64,000 nucleotides of DNA from positions 682,001-746,000 of the forward strand of contig NZ_CP023408.1 of assembly GCF_003665435.1 (NCBI RefSeq). The letters run 5' to 3'. Positions 1-64,000 of this stretch are shown one piece after another. The translations under genes were made by a program, and so were the position numbers. The DNA is from Streptomyces fungicidicus. GTDB taxonomy: Bacteria; Actinomycetota; Actinomycetes; Streptomycetales; Streptomycetaceae. The notes beneath the pieces are model-generated. The model was given only the letters and a program-made list of their open reading frames with translations, was not told the origin of the DNA and made no database searches. The first letter of the stretch is position 1; each line of letters opens with the position of its first letter.

Positions 1-1108
<1,108 letters not shown>

Positions 1109-1307
1109 CGGGTGCTCCGCAGCTCGCAGTGGAGCCGGGCAGCACGGAACGGCCGCCCGGCGGGAACCGGGACGGCGAGCGCGGATTCAGCAGGAAGGGC
1201 GCCGCCGTCAGCGGGCGGAGCGGACCTTCTGCGACCAGATGCCTCGTGCCATGCGGAACATGCTACCGGCCCGTCGCGTCCCTCCCGGCTCGCGATAGAA
1301 ACGCCTC

Positions 1308-1763
1308 ATGGCGTACCTCTTCGGATTCATGACCCGCGCGGGCGGGGACACGGCGCGGACCCGTCTCGCGGCCGCGGTGGCCGCCCTGCTGACCGTCGGC
1401 GCGGGACTGGGCCTGAGGGCCACGGCGTCGGGAGACGTGGCCAAGTACGGCGGGGACGCCCTGTACACCCTGCTCCTCGTCGCTTTGGCCGTCGTGGTCG
1501 CGCCACGGCTGACACCGTCGCGGGCCGCGGCGGTCGCCCTGGCCGTCAGCTGGGCCGTGGAGTTCTCACAGCTCACCGGTCTGCCGGCGGAGCTCTCCCG
1601 GCGGAGCACCGTCGCCCGTCTGGTCCTCGGTTCCACCTTCAACGCCCCCGACCTCCTCTGGTACGCGGTCGGCGCGGCCGTGGGCCGGCTCGTCCTGCGG
1701 CGATGCGCGCGGGGCGCGGCCGGGGTGCGGGCGGATGCCGCCCACCGCACGCTGGGGACATGA
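1308..1763 (+). CDS. DUF2809-like small membrane protein
   Basis: This 151-residue protein has about four hydrophobic helices and a C-terminal block (STFNAPDLLWYAVGA) that matches the DUF2809 integral membrane family as I remember it. A second possible start is the ATG at 1329, since the first ATG has no convincing ribosome-binding site. The function of the family is unknown. Its stop overlaps the start of the next gene (ATGA), so the two are probably translated together. Confidence 0.7.
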   Translation: MAYLFGFMTRAGGDTARTRLAAAVAALLTVGAGLGLRATASGDVAKYGGDALYTLLLVALAVVVAPRLTPSRAAAVALAVSWAVEFSQLTGLPAELSRRSTVARLVLGSTFNAPDLLWYAVGAAVGRLVLRRCARGAAGVRADAAHRTLGT

Positions 1764-1990
1764 CGAACGAGCGGCCCGTCGTGATCTACCCGCCCGGTGA
1801 GGACGGCGGCCGGCGCGTCCGCGCGGGCGTGCGCTTCCTCGGGATGGCGTACGGGCTGCTGGACGTGGTGGAGTTCCTGCGTCTGGCCGGGCTGGAGGAC
1901 GCCGACGACGACTGGCTGCGCGGGTCCGCGATGGTGGAGTGGCGCGGTGGCGGCCCGGACGCGTGGCTGAACGGTCCCCGCGGTGCATGA
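1760..1990 (+). CDS. small conserved hypothetical protein (76 aa)
   Basis: This short acidic protein begins MTNERPVVIYPP and ends with a WRGGGPDAW segment. Its ATG overlaps the stop of the membrane gene upstream (ATGA), which points to translational coupling. The composition is that of a soluble cytoplasmic protein. It resembles a small family often seen in Streptomyces, but I know no function for it. The reading frame extends far upstream only as a shadow of the ABC-F gene. Confidence 0.6.
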   Translation: MTNERPVVIYPPGEDGGRRVRAGVRFLGMAYGLLDVVEFLRLAGLEDADDDWLRGSAMVEWRGGGPDAWLNGPRGA

Positions 1991-2044
1991 TCTCAACCTT
2001 CACGGCGCCACCCGGTTCCCCTGAACCGGACGTCTCCCGGCAGT

Positions 2045-2077
2045 CCCCGGCGGGGAGTCGTCCACTCCCCGCCGGGG
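2045..2077. terminator. perfect hairpin between convergent genes
   Basis: A perfect 14-bp stem, CCCCGGCGGGGAGT and its complement, surrounds a 5-base loop. It sits between the plus-strand gene ending at 1990 and the minus-strand gene ending at 2095. It is probably a bidirectional, U-tract-free terminator as is usual in Streptomyces. Confidence 0.75.
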
Positions 2078-2094
2078 CTTTCAGGAGGCGCTGC

Positions 2095-2544
2095 TCAGCG
2101 GGTGAAGGTGACCCGGTGCTCCTTCAGCGCCGCGCAGTTGGAGCCGTAGACCTGGACGTACACGTTGTTGATGCCGCCGCCCCAGTCGACGCAGTGGCCC
2201 TTGCCGTAGACGTAGGTCGGTCCCGCGTACGAGGTGAAGCGTCCGTCGTCCTGGTCGCCCGCCTCGGTGTCGGGGACGTAGATCCACGCGGACATGTCCA
2301 GGGCGGTGCCCGGGTTGTTGCGGATGGTCGTGACGCAGTTGCGGCCGTTGGTGGAGTTGTACGTCAGGTAGACGGTGCCGAGGGATCCGACGGCCGCCGA
2401 GTTCACGGTCTTGTAGCCGCTTCCGCAGACCTTCTGCGGGGTGGTGTTGGGTGCGGCCGAGGCCGGAGCGGCCAGGGCGGTCGTGGCACCCACGGACAGG
2501 GCGGCCAACGCGGAGGCGGTCAAGACGGAACGGGTGAATCTCAT
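2095..2544 (-). CDS. spore-associated protein A (SapA)-like secreted protein
   Basis: This 149-residue protein has a Sec signal peptide of about 31 residues (MRFTRSVLTASAL, cleaved near ASA-AP). The mature domain is about 118 residues, rich in Tyr, Gly and Asn, with four Cys that could form two disulphides. It resembles the SapA-type spore-surface proteins of Streptomyces. The start is preceded by GGGGGAAAT. The role is unknown apart from association with the aerial mycelium or spore surface in the family. It is probably transcribed alone. Confidence 0.75.
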   Translation of the reverse strand: MRFTRSVLTASALAALSVGATTALAAPASAAPNTTPQKVCGSGYKTVNSAAVGSLGTVYLTYNSTNGRNCVTTIRNNPGTALDMSAWIYVPDTEAGDQDDGRFTSYAGPTYVYGKGHCVDWGGGINNVYVQVYGSNCAALKEHRVTFTR

Positions 2545-2668
2545 ATTTCCCCCTTGCGACTCTTGGAGCGATTGCTCCTCACCGGTGTGACCCGCGGGCC
2601 GCGCGAATGGTTGTGCCGCGTCCCGGCGGAAACGCCACCGGGCGCGCGCCGGACCGTCGCCGGGCCGG

Positions 2669-3175
2669 TCACCGTGTGTATCGGCGGATCCGGTAACGCA
2701 GGCCGGACGTGGAGATCCGCGGGCCCGAGTCCTCGGCGACCTTCCATTCCGCGTCCGGCACGGGGGCGTAGGTGTCGCCGCTCACCGGCGTGTCGACCTC
2801 GGTCACGGAGAGCGTGGTGGCGTACGGCAGGGCGGCACGGTAGATCTCGCCGCCGCCGATCACCCAGGCCGTGCCGGCGGGCGCCGCCGGCTCCGGCGTC
2901 CGGGACGCCAGTTCCAGCGCCTCGGCGACGGACCCGGCGCGCACGGCGCCCTCGGCCGCCCACCCCGGATCGCGCGTCACCACGATGTTGCGCCGGCCGG
3001 GCAGGGGACGGAACCGCGGCGGAAGGGAGTCCCACGTCCTGCGCCCCATCACCACGGGATGCCCGAGGGTGACGGCCTTGAAGTGCGCCATGTCCTCCGG
3101 GAGCCGCCACGGGATCGCGTTGCCCGCCCCGATCACACCGTCGGGGGTCTGCGCCCAGACCAGCCCGACGTTCAC
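2669..3175 (-). CDS. folA: dihydrofolate reductase
   Basis: This 168-residue enzyme reduces dihydrofolate to tetrahydrofolate with NADPH. The N-terminal substrate loop (IPWRLPEDM, with the catalytic acidic residue), the [11 protein letters not shown] helix and the WVIGGGEIY motif are all present. The GTG start overlaps the thyA stop by four bases (GTGA), so the two are translationally coupled. The pairing makes metabolic sense because thymidylate synthase produces the dihydrofolate that this enzyme recycles. The length is normal for a bacterial DHFR. Confidence 0.95.
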
Positions 3176-3969
3176 ACCGCCACCGGGGCCTTGATGGCCG
3201 GGTGGTGCCGGTAGCCGGCCACCTGGACGTCGGAGTAGGAGTAGTCGAAGAGCGAGTCGGCGCGGCGCAGCTCCAGCGCCGGGAACGCGAACGGCGTGCG
3301 CGAGAGCTGCTCGGTCACCTGCGCGACGTGGTTGTCGTAGATGTGGCAGTCCCCGCCGGTCCAGATGAAGTCGCCCGGTTCGAGACCCGACTGCTGCGCC
3401 ACCATGTGGGTGAGCAGGGCGTAGCTGGCGATGTTGAACGGCACACCGAGGAACAGGTCGGCGCTGCGCTGGTACAGCTGGCAGGAGAGCCTGCCGTCGG
3501 CGACGTAGAACTGGAAGAAGGCGTGGCAGGGGGCGAGCGCCATCTTCGACAGCTCGGAGACGTTCCAGGCGGACACGATCATCCGGCGGGAGTCCGGATC
3601 GCGGCGCAGCGTGCCGAGGACCTCTTCGATCTGGTCGATGTGCCTGCCGTCCGGGGTCGGCCAGGAGCGCCACTGCGCCCCGTAGACCGGGCCGAGGTCA
3701 CCGTTGTCGTCGGCCCACTCGTCCCAGATGGTGACGCCGTGCTCCTGGAGCCAGCGGACGTTCGAGTCGCCGCGCAGGAACCACAGCAGTTCGTAGACGA
3801 TGGACTTGAGGTGCACCTTCTTGGTCGTGACCAGCGGAAACCCCTGCGACAGGTCATAACGCAGCTGGTGTCCGAAGACACTTCGGGTACCGGTGCCCGT
3901 GCGGTCGGCCTTGGCCGTTCCGGAGGTGAGCACCAGCTGCAACAGGTCTTCGTACTGGGTATCCGCCAC
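3172..3969 (-). CDS. thyA: thymidylate synthase (ThyA type)
   Basis: This 265-residue protein converts dUMP to dTMP using methylenetetrahydrofolate and is close in length to E. coli ThyA. The catalytic Cys is in [12 protein letters not shown]. The phosphate-binding RRMI segment and the [13 protein letters not shown] dUMP-binding block are intact. I set the start at the GTG at 3969 ([10 protein letters not shown]). It is the first gene of the thyA-folA unit. ThyA is less common in actinobacteria than flavin-dependent ThyX, so this may be a second thymidylate synthase, but ThyX cannot be checked within this window. Confidence 0.95.
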
Positions 3970-4120
3970 AGGCGTCGAGTCTACCGGCCGCCCGTCGGCG
4001 CACTCCCGCGGCGTGCCTCGGCCGCGCGGCCGGCCGGCGGCCCGAGGATCGAGGGGCCGGCAGTCGCCTCCTCGGCAGGCACCGCCCGGCGCCCCCCACC
4101 GCATCGCGAGAGGACCGGCC

Positions 4121-4168
4121 ATGGCACACATCGACGAAGGCACCCCGCGCACCGGGCCGGCGACGTGA
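4121..4168 (+). CDS. possible 15-aa leader ORF before methyltransferase
   Basis: A GAGAGGA stretch lies six bases before an ATG that opens a 15-codon frame, [15 protein letters not shown]. Its TGA overlaps the GTG of the next gene (GTGA). The ribosome-binding site and overlap suggest that the frame is translated and coupled to the methyltransferase. It could also be the true N-terminus of a gene that has since been frameshifted. There is no evidence that the peptide itself has a function. Confidence 0.35.
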
Positions 4169-4986
4169 ACGCGGCCGGCCGCGGCGACGCCCCGGGCAGC
4201 GGCCGCTACGGCGAGGCGGTCTTCCGGCCCGGGCAGCCCGACGAGGGCGGGCGCGTCGACCTGGGCGCGCTCGCCTACGACGACATCACCCTGGCGCGGC
4301 TGCGGGCACTCGGGGCCGGCCCCGGGTGGCGCTGCCTCGACGTGGGCGCCGGCACGGGCACGGTCTCCCGCCGGCTGCTGGACGAGGCCGGCGTGACGAG
4401 CGTGCTCGCCGTCGACCGCGACGTGCGCTTCCTCACCGGGCGGCCCGTGCCGGGACTCGACGTGCTGGAGGCAGACGTCACCGCCCCGGACTTCGACCCC
4501 GGCCGCTTCCGGCTGGTCCACGCGCGCTTCGTGCTGATGCACCTGCCCGAACGCCTCCGGCTCGTCACGGCACTGGCCGGACTCGTCGAACCGGGCGGTG
4601 TGCTCGTGCTCGGCGACGCCGTGGACCTGACCAGCGACCGGGCGCCCGACAACCCGTACGCCCGCGTGATGCGGGCGATGTGGCAGGGGCTCCGGGACGC
4701 CATCGGCACCGATGTCACCTGGGTGCCGTCCTGCCCCCGCCTGCTGCGCGACGCGGGGCTCGCGCCCGTCGCCGCCGAGATCCATGTGCCGCCGCTGCAG
4801 CCCGGCAGCCCCATCAGCCGCTTCTGGGTGGACACCTGGGAGCGGAGCCGGGAGGCGATGCTGGCCACCGGGCTGGTCGACGACGCGGCCGTCGACGCGG
4901 CGATCCGCTACCTGGACTCCGACGCGTGCGCGGCGCTCTCCGCCGGCCTGCTCACCGCCTGGGGACGGAAACCCGCGGAGACCTGA
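4165..4986 (+). CDS. class I SAM-dependent methyltransferase
   Basis: This 273-residue protein has the class I fold. Motif I is [14 protein letters not shown] at about residues 54-67, followed by an acidic residue after the second strand (VLAVDRD) and an ARFVLMHLP motif in place of the usual post-II segment. The pattern is that of the UbiE/Methyltransf_25 type. The substrate cannot be inferred. The C-terminal half resembles small-molecule methyltransferases of secondary metabolism, but no such cluster is nearby. The start is the GTG that overlaps the upstream 15-codon frame. Confidence 0.85.
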
Positions 4987-5016
4987 GCGGTCCGCCTCCC
5001 GTGCCCGGTCCCGGAG

Positions 5017-5796
5017 TCACCCGTCGGCCCGCACCGCGGGCCGGGGCAGCGGGGTGCCGTCGACGTGGAGGTCGACGCGCTCGTTGAAGAACGCCACCAT
5101 GCCCGCGACGGGGTGCGCCTGGACCGTCGGGAAGTCGTACGCCCAGGCGATGTCCTCCTGGGTGCCGGCATCGCCGTCGAACGACCAGTAGCCGCTGGTC
5201 GTCCCCTTGTACGGGCAGCGGGTCACCGTGTCCGAGCGGCGCAGCCGGGTCAGGTCTACGTGCGCGCGGTCGAGGTAGTAGCGGGTCGGCAGACCCGTCT
5301 CGAACAGCTTCACGCAGTGCGGCGCGTCCGCCAGCACGACTCCGTCCAGCTCCACCCGCACACCGCTGGACGAGCGCAGCGCGTCCACCCGCGCGTAGGG
5401 GCTCCTCGGGTGGACGAAGACCGGCTCGTCCTCCTCGAACCAGGAGTCCAGCGCCGCCCACACGAAACGCACGGTGCCGTGCAGGGCCTCCGGAGCGCCG
5501 TCCTCCCAGACCCACGCCGCACCCTCGCGGACATCCGGGCCGACCCGCAGGGAGTGCCGCCGCGCGGGCCCCGCGCCCCGCTGCTCGACGTGGTCCTCAG
5601 CCGTCAGCACCCCCTCGGCCAGGTCCCCGAGCGGGATGCTGAACTGCGGGTAGGCGCGCCGCTCCCACACGTACAGGGCGCGCCGGGTGTCGAAGACGAC
5701 GCGGCCGCCGATCGTCCCCCGGACCCGCCTGGGCACCGGCTCGACGTGTCCGACCGGGACGATGAGCCCCGGGTGCAGCACGCTCTCCTCGGCCAC
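5017..5796 (-). CDS. DUF427 domain protein (two tandem domains)
   Basis: This 259-residue protein contains two DUF427 repeats, at about residues 20-110 and 125-245. The second has the typical CPYKGTTSGYWSF segment and ends in a FFNERVDLHVDG block. No enzyme activity is firmly assigned to the family, and the fold is small and beta-rich. A GAGGTGG lies upstream of the GTG start. It is divergent from the SpoIIE-type phosphatase and could share a promoter region with it. Confidence 0.85.
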   Translation of the reverse strand: MAEESVLHPGLIVPVGHVEPVPRRVRGTIGGRVVFDTRRALYVWERRAYPQFSIPLGDLAEGVLTAEDHVEQRGAGPARRHSLRVGPDVREGAAWVWEDGAPEALHGTVRFVWAALDSWFEEDEPVFVHPRSPYARVDALRSSSGVRVELDGVVLADAPHCVKLFETGLPTRYYLDRAHVDLTRLRRSDTVTRCPYKGTTSGYWSFDGDAGTQEDIAWAYDFPTVQAHPVAGMVAFFNERVDLHVDGTPLPRPAVRADG

Positions 5797-5957
5797 CGCC
5801 GCCCACCTCGTTCCCTCGTTCGCGGTGTGCCCCCGTGCTCCTCGTGTGCGAGCGTAGGCGGGTCCGCCGGCCGTCGCGCGTGCGGCGCGGCCGGTGTCCC
5901 GCCACCGCTCGCCGGTATCTGGATGCCACCCCGGAGAGTTCGGCGTAGTGTCCGTTT

Positions 5958-6017
5958 ATGGGCGACGTTCGGCAGCCGGGAACCGGGGTGCCGCCGCGGT
6001 TCCGAGAGGACGCCTGA
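5958..6017 (+). other. 19-codon ORF fused out of frame to the phosphatase gene
   Basis: A frame starting MGDVRQPGTG ends in a TGA that overlaps the phosphatase ATG by one base (TGATG). Adding one base at the junction would give a continuous REDALMDAAM. As I recall, that resembles the usual start of this phosphatase family. It is therefore either a short coupled leader or the true N-terminus cut off by a one-base deletion. Confidence 0.4.
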
Positions 6018-8083
6018 TGGACGCCGCGATGAACGCCGTGGTGCGGGAGAGCGGCGCCTTCGCCGGGCTGCTGTACGTGCTGCCCCCCGGCGGGAACGCG
6101 CTGTGGCTGGTGACGGTGACCGGGGTCCCGTACGAGTTCGCGGCTCCGTGGAGCCGGGTCGCCCTGACCGATCCCATCCCGGTCGCCGACGCCGTGCGGG
6201 AGCGGAACCTGGTCTGGATCGCCACCCAGGAGGAGATGGCACGCCGCTACCCACGCCCCGCGCTCGTCCTGCCGTACGAGTTCGCGCTGTCGGCGGCGCC
6301 CGTCACCTCCGGCCCGGAGCTCCACGGCGGACTGGTGCTGCTGTGGCACGGGAACCGGGAGGCGCAGCCGAGCGCCCACGAGCGCGACGCCGTCGTGCGG
6401 GGCTGCCGGCGTCTGGGCGGTGCCCTGCGACGGGCCGCCGACCGGGGCGAACCGCTGCTGCCTCCCGGACGGCCGCGCACCCTGCCGCCGTCCGCCGGGC
6501 GGGACCACTCCCGCGCCGAGGCCGCCGCGGCCGCCGCCTTCGTCGACCGCCTGCCGGGCGGATGCTGCGCCCTGGACGTGAACGGCCGCATCACCTACGT
6601 CACACCGGCCGCCGCCGCTCTCCTCGGCGCCGACGAGGCCGGCCTGCTGGGCGCCCTGCCCTGGGAAGCGTTGCCCTGGATGGACGTCCCCCAGGTCGAG
6701 GACCGCTACCGCGCGGCGATGATCAGCCGTCGGCCCCAGGCGTTCACCGTGCTGCGCCCCCCGGACACCTGGCTGGCGTTCGAGCTCTACCCGGACCTCT
6801 CCGGCGTCAGCGTCCGCGTCATGCCGGGCCACCCGGCCGAGGACCCCCTCGTCGCGCTGCCCGAACCGACCGCCGCGGGCCCCAGCCGTGCCCCGCTGCT
6901 CTACCAGCTGATGCATCTGGCCGCCACCCTGACCGAGACCGCCGGTGTGCACGACGTCGTGGAACGGACCGCCGACCAGTTGCTGCCCGCGCTCGGCGCG
7001 CAGGCCATGGTGGTGATGACCGGCGAGGACGGGCGGCTGAGGGTCCTCGGCCACCAGGGCTACCGCGACGCACTCGTGGAGCGCTACGACGCCATGCCGC
7101 TGAGTGCGGCCGTTCCCGGCAGCCGGGTCCTCACCACCGGCGTCCCGGACTTCTTCACCACCTTCGCCGACCTCCGGCGTGTCTACCCGGCCATGGTGCA
7201 CGAGGACGGGATGGCCTCCTGGGCCTTTCTGCCGCTGATCGCGTCCGGCCGCCCCATCGGCTCCCTGATGCTGGCCTACGCACGGCCGCACACCTTCCCG
7301 CCCGGCGAACGCGCCGTGCTGACGTCCCTGGCCGGCCTGGTCGGGCAGGCCCTGGACCGCGCCCGGCTCTACGACGCCAAGGACCGCCTCGCCCACCGCC
7401 TGCAGACTTCCCTCCTGCCGCGCGCCCTGCCCAGGATCCCGGGCCTGAGGGTCGCCGCCCGTTATCTGCCGGCCGCCCGGGGCCTGGGCATCGGCGGCGA
7501 CTTCTACGACCTCGTCCGCCTCGGCGGACGGACCGCGGGCGCCGCGATCGGCGACGTCCAGGGGCACGACGTGGACGCCGCGGCCCTCATGGGGCAGGTG
7601 CGCACCGCCGTCCACGCCCACGCCGCCGCGGGCGCGTCGCCCAGCGACGTCCTCGCCGGCACCAACCGCCTGCTCACCGACCTCGACCTCGGACGCTTCA
7701 CCAGCTGCGCCTACGTCCACCTCGACCTGGCCACGCACCAGGCGTGCGTGGCCGTCGCGGGCCATCCGCCGCCCCTGCTGCGCCATCCCGGCGGACGCAC
7801 CGAACTCCTGCGCGTCCGCCCCGGGCTGCTGCTCGGCGTCGAACCGGACACGCGCTACCCGGAGCTGCAGTTCCGGCTGCCGCCCGGCTGTGTGCTCGCC
7901 CTCTTCACGGACGGCCTCGTGGAGGCACCCGGGGTCGACATCGAGGACGCCATGGAGGCCCTCGCCGGGCTCCTGGAGCACGAGAGCCCGGACGACCTCG
8001 ACGCCATGGCCGACTGTCTCGTCCAGCACGCCCCCGCACCCGGCGACGACATCGCCCTGCTCCTCATCAGCCCCGGCGGATAG
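6017..8083 (+). CDS. PAS/GAF-domain SpoIIE-type PP2C phosphatase
   Basis: This 688-residue cytoplasmic regulator starts with a GAF-like domain (residues 1-130), then a PAS-like domain (about 180-280), a second GAF domain (about 300-440) and a C-terminal SpoIIE phosphatase (about 480-685). The phosphatase carries the metal-binding GGDFYDLV and GDVQGHDVDAA motifs and the final DDIALLLI. Such proteins dephosphorylate anti-sigma antagonists in partner-switching pathways. I prefer the ATG at 6017, which follows GAGAGGA. The first domain matches the ANAVVRE.G...PW.RV..DPIPVADAV pattern common in Streptomyces sensors. There is no STAS partner next to it. Confidence 0.9.
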   Translation: MDAAMNAVVRESGAFAGLLYVLPPGGNALWLVTVTGVPYEFAAPWSRVALTDPIPVADAVRERNLVWIATQEEMARRYPRPALVLPYEFALSAAPVTSGPELHGGLVLLWHGNREAQPSAHERDAVVRGCRRLGGALRRAADRGEPLLPPGRPRTLPPSAGRDHSRAEAAAAAAFVDRLPGGCCALDVNGRITYVTPAAAALLGADEAGLLGALPWEALPWMDVPQVEDRYRAAMISRRPQAFTVLRPPDTWLAFELYPDLSGVSVRVMPGHPAEDPLVALPEPTAAGPSRAPLLYQLMHLAATLTETAGVHDVVERTADQLLPALGAQAMVVMTGEDGRLRVLGHQGYRDALVERYDAMPLSAAVPGSRVLTTGVPDFFTTFADLRRVYPAMVHEDGMASWAFLPLIASGRPIGSLMLAYARPHTFPPGERAVLTSLAGLVGQALDRARLYDAKDRLAHRLQTSLLPRALPRIPGLRVAARYLPAARGLGIGGDFYDLVRLGGRTAGAAIGDVQGHDVDAAALMGQVRTAVHAHAAAGASPSDVLAGTNRLLTDLDLGRFTSCAYVHLDLATHQACVAVAGHPPPLLRHPGGRTELLRVRPGLLLGVEPDTRYPELQFRLPPGCVLALFTDGLVEAPGVDIEDAMEALAGLLEHESPDDLDAMADCLVQHAPAPGDDIALLLISPGG

Positions 8084-8114
8084 CGAGTGACGCGAGGGCC
8101 CGCGCCCCGGCCGT

Positions 8115-10361
8115 TCAGCCGTTCAGATGCCGCTCCAGCCAGTCCGCGGCGGCACGGCGGAACAGCCGCCTGTTCTCCGCGCGCAGGAAGTCGTGCCCCT
8201 CGTCGCGCAGGGTGAGCAGCTCGGCGGTGCGGCCACGCTCGCGCGCGGCCCTGACGAACTGCTCCGACTCGCGCGGCGGGACATTGGTGTCGTGCTCCCC
8301 GTGCACCGCGAGCACCGGTACGCGCAGCGCGTCGATCCGGTTCATGGGGGAGAGGGAGCGCAGCAGTTCGCGGTCGCGTTCGGGGTGACCGTACTTGTGC
8401 GCCGCGGACTGCGCGATCCACGGCTCGGTGCCCTCGAAGAAGGTCGCGAAGTCCGACATCCCGCAGACCGCCACCCCGGTACGGAACAGGTCGGGGTGCC
8501 GGACCAGCGACGCGAAGGTGAGATAGCCGCCGTACGAGCGGCCCATGACGGCCAGCCGTGACGGATCGGCCGGGCCGGCCAGCACCGCGTGCCCGGCGCA
8601 GTCCGCCACGTCGTCGAGGGCGGCGAACCGGCCCGTGCCCAGGTCGGCGTCGACGAACGACCGCCCATGGCCGGACGAACCGCGGACGTCGGGCGCGAAG
8701 ACGTCGAGCCCTCTGCGCAGGATCTCGTGGTAGAGCGGGTTGAAGACCGGCCGCTCCTGTTCCTCCGGGCCGCCGTGCAGATGGATCACGCACGGGGCCG
8801 GCTCCGCGGGACCCCGGCCCGGCGCACGGTAGTACCAGCCGCTCAGGGGCAGACCGTCCCGCGCGGTGGGCCGCAGCGCGACGGGACGCACGGGCGGCGG
8901 GCCGGGGGGTACGGCGTCCTCGTCCCTCGACGACCACGGGGTGCGCAGCAGCGACACGCCCCCGGAGAGCCACCACACGCCGGGGCGGCGCTGGGAGCCG
9001 GAGAGGGCCAGCACCAGTCCCGCCCGGCCGGCCGGCGCGATCCGGGTGACGACCTCGTGCGGCAGGGGCACCGAACGCGGCGGCCCGGTGACGGCCCCGT
9101 CGGCACCGGGCGGGAAGGTGTCGACGACTTCCAGGTCGCTCGCGCCGCGGACGTTCCACGCCAGTACGGCGGTCCGGCCGTCCCGCGCGAAACGCAGCAG
9201 CTCCAGGTCGCGGCCCTCCCGCTCCGCCGCGACGGTCCACCCCTGCGGCCGTCCCCCGCCGTCGAGGGAGGCGGCGGTGAGCGCCGCGAACTCACGGCCG
9301 GCGTCGCTCCGCAGCCAGACGGTGTCCGCCCGGGGCGAGAACCTGCCGATCCACGGATCGCCGTCGGCCACCGGCACGACCCAGGTGGTGGCGTGGTCTG
9401 CGGTGCGGACGACCACCGCCTCGCGCCGTCCGCGCGGGCCGCGGCGCAGCAGCGCGAGCCGGCCGTCGCGGCTCAGATCGCACACCCGCAGCGTCGCGGC
9501 GTCCGACTCGGAGGCCAGCAGGACGGGCGCGGCCGGCCCGTCGGGATCGATCAGATAGGCGGACAGGCCGTCGCCGAAGTCCGCCCGGGGGTACGTCCGG
9601 CCGTGCCCCGGACCACCGGACGCCGCGATCCCGTCAGCGCCGGCGGGGGGCGCGGCGCCCCGCTCGCCGCCGGTGACCCCCGGCGCGCCGAGGAGTACGG
9701 CCCCGCCCTCCCGGCCCGGCCGGCCGGCGGCCGGCGCCCCGGCATCGTCCGGGAGCCCTGCGGTGTCCTGCGCCGCGGGCGGCGCGGCGGGGGCGGTCGG
9801 GACGGCCACCGTGACCGCGACGGCCGAACCGTCGTGCGCCCAGCAGCCCAGGTAGGCCGAGGTGCCGGGCTCCGCACCCGCCAGGACGTGGCGGCCGGTG
9901 CCGTCGGGGCGCACGCACAGCACCCGCTGGTGCTCGCCGCCGCCGGGGGCCGTCGTGTAGGCGATCCAGCGGCCGTCGGGCGACCAGGACACCTCCCGGA
10001 CGGGGTCCGGTCCGGAGTCGAGCAGCCGTACCCCGGCCCCGTCGACCGGACCGGCCCACAACTGGGGCACACCCCCTCGGTCGCAGATGAACGCCACCCG
10101 CGCCCCGGCCGGGTCGGCCGAGGGGTACCAGCAGCCGTGCGCGGTGAGCCGCGCCCTGACGTCACGCGGTCCGGCGGCGTCGGGCAGGGCCACCCGGGAG
10201 GGGGCGGCGTGCGGCGAACCGCGCTCGTCCGCTTCCCGGGCCGCCGGGCCGGGGCCCCGTACCCGCTCGGGAGTGGCTGCCGGTGCGGCGGCCGCCGCAC
10301 CGGCGCCGTCCGCTCCGTACGGGGCGCGCGCGTCGGTCAGATTCCGTGTGTCTGAAGCCAT
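8115..10361 (-). CDS. S9 family (prolyl oligopeptidase-like) peptidase
   Basis: This 748-residue serine peptidase has an N-terminal beta-propeller of about 480 residues and a C-terminal alpha/beta-hydrolase domain. The catalytic triad is Ser609 in GRSYGGY, Asp691 in HGEHDTNVP and His723 in EGHDFL. There is no signal peptide. A long Ala/Gly/Pro-rich insert sits inside the propeller at about residues 200-270. The start is the ATG inside the last codons of the amidotransferase gene, so the reading frames overlap by 25 bases. That implies coupled expression and a role linked to the product of the upstream ligase and amidotransferase. Confidence 0.9.
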   Translation of the reverse strand: MASDTRNLTDARAPYGADGAGAAAAAPAATPERVRGPGPAAREADERGSPHAAPSRVALPDAAGPRDVRARLTAHGCWYPSADPAGARVAFICDRGGVPQLWAGPVDGAGVRLLDSGPDPVREVSWSPDGRWIAYTTAPGGGEHQRVLCVRPDGTGRHVLAGAEPGTSAYLGCWAHDGSAVAVTVAVPTAPAAPPAAQDTAGLPDDAGAPAAGRPGREGGAVLLGAPGVTGGERGAAPPAGADGIAASGGPGHGRTYPRADFGDGLSAYLIDPDGPAAPVLLASESDAATLRVCDLSRDGRLALLRRGPRGRREAVVVRTADHATTWVVPVADGDPWIGRFSPRADTVWLRSDAGREFAALTAASLDGGGRPQGWTVAAEREGRDLELLRFARDGRTAVLAWNVRGASDLEVVDTFPPGADGAVTGPPRSVPLPHEVVTRIAPAGRAGLVLALSGSQRRPGVWWLSGGVSLLRTPWSSRDEDAVPPGPPPVRPVALRPTARDGLPLSGWYYRAPGRGPAEPAPCVIHLHGGPEEQERPVFNPLYHEILRRGLDVFAPDVRGSSGHGRSFVDADLGTGRFAALDDVADCAGHAVLAGPADPSRLAVMGRSYGGYLTFASLVRHPDLFRTGVAVCGMSDFATFFEGTEPWIAQSAAHKYGHPERDRELLRSLSPMNRIDALRVPVLAVHGEHDTNVPPRESEQFVRAARERGRTAELLTLRDEGHDFLRAENRRLFRRAAADWLERHLNG

Positions 10362-12118
10362 ATCTCCAACAGGGCCACTTGCCACAGGGCGTTCGCCCCG
10401 CGGTTCGTTCGGTGGGCGCCGGGCGCCTTCAGCAGTCCGGCGACACAGGACTCGTCGAACAGGCCGCGACGTCTCGCCTCCGGAGCGCGGAGCGCCTCTC
10501 GGACCCGCTCCAGGACGGGCCCGGCCATATGGGTGATGGCGGGGACCGGGAAGTAGCCCTTCGGGCGGTCGACCACGTCCTGCGGCAGCAGTTTGCGGCC
10601 GGCCTCCTTGAGCACGCCCTTGCCGCCGTCGGCCAGCTTGAGATCCGGCGGGCAGGCGGCGGCCAGCTCCACCAGCTCGTGGTCCAGGAACGGCACCCGG
10701 GCCTCCAGGCCCCAGTCCATGGTCATGTTGTCGACCCGTTTCACCGGGTCGTCCACGAGCATGACGTGCGTGTCCAGCCGCAGTGCGGCGTCCAGCGCGG
10801 TCTCCGCGCCCGGTACGGCCATGTGCTCCCGGACGAAGCGGCCGGAGACGTCCTCCGGCGCGCGCATGTCGGGCTGCAGCATCCGGGTGAGATCGGCGTG
10901 CGGCCGGTCGAAGTACGTCTCGGCGTACCGGTCGGGTTCCCGCTCCCGGGCGACCGAGGCCAGCCGCGGATACCAGTGGTAGCCGGCGAACACCTCGTCG
11001 GCGCCCTGACCGCTCTGGACGACCTTCACATGCTTCGCCACCTCCTGGGACAGCAGATGGAAGGCGACCGCGTCATGGCTGGTCATCGGCTCGCTCATTG
11101 CCGCGACCGCCCCCTCCAGGGCCGTCGACACGCGCGCGGAAGGAACCGTCAGCCGGTGGTGGTCGGTGGCGAACTCCCCGGCGATCAGGTCCGAGTACCG
11201 GAACTCGTCCCCCTCCTCGCCGCCCTCCGACGCGAACCCGACGCTGAACGTCGCCAGGTCCCGCTGTCCCTCGTCGGCCAGCAGGGCCACGATCAGACTG
11301 GAGTCCAGGCCGCCCGACAGCAGGACGCCCACGGGCACGTCCGCGACCATCCGCCGCCGCACCGCGGTGCGCAGCGCGTCGAGGACCGCGTCCCGCCACT
11401 CGCTCGGACCCATGTCCGCGTACTCGGGGCGGCGTGTGTACGACGGCTGCCAGTAGTGGCGGTCCCGGTGGCTGCCGTCCGGTTCGACCACGCGCACGGT
11501 GGCGGGAGGGAGCTTGCGCACCCCGGCCAGCACGGTGCGGGGCGCCGCCACGGTCGCGTGCCAGCTGAGGTACTGGTGGACGGCCGCGGGATCCAGCGAG
11601 GTGTCGACGTCCCCGGCCGCGAGCAGAGCCGGAAGGGAGGAGGCGAAGCGCAGCCGCCCGGGGGTACGCGCCAGGTACAGCGGCTTGATCCCGAGCCGGT
11701 CGCGGCCCAGGACGAGCCGGCCGGTGCGGTGCTCGACGAGGGCGAAGGCGAACATGCCGTGGAAGCGGTCCACGCAGGCGGTGCCCCACTGCCGGTACGC
11801 CTTGAGGATGACCTCGGTGTCGGAGGTGGACCGGAAACGGTGGCCGAGGCCCCGCAGTTCCTCGCGCAGGTCCCGGTAGTTGTAGACGCAGCCGTTGAAG
11901 ACGCCGGTGACCTCCTGCTCGGCGTCCGTCATGGGCTGGGCGCCCAGGCCGGAGAGGTCGATGATCTTCAGTCGCTGATGCGCCAGCGCCACGGCGTCCC
12001 TCGCCCAGATCCCGTGTCCGTCGGGACCGCGGGCGGCGAGCCGGTCGCTCATGCGCCGTACGGCCGCGATGTCGGGCCGCCCGCCGTCGAAGCGTATTTC
12101 CCCGCTCAGACCGCACAT
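10337..12118 (-). CDS. glutamine-dependent asparagine synthase-like amidotransferase
   Basis: This 593-residue protein has an N-terminal class II glutaminase domain with the nucleophile Cys2 (MCGLSG), followed by a synthetase domain with the pyrophosphate loop SGGLDSS. Segments such as VVQSGQGADEVFAGYHWYP resemble the N-acetylglutaminylglutamine amidotransferase branch as I remember it, rather than plain AsnB. The start is fixed by the need to expose Cys2 and by GGGAGG upstream. It lies between a GCS2-type ligase and an S9 peptidase in one direction, which suggests that it amidates a small peptide. The true substrate is unknown. Confidence 0.88.
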   Translation of the reverse strand: MCGLSGEIRFDGGRPDIAAVRRMSDRLAARGPDGHGIWARDAVALAHQRLKIIDLSGLGAQPMTDAEQEVTGVFNGCVYNYRDLREELRGLGHRFRSTSDTEVILKAYRQWGTACVDRFHGMFAFALVEHRTGRLVLGRDRLGIKPLYLARTPGRLRFASSLPALLAAGDVDTSLDPAAVHQYLSWHATVAAPRTVLAGVRKLPPATVRVVEPDGSHRDRHYWQPSYTRRPEYADMGPSEWRDAVLDALRTAVRRRMVADVPVGVLLSGGLDSSLIVALLADEGQRDLATFSVGFASEGGEEGDEFRYSDLIAGEFATDHHRLTVPSARVSTALEGAVAAMSEPMTSHDAVAFHLLSQEVAKHVKVVQSGQGADEVFAGYHWYPRLASVAREREPDRYAETYFDRPHADLTRMLQPDMRAPEDVSGRFVREHMAVPGAETALDAALRLDTHVMLVDDPVKRVDNMTMDWGLEARVPFLDHELVELAAACPPDLKLADGGKGVLKEAGRKLLPQDVVDRPKGYFPVPAITHMAGPVLERVREALRAPEARRRGLFDESCVAGLLKAPGAHRTNRGANALWQVALLEIWLQTHGI

Positions 12119-12303
12119 CGGGCGCCACCTCCCCCCTGCGCGTCGGCGGTCCGCGCACGGGGTGCGCGCGCGGGCCCGCCGGTCGGAACCCGGTGCGGGC
12201 TGGTGGCCATGGGTCTTCTTCTCCTTCGGAACGGGGACAGGTGCGGGAGGGAGCCCGGAGGGCATCCGTCCCTGTGACCCGGTGGGCGGGGCACGACTCC
12301 TTC

Positions 12304-13494
12304 TCAGCGTCCGGGCACCCTGGCCGGACGGGTACGGGAGTCCTTCGCGCCCACCCGGCCGGGCGGGAAGTCCATGGCGGTGGGCCCGGTGAGCCGCCGG
12401 TGCCCGCGGCCGCCGCCCCGGGTCTCGGCCATCAGCAGATCCGTGCAGGCCCGCAGGTCCTCGCCGTGGGCGGTGCGGCGGATCCGGCGGGCGGCGCTGC
12501 CCTCCGCCAGGGCCTCCTCGGCGAGTGTCCGGACGGTCCCCCAGTCCCCGTGCGCCCCGAGCTCCGGGCGCACCTTGTCCAGGAGGCCGCGCACGACGTC
12601 GGCCGCCGGCGACTCACGGCAGGTGCGGGGGTCCACCAGGCCCCCTTCGAGGCCGGACCTGGCCGCCCGCCAGGCGGCGGCGCGCAGCCACTCGTGCCGG
12701 GTCCCGCACCGCGCGGACGGCCGGGCCTCCAGCCGCCGGCGCGCCTCGGACACCAGGGCCCGGAAGAGCCCCGCGATGAGCACCACCGTCTCGGCGCGCG
12801 GGCAGGAGTCGGAGATGCGCAGTTCGAGGGTCCGCTGGTGGTCGGAGGGCCGGACGTCGTAGTAGATCATCCCCGCGTCGCTGATGACCCCGGAGTCGAT
12901 GAGGCCGCGCACGGCCCCGTCGTACTCGGCGGCGTCCGCGAAGCATCCGGCCGGTCCCGCGGTGGGCCAGCGCTGCCACAGCATCGTGCGCCAGCTCGCG
13001 TATCCGGTGTCGCCGCCCAGCCAGAACGGGGAGCTCGCGGACAGGGCCAGCAGCGCGGGCAGCCACGGTGACACCTCGCACATGACCCGTACCGCGGTGT
13101 TGCGGTCGGGGACGTCGACGTGGACGTGGGCGCCGCAGATCAGCTGCTCGTCGGCGACCTTGCGGTACTCGTCGACCATGCGGCGGTAGCGGGCACCGGC
13201 GGTGGGCGGCACACCGCCGGGGCGCGGCAGCGGCACGGTGCCCGCGGCCACCACGGCCAGCCCGTGGGCGGCGGCGGCCGCGTCAAGCCTCCTTCTGGCG
13301 CCGGTCAGGTCGGCGTACAGATCGTCCAGGGACGTGTGCACCCCGCTGTTGGACTCCACGGCCGCCTGTTGCAGCTCGGTCGTGAAGAGGTCGCCGGGAA
13401 GTCCTTCGAGCACACTGTCGGCACGTGGTTCCGGCAGACCGGTCTCCACGTGCACGAGGTGGAACTCCTCCTCCACGCCGATGCGAACGCTCAC
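12304..13494 (-). CDS. YbdK-type carboxylate-amine ligase (GCS2 family)
   Basis: This 396-residue protein begins VSVRIGVEEEFHLV, the hallmark start of the YbdK/GCS2 glutamate-cysteine ligase-like family. It also has the LICGAHVHVDVPD and RISDSCP motifs. Family members join glutamate to an amine or amino acid using ATP. The GTG start follows GGGAGA. It is the first gene of a three-gene minus-strand cluster with the amidotransferase and S9 peptidase, 185 bases upstream of the amidotransferase start. The actual amine partner cannot be read from the sequence. Confidence 0.88.
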   Translation of the reverse strand: MSVRIGVEEEFHLVHVETGLPEPRADSVLEGLPGDLFTTELQQAAVESNSGVHTSLDDLYADLTGARRRLDAAAAAHGLAVVAAGTVPLPRPGGVPPTAGARYRRMVDEYRKVADEQLICGAHVHVDVPDRNTAVRVMCEVSPWLPALLALSASSPFWLGGDTGYASWRTMLWQRWPTAGPAGCFADAAEYDGAVRGLIDSGVISDAGMIYYDVRPSDHQRTLELRISDSCPRAETVVLIAGLFRALVSEARRRLEARPSARCGTRHEWLRAAAWRAARSGLEGGLVDPRTCRESPAADVVRGLLDKVRPELGAHGDWGTVRTLAEEALAEGSAARRIRRTAHGEDLRACTDLLMAETRGGGRGHRRLTGPTAMDFPPGRVGAKDSRTRPARVPGR

Positions 13495-13824
13495 TACGAC
13501 TCTCCCAGTGGTGGCGGACGGACATCCGTGCCGGTCGCCCGGGCCCGGCATCCCGCCTGCCGGGGACGACAGGAGGACGCTGCTCACCCCGGAGTTCCCA
13601 CATGCCGCCCTAATAAGCGCGGGGCGCTCCCGAGTACTGCCCGCACCGCAGGTCCCGCCCGTCCTGCTGGAGTTGAGCGCGCATTTCTCCGGATACGGGA
13701 TCACGGTGGCGAAGGGGGAGCGGGGCGACCACTCGCAGCACCTCTCCGGCGTTCCGTTCCCCTCAAACAGGAGCATGGCGGTCTCCTCGGCCGGCGCGGC
13801 GGGCCGCGGCGCTACTGTCGGCGT
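13495..13824. other. divergent intergenic region (330 bp)
   Basis: This gap separates the ligase gene (minus) from the OsmC gene (plus) and should hold both promoters. I see no clear hexamers, repeats or small gene in it. Confidence 0.5.
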
Positions 13825-14265
13825 ATGAGCGAAGACTCCCGGCGTTCCGTCGTCATCGACCGCACCGGCCCCGGCCACTTCGTCGCCACCAACGCCCGCG
13901 GCGGCACGATCCGGTTCAGTACCGCTTCCGGTGACGACCGGGGCGGCGGCTTCACCCCGGTCGAACTGCTGCTGGCCGCGATCGGGGGCTGCACGGCCGC
14001 CGACGTCGACGCGGCCACCGGCCGGCACGCCGAACCCGCGCGGTTCTCCGTCTCGGTCACGGGCGACAGGATCAGCGACGAGCTGGGCAACCGCATGACC
14101 GGCCTCACGGTCACCTTCGGCGTCACCTTCCCGGACGGCGAGGGCGCGGACCGTGCCCGCGCGATCCTTCCCCGCGCGGTCAAGGCGTCGCACGACCGGC
14201 TCTGCACGGTCAGCCGCACGGTCGAGACCGGCACACCCGTCACCGTGACGGTCGAGGACGCCTGA
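13825..14265 (+). CDS. OsmC family peroxiredoxin-like protein
   Basis: This 146-residue protein has the OsmC fold signature. FTPVELLLAAIGGCTAADVD carries the first Cys, and RLCTVSRTVE carries the second. OsmC/Ohr proteins reduce organic hydroperoxides through this Cys pair. The short form here is nearer the YhfA/OsmC-like subgroup than Ohr. It is divergent from the possible osmolyte cluster, and the OsmC name is linked to osmotic induction. That link is only suggestive. Confidence 0.85.
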   Translation: MSEDSRRSVVIDRTGPGHFVATNARGGTIRFSTASGDDRGGGFTPVELLLAAIGGCTAADVDAATGRHAEPARFSVSVTGDRISDELGNRMTGLTVTFGVTFPDGEGADRARAILPRAVKASHDRLCTVSRTVETGTPVTVTVEDA

Positions 14266-14411
14266 CCGCAGGGAACGCGCTCCCCGGCCGGCCCGACGGG
14301 GCTTTGCCTTCCCTTTACAACCCGTGCCACCGCTCTCCCGTCTCTTCGCACGATCCATGACCCAGCCCGCCGGGTCGACCGTGCGGGCCGACCGACGAAA
14401 GAGAGCGATCC

Positions 14412-14807
14412 ATGCGCCGAACCGTCCTCAGCGCCACCGCGCTTGCGTGCACCGCCGTGCTGGCGAGCACAGTGCCCGCCTTCGCCGACGGGCCGTCACC
14501 CGTCCCCGCCACCACGGCGGCCCCCAGCGCGTCGCCGGTCCCGGCCGAGACGGCCGACGCGAGCCCGGTGCCGGCCGAGACCGCGTACCAGAGCCCGGTC
14601 CCGGCCGAGGGCGGCACACCGGCCACGACGGCGGCACCCGGCGAGGTCACCGTCGTCCCGAGTGGCGCGCCCGACACCGGCGTCGCCCCCGCCGCGGCTG
14701 AGCCCGGAGCCGGTGGCGCCCTGGTCGGCGGCGGCGCCGCGGCGGCGCTCGCGGCCGGAGGCGCGGCGGTCCTCCTCGTACGCCGCCGGCGGACGACCGC
14801 ACGATGA
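14412..14807 (+). CDS. secreted Pro-rich protein with sortase-like anchor
   Basis: This 131-residue protein has a signal peptide (residues 1-25), then a Pro/Ala/Thr-rich stalk with SPVPAE at residues 41, 51 and 61, an exact 10-residue period. After it come APDTG (86-90), a hydrophobic helix (about 101-123) and an RRRR tail. The last three features form a cell-wall sorting signal, with APDTG in place of LPxTG. Its stop overlaps the start of the class F sortase gene (ATGA), so it is most likely that enzyme's substrate. The ribosome-binding site is GAAAGAGAG before the ATG. Confidence 0.75.
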   Translation: MRRTVLSATALACTAVLASTVPAFADGPSPVPATTAAPSASPVPAETADASPVPAETAYQSPVPAEGGTPATTAAPGEVTVVPSGAPDTGVAPAAAEPGAGGALVGGGAAAALAAGGAAVLLVRRRRTTAR

Positions 14808-15421
14808 GACCGGTCTCCAGGCGCGCCCTCGTCACCGCGTTGACGGCCGCCCTCCTCGCCGGTTGCGGCGCCGGTCACGGGACCGGCCGTTCCCCGTCCG
14901 GAGAGCCCGGGCGGACGACGACGCCGGACCCGCGTCCCTCCGCCGGCCGGGCGCGCGTGCCGGGCCCTGGGGTTCCGGTCCGACTGGAGATACCGGCCAT
15001 CGGCGTCGACACCCCCGTCATCCGCCTCGGGCTGGCCCCGGACCGCACCGTCCAGGTGCCACCGGTGACGGCACACGACCGGGCGGGCTGGTACCGGCAC
15101 TCACCGGCGCCCGGCCAGGACGGCCCGTCGGTGATCCTCGGCCATGTCACGGTCGGGCCGTACGGGGACGGTGTCTTCCGTCATCTGGCACGCCTGCGCC
15201 GGGGCGACCGGATCGTGGCACGCCTGGAGAACGGCACCGCGGCGGAGTTCGCCGTCGACTCCGTCCGGAGGGTCGCCAAGGCGGACTTCCCGACGGACGA
15301 GGTCTACGGGAGGACCGGCCGTCCGGAACTGCGGCTGATCACGTGCGGTGGCCCGCGCACCGGCGACGGCTACCGCGACAACGTGATCGTCTTCGCGGTG
15401 CCGCCCTCCGCGGGACCCTGA
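14804..15421 (+). CDS. class F sortase
   Basis: This 205-residue transpeptidase has an N-terminal hydrophobic signal that includes a lipobox-like LLAGCG, a Pro/Arg-rich linker and a sortase domain. The catalytic residues are His114 (ILGHV), Cys181 (LITCGG) and Arg191 (GYRDNV). Class F sortases are typical of actinobacteria, and few of their substrates are known. The lipobox Cys21 could make it a lipoprotein, although cleavage at a membrane-anchor helix is not certain. It overlaps its probable substrate by four bases. Confidence 0.88.
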   Translation: MRPVSRRALVTALTAALLAGCGAGHGTGRSPSGEPGRTTTPDPRPSAGRARVPGPGVPVRLEIPAIGVDTPVIRLGLAPDRTVQVPPVTAHDRAGWYRHSPAPGQDGPSVILGHVTVGPYGDGVFRHLARLRRGDRIVARLENGTAAEFAVDSVRRVAKADFPTDEVYGRTGRPELRLITCGGPRTGDGYRDNVIVFAVPPSAGP

Positions 15422-15442
15422 TCCGCCACCGGGTCCCGGGCC

Positions 15443-15462
15443 GGCCGGCCCTCGTGCCGGCC
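15443..15462. terminator. GGCCGGC hairpin after the sortase gene
   Basis: A 7-bp perfect stem with a 6-base loop follows the sortase stop by about 20 bases and precedes the sigma-factor gene. It may partly separate the two transcripts. The surrounding DNA is very GC-rich, so chance pairing is possible. Confidence 0.4.
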
Positions 15463-15522
15463 GCCCCGGGCCCGTGCCCCGCACGACCGCGCGCCCCGGT
15501 GCGGCCCCGACCATGGAGAGCA

Positions 15523-16014
15523 TTGAAACGGTCCCGACAGCAGGCAGCGTCCGAACTCTTCGCCGCTCTGTACCCCCGCCTCGCCGGCTGGTGCCGCCGT
15601 CTCGTCGACGACGACGAGACGGCCCACGAGATCGCCTCCGAGGCGTTCACCCGCCTGTGGGCCCGCTGGACGTCGGTGGCGGAGCCGCGCGGCTTCCTCT
15701 ACGTCACCGCGGCCAACCTCGTCAGGGATCACTGGCGCACACTGGAGCGCGAGCGCAAGGCCGTGCGCCGCGTCACCACCGAGACGGCCGTCCGCCCGCA
15801 CACCGAACAGTCCGACCCGTCCGTACGGCTGCTCGTGCAGTCGCTGCCGGAACGGCTGCGCGTCCCGATCCTGCTGCACTACTACGCCGACATGCCGATC
15901 CGGGAGGTGTCCGCGGTGACCGGACGCAAGGAAGGAACCGTCAAGGCCGACCTCCACGCGGCCCGCGAGCTGCTCCGCGCCCACCTGAGGAGAAGTCTTG
16001 ATCACACACGCTGA
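15523..16014 (+). CDS. ECF-like sigma-70 family RNA polymerase sigma factor
   Basis: This 163-residue protein has region 2 (LFAALYPRLAG through SEAFTRLWARW) and region 4 (LPERLRVPILLHYYADM, then the helix-turn-helix IREVSAVTGRKEGTVKADL). There is no region 3, as in group 4 sigma factors. I chose the TTG at 15523, which follows GGAGAG. The competing ATG at 15513 is in the wrong frame. The last codons overlap the next gene by 17 bases, so that membrane protein is probably its regulator. Confidence 0.85.
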   Translation: MKRSRQQAASELFAALYPRLAGWCRRLVDDDETAHEIASEAFTRLWARWTSVAEPRGFLYVTAANLVRDHWRTLERERKAVRRVTTETAVRPHTEQSDPSVRLLVQSLPERLRVPILLHYYADMPIREVSAVTGRKEGTVKADLHAARELLRAHLRRSLDHTR

Positions 16015-16402
16015 CGAGGGCCCGGAGTTCGAACCGGACGATCCCCTCGCCGTCATCCTGCGGCCCGGCGACGACTACCTCGGTCCGCCTCCGGGACGGT
16101 ACGAGGCGATCCGGCGCCGCGCGGTGCGCCGCCGGCTGGTTCGCGCCGCGGCCGGCGCCGGGCTGACGTGCGCCGTCGCCGTCCTCGTCGCCCTCCCTCT
16201 GCGGTCGGCGGCCCCCGGTGAGCCGGCGGCGCCGACGGTCCCCCTCGCCCCGCCACCGGTGAGCAGCCCGTCGCACACGCCCACTCCGGCGCACACGCCC
16301 ACTCCGGCGACCACACCCGTACCGGCCTCACCCGTGCCGGCCGAGTCCCCGCCTCCCGCGGCCACGAGCCCGCAGGTGCCTCGGCCGACCCCCTCGCCCT
16401 AG
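15998..16402 (+). CDS. single-pass Pro-rich membrane protein, possible anti-sigma factor
   Basis: This 134-residue protein has a cytoplasmic N-terminus of about 50 residues, one membrane helix (about 51-68) and an extracellular Pro/Thr-rich tail containing SPVPAE. It overlaps the sigma gene, which is the usual position for an anti-sigma factor. The zinc-binding HxxxCxxC motif of common anti-sigma factors is absent. The stop codon TAG lies within the CTAG that begins the neighbouring IS5-type inverted repeat, so the natural C-terminus may have been cut off by that insertion. Confidence 0.65.
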   Translation: MITHADEGPEFEPDDPLAVILRPGDDYLGPPPGRYEAIRRRAVRRRLVRAAAGAGLTCAVAVLVALPLRSAAPGEPAAPTVPLAPPPVSSPSHTPTPAHTPTPATTPVPASPVPAESPPPAATSPQVPRPTPSP

Positions 16403-16427
16403 GCCGTGTATCGAAAGTGGATCTTGG
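16399..16427 (+). repeat. left IS5-type terminal inverted repeat
   Basis: The sequence CTAGGCCGTGTATCGAAAG, continuing to GGATCTTGG, is repeated in inverted orientation at 19913-19940 with three mismatches and one gap. CTAG is at both outer ends. Confidence 0.75.
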
Positions 16428-16447
16428 ACTGTGAATGATCACAGTTC

Positions 16448-17209
16448 ATGGCGCGAGGAGATCTCACGGACGGGCAGTGGGCGGCGCTGGAGCCGCTGCT
16501 GCCAACGGGGACGAAGGCGGGGCGACCGCCAGTCTGGCCTCGGCGGCAGCTGATCGACGGCATACGGTTTCGGGTCCGTACCGGTGTGCCATGGCGGGAC
16601 GTGCCAGTCGAGTACGGTCCGTGGGGCCGGGTCTATGACCTTTTTCGGCGCTGGCAGCGTGCCGGCGTCTGGCATCGGATCCTCACCCAGCTCCAGTCGC
16701 TGGCCGATGCGGCATCAGCACGCGGCCGGTGCCCGCAAGCGGGGCGACCTGCAGAAGGAGTCGCCGGGCTCCATTTGGCCGTTGAGCAGAGGCAAACGCC
16801 TATGTCGGTCGTCATCACAGCCGGGCAGCGCGGGGACTCGCCTCAGTTCGAAGCTGTACTGGAGAAGGTCCGCGTGCCATGCGTTGGGCCAGGCCGGCCA
16901 CGCGTCCGCCCTGTTCGGGTGCGTGCTGACAGGGCGTACGCCTCCCGTAAGAACCGCGCTTACCTGCGCCGTCGAGGGATCCGCTGCACCATCCCCGACA
17001 AGGCCGACCAGACGCGGAATCGCAAGAAGCTCGGCTCCTGCGGTGGCCGGCCCCCGCGCTTCGACCCGGCCGATTACCGCGAGCGTCACGCGGTCGAATG
17101 CGGGATCAACCGCCTCAAGAGAAACCGGGCTGTCGCAACCCGGTACGACAAGCTCGCGGTCCGCTACGAAGCGACCGTGCTCATCGCGGTCACCGGTGAG
17201 TGGCTGTGA
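16448..17209 (+). pseudogene. IS5 family transposase with internal deletions
   Basis: The frame is open for 253 residues and keeps the N-terminal DUF4096-like domain ([14 protein letters not shown]). It also keeps the later catalytic residues: Asp in RADRAY and Glu in [12 protein letters not shown]. The middle is abnormal. Compared with complete Streptomyces relatives as I remember them, the block with the first catalytic Asp (D-S-T) is missing and the next block ([16 protein letters not shown]) is read only in another frame. A second gap restores the frame before LHLAVEQ. With one of the three DDE residues lost it should be catalytically dead. Confidence 0.8.
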
Positions 17210-17329
17210 TCGGCGGGACGCGCGCGGGGTACCTCCTCTCTGGTAGAGGCGGGGAAGCGAGCATCGGGTCGACCAGGTCGCGGAGCCTGATCGCGCCTCG
17301 GGGGCTCGGGGACGAGCGGCTGGAAGTGC

Positions 17330-17370
17330 CCGGCCGCCGAGGAGCGATGCTCCTTTTACCGGGCGGCCGG
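17330..17370. terminator. two-part hairpin downstream of the GDSL gene
   Basis: An outer 9-bp stem (CCGGCCGCC with GGCGGCCGG) encloses an inner stem AGGAGC-gat-GCTCCT. It lies about 60 bases beyond the stop of the minus-strand hydrolase gene and is probably its terminator. Confidence 0.55.
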
Positions 17371-17432
17371 AACGCCCCGGGCGCCGCGTTCACGGAGCGC
17401 CGGGGCCCAGGATCGTCGCAGTGGTGTGGCGG

Positions 17433-18407
17433 TCAGCGTTCGAGGAGGGCGATGCGGATGGCGCGCTCGACGTGGGCGGCGGTGTTGGCGTGTCCCTGGG
17501 CGTTGGGGTGTACCAGGGTGACGCGCTTGTTGATGAGGCCGCAGTTCAGGAGGGTGCCGGGGAGGCTGGAGGGCCAGTAGTCCTCGGCGTCGCCGCAGAT
17601 GCCCTCGACCCACTTGGTGTCGGCGGGCTGGCAGGCGTCGTGGCCGACGCTGGAGGAGTACACGTCGACGTAGCGGTCGCCGAAGAACTGCGCGGCCCGC
17701 TGGATCGTGCTGTTCAGCTGCTTGAGAGCGTTCTCGCGCAGCCAATCGACGTCGGTGTGCTTGATCGAGCCCAGCTCGGTCAGGGCGGGGCGGTTGCAGG
17801 TGCTGCCTTCCTCGGGCAGGACGGCCGGGTAGCCGACCGTGATCACCTGGGCGTTGGGCGCGGCCTCGTGCACGTTGGCCAGCATCTGGATGTACTCGTC
17901 CTGGACCCGGCCGAGCCTGTCCTGGATGCTCTCCTCGCCCTCGGGCGGGTTGGTGTAGTACTCCTGGCAGGTCTGGCCGGGGATCGCGCCCAGTTGCAGG
18001 CACTTGAGGAGCATGCCTCCGAACGGCAGGCTGTTACCGCCGACGCCGATGGTGACGATGTCGGTCTGCTCGCTCAGCTTGGCCCGCTTGATCTGCGTGT
18101 CCACCGCGGACCACCCCTCGGCGGGGGGCTGGACCGGGCTGACGGGCATCTGCCTGGTCTCGACGATGTCGGCGATGGTGGCGTTGCTGCAGCTGACGTT
18201 GGTCAGCTGGACGGACTTGCCCGGCGGGAACTCCTCCAGCTCCCGCTCGACGACACCCGGATAGGCGTCGCTGGTGCGGTCACAGCCGTCGCGCGACGAG
18301 TCGCCGAGCGCGGTCTGCGGCTCCCCGACGAAGCCGCCGGCCGTGTACGAGTCGCCCAGCGCGGCCCACTGATACTGGTCAGCCACACCGGCGGAGCCCG
18401 AGGGCAC
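17433..18407 (-). CDS. SGNH/GDSL-family hydrolase, 5' end apparently frameshifted
   Basis: The catalytic domain is complete. It has block I ALGDSYTAG, an Asn block (GVGGNSLPFG) and the His block VHPNAQGHANTA, as in secreted Streptomyces lipases and esterases. Six Cys suggest disulphides and export. From the GTG at 18407 (324 residues) there is no signal peptide. A perfect one (VSRLRTRVLAVGLALATSA) is encoded just upstream in the same frame, but without a start codon. An ATG with a strong GGAGG site at 18478 is one base out of frame with it. A one-base deletion after that ATG is the simplest reading. Confidence 0.75.
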   Translation of the reverse strand: MPSGSAGVADQYQWAALGDSYTAGGFVGEPQTALGDSSRDGCDRTSDAYPGVVERELEEFPPGKSVQLTNVSCSNATIADIVETRQMPVSPVQPPAEGWSAVDTQIKRAKLSEQTDIVTIGVGGNSLPFGGMLLKCLQLGAIPGQTCQEYYTNPPEGEESIQDRLGRVQDEYIQMLANVHEAAPNAQVITVGYPAVLPEEGSTCNRPALTELGSIKHTDVDWLRENALKQLNSTIQRAAQFFGDRYVDVYSSSVGHDACQPADTKWVEGICGDAEDYWPSSLPGTLLNCGLINKRVTLVHPNAQGHANTAAHVERAIRIALLER

Positions 18408-18711
18408 GAGCGCGGACGTCGCCAGCGCGAGTCCTACGGCCAGAACTCGCGTGCGCAGGCGGGAGACAGATGTCGCATGGATCCTCCAGAATCGGCGGAA
18501 GACGACCCGGGACCGGAACGTGCCCCAGGCCGGAAGGCACCTCGGCCAAGATCATCCAGGCGATTCCGTAAGCCCTTCATAGGAATTGGACCTATAACCC
18601 CCGATCGAGCTAAATGGTCAGACTTTTGCGCCGCCGCCACCTGCTGCCGCCGCCCCACTCCACCCCGCCCGGGGGGCGTCCACCCCCACCACGCCCGTGT
18701 CCTGTGACAGC

Positions 18712-18948
18712 GAATCTGGATCGATTGCCGGCGAAGCTGGACCGACGGCCGTTTGTGACAGCGAAGATGGATCGCCGCAGGTCAGGGCCGAGGCGTCGCT
18801 ACTCGCGGAGATCGTGGGCGATGCAGCGCCTCACCGGCCAGGATGATCCCGTGGTTGCTTCGGGAACGGCAGAGCACCGAACCGCCGCTTCGAGGTTCAT
18901 GCAGCACGCCAGCCTGCGGCAGTCCGTCTTCGGCAGCGATCCAGATTC
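18712..18948 (+). repeat. left copy of 233-bp inverted repeat (MITE-like)
   Basis: Bases 18712-18944 match the reverse complement of 19660-19892 with only four mismatches and no gaps. This copy also has its own perfect 12-bp terminal inverted repeats: GAATCTGGATCG at 18712 and its complement ending at 18948. A 21-base motif, TGTGACAGCGAA..TGGATCG, occurs at 18703 and again at 18754. The unit looks like a miniature element without a transposase. It encodes no convincing protein. Confidence 0.8.
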
Positions 18949-19047
18949 AGCCCGAGATGGCCAACAGCCAGGCTGTTTGGCCGCGATGAGCGCCCGGTCC
19001 GCACGTGTTCGCACGTCGGAGGCGCGGCAGGAACGCAGGTCGAGGTG

Positions 19048-19524
19048 TCAGTACGCCTCGGCCCTGAGCCCGTGGCGAATGTAGTAGAGGAACGGGGTCT
19101 TGCCGTCCTTGCCGGTCCTCATGAGGACGACCATGGCCTCGGGGTCCATGCTCTCCCCGGTGAAGAACTGGTAGCTGTCGAAGTCGGCAAGGACCTGCTC
19201 GATCCGCTCCTGTGCCTGCTGCTGCCAGGCGATCCGCTCGTCCGCGGGCAGGCGCTCCGTGATCCGCTTCAGGTACGCCTTGATGTGGCCGGTGTAGTTC
19301 TTCTTCTCGTACGTCGTCGCGACGAGGCGGTGCGCCTCGGCAACATTGAGCACCGTATGGCCGATCGAATCGGCCTCCTCGCCGTCCGTGCCACCGATGT
19401 CGAGCAAACCGGCTGCACGGGTGGAGTGCTTGCCCTCGACCACGTAACAGATGCCGTCCTCCTTGATCGGGAACGAGTCGGACAGCAACTCATCGCCGCT
19501 GAAAACGTCCTTGTAGACCTTCAT
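19048..19524 (-). CDS. translationally controlled tumour protein (TCTP) homologue
   Basis: This 158-residue protein is recognisable along its whole length as TCTP, judged against the human protein from memory. The N-terminus MKVYKDVFSGDELLSDSF parallels MIIYRD..S.DE.FSD. The central Y-x-x-HIKAYLKRI helix matches the KKYIKDYMKSI helix, and the C-terminal YQFFTGESMDPEAMVVL matches YQFF.GE.M.P.GMVAL, followed by DGKTPF and a final HGL. The flexible acidic loop is shorter than in animals. TCTP is a small cytosolic protein linked to GTPases and growth in eukaryotes, and to my knowledge bacterial members are few. The start at 19524 follows GGAG at six bases. It lies between inverted repeats. Confidence 0.88.
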   Translation of the reverse strand: MKVYKDVFSGDELLSDSFPIKEDGICYVVEGKHSTRAAGLLDIGGTDGEEADSIGHTVLNVAEAHRLVATTYEKKNYTGHIKAYLKRITERLPADERIAWQQQAQERIEQVLADFDSYQFFTGESMDPEAMVVLMRTGKDGKTPFLYYIRHGLRAEAY

Positions 19525-19576
19525 GGGGGTCTCCATCACTTGGGAATGCCGGCGACCCACCCTACCGATTGCGTAG

Positions 19577-19603
19577 TCGAACAATTACTTAACGTTATCG
19601 AAC
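19577..19603. promoter_or_regulatory. AT-rich patch with repeated TCGAAC upstream of TCTP gene
   Basis: TCGAAC occurs at 19577 and 19598, 21 bases (two helical turns) apart, around an AT-rich stretch with the palindrome TAACGTTA at 19590. It lies 50-80 bases upstream of the TCTP start. The low GC content stands out here, and a promoter or regulator site is likely but unproven. Confidence 0.35.
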
Positions 19604-19659
19604 TTGCGGGCCCAACACCGGGCTTCGCCCCCCTCGGCCTGTGATCTGTGACGCTCAAC

Positions 19660-19892
19660 CTGGATCGCTGCCGAAGACGGACTGCCGCAGGCTGGCGTGC
19701 TGCATGAACCTCGAAGCGGCGGCCCGGTGCTCTGCCGTTCCCGAAGCAACCACGGGATCATCCTCGCCGGTGAGGCGCTGCATCGCCCACGATCTCCGCG
19801 AGTAGCGACGCCTCGGCCCTGACCTGCGGCGATCCATCTTCGCTGTCACAAACGGCCGTCGGTCCAGCTTCGCCGGCAACCGATCCAGATTC
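19660..19892 (-). repeat. right copy of 233-bp inverted repeat (MITE-like)
   Basis: This is 229 of 233 bases identical to the left copy in opposite orientation. Its inner end has decayed (CAACCTGGATCG instead of GAATCTGGATCG). The two copies enclose 715 bases whose only gene is the TCTP homologue. Confidence 0.8.
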
Positions 19893-19912
19893 GGTGGCAC
19901 GGGGCAGCCCGC

Positions 19913-19940
19913 CCAAGATCACCTTCGACACACGCCCTAG
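19913..19940 (-). repeat. right IS5-type terminal inverted repeat
   Basis: Read on the minus strand it begins CTAGGGCGTGTGTCGAAGG and ends GATCTTGG, mirroring the repeat at 16399-16427. Confidence 0.75.
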
Positions 19941-19950
19941 GAGCGCGTGC

Positions 19951-20532
19951 TCATTCGCCCGGGCCGCCACCGAGGGCGCGCAGGCCCCGGTCGGCGAAGG
20001 TGATCAGCCAGGTGAAGCTCTCGTCGACGTCGGTGCTCCACTGGAAGCCGCCCGCCGCCTGCAGCGTGGCGTAGCCGTGGCAGAGGCTGCGGAGCATGCG
20101 CAGGACGTGGGTCACCTCGCGCTCGTCGATCGCGTAGCCGTGCAGTACGGCGGTGAACGCGGCGAGCAGCCGCGTGCTCGCGGCGGCCAGCGGGTCGTCG
20201 GGGCCGGTGGGTTCCAGCCCGACGGTCGCGCCGTACCGGCCGGGGTGCTCGAGGACGAAGGCGCGGAAGGCACGGGCCGCGGCCGCGAGGGCGTCGCGGC
20301 CCGCGTATCCCTGGACCGCGCCGCCGACGGCGTCCGCGGCCTCGTTCATCGCCAGTACGGCGATACGGCGGTTGAGGTCCTCCTGGCCGCCGACGTGTTT
20401 GTACAGCGACGGTGTGCGCACGCCCAGCCGCTGGGCGAGCAGCCCCATCGTCAGGCGGGGGAGGCCTTCCTCGTCGGCTAGGGCGGCCGCGGCCGCGACC
20501 ACGGCCGCAGTGTCGAGGCCCGCCCTAGCCAC
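19951..20532 (-). CDS. TetR/AcrR family transcriptional regulator
   Basis: This 193-residue protein has an N-terminal helix-turn-helix (LTMGLLAQRLGVRTPSLYKHV) and a C-terminal ligand domain of the WHG type (LRSLCHGYATLQAAGGF). It starts at a GTG that overlaps the hydrolase stop by eight bases, so it is translated from the same mRNA. The twin palindromes upstream of the hydrolase are its probable operators, giving autorepression of the pair. The ligand is unknown, and it may be a substrate of the hydrolase. Confidence 0.9.
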   Translation of the reverse strand: MARAGLDTAAVVAAAAALADEEGLPRLTMGLLAQRLGVRTPSLYKHVGGQEDLNRRIAVLAMNEAADAVGGAVQGYAGRDALAAAARAFRAFVLEHPGRYGATVGLEPTGPDDPLAAASTRLLAAFTAVLHGYAIDEREVTHVLRMLRSLCHGYATLQAAGGFQWSTDVDESFTWLITFADRGLRALGGGPGE

Positions 20533-21361
20533 GGGTGGCCTCGGACCGGAGGAAGTCGAGCACGAGCGAGACCACCCGGTCGGGGAACTGGTCGTGCGGG
20601 TAGTGCCCGGCACCCTCGATCATCTCCAGGCGTCCGAGCCCGAACGGCAGGGCGTCGACGACTGCCGATCCCTCGGCGTGCGGGTCGGCCCAGTCGGGGT
20701 CGAGCGTGCCCATCACGATCAGCACCGGGCAGCGGACGCCCGCGAGCTGCGCGTCGGCGTCACCGGGGGCGCTGCGGCCCATGTTCTGCAGGGCCTTCAT
20801 CCGTCCGGGCTCGCGCAGCATGGCGTCGACGCGGTCGAGCCTCTCGGTCCAGTGGGCCGGCTTGTCGCCGGGGTAGGCCACGTCGAAGTACGAGCGCCAC
20901 ATCCGGACGCTGCCGAACACGCCGGTGCCGAGCAGCCGCAGCATGCCCCGCCTGAAGCGCTTCACCTTCAGGTCGCCGAGCCGGACCGACTGCTTGCGGG
21001 TGAACGGCGCCAGCTCGACCACGGCGCTGACCAGTGAGGGTTCCCGTGCCGCGGCGATGGTGGCCGCGCCGCCGGAGAAGGAGTGGCCGACGAGCACGGC
21101 CGGGCCGCCCAGGTGGCGGATCAGGGCGAGCAGGTCGCCGGCGACGGCGGCACGGCTCCAGTCCGGCCAGTCGGTGCCGGACTCCCCGCAGCCGCGCAGA
21201 TCGACCGCGGCCACCCGGTGTCCCGCCGCCACCAGCCGGGGGATCACGGCACGGTACGAGGCCCGGCTGTCACCCATCCCGTGCGCGAGAACGACGAGCG
21301 GTCCCGCTCCCGCCACCTCGTAGGCGATCACGCCGTCGTCGACGGTGAGGTACTCGGTCAT
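20525..21361 (-). CDS. alpha/beta hydrolase
   Basis: This 278-residue enzyme has the oxyanion HGMGDS, the nucleophile elbow GHSFSGGAA and the C-terminal catalytic His in EGAGHYPHDQFP. An Asp in MGTLDPDWAD completes the triad. There is no signal peptide, so it acts in the cytoplasm on an ester, lactone or similar small molecule. It is the first gene of a two-gene operon with the TetR regulator. The ATG is 16 bases from the nearer operator, so repressor binding would block transcription directly. Confidence 0.88.
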   Translation of the reverse strand: MTEYLTVDDGVIAYEVAGAGPLVVLAHGMGDSRASYRAVIPRLVAAGHRVAAVDLRGCGESGTDWPDWSRAAVAGDLLALIRHLGGPAVLVGHSFSGGAATIAAAREPSLVSAVVELAPFTRKQSVRLGDLKVKRFRRGMLRLLGTGVFGSVRMWRSYFDVAYPGDKPAHWTERLDRVDAMLREPGRMKALQNMGRSAPGDADAQLAGVRCPVLIVMGTLDPDWADPHAEGSAVVDALPFGLGRLEMIEGAGHYPHDQFPDRVVSLVLDFLRSEATRG

Positions 21362-21376
21362 GACATCCCCTGTCTG

Positions 21377-21411
21377 GCTAACTCCGTTAGCTAAAAGCTA
21401 ATCCTATTAGC
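21377..21411. promoter_or_regulatory. twin palindromic operator (TetR type)
   Basis: Two perfect 15-bp palindromes, GCTAACtccGTTAGC (21377-21391) and GCTAATcctATTAGC (21397-21411), have centres 20 bases apart. They lie immediately upstream of the hydrolase-TetR operon. The spacing would place two dimers on the same face of the helix. Confidence 0.85.
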
Positions 21412-21514
21412 CGCATCTGTCAACGGCGGGGCGCCGCCCCGGACGCGGTCGCGGGCGGGGGCAAACGGGGGAGTCCCGGGTGCGCGAGGCGGGCTCCGGT
21501 TCGAGTCTGTGGGC

Positions 21515-22969
21515 ATGAGCATCCGTCCCTGGATCATCGTGGAGCCGCCGGACGGCCGCGGTCTCCGGCGCGTCACCATCGGCGGTGAGGCGGCGGGGAG
21601 CGTCTGGTCGCGGACCGGGCTGCGCAGGCTGCTCGGCCGGCTCGGCTACCCGGAGACCATGGATCTCGACGATCCGGCGTCCGTGTACTGGCGTGGGGGT
21701 GACAGCGGGACGTGGCCGGACCGCGCGTTACGGAGACGCTCGGTCACGGCGCTCCTGGTGGCCGGGCTGCTCGTCTCCATGGTGTTCAACGCGGTCATCG
21801 GATGGCCGGACGCCTCGGGAGCCCTGACCTTCGCGCAGCGCATCACCGGAGTGCTGTTCGTCCTCTCGGGCGTGATCCTCGGAGCGGCGGCGATCGCGGC
21901 ACTCGACTACGGAGGAAGGCGGCAGTTCAGGGCCTCCGGAGCCATCGTCCTGCTCGGGGTGATCATCGCCCTGGCCACCGACGGCCTGCTTCTGCTGCTC
22001 TGGTTCGAGGAGAGGGAGTACACCCGCCATCTGCTGATCTATGTGCCCTCCCTGTGCTGGTCCGTATGGGCGCTGTTCCTCCTTGTCCGCAGAAGATCCT
22101 GGAAGGGAATACCGCAGCCCAAGAAATTCGCGGCCGGGGTGGTCGCCACGGCCCTCCTGACGGCCGTCAGTCTTGCCTATTCCACTATGTACCAGCCTGC
22201 CGCCGCTCCCATGCACTTCACTCTGAGGGCGGAATTCGGAAAGGCGTGGGAAGACCGCGACCTCTCCTTCGTGCACGTCCCGCTGACTCTGTACATGAAG
22301 AACACCGGAGGGATACCGGTGTACATCGTCAATGACATTTACACGGTGCGCGGCAGGGTCGCACTCTATTCCAAGGGTGAGGAGGACCTGGCGGAGGAAT
22401 GGAGGGCGAGCGTGGGAAAGCAGGGCTCGAGTGAGGGGGAGGCGGAGCTCTACGTCGACGGGCTCAGATACACGACCATTAGCAGTGGAAGGTTCTACGA
22501 CGCCGGCAGCTCGCTCGACGTCGGACAGGAGTACGCCCTGAAGCACGTCTTCCAGCTTCCCAAGGACACCGGATTCGACATCCTGAGCGTGGAAATGCAG
22601 ATCTCGTACATGAGAAAGGACCGGGGGAGGCTCGACGTGGAGGAGTTCAGGTCGTCGCATGCCTCGTGGAACGAATATGACCGACGCTATCACTGCGAAC
22701 CGGCAATTTGCGGGGGTCAGCTCATATATCGTGGCAGAGTGCTCCACAACAACAATCTCATCAACGTGACACGTCAACCGCGCTATGTGACGGCCGTCTG
22801 GTCTCCGGGAGGCCAGTACCTCTCCTCCATCTCGTCCGTCCCTTTCAATTTCCACGGGCTGGGCGACTACGCGGAGGAAAGGAGGGAGCTGGAGAGATAC
22901 GGAGCCGCCAAGGCCCGGGCCGACGCGGAGATATCCGTGGCCGAGGTGCTCAGCTCGGCCGGGGTCTGA
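21515..22969 (+). CDS. membrane protein of unknown function
   Basis: This 484-residue protein has a short cytoplasmic N-terminus, about five membrane helices between residues 70 and 235, and a long C-terminal extracytoplasmic domain of about 250 residues with few Cys (CEPAICGG). The C-terminal part is less GC-biased than its neighbours. I do not recognise the family. A GTG two codons upstream (21509) is an alternative start. It is transcribed towards the 27-residue-repeat protein gene and ends 6 bases from its stop. Confidence 0.75.
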   Translation: MSIRPWIIVEPPDGRGLRRVTIGGEAAGSVWSRTGLRRLLGRLGYPETMDLDDPASVYWRGGDSGTWPDRALRRRSVTALLVAGLLVSMVFNAVIGWPDASGALTFAQRITGVLFVLSGVILGAAAIAALDYGGRRQFRASGAIVLLGVIIALATDGLLLLLWFEEREYTRHLLIYVPSLCWSVWALFLLVRRRSWKGIPQPKKFAAGVVATALLTAVSLAYSTMYQPAAAPMHFTLRAEFGKAWEDRDLSFVHVPLTLYMKNTGGIPVYIVNDIYTVRGRVALYSKGEEDLAEEWRASVGKQGSSEGEAELYVDGLRYTTISSGRFYDAGSSLDVGQEYALKHVFQLPKDTGFDILSVEMQISYMRKDRGRLDVEEFRSSHASWNEYDRRYHCEPAICGGQLIYRGRVLHNNNLINVTRQPRYVTAVWSPGGQYLSSISSVPFNFHGLGDYAEERRELERYGAAKARADAEISVAEVLSSAGV

Positions 22970-22975
22970 CCTCGG

Positions 22976-24442
22976 TCACGTACCGCTCCTCGTGAGCCAG
23001 GTGCCCGCCGTGACCCCGTACTCCTCGTCGAGGTACTTGGCGGTCTGCTCGCAGGACAGGGCGGAGCCTCCCAGCGTCCCGAACAGCTTGTCGTGCGGCA
23101 CCAATTCGGCGAGTCCCGTGATGAGCGGCGCGACTTCGAAGGGGCCGTGGGCGCGCTCGTCGTTCCGCAACTGGGCGAGGACGTCGAGTGTGTCGTCGCT
23201 CTTCTCCTCCGCCTTCCAGAAGTCCTTGACCCCTTCGTCCTGCCACTGCGAGGGGCCCAGTTCCTTGAGCCCTCGCATGAGAGCGGATTCAGGTGTGGAG
23301 TCGAAGATGGCGCTGGTGCAGACCGCGGCTGCCTTGCTCAGCGACTCCTCCGGCCGTTCCTGGGCGGAGGCGGATTCCTCCTGCTGGTCCTTCATATGGG
23401 AGGTCTTGTCTTCCAGTTCCCTCCTCGCGTCGGACCGCTCCGCCTGCGATGTCTTGGGGTCGCTGATCTTCCGCAGCAGCGCGCTGACCTGTGACGTGAT
23501 CTTCGCGAGCTGTTCCCGCTCCTTCGGCGGAGTCCTCCGGTCCTGCACTATCTCCTCGGAGGAGCTCGCCGTCAGCGTGTTCGGGGGTTCCCGGCTCCCT
23601 CCCTCGCCCCCCGGGGAACTCGCGCTCTCACCCGCCGGGCTGGACTGCGCCACGCCCTCGCGCCTCTCCGCGACGTAGGTCAGGTCCTTCACCGTCGCGA
23701 TCATCTGATCCCGCAGGTCTTCCGGGGTCTTGGGGTCGCAGATGAGCTCCAGGGTGGACGTCGTGCGCTTGATCACCAGGACGAGCGTGGACCGTTCCTC
23801 GGGCGGCACCCGAGGGTCGCCGACCACTTCGAGGGCCGAGGTCGCCTGCTTCACGATCTCGGTCAGGTCCTCCCGCAGTTCGGGAGGTGTGTGCGGGTCA
23901 CTGATGGCCGCCAGCGCGGTGGACAGATTCTCCGCGCTCTCGATGACCCCCTGCCGGTCCTGGGCCGGGGTCGACGGATCGGCGACCATGCCGACGATGT
24001 CGATCAACTTCTCCACGGTCGGCGCGAGTTCCTCGGGCACGCTGTCCTTCGCCTCGGCCAGGCTCGTGGTCGTCCTGTCGAGCTGCGTGTTCTGCTCCGG
24101 CGGGGGCTCGGTCGTGTCCCCGTCCGTGTCGCCGGTGTCCGGCGGCTGAGTGGTGTCGGACGTCCCGTCCGGCGTGGACGAGGGCTCCGTGGGTTCCGTC
24201 GGCTCGTCCGGTCCGGTGTCCGACGGCGTGTCGGGCGGTGTGACGGGTCCCGAAGGCCCGTCCGGCTCGGACGGCGGAGACGGCGGGGGCTCCGTGGCCC
24301 GAGCCTCCGCCCTCGTGCTGCCCTCGCCCTGACTCCGGGAATCCGCCGCGGCGGTCGACAGACCTGCCGGCAACGCGAGCGTTGCGGCGAGAAGGGATGC
24401 GCCGGCCGCGTGAGAGAAGTGTCGCCGGGAGATTCTGGCCAT
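22976..24442 (-). CDS. Tat-exported protein with 27-residue helical repeats
   Basis: This 488-residue protein starts MARISRRHFSHAAG, a twin-arginine signal, with cleavage near residue 33. A Pro/Asp/Thr-rich linker (about 50-120) precedes four contiguous repeats of exactly 27 residues from residue 155, each beginning DPxTPxxxR. Two more follow at 301 and 328 after a Ser/Gly-rich spacer. The C-terminal 130 residues have two Cys and no recognised domain. Start choice: the ATG at 24442 has GGGA at six bases, which fits better than the ATG at 24448. Function is unknown; the repeats suggest a helical scaffold outside the cell. Confidence 0.75.
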   Translation of the reverse strand: MARISRRHFSHAAGASLLAATLALPAGLSTAAADSRSQGEGSTRAEARATEPPPSPPSEPDGPSGPVTPPDTPSDTGPDEPTEPTEPSSTPDGTSDTTQPPDTGDTDGDTTEPPPEQNTQLDRTTTSLAEAKDSVPEELAPTVEKLIDIVGMVADPSTPAQDRQGVIESAENLSTALAAISDPHTPPELREDLTEIVKQATSALEVVGDPRVPPEERSTLVLVIKRTTSTLELICDPKTPEDLRDQMIATVKDLTYVAERREGVAQSSPAGESASSPGGEGGSREPPNTLTASSSEEIVQDRRTPPKEREQLAKITSQVSALLRKISDPKTSQAERSDARRELEDKTSHMKDQQEESASAQERPEESLSKAAAVCTSAIFDSTPESALMRGLKELGPSQWQDEGVKDFWKAEEKSDDTLDVLAQLRNDERAHGPFEVAPLITGLAELVPHDKLFGTLGGSALSCEQTAKYLDEEYGVTAGTWLTRSGT

Positions 24443-24823
24443 GATCATTCCCGATGCGCTTGGCGCCGTGCTGTTCTTCGCGATGCTGCGCGCCCGGTGG
24501 TTCAGGCGGCGAAGATCGAGGGGGAGCCGCGGCGCGTACCCCCGATGGTGCGCCTGCCCTGTGCGGACCACGGTCTCACCGGTCCTCCGGGAACCACGTT
24601 ACGACGCCCCTCAGGGGGCGGCAAGCGTGGCCTCGCGCCGGCGCACGCCGTAGTCCAACGCCCCGATGAACAAAGGCGATAGCAGGCATGCGTCTCCATC
24701 GCCCCTCGGTTTGCCGGGGACTGCCGGCGGACGCATCGTGGGAGACGGGGGAGGGCCCGTCGCACGGCCCGTTGTCCGTCCGGCGCCCGCTTCCCCCTTC
24801 CTTCGCAGCTGAGGAGATCCACC
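24443..24823. other. divergent intergenic region (381 bp)
   Basis: This gap separates the Tat-exported repeat protein gene (minus) from the amidase gene (plus). A GAGGAGATC ribosome-binding site closes it on the right. I find no convincing small gene or repeat in it. Confidence 0.5.
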
Positions 24824-25690
24824 ATGCCCCAACCATGGATGCCCCAAGCACTCAAGGCGGACCTGGGAGACCACGCGCCGTGCGACCCGGAATTCCCGCC
24901 ACGGGCGATCGCGCACATCACGGCGGACAGGAAGGCCACCGCCGAAGCCCCCCTGGATCTGGTCCCGTTCGCCAATCTCAAGGGATTCTTCACCGGCGGC
25001 GGCAAGGGGCAGGCCCCGCACATCCTCTGGGACCCCTTCACCGGTGCCTTCGCCCAGTTCTTCCCCGCCACGTCCCGCAGCAAGGCGCTGGCCGACGTGG
25101 CCGGCGGCACGCGGACCAACCGGGCCGGCAGGGTCGTCATCCAGATCGAGGCCCTGTTCTTCCCCCACTGCCGCGTCAACGGGAAGGTGTTCGCGAGGCT
25201 GGTCGACACTCCCTGCGCGGGCTGGGCCGATCTCCACGCGTGGATCAGCTCCTGGGACGTGCCGGACGTCTGGCCCATGGGCCGTCCGACTTCCCTGACC
25301 CGCATGACGTGCCCCGCCGACAAGTGGAGGTCGCAGGGCGGCTGGTACGCCCACGCCCATGTCCCGGAGAACGACCATGTCGACCCCGGATCCTGGCCGG
25401 AGTTCGTGCCCGCGCCGACCGGCCCGTCCACCGCTGCCCACTTCGAGCCGTTCCCCGGCACGTCGTTCTTCGAGGCGGGACGCAGGTCGCCCGTCATCGC
25501 GGGCATGCACGGCCGGCTCGTCGCCGAGGACTGCGACCGCTACACGTCCGGTGACGGCAACGACGTATGGGGAGCGGGCGACATGAGGTCGTACAGGGCC
25601 TGGCAGCAGAAGCTGGGTCTCGAGGGGGACGCGGCCGACGGCGTCCCCGGCCGGTTCAGCTGGGACCGGCTGAAGGTCCCCGACGTCTGA
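24824..25690 (+). CDS. amidase-like endolysin with peptidoglycan-binding domain
   Basis: This 288-residue protein has an N-terminal domain resembling N-acetylmuramoyl-L-alanine amidases (type 2): PHILWDP, TNRAGRVVIQIE and a late HAHVPENDHVDPG that would supply zinc ligands. The C-terminal domain (about 215-285) is a peptidoglycan-binding domain ending WQQKLGLEGDAADGVPG. There is no signal peptide, as in phage endolysins. It cuts the bond between muramic acid and the stem peptide in the family. The next gene repeats the binding domain and adds a different hydrolase. Confidence 0.78.
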   Translation: MPQPWMPQALKADLGDHAPCDPEFPPRAIAHITADRKATAEAPLDLVPFANLKGFFTGGGKGQAPHILWDPFTGAFAQFFPATSRSKALADVAGGTRTNRAGRVVIQIEALFFPHCRVNGKVFARLVDTPCAGWADLHAWISSWDVPDVWPMGRPTSLTRMTCPADKWRSQGGWYAHAHVPENDHVDPGSWPEFVPAPTGPSTAAHFEPFPGTSFFEAGRRSPVIAGMHGRLVAEDCDRYTSGDGNDVWGAGDMRSYRAWQQKLGLEGDAADGVPGRFSWDRLKVPDV

Positions 25691-25930
25691 GGCTCTCCGG
25701 GCGGTTCGGGCGCCCTGAAGCGGCGGCCGGACCGCCCGTCAGAAAAGCCGTGTGCCGTCGCAATTCCGGGTTTGCGAGCGACCGGCATCGGGCGCATGGT
25801 GGAACGTGAGGCGACGGTGACCGGCCGGTGGCGGCACGGTTCCCGCGTCCGGCACCGGTGTGGTCACCTCTCGCACGTTCGGCAGGCCGATCCGGCTCGT
25901 GATCCGGCCCCTTACGGAAAGGAGAGGGCC

Positions 25931-26575
25931 ATGCCCGCGTTGGCGCCATTTCCAGGAACGAAGTTCTTCCACAAGGGACAACGCAGCCCCGTGATCGCCT
26001 CCATGGGCAAGCGCCTGGTGGCGGAGGGATGCGGCAAGTACGCGGAGGGGCCCGGCCCCGAGTGGACGGACACCGACAAGCAGTCGTTCGCCGCCTGGCA
26101 GCACAAGCTCGGGTTCGAGGGTGCCGACGCCGACGGCATCCCGGGCAAGACCTCCTGGGACCGGCTCCGTGTCCCGACATCGGCGCCGGTCTCCGGTGCC
26201 CGTGTCGCCTCCCCCGTACCGGGCCACGGCGTCACGACCGCTCACCGGGTCAAGGGGCCGCACTGGAGCCTGGGTTACCACACCGGCGCGGACTACGCCG
26301 CCCCGAACGGCACACCCTGCGTCGCGGTGCTCAACGGGTCCCTCGTCCGCAACGGCCATGACCGCAGTTTCGGCAACTACCTCGTGCTGCGCGCGGGCGG
26401 TTTCGACTACTGGTACTGCCACCTCTCCGAGCAGACCGTGAAACGGGGTTCGGTCAAGGCCGGCCAGAAGATCGGCGAGGTCGGTTCGACCGGCAACGCC
26501 ACCGGCCCCCACCTCCACTTCGAGAAGCGCCCGGCCGGTGGAGGCTTCGGCTCCGACGTGACTCCCAACTGGTAG
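25931..26575 (+). CDS. M23 endopeptidase with N-terminal peptidoglycan-binding domain
   Basis: This 214-residue protein starts with a binding domain (residues about 5-75) closely similar to the C-terminal one of the preceding amidase (FPGTKFFHKGQRSPVI). A lysostaphin-type M23 domain follows. The zinc ligands are His and Asp in GYHTGADY and the second His in HLHF. M23 enzymes cut peptide cross-bridges. No signal peptide is present, so release would need lysis or a holin-like route. The start is the ATG at 25931, which follows GGAAAGGAGAGG. Confidence 0.85.
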   Translation: MPALAPFPGTKFFHKGQRSPVIASMGKRLVAEGCGKYAEGPGPEWTDTDKQSFAAWQHKLGFEGADADGIPGKTSWDRLRVPTSAPVSGARVASPVPGHGVTTAHRVKGPHWSLGYHTGADYAAPNGTPCVAVLNGSLVRNGHDRSFGNYLVLRAGGFDYWYCHLSEQTVKRGSVKAGQKIGEVGSTGNATGPHLHFEKRPAGGGFGSDVTPNW

Positions 26576-26587
26576 TCCCGCTGCGTG

Positions 26588-26616
26588 GTTTCAGGGGTGC
26601 CCCGCGCCCCTGAAAC
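26588..26616. terminator. hairpin after the M23 gene
   Basis: A 10-bp stem, GTTTCAGGGG with CCCCTGAAAC, and a 9-base loop begin about a dozen bases after the stop. Confidence 0.65.
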
Positions 26617-26629
26617 TACAGTGCTGTAG
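26616..26629. promoter_or_regulatory. CTACAGTGCTGTAG palindrome upstream of the ion channel
   Basis: This perfect 14-bp palindrome lies 85 bases before the channel gene and abuts the terminator. Its TACA-n4-TGTA core resembles BlaI/CopY-type operators. No such regulator gene is nearby. Confidence 0.4.
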
Positions 26630-26713
26630 AAGAATCCTCCGGAGCATGATCGTTCAGCGACGTCCGGTCCGCCGGGACGGTCGTCGCAGGCACGGAGGAG
26701 ACCGGGCAGCAGG

Positions 26714-27688
26714 ATGCCGCAACACCGAGACCACACAGCCGAGTTCACCACCCCGTCGGGGCGCCTCCGACTCGCGGAGCACTGCCGCGGCATCACCGAG
26801 GCCCGCTGGTTCGCCCTCACCGTCTTCGCCGTGATCCTCGTCAACGCCGGGCTGCTGGGGGTGGAGACGTACTCCGGGGTCGTCGCGGAGTGGCACCGCT
26901 GGTTACGGCTCGCCGAACACCTCTGCCTGGTCGCGTTCAGCGTCGAGATCGTGCTGCGCATGGCCGCCCACGCCGACCGCCCCGCGGACTTCTGGAAGGA
27001 CCCGTGGAACCTCTTCGACCTCGCCGTGGTCCTGAGCACCTTCCTGCCCCTCGTCCGCGAGAACACCACGGTGCTGCGACTGCTGCGGCTGGCCCGGGTC
27101 CTGCGCACCGCGCGCTTCCTGCCCCAACTGCGCATCGTGCTCGTCGCCGTGGCCCGCAGCCTTCCCGGCACCCTGAGCTTTCTGCTGGTCGGCGCCCTGC
27201 TGCTGTACGTGTACGCGATGGTCGGCTGGGTGTTCTTCGGCCGCCACGACCCCGGGCACTACGGCTCCCTAGGCCGTGCCGTCCTCACCCTCTTCCTGCT
27301 GATGACCCTCGACGGCATCGGCGACGCGGTCCACACCGGCCTGCAGATCTCCCGCTGGAGTCTGCTGTACTACGCCTCCTATGTGCTGCTCGCCTCCTTC
27401 GTCCTCGTCAACGTCCTCATCGGGGTCGTCATCACCTCACTCGAGGAGGCGCGGGACATGGACGAGCGAAGGGAATCCCCCGACGCGCAGGGCGCGGCGT
27501 CCGCACCGGGGGACCGGCAGCTGCTGCTCCGGCGCATCGAGACCGCCCGCCGCGCCCTGGACCACCTCGAGCGCGACCTCCACGGCGCGCACGCGGCGGC
27601 GTCACTCGCGGCCCCGGAAAGGGACCGGGCCGTGCCGAGCGGCCCGCTCACGGAAGATCCGGCAGCTTCGTCCACTCGTCCCAGCTGA
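26714..27688 (+). CDS. voltage-gated ion channel (single six-helix subunit)
   Basis: This 324-residue protein has six membrane helices. S4 carries regularly spaced Arg (LRLLRLARVLRTARF) and a pore loop follows before S6. The selectivity filter reads TLDGIGD where classical bacterial sodium channels have TLESWAS, so ion preference is uncertain. A coiled, charged C-terminus (about 255-305) may form the tetramer bundle. It would act as a homotetramer in the cell membrane. Its end overlaps the convergent acetyltransferase-like gene by 41 bases. Confidence 0.88.
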   Translation: MPQHRDHTAEFTTPSGRLRLAEHCRGITEARWFALTVFAVILVNAGLLGVETYSGVVAEWHRWLRLAEHLCLVAFSVEIVLRMAAHADRPADFWKDPWNLFDLAVVLSTFLPLVRENTTVLRLLRLARVLRTARFLPQLRIVLVAVARSLPGTLSFLLVGALLLYVYAMVGWVFFGRHDPGHYGSLGRAVLTLFLLMTLDGIGDAVHTGLQISRWSLLYYASYVLLASFVLVNVLIGVVITSLEEARDMDERRESPDAQGAASAPGDRQLLLRRIETARRALDHLERDLHGAHAAASLAAPERDRAVPSGPLTEDPAASSTRPS

Positions 27689-28148
27689 TGTCCCGGCCGA
27701 TGAAACGAGGCCGCTCGAAGGGCCAGTCCCCGGCGATCCAGCGCGGCACGAACACATCGAGAGCCCGCTCCAGCGGACCGCCCACCTCGTCGTCCACCAC
27801 CCACCACGAGATCTCGGCGTCCGCCCCCTGCTTTTCCGGAGGATCGATGTAGACGCAGCCGCGCAGGGCGGTGCGGTCGGCGTTCTCGATCGTGTAGTTG
27901 AACGACTCGTGGGCCTCGATCTCCGCGGCGTGCCGCTCCAGGTCGGCGAGGTTCGCCTCGTACGACATCGTGGCCGACGGCCAGCCCCACGCGGGGCCGA
28001 AGACCGACCACAGCCGCTCCCGCGACCCCATCACCGCGGGGTAGTCCAGCGGCGCGTCCGCGCCGCTGATCGGGCGCAGCCGGTGGCCCCCGCCGCCGGG
28101 TACGGCGACGTGGAGGGGGTGGACGAAGTCGTGCGGGAGCCAGGTCAT
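27648..28148 (-). CDS. GNAT-like N-acetyltransferase, putative
   Basis: This 166-residue protein contains a pattern (RGCVYIDPPEKQGAD..ISWWVVDDEVG) that recalls a GNAT core. The pyrophosphate loop is not classical, so activity is doubtful. I set the start at the ATG at 28148 (MTWLPHDFVHP). No ribosome-binding site is clear, and it may be leaderless. It overlaps the 3' end of the ion channel on the other strand. Confidence 0.65.
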   Translation of the reverse strand: MTWLPHDFVHPLHVAVPGGGGHRLRPISGADAPLDYPAVMGSRERLWSVFGPAWGWPSATMSYEANLADLERHAAEIEAHESFNYTIENADRTALRGCVYIDPPEKQGADAEISWWVVDDEVGGPLERALDVFVPRWIAGDWPFERPRFIGRDISWDEWTKLPDLP

Positions 28149-28225
28149 GGGCGTGAGCCAACCACGCGGGAAAACGCCGCGCAAAGAAATATGCCGGGGC
28201 TGCCCCGCCGCGGCCGGTCGCGACG

Positions 28226-29434
28226 TCACCCGGCGCGGTGGAACCCGTCGTGCCTGTCGGCCGCCGTCCCCGGGCCCGGTGCGGCCTGGGGCATGGGCGG
28301 CAGGCCCGCCGGGAGGCCCGGCAGCAGTACCGGCTCCAGCCGGATCCGCTCCTGCCGGCCCAGGTAACGCCCCAACTGCGGCGGCCGGTAGCCGGCGTCC
28401 CGGTCGTGGCGCTCCTTTGCGGGCACCGCCAGGAACTCGTTGCCGTCGGGCTCGCCCTCGCCGGTCACCGCCTCACCGAGCGGCCGGTGCAGCGGCCTGG
28501 ACAGCCGGTACATGCCCGTCCGCGAGGCGTGCAGAGTGCCCGAAACGTCGGGCCGTACGCGGAAGTCGACGCTCTCCCGGGGACGCATCACCCGGGGCCC
28601 CTCCGCGCTGAGCGTGTCCGCGTCGAACTCCAGCCCGTGCCTGCGGGCCTGGTCGACCATCCACAGCAGGGCGATGTCCGACAGCCCCGTCTCCTTGTAG
28701 CCCCCGCCGACGTCGCAGTGCACCCCGGCGAACCACACCTGCTTCAGCTCCTGCCCCCGCGCGGCGGAGCCGGGACGCAGGTGCCACAGCGCCGGCCGGA
28801 ACGCCGAGCGCTGCTCGTCGACTGCCAGCGCGTGGAACGCGGCCCTGATCCAGCCGCTCAACTCGGTGTCGTGGAACGCCCACTGGTGGTTGAACCGGTT
28901 CGCCGCCGGCTGCAGCCACGCGGCGTCCGGCACCGGGACGCCCAGCGCGCCGACCGTGTCCCACACCCCGACGAACCCGATCTCCGTCTCGTACGCGTAC
29001 GAGCGCCGGAACAACGTCGCGGCGGCGCCGTTCGGTTGCTCGATCCGGTCCCGGTACAGCGCCCACGCCTCCGGGATGCGGCCGGCGTGACGCCTCCGCA
29101 GGATGCCGCTGTTGCGCACCAGTCCCGCGAGGCTGCGGGCGGTGAACGCGCCCCGGCTGAAGCCGAAGAGGAACAGCTCGTCACCGGGCTCGTACGTCTC
29201 GACGAGGAACCGGTAGGCGTCCACGATGTTCCGCGACAGCCCCGCACCGAACGCGCCGCCGCGCAGACGGTCCCGCCGGTGGGTGCCGACACCGCTGTGG
29301 TAGTAGACGCGCTGCTCTCTCCCGGCGGCCGACACGGGGCGCACGGACAGGGCGACCTTGGCGACGTTGGTCTTGCTCGGCTGGTCCGCGAAGTTCCATG
29401 TGCCGTCACAGCAGACGACCAGATGCTTGGCCAT
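28226..29434 (-). CDS. DUF2235 (Tle1-like) alpha/beta hydrolase
   Basis: This 402-residue protein has the DUF2235 fold with the nucleophile elbow GFSRGAFTAR, an early CCDGTWN strand and a GVHCDVGGGY motif that carries the catalytic Asp/His region. The family includes phospholipase effectors of type VI secretion, but in actinobacteria the members are usually free-standing cytoplasmic enzymes. I chose the second ATG (29434), which has AGGAGGG at seven bases. No immunity gene or secretion system is next to it. Confidence 0.85.
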   Translation of the reverse strand: MAKHLVVCCDGTWNFADQPSKTNVAKVALSVRPVSAAGREQRVYYHSGVGTHRRDRLRGGAFGAGLSRNIVDAYRFLVETYEPGDELFLFGFSRGAFTARSLAGLVRNSGILRRRHAGRIPEAWALYRDRIEQPNGAAATLFRRSYAYETEIGFVGVWDTVGALGVPVPDAAWLQPAANRFNHQWAFHDTELSGWIRAAFHALAVDEQRSAFRPALWHLRPGSAARGQELKQVWFAGVHCDVGGGYKETGLSDIALLWMVDQARRHGLEFDADTLSAEGPRVMRPRESVDFRVRPDVSGTLHASRTGMYRLSRPLHRPLGEAVTGEGEPDGNEFLAVPAKERHDRDAGYRPPQLGRYLGRQERIRLEPVLLPGLPAGLPPMPQAAPGPGTAADRHDGFHRAG

Positions 29435-29575
29435 GTCCATCCCTCCTCACGAGAGCGCGGAACGGCGCACAGCACCACTTCCAGGATCGCACCGTGAGGC
29501 GGGCAGCGCGAAGCGAACGGCCACTCGGCACCCGCGCCGCGACGGTGACGTACCGGCGGCGTAGCGTTCGGCCGT

Positions 29576-30679
29576 ATGGAACCACTGGACCCCGGCCACT
29601 CGGCACCGGACGCCCGGCCCAGGGCGCGTGACCTCGGCATCGTCGTCGGAGAAGCGGCCACCGGACCCCTGAACGCGATCACCGACGTGCCCGGAGTCCG
29701 CGTCGGCCACACCACCGTGCGCAGGCCGCCGGGAGTGCACAGCGGGGTCACCGCCGTCGTCCCCGACGCCGTCGGTCCCCACACGCCGCTGCCCGCCGGG
29801 GTCTTCACCGGCAACGGCTACGGCAAGCTCATCGGCACGACCCAGCTCGCCGAACTCGGCGCGCTCGAGACGCCGGTACTGCTCACCTCGACCCTGTCGG
29901 CCTTCCGCGTCGCGGACGCCCTCGTCGGCTGGATGCTCGAACGGCCCGGCTGCGAAGAGGTGCTGAGCCTCAACCCGGTCGTGGGGGAGTGCAACGACGG
30001 GGTCCTGTCCGACATCCGGGCCCGTCCCGTCCACGAGGAGCACGTCCGCGCCGCCCTCGACACGGCGTCCGGCGGGCCGGTCGCCGAGGGCTGCGTCGGC
30101 GCGGGAACCGGCATGGTCGCCCTGGGGTTCAAGGCCGGCGTCGGCACCGCCTCACGCACCCTGGACCTGGCAGGACGGCCGTTCACGGCGGGCACCCTGG
30201 TGCAGGCGAACTTCGGCGGCACCCTGCGGGTCGGGGGCCGCACCGTCACGGCCCGGTCCCTGGGCCTCGCGGCGGACGGCCCGGAGCAGGCGGCGGAGAC
30301 CGGCTCCTGCATGATCGTGGTCGCCACCGACGCCCCTCTCGACGCCCGCCAACTCACCAGGGTCGCGCGGCGCGCGGTGTTCGCGCTGGCCCGCACCGGC
30401 GCCGCCTACAGCCACGGCAGCGGTGACTACGCCGTGGCCTTCGCGACCCGGCCCGGCGCCGGCGCCCCCGTCGCCGGCGCCCCCGTCGCCGACGCCGACC
30501 TCGGACCGCTGTTCACGGCGGTTCTCGACGTGGTCGAGGAGGCGGTGCTCAACTCCCTGCTCGCCGCGACGACGACCACGGGCCACCGCGGCCGCACGGT
30601 CCCCGCCCTTCCGGCCGACCGCCTGCTCGCCGCCCTCGGCGCGCCCGCGCCGTCACCGGCCCCCGGCAGCGGGCCGTGA
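29576..30679 (+). CDS. P1 family (DmpA/BapA-like) aminopeptidase
   Basis: This 367-residue protein is an N-terminal nucleophile hydrolase of the L-aminopeptidase D-esterase type. [14 protein letters not shown] is its classic start. Cleavage should occur between Gly and Ser in [15 protein letters not shown], freeing Ser as the nucleophile. The GECNDG and GAGTG motifs are also present. Such enzymes remove N-terminal residues from D- or beta-peptides. A 12-bp hairpin follows the gene. Confidence 0.9.
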
Positions 30680-30685
30680 CCGCGC

Positions 30686-30714
30686 CTCCGGCTCCCTCCG
30701 GCAGGGAGCCGGAG
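30686..30714. terminator. 12-bp hairpin after the P1 peptidase gene
   Basis: CTCCGGCTCCCT and AGGGAGCCGGAG pair perfectly around CCGGC, six bases after the stop. Confidence 0.8.
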
Positions 30715-30848
30715 CGCCCGTGACGGCCACGGGGGTGAACCGGCACGGTCCGGTCGGCCCTACCGGGTACCCGGCGGGGAGGAAAGGGTGGGGACGTACG
30801 GACCCGCACGCGCCACCGACCGCACCGCGACCCGGAAGGGACCCCTCG

Positions 30849-33233
30849 ATGTCCGTCGACACGCACCAGGCGTCCGCCCCGCCGACCGACGAGGAGCTGA
30901 GGACGCTCGACGCCCACTGGCGGGCGGCGAACTACCTCTCCGTCGGCCAGATCTACCTCATGGCGAACCCCCTGCTGACCGAGCCGCTGCGCCCCGAGCA
31001 CATCAAGCCGCGGCTGCTCGGACACTGGGGCACCTCTCCCGGGCTGAACCTGGTGCACACCCACCTCAACCGTGTCGTCCGCTCCCGTGGCCTGGACGCC
31101 CTGTGCGTCTGGGGTCCCGGCCACGGAGGCCCGGCGGTGGTCGCCAACTCCTGGCTGGAGGGCTCGTACACCGAGACCTACCCCGACGTCACACGGGACG
31201 AGGCGGGCATGGCGCGGCTGTTCAAGCAGTTCTCGTTCCCCGGCGGCGTGCCCAGCCACGTCGCCCCGGAGACACCGGGCTCCATCCACGAGGGCGGCGA
31301 ACTCGGCTACTCCCTGTCCCACGCCTACGGGGCGGCCTTCGACAACCCCGGCCTGCTGGTGACCTGCGTCATCGGCGACGGCGAGGCGGAGACCGGACCC
31401 CTCGCCGCTTCCTGGCACTCGAACAAGTTCCTCGACCCCGTCCACGACGGCGCGGTCCTGCCGGTTCTCCACCTCAACGGCTACAAGATCGCCAACCCGA
31501 CCGTGCTCGCCCGGCTCCCCGAGCAGGAACTCCGGGCGCTGCTCGAGGGCTACGGCCACGAACCCCTGTACGTCACCGGCGACGACCCCGCCGCCGTCCA
31601 CCGGACCATGGCCGCGGCGATGGACACCGCCCTGGACCGCATCGCGGCGATCCAGCGGGCCGCCCGCGAGGAGGGCGCCACCGAACGGCCCCGGTGGCCG
31701 GTGATCGTGCTGCGCACCCCGAAGGGCTGGACCGGCCCCGCCGAGGTCGACGGCCTGCCCGTGGAAGGCACCTGGCGCTCCCACCAGGTACCGCTGTCCG
31801 CGGTCCGGGACAACCCCGAGCACCTGAGGCAACTGGAGCAGTGGCTGCGGTCCTACCGGCCCGGGGAACTGTTCGACGAAGCGGGCGCGCCCCGGCCGGA
31901 CGTCCTCGCGTGCGTCCCCGACGGCCCCCGCAGGCTCGGAGCCACCCCGTACGCCAACGGGGGGCGGCTGCTGCGGCAGCTGCCCCTGCCCCCGCTGGAG
32001 CAGTACGCCGTGCCCGTCGACCAGCCCGGCACGACCCTTCACGAACCCACCCGGGTGCTGGGCGGACTCCTGGAGAACGTGATGCGGGGCACCGCGGGCC
32101 GACGGGACTTCCGCCTGGTCGGCCCCGACGAGACCGCCTCCAACCGGCTCCAGGCCGTCTACGCGGCGAGCGGCAAGGCCTGGCAGGCCGGGATCCTCGA
32201 CGTGGACGAGGACCTCGACCGGCACGGCCGGGTGATGGAGATCCTCTCCGAGCACACCTGCCAGGGCTGGCTCGAGGGCTACCTCCTCACCGGTCGCCAC
32301 GGGCTGTTCTCCTGCTACGAGGCATTCGTCCACATCGTGGACTCCATGGTCAACCAGCACATCAAGTGGCTGCGGGTCAGTCGCCGCCTGCCCTGGCGCG
32401 CCCCCATCGCCTCCCTCAACTACCTGCTCACCTCACATGTGTGGCGGCAGGACCACAACGGCTTCTCCCATCAGGATCCCGGCTTCGTCGACCACATCCT
32501 CAACAAGAGTCCCGAGGCCGTACGGGTCTATCTGCCGCCGGACGCCAACACCCTGCTCTCCGTCGCCGACCACGCGCTGCGTAGCCGGGACTACGTCAAC
32601 GTGATCGTGGCCGGCAAGCAGCCCTGCTTCGACTGGCTGACGATGGAGCAGGCCGAGGCGCACTGCGCCCGCGGCGCCGGTGTCTGGCAGTGGGCCGGCA
32701 CGGAGACCGGCGACCGGGAGCCGGACGTCGTGCTCGCCGCCGCCGGCGACGTCCCCACCCAGGAGGTGCTGGCCGCCGCCCAGCTGCTGCGCGGCCGTCT
32801 GCCGGACCTGGCGGTCCGGGTCGTCAACGTCGTCGACATCGCCCGGCTGCTGCCCAGCGAGGAACACCCGCACGGCATGACCGACTTCGAGTACGACGGC
32901 CTCTTCACCCGGGACAAGCCCGTGATCTTCGCCTATCACGGCTATCCCTGGCTGATCCACCGCCTGGCCTACCGCCGCACCGGCCACCGGAACCTGCACG
33001 TGCGCGGCTACAAGGAGGTGGGGACGACCACCACGCCCTTCGACATGGTGGTCCGCAACGACCTGGACCGCTACCGACTGGTCATGGACGTCGTCGACCG
33101 CGTGCCGGGCCTCGCGGTACGCGCCGCGAACCTGCGCCAGGAGATGGCGGACACCCGGCTGCGCCACCACGACTGGATCCGTGCGCACGGAACCGACCTG
33201 CCGGAGGTCGCCGAATGGTCCTGGCACGGCTGA
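30849..33233 (+). CDS. xfp: phosphoketolase
   Basis: This 794-residue thiamine diphosphate enzyme splits xylulose 5-phosphate (or fructose 6-phosphate) into acetyl phosphate and an aldose phosphate. It has [15 protein letters not shown], the cofactor-binding [11 protein letters not shown] and the expected HLNGYKI, and its length is normal for the family. It acts in the cytoplasm in the phosphoketolase bypass. No ackA or pta is next to it. The start ATG at 30849 (MSVDTHQ) has a weak site. Confidence 0.95.
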
Positions 33234-33389
33234 CGGCGCCGGGCCGCACGCCCTCGCCGCGCCTCCGACCCCGCCGCCACTGCTCCAGACCGGTGAGATG
33301 CGGGGGACTGGGCCACGGTGAACGGTGAAAAAGGCGGACAAGCAGCTTATCTGGATGTTCCAGCGCCACCCGATGCAAGGAGCACCACC

Positions 33390-33968
33390 GTGCCGTCACA
33401 GCCTCAGGGCCCCTCGTACACCGTGCCGGGCATGAGACCTCAGGACAGCCAGCGGATCATCGCGCTGCTGCAGATGCGTCTGCACAGCCTCAACGACCTC
33501 CACCTGACGCTCAAGCACATCCACTGGAACGTCGTCGGACCGCACTTCATCGCCGTGCACGAGATGATCGACCCGCAGGTCGACCAGGTCCGCGCCATGA
33601 CCGACGACGTCGCCGAGCGGATCTCCACCCTCGGCGGCGAACCCAACGGCACCCCCGGCGCCCTGGTGCGCGAGCGGACGTGGAACGACTACTCGATCGG
33701 CCGCGCGGAGGCGATCGAGCACCTGGGAGCCCTCGACCTGGTGTACACGTCCGTCATCGAGGACCACCGCGAGGTGATGCGGGAGACCGAGGAGCTCGAC
33801 CCGGTCACGCAGGACATGCTGATCGAACAGCTGCGCGGCCTCGAACTCTTCCAGTGGTTCGTCCGCGCCCACCTGGAGTCGAGCGGCGGCCGGCTCAGCA
33901 CGCGCGGCGCCACCACGGAGACGGGCGCCGCCGGCCAGGCCGCCGAGCAGGCCCGCAAGCAGCCCTGA
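33390..33968 (+). CDS. Dps-like DNA-binding ferritin
   Basis: This 192-residue protein has the Dps four-helix core with ferroxidase residues His and Asp/Glu in HIHWNVVGPHFIAVHEMID. Dodecamers oxidise iron and shield DNA under starvation or stress. The C-terminal tail is short and Ala/Gln-rich (about 165-192), as in Streptomyces DpsA. I chose the GTG at 33390, which follows AAGGAG at seven bases, over the in-frame GTG at 33318. Confidence 0.9.
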   Translation: MPSQPQGPSYTVPGMRPQDSQRIIALLQMRLHSLNDLHLTLKHIHWNVVGPHFIAVHEMIDPQVDQVRAMTDDVAERISTLGGEPNGTPGALVRERTWNDYSIGRAEAIEHLGALDLVYTSVIEDHREVMRETEELDPVTQDMLIEQLRGLELFQWFVRAHLESSGGRLSTRGATTETGAAGQAAEQARKQP

Positions 33969-34079
33969 CCGGACCCTCGCGCCCTGCACGACCGCCCGTG
34001 CCGCCCCCCTCGGCGACCGCGGCGTGCGGGGCTCGGTCGCGTCCGGCGGCCGCGTACCGGCCGTGTCCCCGGCCGGGCG

Positions 34080-34421
34080 TCACGTGGCTGCGCCGCCGGG
34101 ACGGAAGGTGAAGACCTGGTCGAGGCCGACCACCTGCAGCACCCGCATCTGGTCGGGATTGACCCCGGCCAGAACGAGCGGTGAGCCGGCGGCCTGCGAC
34201 TTCTGGTGGGCGGTGATGAGCACCGTGATGCCCGTGGAGTCGCAGTAGGTCAGTCCGGACAGGTCGAGTATCACCCCGTGGTCGTCGAAGGGGGCCTCGT
34301 TGACGGCTTCGGACAGGAAGTGGGCGGTGTGATGGTCGAGCTCTCCCACGACGTCCAGGACATAGGGGCCCGAGGGAGTCACACGGGGCGTCACGGTGAG
34401 GATCTGGTCCGAATCGGTCAC
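34080..34421 (-). CDS. STAS-domain anti-sigma factor antagonist
   Basis: This 113-residue protein has the STAS fold with the phosphorylatable Ser in TYCDSTGITVL. Unphosphorylated antagonists bind anti-sigma kinases and free the sigma factor. The GTG start follows AAGGAG at five bases. It is divergent from the large kinase/phosphatase fusion gene, a likely functional partner. Confidence 0.9.
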   Translation of the reverse strand: MTDSDQILTVTPRVTPSGPYVLDVVGELDHHTAHFLSEAVNEAPFDDHGVILDLSGLTYCDSTGITVLITAHQKSQAAGSPLVLAGVNPDQMRVLQVVGLDQVFTFRPGGAAT

Positions 34422-34681
34422 GAGTTCTCCTTGGTGCGGTTCTCGGAGTCTGCGGTGCGGGCGGGGCGAAGACCGGGGTCTGCTCGTCGTGCAGCGCTCG
34501 GCGTCATCCTCGACCCGTTCCCCGATCACGTCCGTCCCCCGCGGTGGTAGCAGAGCGGCTGACCTATCCTACGAACTTGTCGCGCTCCGCCGTGCGCCCG
34601 CGAGCAGCGACGATTCGTGAGCGGTTGGTGACCGGAGCCGGCGGCCGCCGTGCCGGGCGGGCGTGAGGGAAGGGGTGGCCA

Positions 34682-37600
34682 GTGGAGCGCGCGCACGACG
34701 CCGCGCAACGGCCCGCGACAGCGGCCGGGGCCGATGTGTTCGCCGCCGACGCGGAGATCGGCCGGGATCTCGCCCGTGTGGACTGGACGGCGACTCCGGT
34801 GGGCCCTCCGGAGCGGTGGCCGCAGAGCCTGCAGACCGCGGTGAGCATCCTGCTGTCGTCCCGGTTCTCCATGTGGATGGCGTGGGGCCCCGAGCTGACG
34901 TTCTTCTGCAATGCCGCGTACCGGCGCGACACGCTGGGCGGCAAGTACCCATGGGCGCTGGGACGGCCGGCGCGCGAGGTCTGGGCGGAGATCTGGCAGG
35001 ACATCGGCCCGCGGATCGACACCGTGACGACCACGGGAGAGGCCACGTGGGACGAGGGGCTGCTGCTGTTCGTGGAACGCTCCGGCTACGTGGAGGAGAG
35101 CTACCACACCTTCAGCTACAGCCCGCTGCGCGACGACTCCGGCGCGGTGGTCGGCATGTTGTGCGTGGTCAGCGAGGAGACCGAGCGCGTCATCGGCGAA
35201 CGCCGGATGGCGACCCTGCGCGACCTGGGCTCCGACCCCAGCGCGGTCCGCACCGAGCAGGAGGTGCTGGTCTTCGCCGACCAGCAGCTGCGCCGGAACC
35301 CCAAGGACCTGCCCTTCACCCTGACCTATCTGCTCGATTCCGACGGCTCCGCGCGCCTGGCGGGCGCCACCGGACTGCCCGGTGGGCACCCGGCCCGCCC
35401 CGGCACGCTGCCGGCCGACGGTTCCGGAGTGTGGCCGGTGGCGGCACCGGCACAGGGCGAGTCCGTGCTGGTACCGCTCGACGCCGCCCCGTTCACGGAC
35501 CTGCCGGCCGGGGCCTGGCCGGAACCGCCCACGCACGCGCTGACGCTGCCCCTGCTGCGGCAGGGCGGCACCCCCTACGGATTCCTGGTGGCGGGCCTGA
35601 ACCGGTACCGGGTCCTGGACGGCGCCCACCGCGGCTTCCTCGAGCTCACCGCGGGGTACCTGGCGGCGGGCATCGCCAGTGCCCGCAGCTACGAGGCGCA
35701 GCAGCGGCGGGCCGAGGAACTGGCCGAGCTGGACCGCGCCAAGACCACCTTCTTCTCCCACATCAGCCACGAACTGCGCACTCCCCTCACCCTGATCATG
35801 GGGCCGGTGGCGGAACTGCGTACCCAGCTGGCGGGGGCCGATGCCCGCGTAACGGACGAACTGGACGTCATCCACCGTAATGGTCTGAGACTGGGCAAGC
35901 TGGTCAACTCCCTGCTCGACTTCTCCCGCATCGAGGCCGGCCGGATGCAGGCGCGCTACGAGCCGGTCGACCTGTCCCGGACCACGGCCGACCTGGCCAG
36001 TGTCTTCCGGTCCGCCGTCGAGAAGGCGGGGCTGGACTTCCGCGTCGACTGCCCCCCGCTCCCGGAACCGGTGTACGTCGACCGCGGGATGTGGGAGAAG
36101 GTGATCCTCAACCTGCTGAGCAACGCGCTGAAGTTCACTTTCGACGGCTCGATCCGGGTGACCGTGCGCGCCGGGGACACGCACGCCGTGGTGACCGTCG
36201 CCGACACCGGCGTCGGAGTGCCGCGGCAGGAGATGCCACGGCTGTTCGAACGGTTCCACCGCGTCGAGAACGCCCGCTCCCGCTCCCACGAGGGCAGCGG
36301 CATCGGACTGGCACTGGTCAAGGAGCTGATCGCGCTGCACGGCGGCACGATCACCGCCGACAGCACCGAGGGCGAGGGCACCCGCTTCGACGTCCGCCTG
36401 CCGTTCGGCGCGGCCCACCTGCCCCAGGACGCCCTCGTGCCCGCCGAGCACGTCCGTGCGGTGTCCGCCGACCCCTACGTCCAGGAGGCACTGCGGTGGC
36501 TGCCGGACGAGGCCGCCGCCGGGACACGGCCCGCGGTCGCGGTCGCCGGCGCGCCGGACGCCGCCGGCCGCGCCGCCCCGCCCGGACGCCTGCTGGTCGC
36601 CGACGACAACGCGGACATGCGCGAGTACCTCGCCCGCATCCTCGAGGGAGCCGGCTACCGGGTGGACACCGTCCCGGACGGCATGGCCGCCCTGCGGGCG
36701 GTCCGCACCGACGTCCCCGACCTGGTCATCAGCGACGTGATGATGCCCGGCCTCGACGGACTCGGCCTCGTGGCGGCGTTGCGCACCGATCCGCGGACCG
36801 TGTCGGTGCCGGTGGTGCTGCTGTCCGCCCGGGCCGGGCCCGAGGCGTCGGTCGAGGGCCTCCAGGCCGGCGCCGACGACTACCTGGTCAAGCCGTTCGC
36901 CGCGGCCGAACTGCTCGCGCGGGTGAGGGCCAACGTGGAACTGGCGCGTCTGCGCACCCGGCAGTCGCGCTGGCGCACGGCCCTGGTAGACTCCCTGCAG
37001 GAGGCATTCTTCGTCTGCGACGAGGAGGGCGCCGTGGTGGAGGTCAACGCGGCCTTCACCGACATACTCGGCTACCCGCCCGAAGGCCTGCCCTACCGGC
37101 CGGTCCATCCCTGGTGGCCCGACGCCGGCCTCGACCCCGAGGCCCACCGCCAGGTCAGTGAGGCGTTCACCGAGCTGCTCGGCGACTACAAGGGCTTCCG
37201 CACCATCCCGGTCACCCACCGCGACGGGCACCGGCTGTGGGTGACCGTCACCTGCCACCCGGCGCAGGACCCGGACACCGGGCGCCGCGTGACGGTCGGC
37301 ACCTTCCGCGACGTCACCGCGGAGCACCACGCCGTCCAGCGCAAGAGCGCCCAGGCCGCCCTGGGCATGCGGCTCACCCAGGCGACCAGCCTCGCGGAGA
37401 CCCTCGAGGGCGCCCTGGCGGAACTGGCGCACCTCTGGCACGCCGAGAGCGTGCTCGCCGTCGTCTCGGGACCCGACCAGGAACCGTCCGTGACGGGCAC
37501 GGGGGCCGGGCCGCGCTGGGAGGATCTGCCTCCCGGACGCCGCGACCAGTTCACGGCCTGGCTCGACGAGCCCGTCCTGACGCCCCTGGACGGTCCCGCC

Positions 37601-38836
37601 GGGGCCGGTATCACCGTCAACCATCCCGAGGGCCCCATGGTGGTGTGGATCGACTTCGGGGACCGGCGTCCCTTCACAGGGGAGGACCAGCTGCTGCTGT
37701 CCCTCCTGGCCGGCCAGCTCGCCCAGGGCCTGGCCCGCGCCCACCAGATCGACCAGCAGCGCGAGACGGCCCTCGCCCTGCAGCGCGCCATCCTCGGCCC
37801 GGCCGAGCTGCCAGGGGGCTTCGCCGTACGTTATGAACCGGCCACCCGGCCCCTGGAGGTCGGAGGCGACTGGTACGACACCATCCCCCTGCCCGACGGC
37901 CGCATCGGGATCGTCGTCGGCGACTGCGTCGGACGCGGCCTGAAGGCCGCCGCCGTCATGGGGCAGCTGCGCAGCGCCTGCCGCGCACTCCTGCTCCAGG
38001 ACCCCCGGCCCGCCCGGATCCTGACGGCCCTGGACCACTTCGCCGCGAGCGTCCCCGGCGCGCGGTGCACGACGGTCTTCTGCGGAGTCCTCACCCCCGG
38101 CACGGGCCGGCTGGCCTACTCCAGCGCCGGGCATCCGCCGGGCATCCTCGCCCACACCGACGGCACCGTCCGTCTCCTCGACGAGGGACGGTCCGTACCG
38201 CTGGCCGTGCGCCCCGGCGACAGCCGTCCCGAGGCGACGTGCACCGTGCCCGCCCGCGCCACCCTCCTGCTGTACACCGACGGTCTCGTGGAACGCAGAC
38301 GCCGCCCCCTGACGGACGGCATCGACCGGGCCGGCGAGGCCGTCCAGGCCGGCCGCGACACCGCCGTCGGTGAACTGGCCGCCCGGATCATGGTGCGGCT
38401 GGCGCCGGCCGGCGGCTTCGACGACGACGTGGCGCTGCTGCTCTACCGGCACCCGGGGCCGCTGGAGATGGCCTTCCCCGCTGATTCGTCGCAGCTCGCG
38501 CCGGTCCGCAAGGCCCTGCGCGGCTGGCTCGAACAGTGCGAGCTCCCCCCGCGTACGGCGCAGAACATCCTGGTGGCGGCCGGGGAAGCCTGCGCCAACG
38601 CCATCGAGCACGGACACCGGGACTCGCCCGGCGACCCGGTCCGGCTCCGTGCCGAGGCGCGCGCCGACGGCCTGCGGCTGACCGTCGCCGACTCCGGGCG
38701 GTGGAAGGCGCCGCAACCCGAGAAGAACACCCACCGAGGACGTGGCGTGGCGCTGATGCGCGCTCTGATGCAGCAGGTCACCATCACGTCCGGCGCAGCC
38801 GGCACCACTGTCGACATGCACACGAGGATCGCCTGA
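34682..38836 (+). CDS. hybrid histidine kinase-receiver-PAS-GAF-SpoIIE-anti-sigma-kinase fusion
   Basis: This single 1384-residue soluble protein has in order: a PAS-like domain (about 25-170), GAF (about 185-350), HisKA with the phospho-His in SHISHELRTP (His363), HATPase with NLLSNALKFT and GSGIGLAL, receiver (about 640-755, phospho-Asp685 in ISDVMMPG, Lys in LVKPF), PAS (about 765-885), GAF (about 900-1025), SpoIIE phosphatase (GGDWYDT at about 1060) and a C-terminal RsbW-like kinase (AAGEACANAIEHGH at about 1300). It merges a phosphorelay with partner switching. It overlaps the STAS gene that follows (TGATG). Confidence 0.92.
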   Translation: MERAHDAAQRPATAAGADVFAADAEIGRDLARVDWTATPVGPPERWPQSLQTAVSILLSSRFSMWMAWGPELTFFCNAAYRRDTLGGKYPWALGRPAREVWAEIWQDIGPRIDTVTTTGEATWDEGLLLFVERSGYVEESYHTFSYSPLRDDSGAVVGMLCVVSEETERVIGERRMATLRDLGSDPSAVRTEQEVLVFADQQLRRNPKDLPFTLTYLLDSDGSARLAGATGLPGGHPARPGTLPADGSGVWPVAAPAQGESVLVPLDAAPFTDLPAGAWPEPPTHALTLPLLRQGGTPYGFLVAGLNRYRVLDGAHRGFLELTAGYLAAGIASARSYEAQQRRAEELAELDRAKTTFFSHISHELRTPLTLIMGPVAELRTQLAGADARVTDELDVIHRNGLRLGKLVNSLLDFSRIEAGRMQARYEPVDLSRTTADLASVFRSAVEKAGLDFRVDCPPLPEPVYVDRGMWEKVILNLLSNALKFTFDGSIRVTVRAGDTHAVVTVADTGVGVPRQEMPRLFERFHRVENARSRSHEGSGIGLALVKELIALHGGTITADSTEGEGTRFDVRLPFGAAHLPQDALVPAEHVRAVSADPYVQEALRWLPDEAAAGTRPAVAVAGAPDAAGRAAPPGRLLVADDNADMREYLARILEGAGYRVDTVPDGMAALRAVRTDVPDLVISDVMMPGLDGLGLVAALRTDPRTVSVPVVLLSARAGPEASVEGLQAGADDYLVKPFAAAELLARVRANVELARLRTRQSRWRTALVDSLQEAFFVCDEEGAVVEVNAAFTDILGYPPEGLPYRPVHPWWPDAGLDPEAHRQVSEAFTELLGDYKGFRTIPVTHRDGHRLWVTVTCHPAQDPDTGRRVTVGTFRDVTAEHHAVQRKSAQAALGMRLTQATSLAETLEGALAELAHLWHAESVLAVVSGPDQEPSVTGTGAGPRWEDLPPGRRDQFTAWLDEPVLTPLDGPAGAGITVNHPEGPMVVWIDFGDRRPFTGEDQLLLSLLAGQLAQGLARAHQIDQQRETALALQRAILGPAELPGGFAVRYEPATRPLEVGGDWYDTIPLPDGRIGIVVGDCVGRGLKAAAVMGQLRSACRALLLQDPRPARILTALDHFAASVPGARCTTVFCGVLTPGTGRLAYSSAGHPPGILAHTDGTVRLLDEGRSVPLAVRPGDSRPEATCTVPARATLLLYTDGLVERRRRPLTDGIDRAGEAVQAGRDTAVGELAARIMVRLAPAGGFDDDVALLLYRHPGPLEMAFPADSSQLAPVRKALRGWLEQCELPPRTAQNILVAAGEACANAIEHGHRDSPGDPVRLRAEARADGLRLTVADSGRWKAPQPEKNTHRGRGVALMRALMQQVTITSGAAGTTVDMHTRIA

Positions 38837-39132
38837 TGACCACGCATCTCACCCTCACCCCCGGCCGGCGGCCCGACGGCCGGGCCCTGCTGACGGTCGC
38901 CGGCGAGATCGACATGAGCAACACCGACACCCTGGACACGGCCATCGCGGCCACCGAGGGACCGCTCGTCATCGACCTCACCGCCGTCGAGTACCTCGAC
39001 AGCGCCGGCCTGAGCGTGCTCTTCCGCCACGCCGACCGCGTGGAGCTAGTCGCCACGCCGCTGCTGGCGCCGGTGCTGGAGATCTCCGGGCTCGCCGGCC
39101 TGACCACCGTGCACGGTCTCGACGGCACCTGA
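38836..39132 (+). CDS. STAS-domain anti-sigma factor antagonist
   Basis: This 98-residue STAS protein has the phosphorylation segment YLDSAGLSVLF. Its ATG overlaps the stop of the fusion kinase (TGATG), so it is co-translated and probably its substrate: the RsbW-like domain would phosphorylate the Ser and the SpoIIE domain would remove the phosphate. Confidence 0.9.
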   Translation: MTTHLTLTPGRRPDGRALLTVAGEIDMSNTDTLDTAIAATEGPLVIDLTAVEYLDSAGLSVLFRHADRVELVATPLLAPVLEISGLAGLTTVHGLDGT

Positions 39133-39179
39133 CGACGGCGTCGGTGCCCCGCCGGCCGACGGGCGCGCCGGCCGCCCGC

Positions 39180-39204
39180 GTCTCACCGGTGAAAACCGGG
39201 GTAT
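39180..39204 (+). promoter_or_regulatory. SigB-like promoter of the hemerythrin gene
   Basis: GTCT (39180-39183) and GGGTAT (39199-39204) are separated by 15 bases. This matches the GNNTN-n14-16-GGGTAY pattern of the Streptomyces SigB family. The start codon is 40 bases downstream. Confidence 0.55.
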
Positions 39205-39244
39205 GCGCGGGACGGATCACCGTAGCCGAGCGAGAAGAGTCGCA

Positions 39245-39742
39245 GTGTCGTCCGTCGATGTCGTCGAACTCATCCTGCAGGACCACCGCCGCATGGAAGA
39301 CCTCTTCCGCGCCATGCGCAACGTCGAAGCCGACCGCTCCGCCGCGCTGGCGGAGCTGGCCGGCCTGCTGACGGCGCACTCCCTGGCCGAGGAGGACGAG
39401 GTCTACCCGGCCCTGCGGCGGTACAAGAACGTCGACGGCGACGACGTCGACCACGGCGTCCACGAGCACCGGGAGGCCAATGAGGCGCTGCTCGCCCTGC
39501 TCGAGGCCGGCGACACCGCGTCGCAGGAATGGCAGGAGAAGCTGGAGGACCTGGTCACGGCGGTCAACCACCACGTGGACGAGGAGGAACGGACGCTGCT
39601 GAACGACGCCCGGGAGAACGTGGCCGACGATCGTCGGGCCGCCTGGGGCAGGGCGTTCCGGGAGGCGCGCGCCCGGCACCTGGAGAACGACTGCGGTAGC
39701 GTGGAGAACGTCCGCAAGCTGGTGGCGGACACCAAGGACTGA
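39245..39742 (+). CDS. hemerythrin-like HHE domain protein
   Basis: This 165-residue helical protein has repeated His/Glu ligands for a di-iron site: DHRRMED, a HSLAEEDEVYP block, HEHREANE and NHHVDEEER. HHE proteins sense or buffer oxygen, nitric oxide or iron. The GTG start follows GAGAAGAG. The SigB-like promoter upstream and the stress-signalling neighbours suggest that it is part of the stress regulon. Confidence 0.88.
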   Translation: MSSVDVVELILQDHRRMEDLFRAMRNVEADRSAALAELAGLLTAHSLAEEDEVYPALRRYKNVDGDDVDHGVHEHREANEALLALLEAGDTASQEWQEKLEDLVTAVNHHVDEEERTLLNDARENVADDRRAAWGRAFREARARHLENDCGSVENVRKLVADTKD

Positions 39743-39937
39743 CGTCCCGGGGGCGGGCGGGTGCGCCGGGACCGTCACGGCTCATGGCGCACCGTCGTCG
39801 GCGCGGCCTGGTGCGGTCGTGTGATGATCTGAGGATGCCAGGCCCTGTCTCCCGGTCGGTCGCCACGTTCCACTCGAGCGCACGGAGCCGTGGGGCCGGC
39901 GACGATCTGTTGTACGACTGGGCGGTGAGGCGGGGAC

Positions 39938-41662
39938 ATGGTGGCTGCAGCGGGAGCCCCGGACGGCGAGCGGTCCGGGCCCGCCCCCGGCAAGGCGGTC
40001 GTCGAGATGCTGTCGGCCCTCGGTACGGGCGCCTACGTCGTGGACGCGAGCGGCAGCATCATGGCCGTCAACGCTGCCGCCGAGCGGTTGCTGGGCCGCT
40101 CCTCCGCGGAACTCGTCAAGGGGGACGCGCACGACCTGCTGCACCGCAACTCCGAGGGAGAGCCGATTCCCCGGGTGCGGTGCCGCATGCGCCCGGCCTT
40201 CATGGCGGGCAGTCCGGCGCAGGCCGACCTGGAGTGGTTCGAGCGGGGAGACGGCTCCCTGCTCTCCGTCTCCTGGTCGCTCACCCCCTTCGACGCCGGC
40301 GGCGACGACAGCCTCGTACTCGTTCTCTTCCACCCCCGCGGGGAGTTCCCGCTGCCCTCCGAGCAGCCGGCACCGGAAGGCGGCCTGCTGCAGGAGCTCG
40401 AGAAGCTCGCGCTCCTGGCGGAGATGACCACGCAGCTGACCTCCACCCTGTCCGCCGACGAGGCGCTCCAGCGCCTCGTCGGCCTCGTGCTGCCGCGCCT
40501 GGCGGACTGGGCGGTGATCGACCTGATCAGCGAACGCGACGAGGTGTGGCGCAGCAAAGTGGTGCACATGGACAACGGCAGCCTGGTCTCCCGCCGCGAC
40601 CTCGAGGGCCCGATGGCGCCCGTGCCGGCGGAGTCGCCGATGCCGTTGTCGCGGGCCCTCCGGGGCGTGGCCTCGACCATCGCCGAGCCGCAGACGTACG
40701 AGGGGTCACCCGACACGGGCATCGCGGTCGAACAGCGGCGGCTCTTCGAGGCCACCGGGATGCACTCGGCGGCCATCGCGCCGATCCGGGGGCTGCGCGA
40801 CGTGCTCGGCGCCCTGACCCTGGGCCGGTCCGCGCGCCCCGAGAAGTTCACCGCCGCCGATCTCACCCTGCTGGAGGACATCACCCGGCGTGCGGGGCTG
40901 GCCCTGGACAACGCCCGTCTCTACCAGCGGCAGCGCAAGGTCGCCGAAACCATGCAGCGCTACCTGCTGCCGCAACTGCCGCGCGTGGCGGGGCTGGAGA
41001 TGACGTCCCGCTACCTGCCCGCGCCGGACGCCTCCCATGTCGGCGGTGACTGGTACGACGCGTTCACCCTGTCCGACGACGCCACCGCCCTCGCCATCGG
41101 CGACGTCTCCGGTCACGACCTCGACGCCGCGGCGGGCATGTCCCAGCTGCGCAACGTGCTCCGCTCCTACGCCTGGTCCCAGAAGGAACCCCCCAGCCGT
41201 ATCGTCGAACGCGTCGACCGGGCGGTGCTGCGCATCACCGACGTGCCCATGGCCACGCTGGTGTTCGCCACCCTGGCCCCGGACGACGAGGGGCGGTGGA
41301 CGCTGCGGTGGACCAACGCGGGTCATCCGCCGCCGCTGCTCGTGACGCACGAGGGCGTGGCCCGCTACCTCACGGAGGGCGGCGGCATACTCCTGGGAAC
41401 CGGCACGGACCGGCCGCGCTCGGACGCGTCGGAGGTGCTGCCGCCGGGTTCCACCCTGGTGCTCTACACGGACGGGCTCATCGAGTCGCCCAGTCATCCC
41501 ATCGACGAGGGTCTGGAACGGCTGCGCCGGCACGCCGCGGCCCTTGCCCACCGCCCGGTGGAGGCCTTCACCGACGAACTGCTCAGCAGGGCGCGGCCGG
41601 ACGACAACGACGACGACGTCGCCCTCCTGGCACTGCGGATCGGCGCCCTCGCCCGCCCCTGA
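39938..41662 (+). CDS. PAS-GAF SpoIIE-type PP2C phosphatase
   Basis: This 574-residue protein has an N-terminal PAS domain (about 20-130), a GAF domain (about 165-325) and a SpoIIE phosphatase (about 360-570) with GGDWYDAF, GDVSGHDLDAAAG and the final DDDVALLAL. It should dephosphorylate an anti-sigma antagonist, with the two STAS proteins nearby as candidates. It lacks an RsbW-like domain, unlike the large fusion upstream. I keep the ATG at 39938. Confidence 0.9.
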   Translation: MVAAAGAPDGERSGPAPGKAVVEMLSALGTGAYVVDASGSIMAVNAAAERLLGRSSAELVKGDAHDLLHRNSEGEPIPRVRCRMRPAFMAGSPAQADLEWFERGDGSLLSVSWSLTPFDAGGDDSLVLVLFHPRGEFPLPSEQPAPEGGLLQELEKLALLAEMTTQLTSTLSADEALQRLVGLVLPRLADWAVIDLISERDEVWRSKVVHMDNGSLVSRRDLEGPMAPVPAESPMPLSRALRGVASTIAEPQTYEGSPDTGIAVEQRRLFEATGMHSAAIAPIRGLRDVLGALTLGRSARPEKFTAADLTLLEDITRRAGLALDNARLYQRQRKVAETMQRYLLPQLPRVAGLEMTSRYLPAPDASHVGGDWYDAFTLSDDATALAIGDVSGHDLDAAAGMSQLRNVLRSYAWSQKEPPSRIVERVDRAVLRITDVPMATLVFATLAPDDEGRWTLRWTNAGHPPPLLVTHEGVARYLTEGGGILLGTGTDRPRSDASEVLPPGSTLVLYTDGLIESPSHPIDEGLERLRRHAAALAHRPVEAFTDELLSRARPDDNDDDVALLALRIGALARP

Positions 41663-41668
41663 CACTTC

Positions 41669-41694
41669 GTCATGCGCCGCCGCGCAGGGGGTAC
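41669..41694 (+). promoter_or_regulatory. SigB-like promoter, weak match
   Basis: GTCA (41669) and GGGTAC (41689-41694) are 16 bases apart, and the membrane-protein start is 49 bases further on. The -35 match is poor. Confidence 0.35.
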
Positions 41695-41743
41695 TCGGGA
41701 AGCGCCAGAGCAAGTCCGTCCGCTTCACGGGGAGATATCTGCC

Positions 41744-42283
41744 ATGCGCGCCCTGAAACGCCGCCTCGACCGCAGTCTGACCGCGCAGGCCGTCCTGATA
41801 TTCGCGCTGGGCGTGGGTGTCACCGCGCTGTTCCGCCCGGAGGGCCCGCCGATCCGGTGGCTGGTCAACAGCGGGATCTACACTGCCGTCGCCCTCGTCT
41901 TCCTGGTGGTGCAGCGCCGCCGGACCAGCCGTGCGACGGGGGCCGACGCGAGCGAGGTGGCGGACCTCAACCGGGAGATCAGGCACGGGGAGGTGCCCGG
42001 TGACCCCGACAGGCGGGCGACCATGCGGAGGCTGGTCGACGGACATCTCGACCAGATGGAACGGGCCGCCCGATGGCTGCCGTACTGGCTGGGATTCATG
42101 GGCCTGATCGCCGTCGGCATGCTGGTGCTCGGCGTCACGACGGGGTCACTGACCTACTCGCTGCTCCTCGCGGCGGGCCTGATCGTGCTCTGCTGCGGTG
42201 TGCTGTGGATGCGGCGCCGCTCCCTGGACCGCCTCCGGCGCATGCGTGAGCTGCTGCGGAGCCGGAGCGAGCAGGTGGCGTGA
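41744..42283 (+). CDS. small membrane protein, unknown function
   Basis: This 179-residue protein has two helices near the N-terminus (about 13-60) and two near residues 115-160, with basic ends (RRRSLDRLRRMRELLRSR). The ATG at 41744 has GGGGAGA upstream. I do not recognise the family. It may belong to the stress regulon because of the weak promoter match before it. Confidence 0.7.
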   Translation: MRALKRRLDRSLTAQAVLIFALGVGVTALFRPEGPPIRWLVNSGIYTAVALVFLVVQRRRTSRATGADASEVADLNREIRHGEVPGDPDRRATMRRLVDGHLDQMERAARWLPYWLGFMGLIAVGMLVLGVTTGSLTYSLLLAAGLIVLCCGVLWMRRRSLDRLRRMRELLRSRSEQVA

Positions 42284-42316
42284 GGATCGGCGTTCGCCCC
42301 GGGGGAAGTCGCACGG

Positions 42317-42336
42317 CCGGCCGTGAGAACGGCCGG
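42317..42336. terminator. hairpin after membrane protein gene
   Basis: CCGGCCGT and ACGGCCGG pair around GAGA, about 30 bases beyond the stop. Confidence 0.6.
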
Positions 42337-42410
42337 ATCCCGTGCGGTGAAGTGGCGTGGCGTGGGTACCAGGCAGGCACCGCGTGATGTCAGGGCTCGG
42401 GAGGGCGACG

Positions 42411-42662
42411 TTGAATAAGATGAGGCAGTTGCGACAGCTCAGGGCCGTGTACGCGGGAGGTGTCGTCGCGTGGACCTTCTGTCTGTTGCTGAACGCGGTG
42501 CAGGGCGGAGGGTCGGCGCGGCAGGCGGTGGTGCTGCTGGGGCTCCTCGCCGCCTTCCTCGTCCTGCTGCTGTGGTCGACCTGGTGCCTCTGGGAGGCCG
42601 GCACACGCCGCCCGGCGGTGCGGACCCCCGGCGCGGCGCCCGCGCACGCCGAGCAGTCCTGA
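42411..42662 (+). CDS. small two-helix membrane protein
   Basis: This 83-residue protein has two hydrophobic helices (VYAGGVVAWTFCLLL and VLLGLLAAFLVLLLW) and a Pro-rich tail. I chose the TTG at 42411 because GGGAGG lies six bases upstream. An in-frame ATG at 42387 is the alternative. Similar short proteins are common in Streptomyces; no function is known to me. Confidence 0.6.
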   Translation: MNKMRQLRQLRAVYAGGVVAWTFCLLLNAVQGGGSARQAVVLLGLLAAFLVLLLWSTWCLWEAGTRRPAVRTPGAAPAHAEQS

Positions 42663-42675
42663 CCCCCGGGCCACG

Positions 42676-44091
42676 TCACGGACGCCGCGCGGCCGACCGG
42701 AACAGGCCCTCCGGGTCGTACGCGGCACGGGTGCGCGCCAGCCGCTCCTCGTGCGAGCCGAAGACCGCGCCGCGCAACTCCCCGGCGTCCTCGCCCAGTC
42801 CCGCGAAATTGACGTACGTGCCCCCGCTGGAGAACGGCTTCATCGCGTCCCAGGACGAGCGTGCCCAGCCGATCGCGGTGCCGTCCGTCGCCGGGTCCTG
42901 CCAGCCGGCGTCGATGCTGACGTTGAAGCGTGCGGACCGGTGCGCGAACGCGGTCTCGTCGGGGCCTACGCGCGCCACCGCGCCGCCCAGGGTGCGGACG
43001 ACGATCAGGCTCTCCGGAGTCGGCCGACGGGAGTAGCAGTTCAGGAGCGTTCCGATCGCCTCGTCGCCGAGTTCGTCCATGAAGTGCGACTTCATGAAGT
43101 ACCGCTCCCCGTCGGGGAACCGCCAGGTGTTCGCGCTCTGCAGCGCCACATAGGGCACGGTGCCGCTCAAGTCCATCAGCGGCGGCCCCAGTTCGCGCTG
43201 CGGAGCCAGCGCCTCGGCGGCTCCGGCTCCCGGCGGACCGCCGTAGACGGCCCCGACCATCACACAGTTCGCGCGGTGCATGTCCGGGGGGATCGCGGGG
43301 TCCGGGGGGACGCTCCAGAGCAGCAGTTCCGGTGTGATCGTCTCCGGCGCCACGGCCGCGGCGTCCCGCCAGGCCCGCAGCAGCTCCTCGGCACGCTCGT
43401 ACGGATGGAGGGCCAGCACGGCGGTCACCTCGGGGCCGAGCGGATGGAGACCGAACTCGAACGAGGTGACGACGCCGATGCCCCGGCCGCCGCCGCGCGC
43501 CGCCCAGTACAGTTCGGGCTCCTCCTCCGGGCCGGCGGTGCGGACCGTGCCGTCCGCGGTGACGACCGTCAGGGAACGGACGTTGTCGCAGCTCAGACCG
43601 AACGTCCGCATCAGGAAGCCGAAGCCGCCGCCGAGGGTGAGGCCGGCGATCCCGGTCGCCGAGATCTCCCCGCCCGGTGCGGCCAGCCCGTACAGCTGGG
43701 TCTCGCGGTCGAACTCGCCCCAGGTCGTACCCGCCTGGGCCCGAGCCGTGCGCGCGGCGGGGTCGACGTGCACGCCCTTCATGGGCGACAGGTCGATCAC
43801 CAGCCCGTCGTCGCAGACCGCGCTGCCCGCCACCTGGTGTCCGCCGCCGCGGACGCTGACGACGGGACGGTGTTCGCGCGCCGCCCGTACCGCCTCGACC
43901 ACGTCCGCCGTGCCCGCGCACTTGGCGATCACCGCGGGACGTCGGTCGATCAGCCCGTTCCAGACGGCCCGGGCGGCGTCGTAGCCGGGATGGCCGCGGT
44001 CGATGACCTCACCCTGCAGCGAGGAGCGCAGCTGGTCCACCAGGGCTCGCTCGGAGACGGCCCCCGACATGGTTTCCCGGGTGTCCGGCAT
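42676..44091 (-). CDS. FAD-linked oxidoreductase (BBE/VAO type)
   Basis: This 471-residue flavoenzyme has the PCMH-type FAD domain. RGGGHQVAGSAV gives the flavin-linking His, and GIAGLTLGGGFGFL lies where double-linked relatives have a Cys, which is absent here. A BBE-type C-terminus (TYVNFAGLGEDA) ends the protein. It likely oxidises a small alcohol or amine and has no signal peptide. I chose the ATG at 44091 because GGAAGG lies eight bases before it; a GTG three codons upstream is possible. Confidence 0.85.
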   Translation of the reverse strand: MPDTRETMSGAVSERALVDQLRSSLQGEVIDRGHPGYDAARAVWNGLIDRRPAVIAKCAGTADVVEAVRAAREHRPVVSVRGGGHQVAGSAVCDDGLVIDLSPMKGVHVDPAARTARAQAGTTWGEFDRETQLYGLAAPGGEISATGIAGLTLGGGFGFLMRTFGLSCDNVRSLTVVTADGTVRTAGPEEEPELYWAARGGGRGIGVVTSFEFGLHPLGPEVTAVLALHPYERAEELLRAWRDAAAVAPETITPELLLWSVPPDPAIPPDMHRANCVMVGAVYGGPPGAGAAEALAPQRELGPPLMDLSGTVPYVALQSANTWRFPDGERYFMKSHFMDELGDEAIGTLLNCYSRRPTPESLIVVRTLGGAVARVGPDETAFAHRSARFNVSIDAGWQDPATDGTAIGWARSSWDAMKPFSSGGTYVNFAGLGEDAGELRGAVFGSHEERLARTRAAYDPEGLFRSAARRP

Positions 44092-44205
44092 GGGCGTCAC
44101 CTTCCCCTGGTGCGCGCTGCTGACTGCCGCCGACGCTCTCCAGGCTAGTGCCGGCCCGGCGGCCCCGCACGCGGGCCCGGTGCCCCCGCGGGGTCCGGAC
44201 GGACT

Positions 44206-44427
44206 TCAAGGGTGCTGTGGGCGCGCGCTGTTGCGCAGCCGGTTGACGGCGGCCTGCAGATCGTCGAAGGCGCGCTGCTCATGACGCGGAGTGGTGCGCG
44301 CCCCCGGCAGGACGCTGTCGCGCGCCGCCCGGGCACGGGCGTAGGCGTCGAAGCGGGTGACGACCTCGTGGAGGAGATCCAGGGGTGGGGGAGGGGGCAC
44401 GTCGGGGACGTCGTCGTGGGACGGCAT
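44206..44427 (-). CDS. small hypothetical protein (73 aa)
   Basis: This short protein has a Pro-rich N-terminus and a helical, Arg-rich remainder (LLHEVVTRFDAYARARAARD). It has no recognised domain. The frame is open and GC-typical, but expression is unproven. Confidence 0.45.
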   Translation of the reverse strand: MPSHDDVPDVPPPPPLDLLHEVVTRFDAYARARAARDSVLPGARTTPRHEQRAFDDLQAAVNRLRNSARPQHP

Positions 44428-44642
44428 GGCGGATCATTTCGGGGCAGAGGGGGCGAGGGGAGGGAAGGAGTGGAGCGGGCACGGCACGCGTGGCCGCGCA
44501 TGTCGCGCCGAACCATACGCAGGTGCGTCGAGCCGTGGCACGCGGAGAGGTCGGCAGCCTGGGGTGCCGCCAAGTTGCCGGGGCCCGGCAGGGTCGCGGT
44601 GCACGACGGGCCCGGCACACGCCCGTCCGCCGCGGGCGGCCG

Positions 44643-45344
44643 TCAGGGGGGACCGGCGGTGCCGGTCGAGGGGGACAGACGGTACGACCGCACGACCGCG
44701 ACGAGACACCCCGCGACGAGGGCGGCGGCCAAGCCGCCCAGCTCGGGCAGGGAACCCGAACGGGCCGCTCCGGACGCCACACCCTGCGGCGGCACCCGGC
44801 CCTCCGAGTCGTAGACGACGGCGAGGGCGTCGCCCGGGCGGGTGGACCGGCCGCAGCCGCGCCACACGCGGACCTCCAGCGGTACGCCGTCACGACGGGA
44901 CACCGAGCAGAGATAGCGACGCTTGCCGGACGCGGTCTCCGGCGCGCCCTCCACCGAGGTCACCAGGGTGGGCGCCACCCGTCCGCGTGCGGCCAGCACG
45001 AGGTCCACGGCGGCGTGGGGCGCCAGCAGGGCGAGGCAGACGGCGAGCACGGCGACCGTGCCGACCAGCGCCCGCCCGGCTCGCAGCGCCCATAGATAGA
45101 GGGTGACGCCGGCGGCGCACACGAGGCCGCCCTCGCCGTCCGCGAGCACGGGGAGCCCGTACCAGGCGCCGGCGAGCGCGGAGCCGGTGATGGCCGCCGC
45201 CGCCAGGCACCCGGCGAGGAGCCCCTTGGCGGTCAGCCACCACGGTGGCAGACCCACGAATTCGGCCGGTCCCCACACCGTGTTCCGCAGGTGCGCCATC
45301 AGATGGCGGTCCGGTGCCGTCGGGGGGCGGTGCCGTCGGCTCAT
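44643..45344 (-). CDS. membrane protein, DUF3592-like
   Basis: This 233-residue protein has about four hydrophobic helices, with a soluble beta-rich loop between the third and fourth (RRYLCSVSRRDGVPLEVRVW). The loop resembles the extracytoplasmic part of DUF3592-type proteins. The start is the ATG at 45344, which has GAGG at six bases. There is no clear functional clue from its neighbours. Confidence 0.65.
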   Translation of the reverse strand: MSRRHRPPTAPDRHLMAHLRNTVWGPAEFVGLPPWWLTAKGLLAGCLAAAAITGSALAGAWYGLPVLADGEGGLVCAAGVTLYLWALRAGRALVGTVAVLAVCLALLAPHAAVDLVLAARGRVAPTLVTSVEGAPETASGKRRYLCSVSRRDGVPLEVRVWRGCGRSTRPGDALAVVYDSEGRVPPQGVASGAARSGSLPELGGLAAALVAGCLVAVVRSYRLSPSTGTAGPP

Positions 45345-45494
45345 GCGCGTCCTCGCCTCCCGGCGTCCCTCGGTGCGGTCATGCCCCCACCCTGACCGAC
45401 GCATCGAACAGCCCACACTGCCCCCGACCGGACGAACACCCCCACCCCACGCTGCCGACGACAGGCAACGTGACGAGCGCGCCCCTTCTCCGCC

Positions 45495-46592
45495 TCAGAG
45501 GGAGGAGCCGCCGCGAGGCGTGTCCAGGAGGGCGGCCCGGCGGAGCGCCTCCAGCGGATAGGGGGTCGTCCGGCTCTCCTGCCGGAATCGGCGGAAGAAG
45601 TCCCCCATCACGGCGGCGACCGGCGCGTGACGCACCAGGACTGCCGCGATGGCCGCCGGAACGTTCCCCGGGGGGACCTCCCCTTGGGCGCAGGAGCGCA
45701 CGAACGCCCCGCGTTCTTCCGGCTCGTATCCGTACAGGGCGAAGGCCAGCCAGTTCACCAGGTGCGTGGCGGCGTAGCACCGGTCGTAGCCACGGTGCCG
45801 GTCGAGGAAGGCGGCCTCCTCCGGGGTGAGTGCGAAGCGGGAGGAGAGGGCGAGGCCGTAGTCGGTGAAGAACAGCCGCCGGCCGTCCGTGAGGATGTTC
45901 TCGAAGTGGGCGTCGAAGTGCAGCAGACCGCGGGCGTTCATGAACGCGATACCGGCTTCCAGCTCGCCCGCCACCATGGCGCAGGCCCGCTCGGCCGCGT
46001 CGCCGCCGTCCCCGATCCGGACGCCCAGCCAGTCGTGCAGACTCTGCGGGATGTACTCCAGGAACAGCATGAGGCTCGCCGAGGATTGCTGGAGGGCCTC
46101 GATCCTGCGGCGTATCCCCTGTCCGCCTCCCCAGTAGGCGACGGCCCGTTCGACATCGGCGAGCTCCTCCGGAAGCGGTCGTCCGGGACCCGGCAGTACC
46201 CGCCAGTGGTGCATCAGCGGGAACCCCTCGTGGTCTCCCGCGATCACCCAGTTCGTCGTCATGGTGTGCGCGGCAAGTTCGCGCCATGCCCCGAACCCGG
46301 GGCCGCCGATACTGCCGACCCCGTACTGGCAGAAGGCAGGCAGCTCGAACAGATTGGCCGTGGAGCGCATGTTCTCCGGCCGCCGTTCCAGATCGGTCAG
46401 CGGTACCTGCTTGACGAACACCGGGGTGCCGCCGACATCCAGCAGCGCGGTCGTCCCGCCGATGCCGGAACCGGCCGGCGCGGCGGCGTCCACGAGCTCG
46501 CGCAGCTCGCGATCACTGCACAGCGCCAGTGAGGTGGAGACCGTGGAGTGGGCGGACAGGCGTGTGTCGCGGGAGATCTCGCCGCCGGTCAC
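45495..46592 (-). CDS. kinase-fold (protein kinase/APH-like) protein
   Basis: This 365-residue protein has a lysine in VFVKQVPL for ATP, the catalytic loop HFDAHFENIL (H-x-D-x4-N) and TDYGLALSS in place of the DFG motif. It looks like an active small-molecule or protein phosphotransferase. The GTG start overlaps the stop of the 68-residue gene upstream (GTGA). The target is unknown. Confidence 0.8.
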   Translation of the reverse strand: MTGGEISRDTRLSAHSTVSTSLALCSDRELRELVDAAAPAGSGIGGTTALLDVGGTPVFVKQVPLTDLERRPENMRSTANLFELPAFCQYGVGSIGGPGFGAWRELAAHTMTTNWVIAGDHEGFPLMHHWRVLPGPGRPLPEELADVERAVAYWGGGQGIRRRIEALQQSSASLMLFLEYIPQSLHDWLGVRIGDGGDAAERACAMVAGELEAGIAFMNARGLLHFDAHFENILTDGRRLFFTDYGLALSSRFALTPEEAAFLDRHRGYDRCYAATHLVNWLAFALYGYEPEERGAFVRSCAQGEVPPGNVPAAIAAVLVRHAPVAAVMGDFFRRFRQESRTTPYPLEALRRAALLDTPRGGSSL

Positions 46593-46795
46593 CTGGCGTC
46601 CCGTAGGGGGACCGAGAAGGCGACCTCTCCGCCGGGGCGCTCCCGCGAGGGGCGGACGTATGTCGCGCCCCAGTCGGTGAAGCGCGGCAGGGGCACCCTG
46701 CCGTCGTCCTGGTGCCATGCGCGCGCCGCGGCGGCCGCCACGACCTGGATCCGGCGCTCATGTGCGACGCAGGCGTGCCAGTAATCGACGGCCAT
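46589..46795 (-). CDS. small protein coupled to the kinase-fold gene (68 aa)
   Basis: This 68-residue protein (MAVDYWHACVAHERR) ends four bases inside the next gene (GTGA overlap), so it is probably co-expressed with it. It has a helical N-terminal half and a basic, beta-like C-terminal half, with no recognised motif. A GAGGGGG precedes the ATG. It could be a substrate, regulator or modified peptide for the kinase-like protein, but nothing shows which. Confidence 0.6.
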   Translation of the reverse strand: MAVDYWHACVAHERRIQVVAAAAARAWHQDDGRVPLPRFTDWGATYVRPSRERPGGEVAFSVPLRDAR

Positions 46796-46942
46796 GCAGG
46801 CCCCCTCGTTCGGAGCACGGGCCCCCGCCCGCGCGCGGAGCGAGCAAGCCTATAGGGCGCTGGGAGAAATGACTTGGCTGGCGTCCGGCCAGGTGGTGAG
46901 GGCCCTCGTGAGGGTCGGGCTGACCGGTGCGAGACTGTGCCC

Positions 46943-47563
46943 ATGTTCGTTCAGCTTCTCGCGGCCACGGGTGTGCTCGCCGTTCTGACCATGGTTCCCG
47001 GACCGGACATGGCCGTGGTGACGCGGCGGGCCCTTGCGTCCGGCTGGCAGGACGGGTTGCGCACGGTCGGTGGCATATCGGCGGGACTGCTGATCTGGGG
47101 TGCGCTCACCGTGGTCGGCCTGGCGGCCGTCCTGGCGGCGTCCGCCACGGCGTACACGGTCGTCAAGCTCGCCGGAGCCGTCTACCTCTGCTTCCTCGGT
47201 GTCCAGGCGCTGCTGCAGAGCCGCGCCGGCCGTTCGGAGACGCCGGTGGCGGGCGCCCCGGTCCCGGCAGGTAACCCGTGGCGCACGGGACTGGTCAGCA
47301 ACGTCTTCAACCCGAAGGTCGCGGTCTTCTACACCGGCCTCCTGCCCACGCTCGCCCCGTCCGGGCTCCCGCCGCACCTCGGGATGACCCTGCTGGTCCT
47401 CGTCCACACGGCCCTGACCCTCGGCTGGCTCGGCGGCTACGTGCTGGTGCTGGCCAAGGCCCAGGCGTTCTTCGGGAGGCCCGGCGTGCGCCGCGCCATG
47501 GACCGCGTCACGGGTGTCGTGCTGATCGGCTTCGGCGTCAAGGTGGCCGCCTCCCAGCCCTGA
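46943..47563 (+). CDS. LysE/RhtB family amino-acid exporter
   Basis: This 206-residue protein has six membrane helices and the family motif MVPGPDMAVVTRRAL near the N-terminus, then NVFNPKVAVFYTGLLP. It would export amino acids or related amines across the cell membrane. No LysR-type regulator is adjacent; the nearest is separated by the convergent Vat-like gene. Confidence 0.88.
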   Translation: MFVQLLAATGVLAVLTMVPGPDMAVVTRRALASGWQDGLRTVGGISAGLLIWGALTVVGLAAVLAASATAYTVVKLAGAVYLCFLGVQALLQSRAGRSETPVAGAPVPAGNPWRTGLVSNVFNPKVAVFYTGLLPTLAPSGLPPHLGMTLLVLVHTALTLGWLGGYVLVLAKAQAFFGRPGVRRAMDRVTGVVLIGFGVKVAASQP

Positions 47564-47580
47564 ACACGGTACGGAGCGCC

Positions 47581-47604
47581 CCGCTCCCGGTCCCTAGGGA
47601 GCGG
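47581..47604. terminator. bidirectional hairpin between lysE-like and vat-like genes
   Basis: CCGCTCCC and GGGAGCGG pair around an 8-base loop between two convergent genes; it includes the end of the right-hand gene. Confidence 0.6.
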
Positions 47605-48229
47605 CGGCTTCCAGGTCGGCGACGCCGCCCGACATGATCGTCCGCACATGCGCGGTGATGTGCTCCGCGGGCCAGTCCCACCAGGCCACCGCGAGCAGCC
47701 GGGCGATGTCGTGGTCGTCGTAACGGGTGCGGATCAGGCGGGCCGGGTTGCCGCCGACGATGCCGTAGTCCGGCACGTCGCCGGTGACCACGGCTCCGGC
47801 GGCGACGATCGCGCCGTGCCCGATCCGCACGCCCGGCATCACCGTGGCGCCGTGACCGAACCAGACGTCGTTGCCGACGACGGTGTCCCCCCGGTCGGGC
47901 AGGCCGGTGAGCAGGTCGAAGTGCTCGGACCACGAGCCGCCCATGGTGGGGAACGGGAAGGTGGAGGGGCCGTCCATACGGTGGTTGGCGCCGTTCATCA
48001 GGAACCGCACACCCGTGCCCAGCGCGCAGAACCTGCCGATGATCAGCTTCTCCGGCCCGTAGTGGTGGAGCACGTTGCGCGTCTCGAAGGCCGTCGGGTC
48101 GTCAGGGTCGTCGTAGTAGGAGTACTCCCCGACCTCGATCAGCGGGGACGTCACCAGCGGCTTGAGCAGCACCACCCGGGGCTGGCCGGGCATCGGACGG
48201 AGGACCGTCGGGTCGGGAGGCACATGCAT
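47594..48229 (-). CDS. Vat/CatB-type hexapeptide-repeat O-acetyltransferase
   Basis: This 211-residue protein has left-handed beta-helix repeats ([14 protein letters not shown] through [32 protein letters not shown]) and the His loop NGANHRMDG of the xenobiotic acetyltransferase family. Members modify streptogramin A or chloramphenicol, but many relatives act on sugars or other metabolites. A GAGGAG lies ten bases before the ATG at 48229, and a GTG two codons later is possible. Resistance is not proven. Confidence 0.85.
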
Positions 48230-48339
48230 GGAGGCGGAACTCCTCAACGGTGGCGGGCGCGGGTCCGAGCCATGATCGCGGAACCGGGCGGCGGGGGACA
48301 CCGGTTTTCCGCCCGCACTCCCCGCCCGCTCGCCGTGCG

Positions 48340-49275
48340 TCAGCGCGGAGTCACCCAGCCGGGCGTCCAGGTCCCGGCGGTGTCCTGGCCGGCCACCGTA
48401 GTGGCGAGATGGGCGCGCAGGACGGCCAGCGCCGGGTGGGGATTGTCCCGGCGCCACAGCAGCGAGTGCGGGTAGACGAGCGTCGGACCGGTGACCGGGA
48501 TCCGGCGCAGGTCGTGGCCCGCGGGCCAGACGAGGCGGGTCAGCTCGCCCATGAAGGTGGCCAGGGCCGGGGTGTCGGCCACGGTGTCGAGGAGGGCGTC
48601 GGAACCGAAGTTGGGGCCGGTCGCCTCGATGGTGAGACCGAACTCCGCGACGAGGTCGGCGTAGTAGGCGCCCCACTCGCTTCCGGGGACGATGCCGGGC
48701 ATCCAGATGCGGTGCCCGGCGAGCTCGGCCACCGTCACCGACCGGACGCCCGCCAGCGCGTGCCCCGGACCGGTCAGCAGCTGGAGCGGCTCGTCGAGGA
48801 CCCGGACGGACTCGATGTCCTCGGGCAGGGGCAGACCCGGTGCGGCGACGGCACGGAAGGTCGCGTCGATCGCACCGGACCGGACGGCGGCGAGGGCCGT
48901 CTCGATGGGCGGCAGCATCACCACGTCGAGTTCGATCTCGGGGTGCGCGCGGTGGAAACCCCGCATCAGACCCGTCATCGCGCCGCGCGAGGCGAGCACG
49001 TCGACGCGCAGCGGGCGGCGGCCCGGACGCACGGAGGAGACCGCGCGCTCGGCGACGCGCAGCAGCTCGCGCGCGTGGGGCAGGAACGCCTGCCCGTCGA
49101 TGCTCAGCTCGGCGCCCCGCGAGGTGCGGGTGAACAACCGCACGCCCAGGCCGCGCTCCAGCGCGGCGATGCGCTTGGAGACAGCCTGCTGGGTGACCGC
49201 CAGCTCGTCGGCGGCCTCCTGGAACCGCCCCGCGTCGGCTGCGGCGACGAATGTCCGGACACTGTCGAGGTCCAT
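48340..49275 (-). CDS. LysR family transcriptional regulator
   Basis: This 311-residue regulator has an N-terminal helix-turn-helix ([27 protein letters not shown]) and a periplasmic-binding-type effector domain. It is divergent from an MFS transporter, and a perfect 25-bp palindrome between the two starts is the likely binding site. It probably controls the transporter and itself. Confidence 0.9.
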
Positions 49276-49288
49276 GGCGACAACCCTA

Positions 49289-49313
49289 CGGCCACAACCG
49301 CTGGTTGTGGCCG
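49289..49313. promoter_or_regulatory. 25-bp perfect palindrome, LysR operator candidate
   Basis: Eleven-base arms, CGGCCACAACC and GGTTGTGGCCG, surround GCT. The palindrome lies 14 bases upstream of the lysR start and about 95 bases from the transporter start. Confidence 0.7.
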
Positions 49314-49408
49314 GACGGTCCCGCGGTTGTTTGATCCCCGGATGCGGTGCTCGCTTTGATGTTCCCGATCGCGGAACGGTTGTGCGGGGGAGTGGCGGGG
49401 ATGGCGGC

Positions 49409-50653
49409 ATGAACGGCGGGCACCGGCTGGGGCGGCGGTTCGGGTGGCTCTGGGGGGCGTACGGGACCAGCGCGCTCGGCACCTGGCTGGCCTTCGGCGC
49501 GTTCCCGCTGATCGCCATCCGGGTGCTGCACGCCGGGCCGGCCGAGGTCGCCGCGCTGTCCTCCGTGGGAGCCGCGGTGGGCGCGGCCGTGGCGGTGCCG
49601 CTCGGACCGTGGGTCGAGTTCCGCCGCAAGCGGCAGGTGCTGATCGCGACGGACCTGGTGCGGTGCGCGGCGCTGCTGACCGTGCCCGCCGCGTACGCGT
49701 TCGGGGTGCTCACCCTCGTACAGCTCCTGCTGGTCTCGGCCGCCGTCGCGGCGGCCGACATCACCTTCCGCGCCGCCTCCGGCGCCTACCTCAAAACGCT
49801 GCTGCCGGCCGAGGACCTGCTCGTCGCCAACGCCCGGCTGGAGTCCACGTCCTGGACGCTCACGATCGTCGGACCGCCGCTGGGCGGCGCGGCGATCGGC
49901 CTGCTCGGTCCGGTGGCGACGGTCGTGGCCGACGCGGTCAGCCACCTGCTCTCGGCTCTGGGCATCCGCGCGACGGGCGGGGACGAGCCCCGGCCCGAGC
50001 GGCGGAAGGCCGCGCCCCCGCGGGCCGGGGACCTGCTCGACGGCTGGCGGTACATCCTCGCCGACAGGACACTGCGGCCGCTGTTCTTCAACACGGTCCT
50101 GTTCAACGGCCTGGTGATGGCCGCCCAGCCGCTGCTGGCCGTCCTGATGCTCGGGCGCCTCGGCTTCACGCCCTGGCAGTACGGCCTCGCCTTCGCCGCG
50201 CCCTCGGTCGGCGGGCTGCTCGGTTCGCGGCTGGCCCGGCCGCTCGCCGACCGGTTCGGGCAGCACCGGGTCCTGGTCGCGGCCGGGACGCTGCGCGCCG
50301 TCTGGCCCATCGGCCTGGCCTTCCCGGGACCGGGCACCGGCGGGCTGCTGCTGGTGATCGGCGTCGAGTTCGGGCTCATCCTCTGCTGCGGCGTCTTCAA
50401 CCCCCTGCACGCCACCTGCCGCCTGCGGCGCACCGCCACCGACCGGGTCACCCGCACGCTCTCCGCCTGGGCGGTGACGACCAAGGCCGGCACCGCGCTC
50501 CTGACGGCCCTCTGGGGCGTGCTGGGCACCCTGCTGGGCGCGCGCGCCGCCATCGCGCTGGCCGGCGCGCTGCTGCTGACGACCCCGCTGCTGCTTCCCC
50601 GCCGCGCGGCGGCGCACAGCCCCGGGCGGGGGCAGGCGCCGCGAAGCCCCTGA
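49409..50653 (+). CDS. MFS transporter
   Basis: This 414-residue protein has about ten to twelve membrane helices with the EFRRKRQVL loop between helices 2 and 3 and a charged loop near the middle. The first helix FGWLWGAYGTSALG and the pattern PLLAVLMLGRLG are typical of enterobactin-exporter-like MFS proteins. The substrate is unknown. Divergent from lysR, it is the probable regulon member. Confidence 0.88.
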   Translation: MNGGHRLGRRFGWLWGAYGTSALGTWLAFGAFPLIAIRVLHAGPAEVAALSSVGAAVGAAVAVPLGPWVEFRRKRQVLIATDLVRCAALLTVPAAYAFGVLTLVQLLLVSAAVAAADITFRAASGAYLKTLLPAEDLLVANARLESTSWTLTIVGPPLGGAAIGLLGPVATVVADAVSHLLSALGIRATGGDEPRPERRKAAPPRAGDLLDGWRYILADRTLRPLFFNTVLFNGLVMAAQPLLAVLMLGRLGFTPWQYGLAFAAPSVGGLLGSRLARPLADRFGQHRVLVAAGTLRAVWPIGLAFPGPGTGGLLLVIGVEFGLILCCGVFNPLHATCRLRRTATDRVTRTLSAWAVTTKAGTALLTALWGVLGTLLGARAAIALAGALLLTTPLLLPRRAAAHSPGRGQAPRSP

Positions 50654-50659
50654 CAGCTC

Positions 50660-51541
50660 TCAGCGGTCGCCGAGGGCCCTGATCTCCCCGGTGACCAGCG
50701 CGGGGTCCTCCTCGGCCATGAAGTGGCCGCAGGAGACCGTGCGGTGCCGCAGGTCACCGGCCCAGGCGCTCCACAGCCCCTGGGCGTGGTAGCCGAGCGC
50801 CGCGCCCCAGTCCTGCTGGAGGACGGTGACCGGCATCGCCAGCCGGTTGCCCGCCTCCCGGTCGGCACAGTCGTGCTCCACGTCCACGCCGGCGGAGGCG
50901 CGGTAGTCGGCGACGATCGACGGCACGGCCGCCGCGGAGGCAGCGAGGTAGTGCCCGCGGACGTCGGCGGGCATCGCGTCCGGGGCGTGGGTCCAGGCGT
51001 CGAGGAAGTGACCGAAGAAGGCGTCCGCGGACGCGCCGATCAGCTGCTCCGGCAGGCCCGGCGCCTGAGCCATCAGGTACAGGTGGAAGCCGACCGCGCC
51101 GGACACACCGCGCAGCGCGTCCCACATGTCGAGGGTCGGCAGGACGTCCAGGAAGAGCGCGCGGGACACGGCGCCCGGGTGGTCCATCGCGGCACGGAAG
51201 GCGACGAGGGCGCCGCGGTCGTGGCCGGCCAGGGCGAAGCGGTCGTGGCCCAGCTCCGCGGCGAGGCGGACGACGTCCCGCGCCATGGTGCGCTTGGAGT
51301 AGACGTCCCGGCCGCTCCCGGCGGGCTTGTCGCTGGCGCCGTAGCCGCGCAGGTCCGGGCAGATGACGGTGTGGTCGGCGGCGAGGTCGGCGGCGACGTG
51401 CCGCCACATCAGGTGGGTCTGCGGAAATCCGTGCAGCAGCACGACCGGGGCGCCGCCGCCCCCGACGGCGGCGTTCAGCGTGACGCCGTCGCCGACCGGT
51501 ACGCGGTGCTCGGTGAATCCAGGGATGCTCGGGTGTGTCAC
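50660..51541 (-). CDS. alpha/beta hydrolase (epoxide hydrolase/haloacetate dehalogenase-like)
   Basis: This 293-residue enzyme has HGFPQTHLMWR and the nucleophile Asp in AGHDRGALVAF, which marks the dehalogenase/epoxide-hydrolase branch. The catalytic His is in CGHFMAEEDP. GTG start at 51541 with AGGAG five bases before. It is divergent from the SARP regulator gene. Confidence 0.88.
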   Translation of the reverse strand: MTHPSIPGFTEHRVPVGDGVTLNAAVGGGGAPVVLLHGFPQTHLMWRHVAADLAADHTVICPDLRGYGASDKPAGSGRDVYSKRTMARDVVRLAAELGHDRFALAGHDRGALVAFRAAMDHPGAVSRALFLDVLPTLDMWDALRGVSGAVGFHLYLMAQAPGLPEQLIGASADAFFGHFLDAWTHAPDAMPADVRGHYLAASAAAVPSIVADYRASAGVDVEHDCADREAGNRLAMPVTVLQQDWGAALGYHAQGLWSAWAGDLRHRTVSCGHFMAEEDPALVTGEIRALGDR

Positions 51542-51694
51542 AGCGACTCCTGCGGCTCGTGGCAGAGTGGACGTTCCGGACCTGGCGGTCCGGGCCGTCC
51601 GGGGACGTCCACCAGGTTGCGGGCCCCGGATCAGCGATCGATGAGTGGACGCGCGGCACCCCCGGGGACGGCGCCGCCCTGAAGGGACCGTGCC

Positions 51695-53761
51695 GTGGGA
51701 GTGGAGTTCGGACTGCTGGGGCCGGTCACCGCCCGGGACTCCGACGGGGCCTGCCTGCCGCTCGGCGCGCCCCGCCACCGTGAGGTGCTCGGGCGGCTGC
51801 TGATCGCCCGGGGAAGGGTGGTCCCGGCAGGCCGGCTCGTGGCCGACCTGTGGGAGGACGAACCCCCGGCCGGCGCGATCGGAGCACTGCGCACCTTCGT
51901 CGCGGCGCTGCGCCGCGCCCTGGAACCCGGGCGCCCTCCCCGGCAGCCGTCCCGGCTGCTGGTCACCGACGGTCCCGGGTACCTCCTGCGCGCCGGACGC
52001 GAGGCGGTGGACGCCTGGAGGTTCGAGGACTCGGCCGCACGGGCCGCCGAAGCGCCACCGCACGCGGCGGTGGCCCTCTGGGACGAGGCACTCGCCCTGT
52101 GGCGCGGGCCGGTCCTCGCCGACTTCCCGGACGCCCGGTGGGCCGCCGCCGAGCAGGCCCGGCTCGAGGAGCTCCGCCTCGGCGCGGTCGAGCGCCGCGC
52201 CGACGCCCTGCTGGCCACCGGCGCGGCCCGGGACGCCGTCGTCGACCTGCGGGCCCATGTCGCCGCGCACCCGGGGCGGCAGGACGGCTGGGCGCTGCTC
52301 GCGACCGCCCTGGACCGCTCCGGCCGCCGCGGAGAGGCCCTGGAGTCCCTGCGACACGCCCGCCGGGCACTCGCCGGCGCCTACGGAACCGGCACCCCGG
52401 CCGTCCTGGCCCGCACCGAAGCCCGCATCCGCGGCGGCACCACCGGCTCCGCGACCGAACCGGCCGGGGCGGCGGACGGCGTCTGGGACCGTACGGCCGC
52501 CGCGTGGGACCGCTCGGTGCCCGCCCGCTCCCGGGCCCGGCTGCACGCCACCGCCGGTCTGCTGCGGGACCTCGCGGTGACCGGCGCCGACGGCCTGGAG
52601 GAGGCGCGCGCACACCGGCGGGAACTGGTCGCCGCGGCCGAGACGACCGGGGACACCGAGCTGGCCGCCAGGATCATCGGCTCCTACGACGTCCCGGCCG
52701 TCTGGACCCGGGCCGACGATCCCGACGACGCCGGGAACCTGGTCCGCGCCGCCGCCCGCGCCGCCGCCCGGCTCGGCCCCGACGGCCCGCCCGCGCTGCG
52801 GGCCCGGCTGCTGTCGGTGGTCGCGGTCGAGTCACGCGGCGACGCCGCCGCGGACGCCCCGCTTCCACGGGCGGCCGCCGCCCCCGCCGCCGAACCGTGG
52901 CGGCTGCGCGCCGAACGCGCCGCGCAGGAGGCCGTACGCCTCGCCCGCCGTCTCGGCGACCCCTCGGCGCTCGCGTTCGCCCTCAACGGCGCCTTCATGC
53001 AGTCCTGCGGCACCTGCGGATCGGCCGCCCACCGGAACGCACTCGGCGCCGAACTGACGCGGCTGGCCGTCGACCACCACCTGCCCGGCCACGAGGTGCT
53101 GGGCCGTCTCGTCCGCCTCCAGGCACTCTCCGGACTCGGTGACTTCACGGCGGCCGACGCGGAGGCGGAGGAGATCGACCGGCTGGCACACCGCAACGAA
53201 CGGCCCCTCGCCGGAGTGTTCACCTCCTGGTACCGGGCCCTGCGCACCTGCGAGACCGACGGCTGGACGGCCGCCCGCCCCCACTACGCCGGGCTCCTCG
53301 CGGAGACCGCGAACCACGGCATGCCCGGCCTCACCCGGGGAGCGGCCGTCCTCGTCGCGCTCGTGCCGGTCATGCGGGACGGCACCCTGCCCGACCCCGA
53401 CGACTTCGCCGGTCTGGACGCCGGCCCCTACCGGCCCTGGCTCGACCCCCTGCTGCTCGCCGCCTCCGGCGACACCGAGAGGGCCCGGCACGCACTCGCC
53501 GATGTTCCCCGCCCGCCCCACGACCTTCTCCAGGAAGCACTCTGGTGCGTACTGGCCCGCACGGCCGCGGCCGTGGGACACGAGGACGTCCTGCGCCGGG
53601 CCCACGACGAACTCGCCGCCGCGGACGGCGAGTCGGCCGGCGGCGGCAGCGGCCTGATCTCCTTCGGCCCGGTCGCCCACCACCTTCGCGCCGCCGACGC
53701 GGCCCTCAGCCCTGCGGCTCCTGAGGCTTGGCGTCGACCTCGCGCAGCGCCTCGTCCTTGA
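51695..53761 (+). CDS. SARP family transcriptional regulator (AfsR-like, large)
   Basis: This 688-residue protein has an N-terminal OmpR-type winged-helix domain (FGLLGPVTARDS through PGYLLRAGREAVDAWRF) and a BTAD bacterial transcriptional-activation domain (to about residue 250). A long helical, TPR-like region follows with no ATPase motif. SARPs activate secondary-metabolism genes. No cluster is next to it. The last 56 bases overlap the antitoxin-like gene on the other strand. Confidence 0.85.
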   Translation: MGVEFGLLGPVTARDSDGACLPLGAPRHREVLGRLLIARGRVVPAGRLVADLWEDEPPAGAIGALRTFVAALRRALEPGRPPRQPSRLLVTDGPGYLLRAGREAVDAWRFEDSAARAAEAPPHAAVALWDEALALWRGPVLADFPDARWAAAEQARLEELRLGAVERRADALLATGAARDAVVDLRAHVAAHPGRQDGWALLATALDRSGRRGEALESLRHARRALAGAYGTGTPAVLARTEARIRGGTTGSATEPAGAADGVWDRTAAAWDRSVPARSRARLHATAGLLRDLAVTGADGLEEARAHRRELVAAAETTGDTELAARIIGSYDVPAVWTRADDPDDAGNLVRAAARAAARLGPDGPPALRARLLSVVAVESRGDAAADAPLPRAAAAPAAEPWRLRAERAAQEAVRLARRLGDPSALAFALNGAFMQSCGTCGSAAHRNALGAELTRLAVDHHLPGHEVLGRLVRLQALSGLGDFTAADAEAEEIDRLAHRNERPLAGVFTSWYRALRTCETDGWTAARPHYAGLLAETANHGMPGLTRGAAVLVALVPVMRDGTLPDPDDFAGLDAGPYRPWLDPLLLAASGDTERARHALADVPRPPHDLLQEALWCVLARTAAAVGHEDVLRRAHDELAAADGESAGGGSGLISFGPVAHHLRAADAALSPAAPEAWRRPRAAPRP

Positions 53762-53906
53762 GCTCGGTACGGGCCTCCGTGCGGTGGCCGCGGGCGATGT
53801 AGTCCCGTACGACCGCCTCGACCGCGTCCTGAGGGGACCCGACCCCCGCCAGGACCATCACCTCCACCACGAGTTCCGCGTCGAGACTGATACTGACCTT
53901 GGCCAC
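53706..53906 (-). CDS. VapB-like ribbon-helix-helix antitoxin-type protein
   Basis: This 66-residue protein begins AKVSISLDAELVVEVM, a strand-helix pattern of small DNA-binding antitoxins, followed by a helical, charged tail. No PIN-domain toxin is beside it, so it would be an orphan. The GTG at 53906 is preceded by AAAAAGGG. Confidence 0.7.
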   Translation of the reverse strand: MAKVSISLDAELVVEVMVLAGVGSPQDAVEAVVRDYIARGHRTEARTELKDEALREVDAKPQEPQG

Positions 53907-54116
53907 CGCGCCCCCCTTTTTCCCGTCGCCCCGGCACTTTAGCCGCCGAGGGCCCCCTGCGACGAGGCCCGGCGCCGGCTCGGAAACCGGCACCCCCCTT
54001 GGGCCGACCGGCCCTCGTTTCACCCCCGGTCAGCCCATGGGACCTCCGTCAGGACCGCCGGATACTCGACACAGGAGCAGATCCCGGGCCCGATGGCCCC
54101 GGAGGAGGTGCACGTC

Positions 54117-54614
54117 ATGACCGGTACCGTGCTGATCACCTATGGATCCACCAACGGATCGACCGAGCGGATCGCCGAGACCGTCGCCGGAGTCCTGCGC
54201 GAGGACGGGCTGACCGTCGAGACCCTGCCCGCCCGCTCGGTCCGGGACGTGGCACCGTACGACGCCGTCGTGGCCGGCGGCGGACTGTACGCCGGGCGCT
54301 GGCAGAAGGACGCCCGCCGCTTCCTGCGGCGGCACCGCCGCGCACTGGCCGAACGCCCGCTGTACCTGTTCAGCAGCGGGCCCCTGGACCCCTCGGCCTC
54401 CGAGCGGGACATCCCGCCCGTGCACGGAGTGCGGAAGGCGGCCACCCGGCTCGACGCCAGGGAGCACATCACCTTCGGCGGCTGCCTCGAGGAGGGCGCG
54501 AAGGGACGGGTCGCCGGAATGATCCTCCGCAACGGCAAGGGCGGGGACTACCGCGACTTCACGGCGATCGAGTCGTGGGCGGCCCATGTCGCCGACGAAC
54601 TGACCCAAGGATGA
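54117..54614 (+). CDS. flavodoxin domain protein (HemG-like)
   Basis: This 165-residue protein has a flavodoxin start (LITYGSTNGSTERIAETVA) with the phosphate-binding loop for FMN, and a second FMN-loop region VVAGGGLYAGRW. It resembles menaquinone-dependent protoporphyrinogen oxidase or simple electron carriers. The ATG at 54117 is eight bases after GGAGGAGG. Next to it is a flavin/PLP-oxidase-like gene. Confidence 0.85.
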   Translation: MTGTVLITYGSTNGSTERIAETVAGVLREDGLTVETLPARSVRDVAPYDAVVAGGGLYAGRWQKDARRFLRRHRRALAERPLYLFSSGPLDPSASERDIPPVHGVRKAATRLDAREHITFGGCLEEGAKGRVAGMILRNGKGGDYRDFTAIESWAAHVADELTQG

Positions 54615-54663
54615 GAGCGGGCCGTTCCGCGGAACGGCGGCACCACACGAAGGAAGGGCGGCG

Positions 54664-55113
54664 ATGTACCCCAGTGACGGATTCCGCGAACTCGGGCGGC
54701 AGGAGTGCCTGCGGCTGATGGCCCGGGTGCCCGTCGGCCGCATCGTCTTCACACGCCGGGCCCTGCCCGCCGTGCTGCCGGTCAACTTCCGGCTGGACGC
54801 CGACGGAGCCGTCCTGCTCCGTACCGCGGCCGACTCGGAACTGGTGCGCGCGGTCGACGGTGCTGTGGTCGCCTTCGAGGCCGACGACATCGACCCTGAC
54901 CGGCACGCCGGCTGGAGCGTCGTGGTCACGGGCCCCGCCAGGGTGGTGACCGACACCGCCGAGCAGCGGCGGCTCGCTGTCACCGGCCCGGTGTCCTGGG
55001 CTCCTTCGGCACGGGAGGTCTTCGTCCGCGTCGAGTCCGAGCTGGTCTCCGGGCGCGAACTCGTCGCCGGACGCAGCCTGTACGGGGTGAGCCTGGCGAT
55101 CACGAAGAGCTGA
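54664..55113 (+). CDS. pyridoxamine 5'-phosphate oxidase family flavin protein
   Basis: This 149-residue protein has the split-barrel fold (GRIVFTRRALPAVLPVNF, then AGWSVVVTGPARVV) typical of FMN- or F420-binding PNPOx-like proteins of actinobacteria. The gene lies 50 bases after the flavodoxin gene in the same direction, so a shared redox role is plausible. Confidence 0.85.
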   Translation: MYPSDGFRELGRQECLRLMARVPVGRIVFTRRALPAVLPVNFRLDADGAVLLRTAADSELVRAVDGAVVAFEADDIDPDRHAGWSVVVTGPARVVTDTAEQRRLAVTGPVSWAPSAREVFVRVESELVSGRELVAGRSLYGVSLAITKS

Positions 55114-55253
55114 CACGTCGGCAACGGGCCACAGAAGTCGGGACGTTGGACCCACTGACCGGGCCCTGCGGCCCCTCTCCCGGCCACCGGCGACGCGAGA
55201 CGGTGAAGACGCGCCGAGAGGAACTCACCTCTCGCCCGCACCACTTGGAGGGG

Positions 55254-55886
55254 ATGAGCGTCATGGCAGTCCACGATCACCCGCACCGTCGTCCGGGGTG
55301 GCACGTTCCGTTCCCGCACCGGACCGGTACAGCGCCCGCGTCCACCGGCCCGACGACCGCGGCGGCCGCCGCCACCACCGCGCACGTCTTCGCCGGCCTG
55401 CGTCTGCTGACGGGCTTCGTCTTCCTCTGGGCGTTCCTGGACAAGGCGTTCGGCCTCGGCTACGCGACCCCCTCCGGCAAGGGGTGGATCGACGGAGGCT
55501 CGCCGACCAAGGGATTCCTCAGCGGAGTCGCCGCCGGACCGATGGAGTCCACCTTCCACGACTGGGCCGGAGCCCCCTGGGCCGACTGGCTGTTCATGCT
55601 CGGTCTGCTCGGTATCGGCCTCGCCCTGATCGCGGGGATCGGCCTGTGGCCCGCCGCGATCGCGGGCACCGCCATGATGGCGCTGATGTGGATCGCGGAA
55701 TGGCCGCCGGCCCGGCACCTGTCGGACGGAACGCCGAGCATGTCGACGAACCCGTTCGCCGACTACCACTTGATCTACGCAGTCGTCCTGGTCGCCCTCG
55801 CCGCCGCGGGCGCCGGCGCAACCTGGGGACTGGGCGGGGCCTGGACGCGGCTGTCCCTCGTCGGCCGGCACCCGTGGCTGCGCTGA
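55254..55886 (+). CDS. DoxX family membrane protein
   Basis: This 210-residue protein has a His/Pro-rich N-terminus and four membrane helices: LLTGFVFLWAFLDKAFG starts the domain, and MLGLLGIGLALIAGIGL and YAVVLVALAAAGAG follow. DoxX proteins are associated with thiol or quinone redox functions, often without proof. An alternative start is the ATG at 55263. Confidence 0.82.
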   Translation: MSVMAVHDHPHRRPGWHVPFPHRTGTAPASTGPTTAAAAATTAHVFAGLRLLTGFVFLWAFLDKAFGLGYATPSGKGWIDGGSPTKGFLSGVAAGPMESTFHDWAGAPWADWLFMLGLLGIGLALIAGIGLWPAAIAGTAMMALMWIAEWPPARHLSDGTPSMSTNPFADYHLIYAVVLVALAAAGAGATWGLGGAWTRLSLVGRHPWLR

Positions 55887-55940
55887 CGGCGTCAACAGGG
55901 CGCCCCCGCCCACCGGGCGGGGGCGCACTACGATCAGTGC

Positions 55941-56096
55941 GTGGGCAGCAAACGGGGGACCGCCTCACCTCATCAATGCAAGTGGTGCGACCGCCCGCTG
56001 ACAGAGCGCCGGTGGCGCCGATACTGCAACCGCAGACACGCGGTGAAGTGCGGCGTCATGGACTTCATCAGCAACCTGTTGAGCGGGATGGTGTAG
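55941..56096 (+). CDS. small zinc-knuckle-like protein (51 aa)
   Basis: GTG opens a 51-codon frame (VGSKRGTASP) with CKWC and a downstream YCNRRH, a CxxC/CxxxH arrangement that could bind zinc. It ends before the Rpf-like gene. It is basic and compact, like small nucleic-acid-binding proteins. The ribosome-binding site is weak. Confidence 0.5.
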   Translation: MGSKRGTASPHQCKWCDRPLTERRWRRYCNRRHAVKCGVMDFISNLLSGMV

Positions 56097-56205
56097 AACT
56101 CGCCTCGCCAACACCTTCTTCTCCGGCCGGTCGTAGGACACCGCGTACCCCGTCCGGGGCAAGCAGACGGTCACCGGCGCGCCATCGGGCGGTGGCATGG
56201 TGTAA

Positions 56206-56580
<375 letters not shown>

Positions 56581-56612
56581 ACCACCCCGACGCCGCGCAC
56601 CCGCCCGCTAGC

Positions 56613-57143
56613 GTGGGCCCGGTGATCGTATGGCTCAACGGAACCCATGGCGCAGGCAAGACGACGACCGGTCCGCTCGTGCAGCAACTGCTCCCCGATT
56701 CACGGGTGCTCGATGCCGAGAAGGTCGGTGAGACGCTCATGGACATCACGCCCGGACTGCCCGGGACGGACAACTTCCAGCACTGGCCCCCGTGGCGCAC
56801 CCTCGTCGTCGAGACCGCCCGCCGTGTCCTGGAGTACACCGGAGGCACCCTCGTGATGCCCATGACCGTCCTGGTGGAGCGGTACTGGCGCGAGATCAGC
56901 ACCGGGCTCGCCCAGCACGCCATCCCCGTACGGCATTTCGTTCTCCACGCCGATCAGGACACCCTCAGGGATCGCATCGAGGGGGACACCGTCCTCGGCC
57001 CCTCGTCGTTCCGTCTCGCCCACCTCGAGCCCTACGCGGAGGCGGCCCGCACTTGGCTGCACCGCGAGGCGGAGGTCGTCGACACCACACACCTCACGCC
57101 CGCCCAGGCCGCCCTGCGGATCGCGGAAGCCGTCAAGGGCTGA
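56613..57143 (+). CDS. TmrB-like P-loop ATPase
   Basis: This 176-residue protein has Walker A in WLNGTHGAGKTTT, then a segment (GGTLVMPMTVL) that follows the order of the tunicamycin-resistance protein TmrB from Bacillus. It should bind ATP, possibly to sequester or modify a nucleoside compound. Resistance is inferred from similarity to TmrB only. GTG start at 56613, with a second GTG at 56622 possible. Confidence 0.75.
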   Translation: MGPVIVWLNGTHGAGKTTTGPLVQQLLPDSRVLDAEKVGETLMDITPGLPGTDNFQHWPPWRTLVVETARRVLEYTGGTLVMPMTVLVERYWREISTGLAQHAIPVRHFVLHADQDTLRDRIEGDTVLGPSSFRLAHLEPYAEAARTWLHREAEVVDTTHLTPAQAALRIAEAVKG

Positions 57144-57147
57144 GGAA

Positions 57148-58017
57148 TCAGTCGCCCGGGGTGAAGACGCCGTCCGGGCCGTCCTGGGCGAGTGCGGTCC
57201 GGATCTGTGCGAGCCACTCCGTGCCCAGACGGCGTCCGTCCGGAAGGCGGTCGTCCCGATCCCAGCGCCATGTCGTGATCATCGCCAGTACGAGGATCCG
57301 GCACTGGCGCAGCAGGACCTGATCGACACCGGGACAGTGCTCGGCGACTTCTTCGGGCGCATGGGCGAGGTCGAATTCGACGGGGCCCCGGCAGGCCGTT
57401 TCGAGGTCGATGAACACCGGTCCGTTCCTCGTGGCGAGCACGTTGCCCGGGTGCGGCTCGCCGTGCAGCAGCTGCTCCGCGCCGAGGCGCTCGCCGATCA
57501 CTCGTCGCAGGCCGCGCAGCGTGTCACCGAGCAGTTCCCGGTCCGCGTCGGCCAGCGCCGGAGTGCGGTCGCGGTCCGCCACGAGCCGTTGCGCCTGCTC
57601 GACCCGGTCGGTGAAGTGCGGGGTCGGGAGGTCGAGTCCGCGCATCCCGGCATGCAGACGCTCGAGGGCACTGGCGTAGTCGGCGGGCGGGACCTCCCGG
57701 GGCGTCACGGGCTCGTAGTAGGTCCACAGCGTGACCACGAAGCCGTCACGCTCATACGGGCGGGGTTCCACTCGCGGCTCGAGGACGGCCACGGGGCACC
57801 CGGCTGCCACGAGCCGCCGAGCGAGACCGACCTCGAACTCCGCGACCTGGTCCGTCACGGGTGCCACCCGGGCAAGGACGTCGCCGGGCAGCAGACGCAG
57901 CGTGAGCTTGTTCGAATCATGGAGAACGGTCACGTCGTCGGCCGGCAGGCCGAGGGACGAGGCGATCGACCTGGCCGCGGCCACCGCGCGCGACACTTCC
58001 GAGGCCCGCACCGTCAC
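57148..58017 (-). CDS. APH-family phosphotransferase
   Basis: This 289-residue protein has the kinase fold of aminoglycoside phosphotransferases: LLHGEPHPGNVLA gives the catalytic loop (H-G-E in place of H-G-D), and VFIDLETACRGPVEFDLAH gives the metal-binding Asp. The Glu replacing Asp may reduce or alter activity. The substrate could be an antibiotic, a sugar or a nucleotide and cannot be named. It converges with the TmrB-like gene. Confidence 0.82.
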   Translation of the reverse strand: MTVRASEVSRAVAAARSIASSLGLPADDVTVLHDSNKLTLRLLPGDVLARVAPVTDQVAEFEVGLARRLVAAGCPVAVLEPRVEPRPYERDGFVVTLWTYYEPVTPREVPPADYASALERLHAGMRGLDLPTPHFTDRVEQAQRLVADRDRTPALADADRELLGDTLRGLRRVIGERLGAEQLLHGEPHPGNVLATRNGPVFIDLETACRGPVEFDLAHAPEEVAEHCPGVDQVLLRQCRILVLAMITTWRWDRDDRLPDGRRLGTEWLAQIRTALAQDGPDGVFTPGD

Positions 58018-58147
58018 CTTCCCCCTCCCCGGAGCACCGCCGGCCTCTCCCGGCGGAGCAGACCGTGAACTTTACCGGGACTCTTGCAGAAAGCCCCGGC
58101 GTTCACGCCGGGGATGAATGCATCTCAAGACTGCTTTGACGTGGACT

Positions 58148-58564
58148 TCAGAGCGGACGTTTTTGCTGCTCGATGTACTGGCGGACGATCGTCAACGGTG
58201 CTCCGCCGCACGATGCGGAGAAATACGAGGGTGACCACAGGTGCCCATGCATGATGGCGGGGTTGCTCTGGCCGGTGAGCTCCTGCCGTATTCGGCGGGC
58301 GGAGACCCCTTTGAGGCTGTTGACCAGCTTGGAGACGGCGACCTTGGGTGGGTAGTGCACCAACAGGTGGACGTGATCGCGTTCCCCGTTGAACTCCTTC
58401 AGCTCCGCCTCGAAGTCCTCGCAGACCTTGCGCATGATCTCTTCACAACGTGTCAGCATCTCGTCGTCGAAGACCCCGCGCCGGTACTTCGTCACAAAGA
58501 CCAAGTGCACATGCATCGCCGAAACGACGTGCCTGCCACGTCTATAGTCGTTTTCCTGATCCAT
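58148..58564 (-). CDS. tnpA: IS200/IS605 family transposase TnpA (HUH Y1)
   Basis: This 138-residue protein has the HUH motif HVHLLVHYPP and a single catalytic Tyr in IVRQYIEQQ near the C-terminus. TnpA cuts and rejoins single-stranded DNA at the hairpin ends. I set the start at MDQENDYRRG. No catalytic residue looks lost. Confidence 0.92.
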   Translation of the reverse strand: MDQENDYRRGRHVVSAMHVHLVFVTKYRRGVFDDEMLTRCEEIMRKVCEDFEAELKEFNGERDHVHLLVHYPPKVAVSKLVNSLKGVSARRIRQELTGQSNPAIMHGHLWSPSYFSASCGGAPLTIVRQYIEQQKRPL

Positions 58565-58591
58565 GAGACCAATCGTAGTAACGTCTTGGGT

Positions 58592-59839
58592 GTGCAGCTC
58601 CGCTACAACTACCGGGCCTACCCCAACGCCGCTCAGCGCCGCGCGCTGGCGCAGGCGTTCGGGTGCGCCCGCGTGGTGTGGAACGACTGCCTGCGCGACC
58701 GGAAACAAGCGCACGCTGCCGGGCTGCCGTATGTGACGTCGACGGAACTGTCCCGGCTTCGCATCACCCAGGCCAAACGCACCGAGGAACGCGCATGGCT
58801 CGCCGACGTCTCAGCGGTCGTCCTGCAACAGTCCCTGCGGGACCTGGACGCCGCCTACAAGAACTTCTTCGACAGCCTGAGCGGCAAACGGAAAGGCCGC
58901 AAGGCAGGTCCTCCCCGCTACAAGTCCAAGAAGGACACCCGGCAGTCGATCCGCCTCAACACCAACGCTTTCACCCTTCAGGACGACGGCACGGTGTATG
59001 TGGCCAAGGTTGGCCATCTCAAGGTCGAGTGGTCGCGCCGGCTCCCGGCCGCACCCACGTCCCTGACCGTCACCAAAGACAGCTGCGGCCGGTACTTCCT
59101 CAGCTTCGTCGTGGACACCAAGCCGGACATCCTCCCCGAGGCGGAGACCGAAACCGGTATCGACCTCGGACTGTCCGCCTTCGCGGTCCTGTCCGACGGG
59201 ACGAAGATCAGCACCCCGCGCTTCCTGCGCCGGGCCGAGAAGAAGCTCAAGCGTCTGCAGCGGGATCTGTCCCGCAAGCAGAAGGGGTCGAAGAACCGGG
59301 CCAAGGCCCGCATCAAGGTCGCACGCCAGCACGCCCGCGTCGCCGACCGGCGCCGGGACTTTCACCACCAGGCCTCCACACAGATCATCCGCGACAACCA
59401 AGCGGTGTACGTGGAAGACCTTGCGGTGTCCGGTCTCGCACGCACCCAGCTCGCCAAGTCCGTGCACGACGCGGGATGGTCCGCGTTCGTACGGATGCTG
59501 GAATACAAGGCTGTCAAGCACGGCCGCGCCTTCAGCAAGGTGGACCGGGCCTTCCCCTCCTCTCAGGTCTGCTCGGCCTGCGGATTCCGGGACGGCCCCA
59601 AGCCCCTGCACGTCCGGCAGTGGACGTGCGGCGAGTGCGGCACCGTGCACGACCGCGACCACAACGCTGCCCGCAACGTCCTGTTCGAAGGACGCAGAAT
59701 CGTCGCCGCCGGACGGGCGGAGACGCTAAACGCCTCGTGGAGCGCCGGTAAGACCAGGACGAAAGTCCCGGCACAGCGCGGTGAAGCAGGGAGCCCCCGG
59801 AAGGGTCAGCCGACCCAGGCCGGAATCCCTGGACTTTAG
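58592..59839 (+). CDS. tnpB: TnpB RNA-guided nuclease
   Basis: This 415-residue protein has the TnpB layout: RuvC Asp in TGIDLGLSAFAVL, Glu in VYVEDLAVSG, a zinc ribbon with CSACGF and CGECG, and the final Asp in HDRDHNAARN. All three catalytic acids are present, so the nuclease could be active. The GTG at 58592 is the chosen start. The stop lies inside the right-end hairpin. Confidence 0.92.
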   Translation: MQLRYNYRAYPNAAQRRALAQAFGCARVVWNDCLRDRKQAHAAGLPYVTSTELSRLRITQAKRTEERAWLADVSAVVLQQSLRDLDAAYKNFFDSLSGKRKGRKAGPPRYKSKKDTRQSIRLNTNAFTLQDDGTVYVAKVGHLKVEWSRRLPAAPTSLTVTKDSCGRYFLSFVVDTKPDILPEAETETGIDLGLSAFAVLSDGTKISTPRFLRRAEKKLKRLQRDLSRKQKGSKNRAKARIKVARQHARVADRRRDFHHQASTQIIRDNQAVYVEDLAVSGLARTQLAKSVHDAGWSAFVRMLEYKAVKHGRAFSKVDRAFPSSQVCSACGFRDGPKPLHVRQWTCGECGTVHDRDHNAARNVLFEGRRIVAAGRAETLNASWSAGKTRTKVPAQRGEAGSPRKGQPTQAGIPGL

Positions 59840-59857
59840 GCCAGGGAGCACGTCAAC
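59827..59857 (+). ncRNA. right-end hairpin, probable 3' part of the TnpB omega RNA
   Basis: The hairpin and the following AGCACGTCAAC are the usual right end. By analogy with known TnpB systems, the guide RNA would cover the end of tnpB and this hairpin, and its guide would be the bases that follow. The extent of the RNA is not visible from sequence. Confidence 0.4.
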
Positions 59858-59879
59858 AAGTGCCCCTCTGGGGGGTGGG

Positions 59880-60127
59880 GTGACTGTCCGCGGGCCGCCC
59901 GCGGATACTGACTTCGAACAGTTGCAGACGAGTCTCCCGCCCGGCAAACAGCACGAGCTGAAGGAACGGCAGTCGGTGCTGGTCCTGCCGGACAACGAGG
60001 ACGACGGAGCCCCGCCGAACCGGACGACGCTGGACCTGACCGCGGGGACTGCGGTCGTGCGGATGCCGCGGCCCGGGCACTACGACCGGCGCCCGGCGCG
60101 GAGCGACGGCCGCGAGGCGGCCGAGCG
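59880..60127. other. open but unassigned stretch after the IS605 element
   Basis: A GTG at 59880 opens a frame (VTVRGPPADTDFEQLQTSL) that continues into the antisense of the MFS gene. It may be the remnant of a gene broken by the IS605 insertion. No domain is recognised and confidence is low. Confidence 0.25.
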
Positions 60128-61327
60128 TCAGGAGGAGGCGCCGCGCAGGGCGGGAGCCGTGCCCCTGCCGAAGGCGCGCATGGCGAGGGCACCGGCGAGC
60201 GGGCCCGGCGCGAGCAGGAGGAAGGCGTACTCCCAGCCGATGGCCTCCGCCAGCAGCGGGGTGAGCTGGATGCTGACCACGGTGAGGGCGAAGCCGATGG
60301 CGGTCTGGCCGGTGAGCGCCGTCCCGATGTAGCGGGGGTCGGCGACCTCGCTCAGCGAGGTCGAGAACACCCCCGAGTCCGCGATCACCGCGGCGCCCCA
60401 CAGCGCGCAGAAGGCGAAGAGAAGCGGCGGCGGAGCGTGGAAGAAGAAGGGGGAGAGCAGACAGCACAGGCCGCTGAGCACGAGCGCTGCCAGGGCGGCG
60501 GGAGGGCGGCCGAAACGGTCGGCGCCCCAGCCGCCGAGCAGGCAGCCGGCCGCTCCGCCGAGGCCCATGGTGAGGAACACCGTGACCTCCACCGAGCCCG
60601 GCAGGTCTCGCGCGGCGGATGCCGCCAGGAGGAAGGACGGGATCCAGGTCCACAGGGCGTAGAGCTCCCACATGTGCCCGAAGTAGCCGAGGTTGGCCAG
60701 CCGTGGCCCGCGTTCGGTGAACATCGCCAGCGCGTACCCGGGGTTGCGGGCGGGAGCGGCCGGCGCCGCGTGGGGGCCGAGCCGGACGACGACCAGCGCG
60801 ATGACGGAGCCCCCGAACCCTGCCGCCGCCGCGGCGAGCAGCACACCCCGCCAGGGCAGGGACCCCAGCCCCGCGATGAGGTGGGGCAGCGTGGAGCCGA
60901 GGGTGAGGGCGGCGATGAGCACGCCCATGGTCCTGCCCCGTCCGGCGCTCCCGGCCCACGAGGCCATGAGCTTCATACCGGTGGGATAGACCCCGGCCAG
61001 GAACATCCCGGTCATGAAGCGCAACGGGACGGCGACGGCCGGTCCGTCGGCGACCAGGGCCAGCACCACGGTGCAGACCGCGGCGGCCGCGGCACTGGCG
61101 GCGAGCAGACGCTGGGGCGGCACACGGTCGGCCAGGTTCAGGCCGGTGGAGGCCACGGCCCCGGCGACGAAGCCGAACTGCACGGACGCCGTCAACCACA
61201 CGGCGCCCCCGGCCGTGAGCCCCCAGTCGCTCCGCAGGCTCGGCACCACCGCCGACATGGAGAACCACACGGCGAGCCCGAGCACTTGGACGGCGGCGAT
61301 CGCACCACGCTGCACACCGGTGTTCAC
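60128..61327 (-). CDS. MFS transporter
   Basis: This 399-residue protein has about twelve membrane helices, a helix 2-3 loop with ADRVPPQRL, and GGWGADRFGRPP between helices 8 and 9. It resembles nitrate/sugar-type or drug-type MFS members, but the substrate cannot be told. The start ATG is at 61327. Confidence 0.88.
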   Translation of the reverse strand: MNTGVQRGAIAAVQVLGLAVWFSMSAVVPSLRSDWGLTAGGAVWLTASVQFGFVAGAVASTGLNLADRVPPQRLLAASAAAAAVCTVVLALVADGPAVAVPLRFMTGMFLAGVYPTGMKLMASWAGSAGRGRTMGVLIAALTLGSTLPHLIAGLGSLPWRGVLLAAAAAGFGGSVIALVVVRLGPHAAPAAPARNPGYALAMFTERGPRLANLGYFGHMWELYALWTWIPSFLLAASAARDLPGSVEVTVFLTMGLGGAAGCLLGGWGADRFGRPPAALAALVLSGLCCLLSPFFFHAPPPLLFAFCALWGAAVIADSGVFSTSLSEVADPRYIGTALTGQTAIGFALTVVSIQLTPLLAEAIGWEYAFLLLAPGPLAGALAMRAFGRGTAPALRGASS

Positions 61328-61461
61328 AGATGTCCCCCCTGGGGCCAGGCACTAACTCTTGCGGCCTCCCGCGTCATGGCCGGAACCCGACCCTAATCAC
61401 CCCCGGGCCGTGGCCTCGATCCGCCCCCTCAGCGCCGGGAAACGGGGCGCTCCCCGGACGC

Positions 61462-63198
61462 TCAGGGCGTGGTGGGCGCCGCTTCGCAGGTGACCTCGTC
61501 ACGCGGGGTGTAGTGCGTGCGGAACGGTTCCCGCTTCACTTCCCGGCCGTCGTCGTGGAAGACCCGCTCCACGGTGACGTCGAAGCCTTCGAGCGGCGTC
61601 TGCGGCACGCACTGCTCGTCCGTGCTCACCTTCGCCCCCGGCTCCCGCACCTGGGTGCGCGGCCCCTTGACCGACGTGATCTCGTCGTACTTCTTGGTGC
61701 CGAGGAAGCTGATGGTCACCGACGTGTCGGTGGACTCGGCCTGGATGTAGAGGGCCTTGCCGGAGTCGTTGGTGAACCTCAGGTCGAGGCTCCCCCAGGC
61801 GACCGTCGCCTCGCGGCCCTCGGGGTAGCGCTCGATGTAGAAGGAGTGGGCGCCGTGCTCGACGGGCTTGACGCCCGCGAAGAACATCGCGTTGAAGACA
61901 GTGGTGGCCACGGCGGAGACACCGCCGCCGGGCGCCTTGGTGTACTTGTCGTCGAAGATCATGATGCCGTCGGTGAAGCTGTTGGCCTCGGTGCGCTCGC
62001 CGACGGTCCTGTTGAAGCTCCAGGTCTCGCCCGGACCGACGACGGAGCCGTTGATGAGTTCCACGGCCCGTCCGACGTTCGTGGTGCGGTAGGCGGCCGG
62101 TTCGAAGTTGACGGTGAAGGAGGACATCTTCTCGGTCAGCCCCAGGCGCGCCGCGTTCTCGCGGGTGACCTCCGGCTGGATCTTCCGAGTCTCGACCTCT
62201 CCGCTGCGGGCGTCCCCCGACTTGGTGAGCAGGGGCAGGACGGCCTTGCCCAGGGCCTTGTCGGTGACCTCCACGCCGGTCCTGGCGTCGGCGGCCACCA
62301 CCACCTTGTCGCCGTCGAGCCCCAGCCGGGCGTTACGGGGTGTGGTGGGCAGGCCGTTGAGGGCGCCGGCCACCGCGGGCGCGGCACGCAGGCCCTTGCC
62401 GTCGAGCTCCGGTGTGAGCCGGCCGGCGTCGTCCGGCCGCATCGTGAGGTGCTCGCCCAGCACGGCGGGGGAGACCGTGAACCGCTTACCGCCCGCGGTG
62501 AGCGTGACCGGTGCCGACATCGCCGGCCGGGCGAACTCGCGCACTGCCCGTCGTACCTCTTCCGAGGTGACCTCCGGCTTGGCCTCGCGGGCCGGCAGTG
62601 CCGTGACCGGGCCGGCCCCGCCGCGCAGGAAAGCGGTGCGCAGGGTGCCGATCGCGGGGTCCACGTCCAGCGCGTACCCGGTGCGCGGGGCGGTCTGCGC
62701 GACACGGCCGCCGTCGAAGGAGACGGCGCCGTCGACGACCTTCTGGTCGAGTGTCCTCGCCAGTTCCCCGAGGGTCGCGCGGGCCCTGTCCTCGTCGACC
62801 CGTACGACCGGCTCGATGTCACCACCCCTGCGGAACAGCCCGCCGATGACGCTGACCGGATCGGCGCGGGTGGAGGCCGCTCTGTCGAGCGTCGCCGGTA
62901 CGTCGAATCCGATCCCCGCCTGCCGCGGATCGACGGTGCCCGCGCGCTCGCCGACCTTCACCCGCAGCTCTCCCGGGCCGGCCGCCGGCAGGTCCCGCTC
63001 CAGCTTCCGGGCGGCTTCCTCGTGCGTCAGACCCCCGATGTCCACGCCGCGCACCGTGGTTCCGGTCTCGATCTCACCGCCGGTGATCAGCAGCCCGGCG
63101 AGATAGAGGCCGCCGAACCCGATGGCCAGCGCACCGCCCGCCAGGGCGGCGGGCGGGAGGGAGGGTGTGCGGGGGACGGAGGGTATTCGGGGGCGCAT
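61462..63198 (-). CDS. VanW family protein with peptidoglycan-binding-type repeats
   Basis: This 578-residue protein has one N-terminal membrane helix (about 17-40), two PG-binding_4-type repeats (TVRGVDIGGLTHEEAARKL and a second around residue 260) and a C-terminal VanW domain (GETWSFNRTVGERT, APGGGVSAVATTVFNA). It is anchored at the outer face of the membrane and is likely to act at the cell wall. VanW itself was first seen in vancomycin-resistance clusters, but single-copy VanW proteins are common. Confidence 0.88.
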   Translation of the reverse strand: MRPRIPSVPRTPSLPPAALAGGALAIGFGGLYLAGLLITGGEIETGTTVRGVDIGGLTHEEAARKLERDLPAAGPGELRVKVGERAGTVDPRQAGIGFDVPATLDRAASTRADPVSVIGGLFRRGGDIEPVVRVDEDRARATLGELARTLDQKVVDGAVSFDGGRVAQTAPRTGYALDVDPAIGTLRTAFLRGGAGPVTALPAREAKPEVTSEEVRRAVREFARPAMSAPVTLTAGGKRFTVSPAVLGEHLTMRPDDAGRLTPELDGKGLRAAPAVAGALNGLPTTPRNARLGLDGDKVVVAADARTGVEVTDKALGKAVLPLLTKSGDARSGEVETRKIQPEVTRENAARLGLTEKMSSFTVNFEPAAYRTTNVGRAVELINGSVVGPGETWSFNRTVGERTEANSFTDGIMIFDDKYTKAPGGGVSAVATTVFNAMFFAGVKPVEHGAHSFYIERYPEGREATVAWGSLDLRFTNDSGKALYIQAESTDTSVTISFLGTKKYDEITSVKGPRTQVREPGAKVSTDEQCVPQTPLEGFDVTVERVFHDDGREVKREPFRTHYTPRDEVTCEAAPTTP

Positions 63199-63353
63199 GG
63201 GTCTCCTGAACGTTCGAATGTGACGTGCGCCCGACGCCGCACCGGTGTGCGCAAGCAGTCGGCCGAGCTACGCACAACCGTGCACCAAAGGGTATATCGC
63301 AGGTCAGGTCGGACGTTCCGGATCATGGTCCGTCGTGGCGAACGCAACAGGGC

Positions 63354-64000
63354 CTAGTCGGGCTGGGAGAAGGTGCGCCGGTACTCGGTCGGTGTGGTGC
63401 CCAGGACGCGCTGGAAGTGCAGACGGAGATTGGCGGCGGTTCCGAGCCCGACGTCGGCGGCGATCTGCTCGACGCTGCGCCGTGAGCGCTCCAGGGACTC
63501 CCGGGCCGCGTCGACGCGGGCGCGCATCACCCACTGCATTGGCGTGTATCCGGTGTCGTCGACGAAGCGCCGCGAGAACGTGCGCGGTGAGACCGCCGCG
63601 TGCCGGGCCAGCGCCTCCAGGGTGAGCGGTTCGCCGAGCCGGTGCAGCGCCCATTCGCGGGTGGCGGCGAAGCGCTCGCCGAGTTGCTCGGGCACGCTGC
63701 GCGGCACGTACTGCGCCTGGCCGCCGCTGCGGTAGGGCGCCGCGACCAGGCGCCGGGCGGCGTGGTTGGAGGCGGCGACTCCGAGGTCGCCGCGCAGGAT
63801 GTGCAGGCACAGGTCGATGCCCGAGGCCGCGCCGGCCGAGGTCAGCACGCTGCCCTCGTCGACGAACAGGACGTTCTCGTCGACGCGGACGGACGGATGC
63901 CTGGCCGCGAGGGCCCGGATGTAGTGCCAGTGGGTGGTGGCCCGTCTGCCGTCCAGCAGGCCCGTGGCGGCCAGCGCGAAGGCGCCGGTGGAGATGGCCG
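63354..64000 (-). CDS. GlxA family AraC-type regulator (5' end beyond window)
   Basis: The visible part covers the end of a DJ-1/PfpI-like sensor domain (AISTGAFALAATGLL, VDENVLFVDEGSVLTSAG) and a C-terminal AraC helix-turn-helix (ALARHAAVSPRTFSRRFVDDTG). Such regulators often control nearby catabolic genes. The start and the first part lie beyond the right edge. Confidence 0.88.
   Translation of the reverse strand, partial: AISTGAFALAATGLLDGRRATTHWHYIRALAARHPSVRVDENVLFVDEGSVLTSAGAASGIDLCLHILRGDLGVAASNHAARRLVAAPYRSGGQAQYVPRSVPEQLGERFAATREWALHRLGEPLTLEALARHAAVSPRTFSRRFVDDTGYTPMQWVMRARVDAARESLERSRRSVEQIAADVGLGTAANLRLHFQRVLGTTPTEYRRTFSQPD

What the first reader, a model, noticed from the sequence alone, without database searches (positions are those of the whole stretch)
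19048..19524. Bacterial TCTP homologue inside a mobile island
The protein matches the eukaryotic TCTP family end to end (N-terminal MKVYKDVFSGDELLSD, central HIKAYLKRI helix, C-terminal YQFFTGESMDPEAMVVL). The family is typical of eukaryotes and few bacterial members are known to me. Here it is the only gene between two inverted repeats and lies in relatively AT-rich flanks, which points to transfer. What TCTP would do in a bacterium is open.
Basis: partly seen in the sequence, partly recalled or inferred. Interest (0 to 1): 0.85.

Follow-up and report, generated by a model that had tools for sequence, protein, structure and literature searches.

The report
Eukaryotic TCTP gene in bacterial transposon
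A Streptomyces genome carries an intact copy of TCTP, a protein thought to be confined to eukaryotes, as the only gene of a small transposon, and scattered relatives in other Streptomyces suggest that such eukaryotic genes have entered these bacteria, perhaps several times.

Summary
Confirmed: the ORF at 19048-19524 (-) is a full-length TCTP (PF00838, E=6e-44), a eukaryote-type gene in a Streptomyces genome, not contamination.

The 'mobile island' is a 1,209-bp unit (18698-19906) with 254-nt inverted arms (96% complementary) and a 5-bp target duplication, GCCCG. Each arm resembles a stand-alone mini-element. The ~90-bp ends recur on other elements, one of which carries TnsA, TnsB and a TniB-like ATPase: a Tn7-like family. 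Sister elements carry other cargo or none.

TCTP is rare: 3 of 392 genomes of the genus, 5 of 297 of the family, 1 of 394 of the class (the own one), and 5 plasmid records. Several copies lie beside transposases, on linear plasmids or near a contig end; three are remnants. Four close copies, the window's included, share a promoter-like -10 and show weak to moderate purifying selection. A 2020 survey states that Bacteria have no TCTP.

Function is inferred: perhaps a cytosolic, GTPase-binding accessory protein (about 0.3). A functionless passenger is about as likely.

Unexpected: one S. globisporus megaplasmid has TCTP beside ADF/cofilin and ML-domain genes, S. anulatus plasmids carry eukaryote-type eIF5A near TCTP, and cofilin matches occur in 12 of 297 family genomes.

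The parts
19048..19524 (-). TCTP coding sequence, 158 aa, ATG start, TGA stop
19531..19534 (-). Shine-Dalgarno-like GGAG, 6 nt before the ATG
   Evidence: read from the sequence; the GATGGAGA block is identical in four loci
19559..19564 (-). promoter-like -10 element TAGGGT (inferred promoter)
   Evidence: TAGGGT is identical in window, L006, L007 and L016 while most sequence further upstream diverges
18698..18951 (.). left arm of the long inverted repeat; resembles a Tn7-like mini-element
19653..19906 (.). right arm of the long inverted repeat; the mini-element copy can be followed to about 19642
   Evidence: end-to-end alignment with the stand-alone 305-bp element of L018, 209 of 261 aligned bases identical, with gaps
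18698..18790 (+). left transposon end, TGTCCTGTGAC..., with three repeats of about 21 nt (TnsB-type sites, inferred)
19814..19906 (-). right transposon end, TGCCCCGTGCC... on the minus strand, same repeats
18693..18697 (.). target-site duplication GCCCG, left copy
19907..19911 (.). target-site duplication GCCCG, right copy

Best explanation
A TCTP gene of eukaryotic, probably fungal, origin entered Streptomycetaceae, took on Streptomyces codon usage and a bacterial promoter, and circulates at low frequency on mobile DNA. In this genome it was captured between two inverted copies of a Tn7-like mini-element, and the outer ends moved the 1.2-kb unit as one piece, leaving the 5-bp duplication GCCCG (structure shown; movement inferred from it). 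The transposase must have acted in trans, because the unit has none. The protein is most likely made and used in the bacterial cytosol, where it would do what the TCTP/Mss4 fold does in eukaryotes: bind a GTPase and steady one of its nucleotide states. The candidate partners are EF-Tu (the eEF1A homologue) or small GTPases of Streptomyces. The confidence of 0.5 is for transfer, mobile unit and use inside the bacterium together; the GTPase step alone is inference, about 0.3.
For: TCTP identity; Foldseek on a low-confidence model. Eukaryotic origin: patchy presence (3 of 392 genomes of the genus; 5 of 297 of the family; 1 of 394 of the class, the own one; 0 of 14 control genomes in each), and S. 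pombe as the best PDB match for each of the three bacterial types searched. Mobile unit: arms, TSD, the same ends on other elements, TnsA/TnsB/TniB beside them in L080 with its own TSD GCGGG. Expression and use: identical TAGGGT and GATGGAGA block in four loci, open frames at 67-87% protein identity, pairwise dN/dS 0.42-0.77 over six pairs of four genes. Neutral simulation at 72% GC gave mean pN/pS 1.15, 5% point 0.78, 1% point 0.65; observed pN/pS is 0.49-0.77. GTPase face: the window keeps Glu12 and the Glu138 equivalent (E124); their role in GTPase binding is recalled. Passages of PMC4114181 and PMC7202613 mention the GTPase pocket, Rheb, likeness to Mss4 and, in a cited title, a GDI effect on eEF1A.
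Against: No partner, expression or phenotype could be tested. The Glu138 equivalent is lost in 4 of 7 bacterial copies and Glu12 is changed in 2 of 7. dN/dS is high for a working gene, only 4 genes were compared, and the simulation is crude: with a mutation equilibrium of 50% GC the mean is 0.80 and the 5% point 0.55, so most pairs would not stand out (at 90% GC the mean is 1.63). Three loci are remnants (L008, L009, L015). The fungal donor rests on four eukaryotic sequences (two from PDB, two recalled), and bootstrap support among the non-window types is 28-65. No empty site was found: in the seven strongest matches to the left neighbour the likeness stops before the right flank, within loci reaching about 1.5 kb beyond the match.
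Confidence: 0.5

Rival explanations
1. Passenger without a job: eukaryotic DNA or cDNA is taken up now and then, moved by whatever transposon is at hand, and decays.
For: Rarity, three remnants, dN/dS up to 0.77, no cargo theme among sister elements, S. anulatus plasmids with and without TCTP.
Against: Four diverged copies keep full-length frames, an identical -10 and ribosome-binding block, and pN/pS at or below the 5% point of neutral simulations at 72% GC, though not at 50% GC.
Confidence: 0.3
2. Released mimic: the protein leaves the bacterium and acts on fungi, amoebae, insects or plants, as secreted eukaryotic TCTPs do (recalled).
For: Company of other eukaryote-type genes in one plasmid island (ADF/cofilin, ML domain) and eIF5A on other TCTP plasmids; a soil lifestyle with eukaryotes (general knowledge).
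Against: No signal sequence is apparent at the N-terminus MKVYKDVF (no predictor run). I saw no secretion or injection genes annotated beside it in L016 nor among the window proteins scanned next to it; a Tle1-like phospholipase gene lies about 9 kb away.
Confidence: 0.17
3. TCTP is ancestral in Actinobacteria and eukaryotes received it from them.
For: The constrained tree with all bacterial copies together is not rejected (AU p=0.24).
Against: In the class sample only the own genome has it (1 of 394); the five loci confirmed in the wide scan are all titled Streptomyces; several hits sit on mobile or terminal DNA.
Confidence: 0.03
4. Assembly or contamination artefact.
For: None found for the window copy. 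One relative (G931, two copies) is from a genome with 7% estimated contamination.
Against: The gene lies in a 927-kb contig of a 100% complete, 0.11% contaminated genome with GC3 0.91; independent relatives exist in complete plasmid records.
Confidence: 0.005

Closest known systems
Eukaryotic TCTP family (Pfam PF00838), nearest solved member S. pombe p23fyp (1h6q)
   Same: Full-length match, E=1.6e-29, 42% identity; Y4, D6, D11, S15, D16, L67, F120 and G152 invariant in all 11 sequences aligned.
   Different: Bacterial host; shorter acidic loop, lacking the N-P-S-A-E stretch of S. pombe; no C-terminal Cys as in mouse.
TCTPs annotated on Streptomyces anulatus linear plasmids (WP_331759795.1, WP_266429713.1)
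   Same: 69% identity by tblastn over the whole protein (72% over aligned columns), same -10 and ribosome-binding block.
   Different: Not inside the Tn7-like unit (no end match); plasmid-borne about 6 kb from a eukaryote-type eIF5A gene.
Tn7-like transposons (TnsA, TnsB, TnsC/TniB), here Streptomyces sp. NBC_01454 plasmid NZ_CP109461.1 (L080)
   Same: Ends begin TG.CC.GTG.C, repeats of about 21 nt, 5-bp duplication.
   Different: L080 is 5.4 kb with three transposition genes; the window unit has none and carries TCTP. No TnsD/TniQ gene is listed in the L080 element (that gene table is incomplete).
Mobile insertion cassettes / MITE-bounded units (concept, recalled)
   Same: Transposon ends around a passenger gene, no transposase.
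   Different: Tn7-like ends and a eukaryotic cargo gene.

Membership tests
TCTP (PF00838) | Significant full-length match to the family model | tested here: met
   E=6.1e-44, 150.6 bits, cut-off 24.3, model 1-163 of 164. The N-P-S-A-E stretch of the flexible loop seen in S. pombe is absent, but the model is matched across it.
TCTP (PF00838) | Mss4-like beta core with alpha-helical hairpin | tested here: inconclusive
   AlphaFold2 model from 4 sequences, mean pLDDT 52, residues 1-58 below 50; hairpin helices 74-91 and 94-113 present. Foldseek: all 21 matches at E<=0.001 are TCTPs, best 4.5e-7, TM about 0.55.
TCTP (PF00838) | Binding to GTPases (Rheb, eEF1A) or Ca2+ | not testable with these tools
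   Glu12 kept and Glu138 kept as E124 in the window copy; functional roles recalled.
Tn7-like transposon (non-autonomous derivative) | Terminal inverted ends with repeated transposase-binding sites | tested here: met
   About 90-bp ends with three repeats, alignable with those of L080, which holds TnsA/TnsB/TniB. That the repeats are TnsB sites is inference.
Tn7-like transposon (non-autonomous derivative) | 5-bp target-site duplication | tested here: met
   GCCCG on both sides; 6 of 8 elements with both termini placed have one.
Tn7-like transposon (autonomous) | tnsA/tnsB/tnsC in the element | tested here: not met
   TCTP is the only gene recognised inside; hence filed only as a non-autonomous derivative.
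IS21-type element (considered first) | istA/istB with like ends | tested here: not met
   Own genome has only partial, weak PF01695 matches, best 60 bits over positions 95-216 of 238; the transposase-bearing relative found has Tns genes.

The most novel reading that the evidence does not exclude
Streptomycetaceae have a recurrent inflow of short, intron-free copies of eukaryotic, fungus-like housekeeping genes (TCTP, ADF/cofilin, eIF5A, ML domain), perhaps through reverse-transcribed mRNA. They settle in plasmids and chromosome arms, are passed on by plasmids and mini-Tn7-like units, and a few, such as this TCTP lineage, are domesticated to act on bacterial GTPases or the translation machinery.
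Probability: 0.2. Interest if true: 0.92.

Novelty: new variant of a known kind. Interest (0 to 1): 0.72.

Why it matters
TCTP is treated as a eukaryotic protein: a 2020 inter-kingdom survey says that Archaea and Bacteria have none (PMC7202613, passages seen). An intact copy with bacterial expression signals makes a direct test possible: what can the TCTP fold do without TOR, Rheb or eEF1A? It also shows a concrete vehicle, a mini-Tn7-like unit, for moving a eukaryotic gene among bacteria. With cofilin and eIF5A in related genomes it points to gene flow from eukaryotes into Streptomyces, a direction that is less often documented (general knowledge).

Tried and rejected
IS21 origin of the ends: my first reading, dropped when an element with like ends proved to hold TnsA/TnsB/TniB and the genome showed no good IstB.

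Resident transposase: the genome has a TnsB/TniB pair at C1 about 13 kb (42% identity to the L080 TnsB; Pfam), but no convincing like ends were found in the 19 kb around it, so it is not claimed as the mobiliser.

Empty site: 100 relatives were searched with the left neighbour; 56, the own genome included, gave some match, and the seven strongest loci other than the own were compared. All seven match the left neighbour gene (some also its upstream edge) and none the right flank. The S. anulatus plasmid pair with and without TCTP is 99.7% alike up to base 10382 and then diverges, so it shows no clean single-gene insertion.

Structure: only 4 sequences were given, and the model is poor. The second job was not used.

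Viral or phage carriage: 23 pattern matches, 0 confirmed in viral contigs; no phage match.

Co-occurrence of TCTP and cofilin: 5 and 12 of 297 genomes, shared by 1 (G799); not evidence of linkage.

Rows left out: the tree uses 7 bacterial sequences; the remnants L008, L009, L015 and duplicate copies (L010, L011, L012, L013, L014, H2-H4) were left out. The TSD count covers the 8 elements with both termini placed (window, L018, L071, L075, L076, L078, L080, L084); L019, L020/L079 and L081 (an end degenerate or partial) and single ends were left out. L075 and L076 carry the same cargo and are not independent, and the L078 duplication is a run of C.

Literature: ten searches (one search returned nothing, and searches listed 20 of 168, 15 of 104 and 12 of 321 papers). 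No title listed concerned TCTP, cofilin or eIF5A genes of Streptomyces. Only listings were seen, except passages of PMC7202613 and PMC4114181.

Full report
OBSERVATION. The ORF at 19048-19524 (-) codes for 158 aa. PF00838 matches it end to end with E=6.1e-44, and the 11 PDB chains at E<=0.001 are TCTPs by name, S. pombe first. It is the only TCTP match in a 7.67-Mb, 100% complete genome, and lies in a 927-kb contig. The low-confidence model (mean pLDDT 52) has 21 Foldseek matches at E<=0.001, all TCTPs. Chance or contamination is excluded in practice: GC3 is 0.91 and independent relatives lie in complete plasmid records.

THE UNIT. Two 254-nt arms, 96% complementary, bracket the gene, and no third copy was found in the genome. 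The unit runs from TGTCC at 18698 to GGGCA at 19906, and GCCCG stands on both sides. The right arm (19642-19906) aligns from end to end, with gaps, with a stand-alone 305-bp element on a Streptomyces plasmid (L018; 209 of 261 aligned bases identical), which has its own duplication CGGGT. So the gene sits between two inverted mini-elements, and the outer ends share a duplication, which suggests that the whole moved as one.

THE PARENT. The first ~90 bp of the arm recur in 17 plasmid records and, with the whole arm as query, in 23 of 131 genomes of the genus at E<=0.001, own genome included (many of these matches are short or weak). In NZ_CP109461.1 (L080) such ends bound a 5.4-kb element with TnsA (PF08722), TnsB (Mu-transpos_C, rve) and a TniB-like ATPase, flanked by GCGGG. 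Relatives carry ArsR plus a cation-efflux gene (L084), a DUF4232 protein (L075; near-identical ORF in L076), ORFs without a Pfam match (L078, L019, L020) or no annotated gene (L018). Of 8 elements with both termini placed, 6 have a 5-bp duplication and 2 (L071, L076) do not. By chance one pair agrees with probability about 0.0024 at 72% GC, and 6 or more of 8 with about 5e-15 if independent; independence is not strict. I therefore call the unit a non-autonomous Tn7-like derivative.

DISTRIBUTION. PF00838 is found in 3 of 392 genomes of the genus, 5 of 297 of the family and 1 of 394 of the class; the own genome is in all three sets. A pattern scan of a collection of 84,980 species gave 18 candidates and 5 confirmed loci, all titled Streptomyces; it finds only copies close to its patterns and did not return the G861 copy. 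Viral contigs and phages gave none; plasmids gave 5 records. Intact copies: the window; Streptomyces sp. CBMA156 (two contigs; its unnamed twin G931 has 7% estimated contamination); G861 (about 57 kb from the end of its contig); four S. anulatus plasmids; S. minutiscleroticus (DDE transposase about 230 bp downstream); SID9727 (DDE_3 transposases on both sides, shortened protein with GTG start); S. globisporus megaplasmid. Remnants: L008, L009, L015.

RELATIONSHIPS. Window, CBMA156, G861 and S. anulatus form one group (support 100); the other three fall among fungal sequences with weak support, and one origin for all is not rejected (AU p=0.24). Two of the four eukaryotic sequences were recalled. 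S. pombe is the best PDB match for each of the three bacterial types searched, clearly so for S. minutiscleroticus (186 against 131 bits for the next). PDB holds few TCTPs, so this is a weak pointer to fungi. I read it as transfer from fungi or relatives, possibly more than once.

IS IT USED? The four close copies share TAGGGT, a typical Streptomyces -10 (recalled), and a GATGGAGA block before the ATG, while most sequence further upstream differs. dN/dS is 0.42-0.77. Neutral simulation with 95 substitutions gives, at 72% GC, mean pN/pS 1.15 and a 5% point of 0.78; at 50% GC, mean 0.80 and 5% point 0.55; at 90% GC, mean 1.63. Observed is 0.49-0.77. Selection is therefore likely but weak, and at 50% GC most pairs would not stand out. 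Remnants show that the gene is dispensable.

HOW IT MAY WORK. Shown: family by sequence, intact frame, expression signals by comparison. Inferred: cytosolic protein. Inferred further: GTPase binding. In eukaryotes the TCTP core resembles Mss4, and TCTP is reported to act on Rheb and eEF1A (passages and cited titles in PMC7202613 and PMC4114181). The window copy keeps Glu12 and the Glu138 equivalent, residues that I recall as important for GTPase binding, but 4 of 7 bacterial copies have lost the latter and 2 of 7 the former. EF-Tu and the small GTPases of Streptomyces are the obvious candidates. I put this at about 0.3, a functionless passenger at 0.3, and a released mimic at 0.17.

WIDER PATTERN. 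Unasked for, the survey met other eukaryote-type genes. S. globisporus NZ_CP108665.1 has, in one stretch of about 6.5 kb with TCTP, ADF/cofilin (E=3e-33), an ML-domain protein (5.7e-8), a subtilase, a cyclophilin and an EF-hand protein; the last three may be bacterial. S. anulatus plasmids carry an eIF5A whose best PDB matches are eukaryotic eIF5As, the first at E=4e-63, on 6 records, 4 of which also have TCTP. Cofilin matches occur in 12 and eIF5A in 1 of 297 family genomes, the latter between ORFs that look like transposases by eye and without the lysine loop.

NOVELTY. The plasmid copies are already annotated 'translationally-controlled tumor protein', so the gene is in databases. I found no paper on it in ten searches of an open-access library, and one survey denies it. 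The thing is a known protein family in an unexpected domain of life on a Tn7-like carrier: a new variant of a known kind.

Noticed in passing
L023:19874-26319 (NZ_CP108665.1 about 337.9-344.3 kb): S. globisporus megaplasmid stretch with EF-hand, ADF/cofilin, GH108, cyclophilin, subtilase, TCTP and ML-domain genes, with a DDE_3 transposase and, further out, an integrase-like gene on one side: a cluster partly of eukaryote-type genes.
   Followed up: partly
L016:5370-5840; L037:1474-2037: Eukaryote-type eIF5A on six S. anulatus plasmids, with the lysine loop of the hypusine site (site recalled); a second, diverged eIF5A in another Streptomycetaceae genus lacks the loop and sits between transposase-like ORFs. 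The window's genome has no eIF5A match.
   Followed up: partly
L024-L036: ADF/cofilin matches in 12 of 297 Streptomycetaceae genomes, 13 loci; the 7 whose surroundings were viewed lie in bacterial-looking, high-GC DNA. L024 is the strongest (141 bits).
   Followed up: partly
L009:1696-1773: In a TCTP remnant the N-terminal part is replaced by three tandem copies of a 26-bp GC-rich palindrome-like unit that resembles CRISPR repeats without spacers.
   Followed up: no
L087:8293-11519 (G000:C1 about 13.3-16.5 kb): TnsB-like and TniB-like genes near a contig end of the window's genome, followed by a large helicase-associated protein; no convincing ends like the window unit's nearby.
   Followed up: partly
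L084:6004-7313; L075:1259-2196; L078:1261-1772; L019:3006-4029; L020:3502-4930: Sister non-autonomous Tn7-like units with different cargo (ArsR plus cation efflux, DUF4232, unknown ORFs); L084, L075 and L078 have exact 5-bp duplications.
   Followed up: partly
window 26714-27688 (+) and 28226-29440 (-): A voltage-gated-type ion channel (Ion_trans, E=2e-41) near a Tle1-like phospholipase (E=6e-84).
   Followed up: no
window 58241-59839 (+) and 16448-17209 (+): An IS200/IS605 OrfB (TnpB-type) gene in a lower-GC stretch, and an IS4/5-type transposase 1.5 kb left of the TCTP unit.
   Followed up: no
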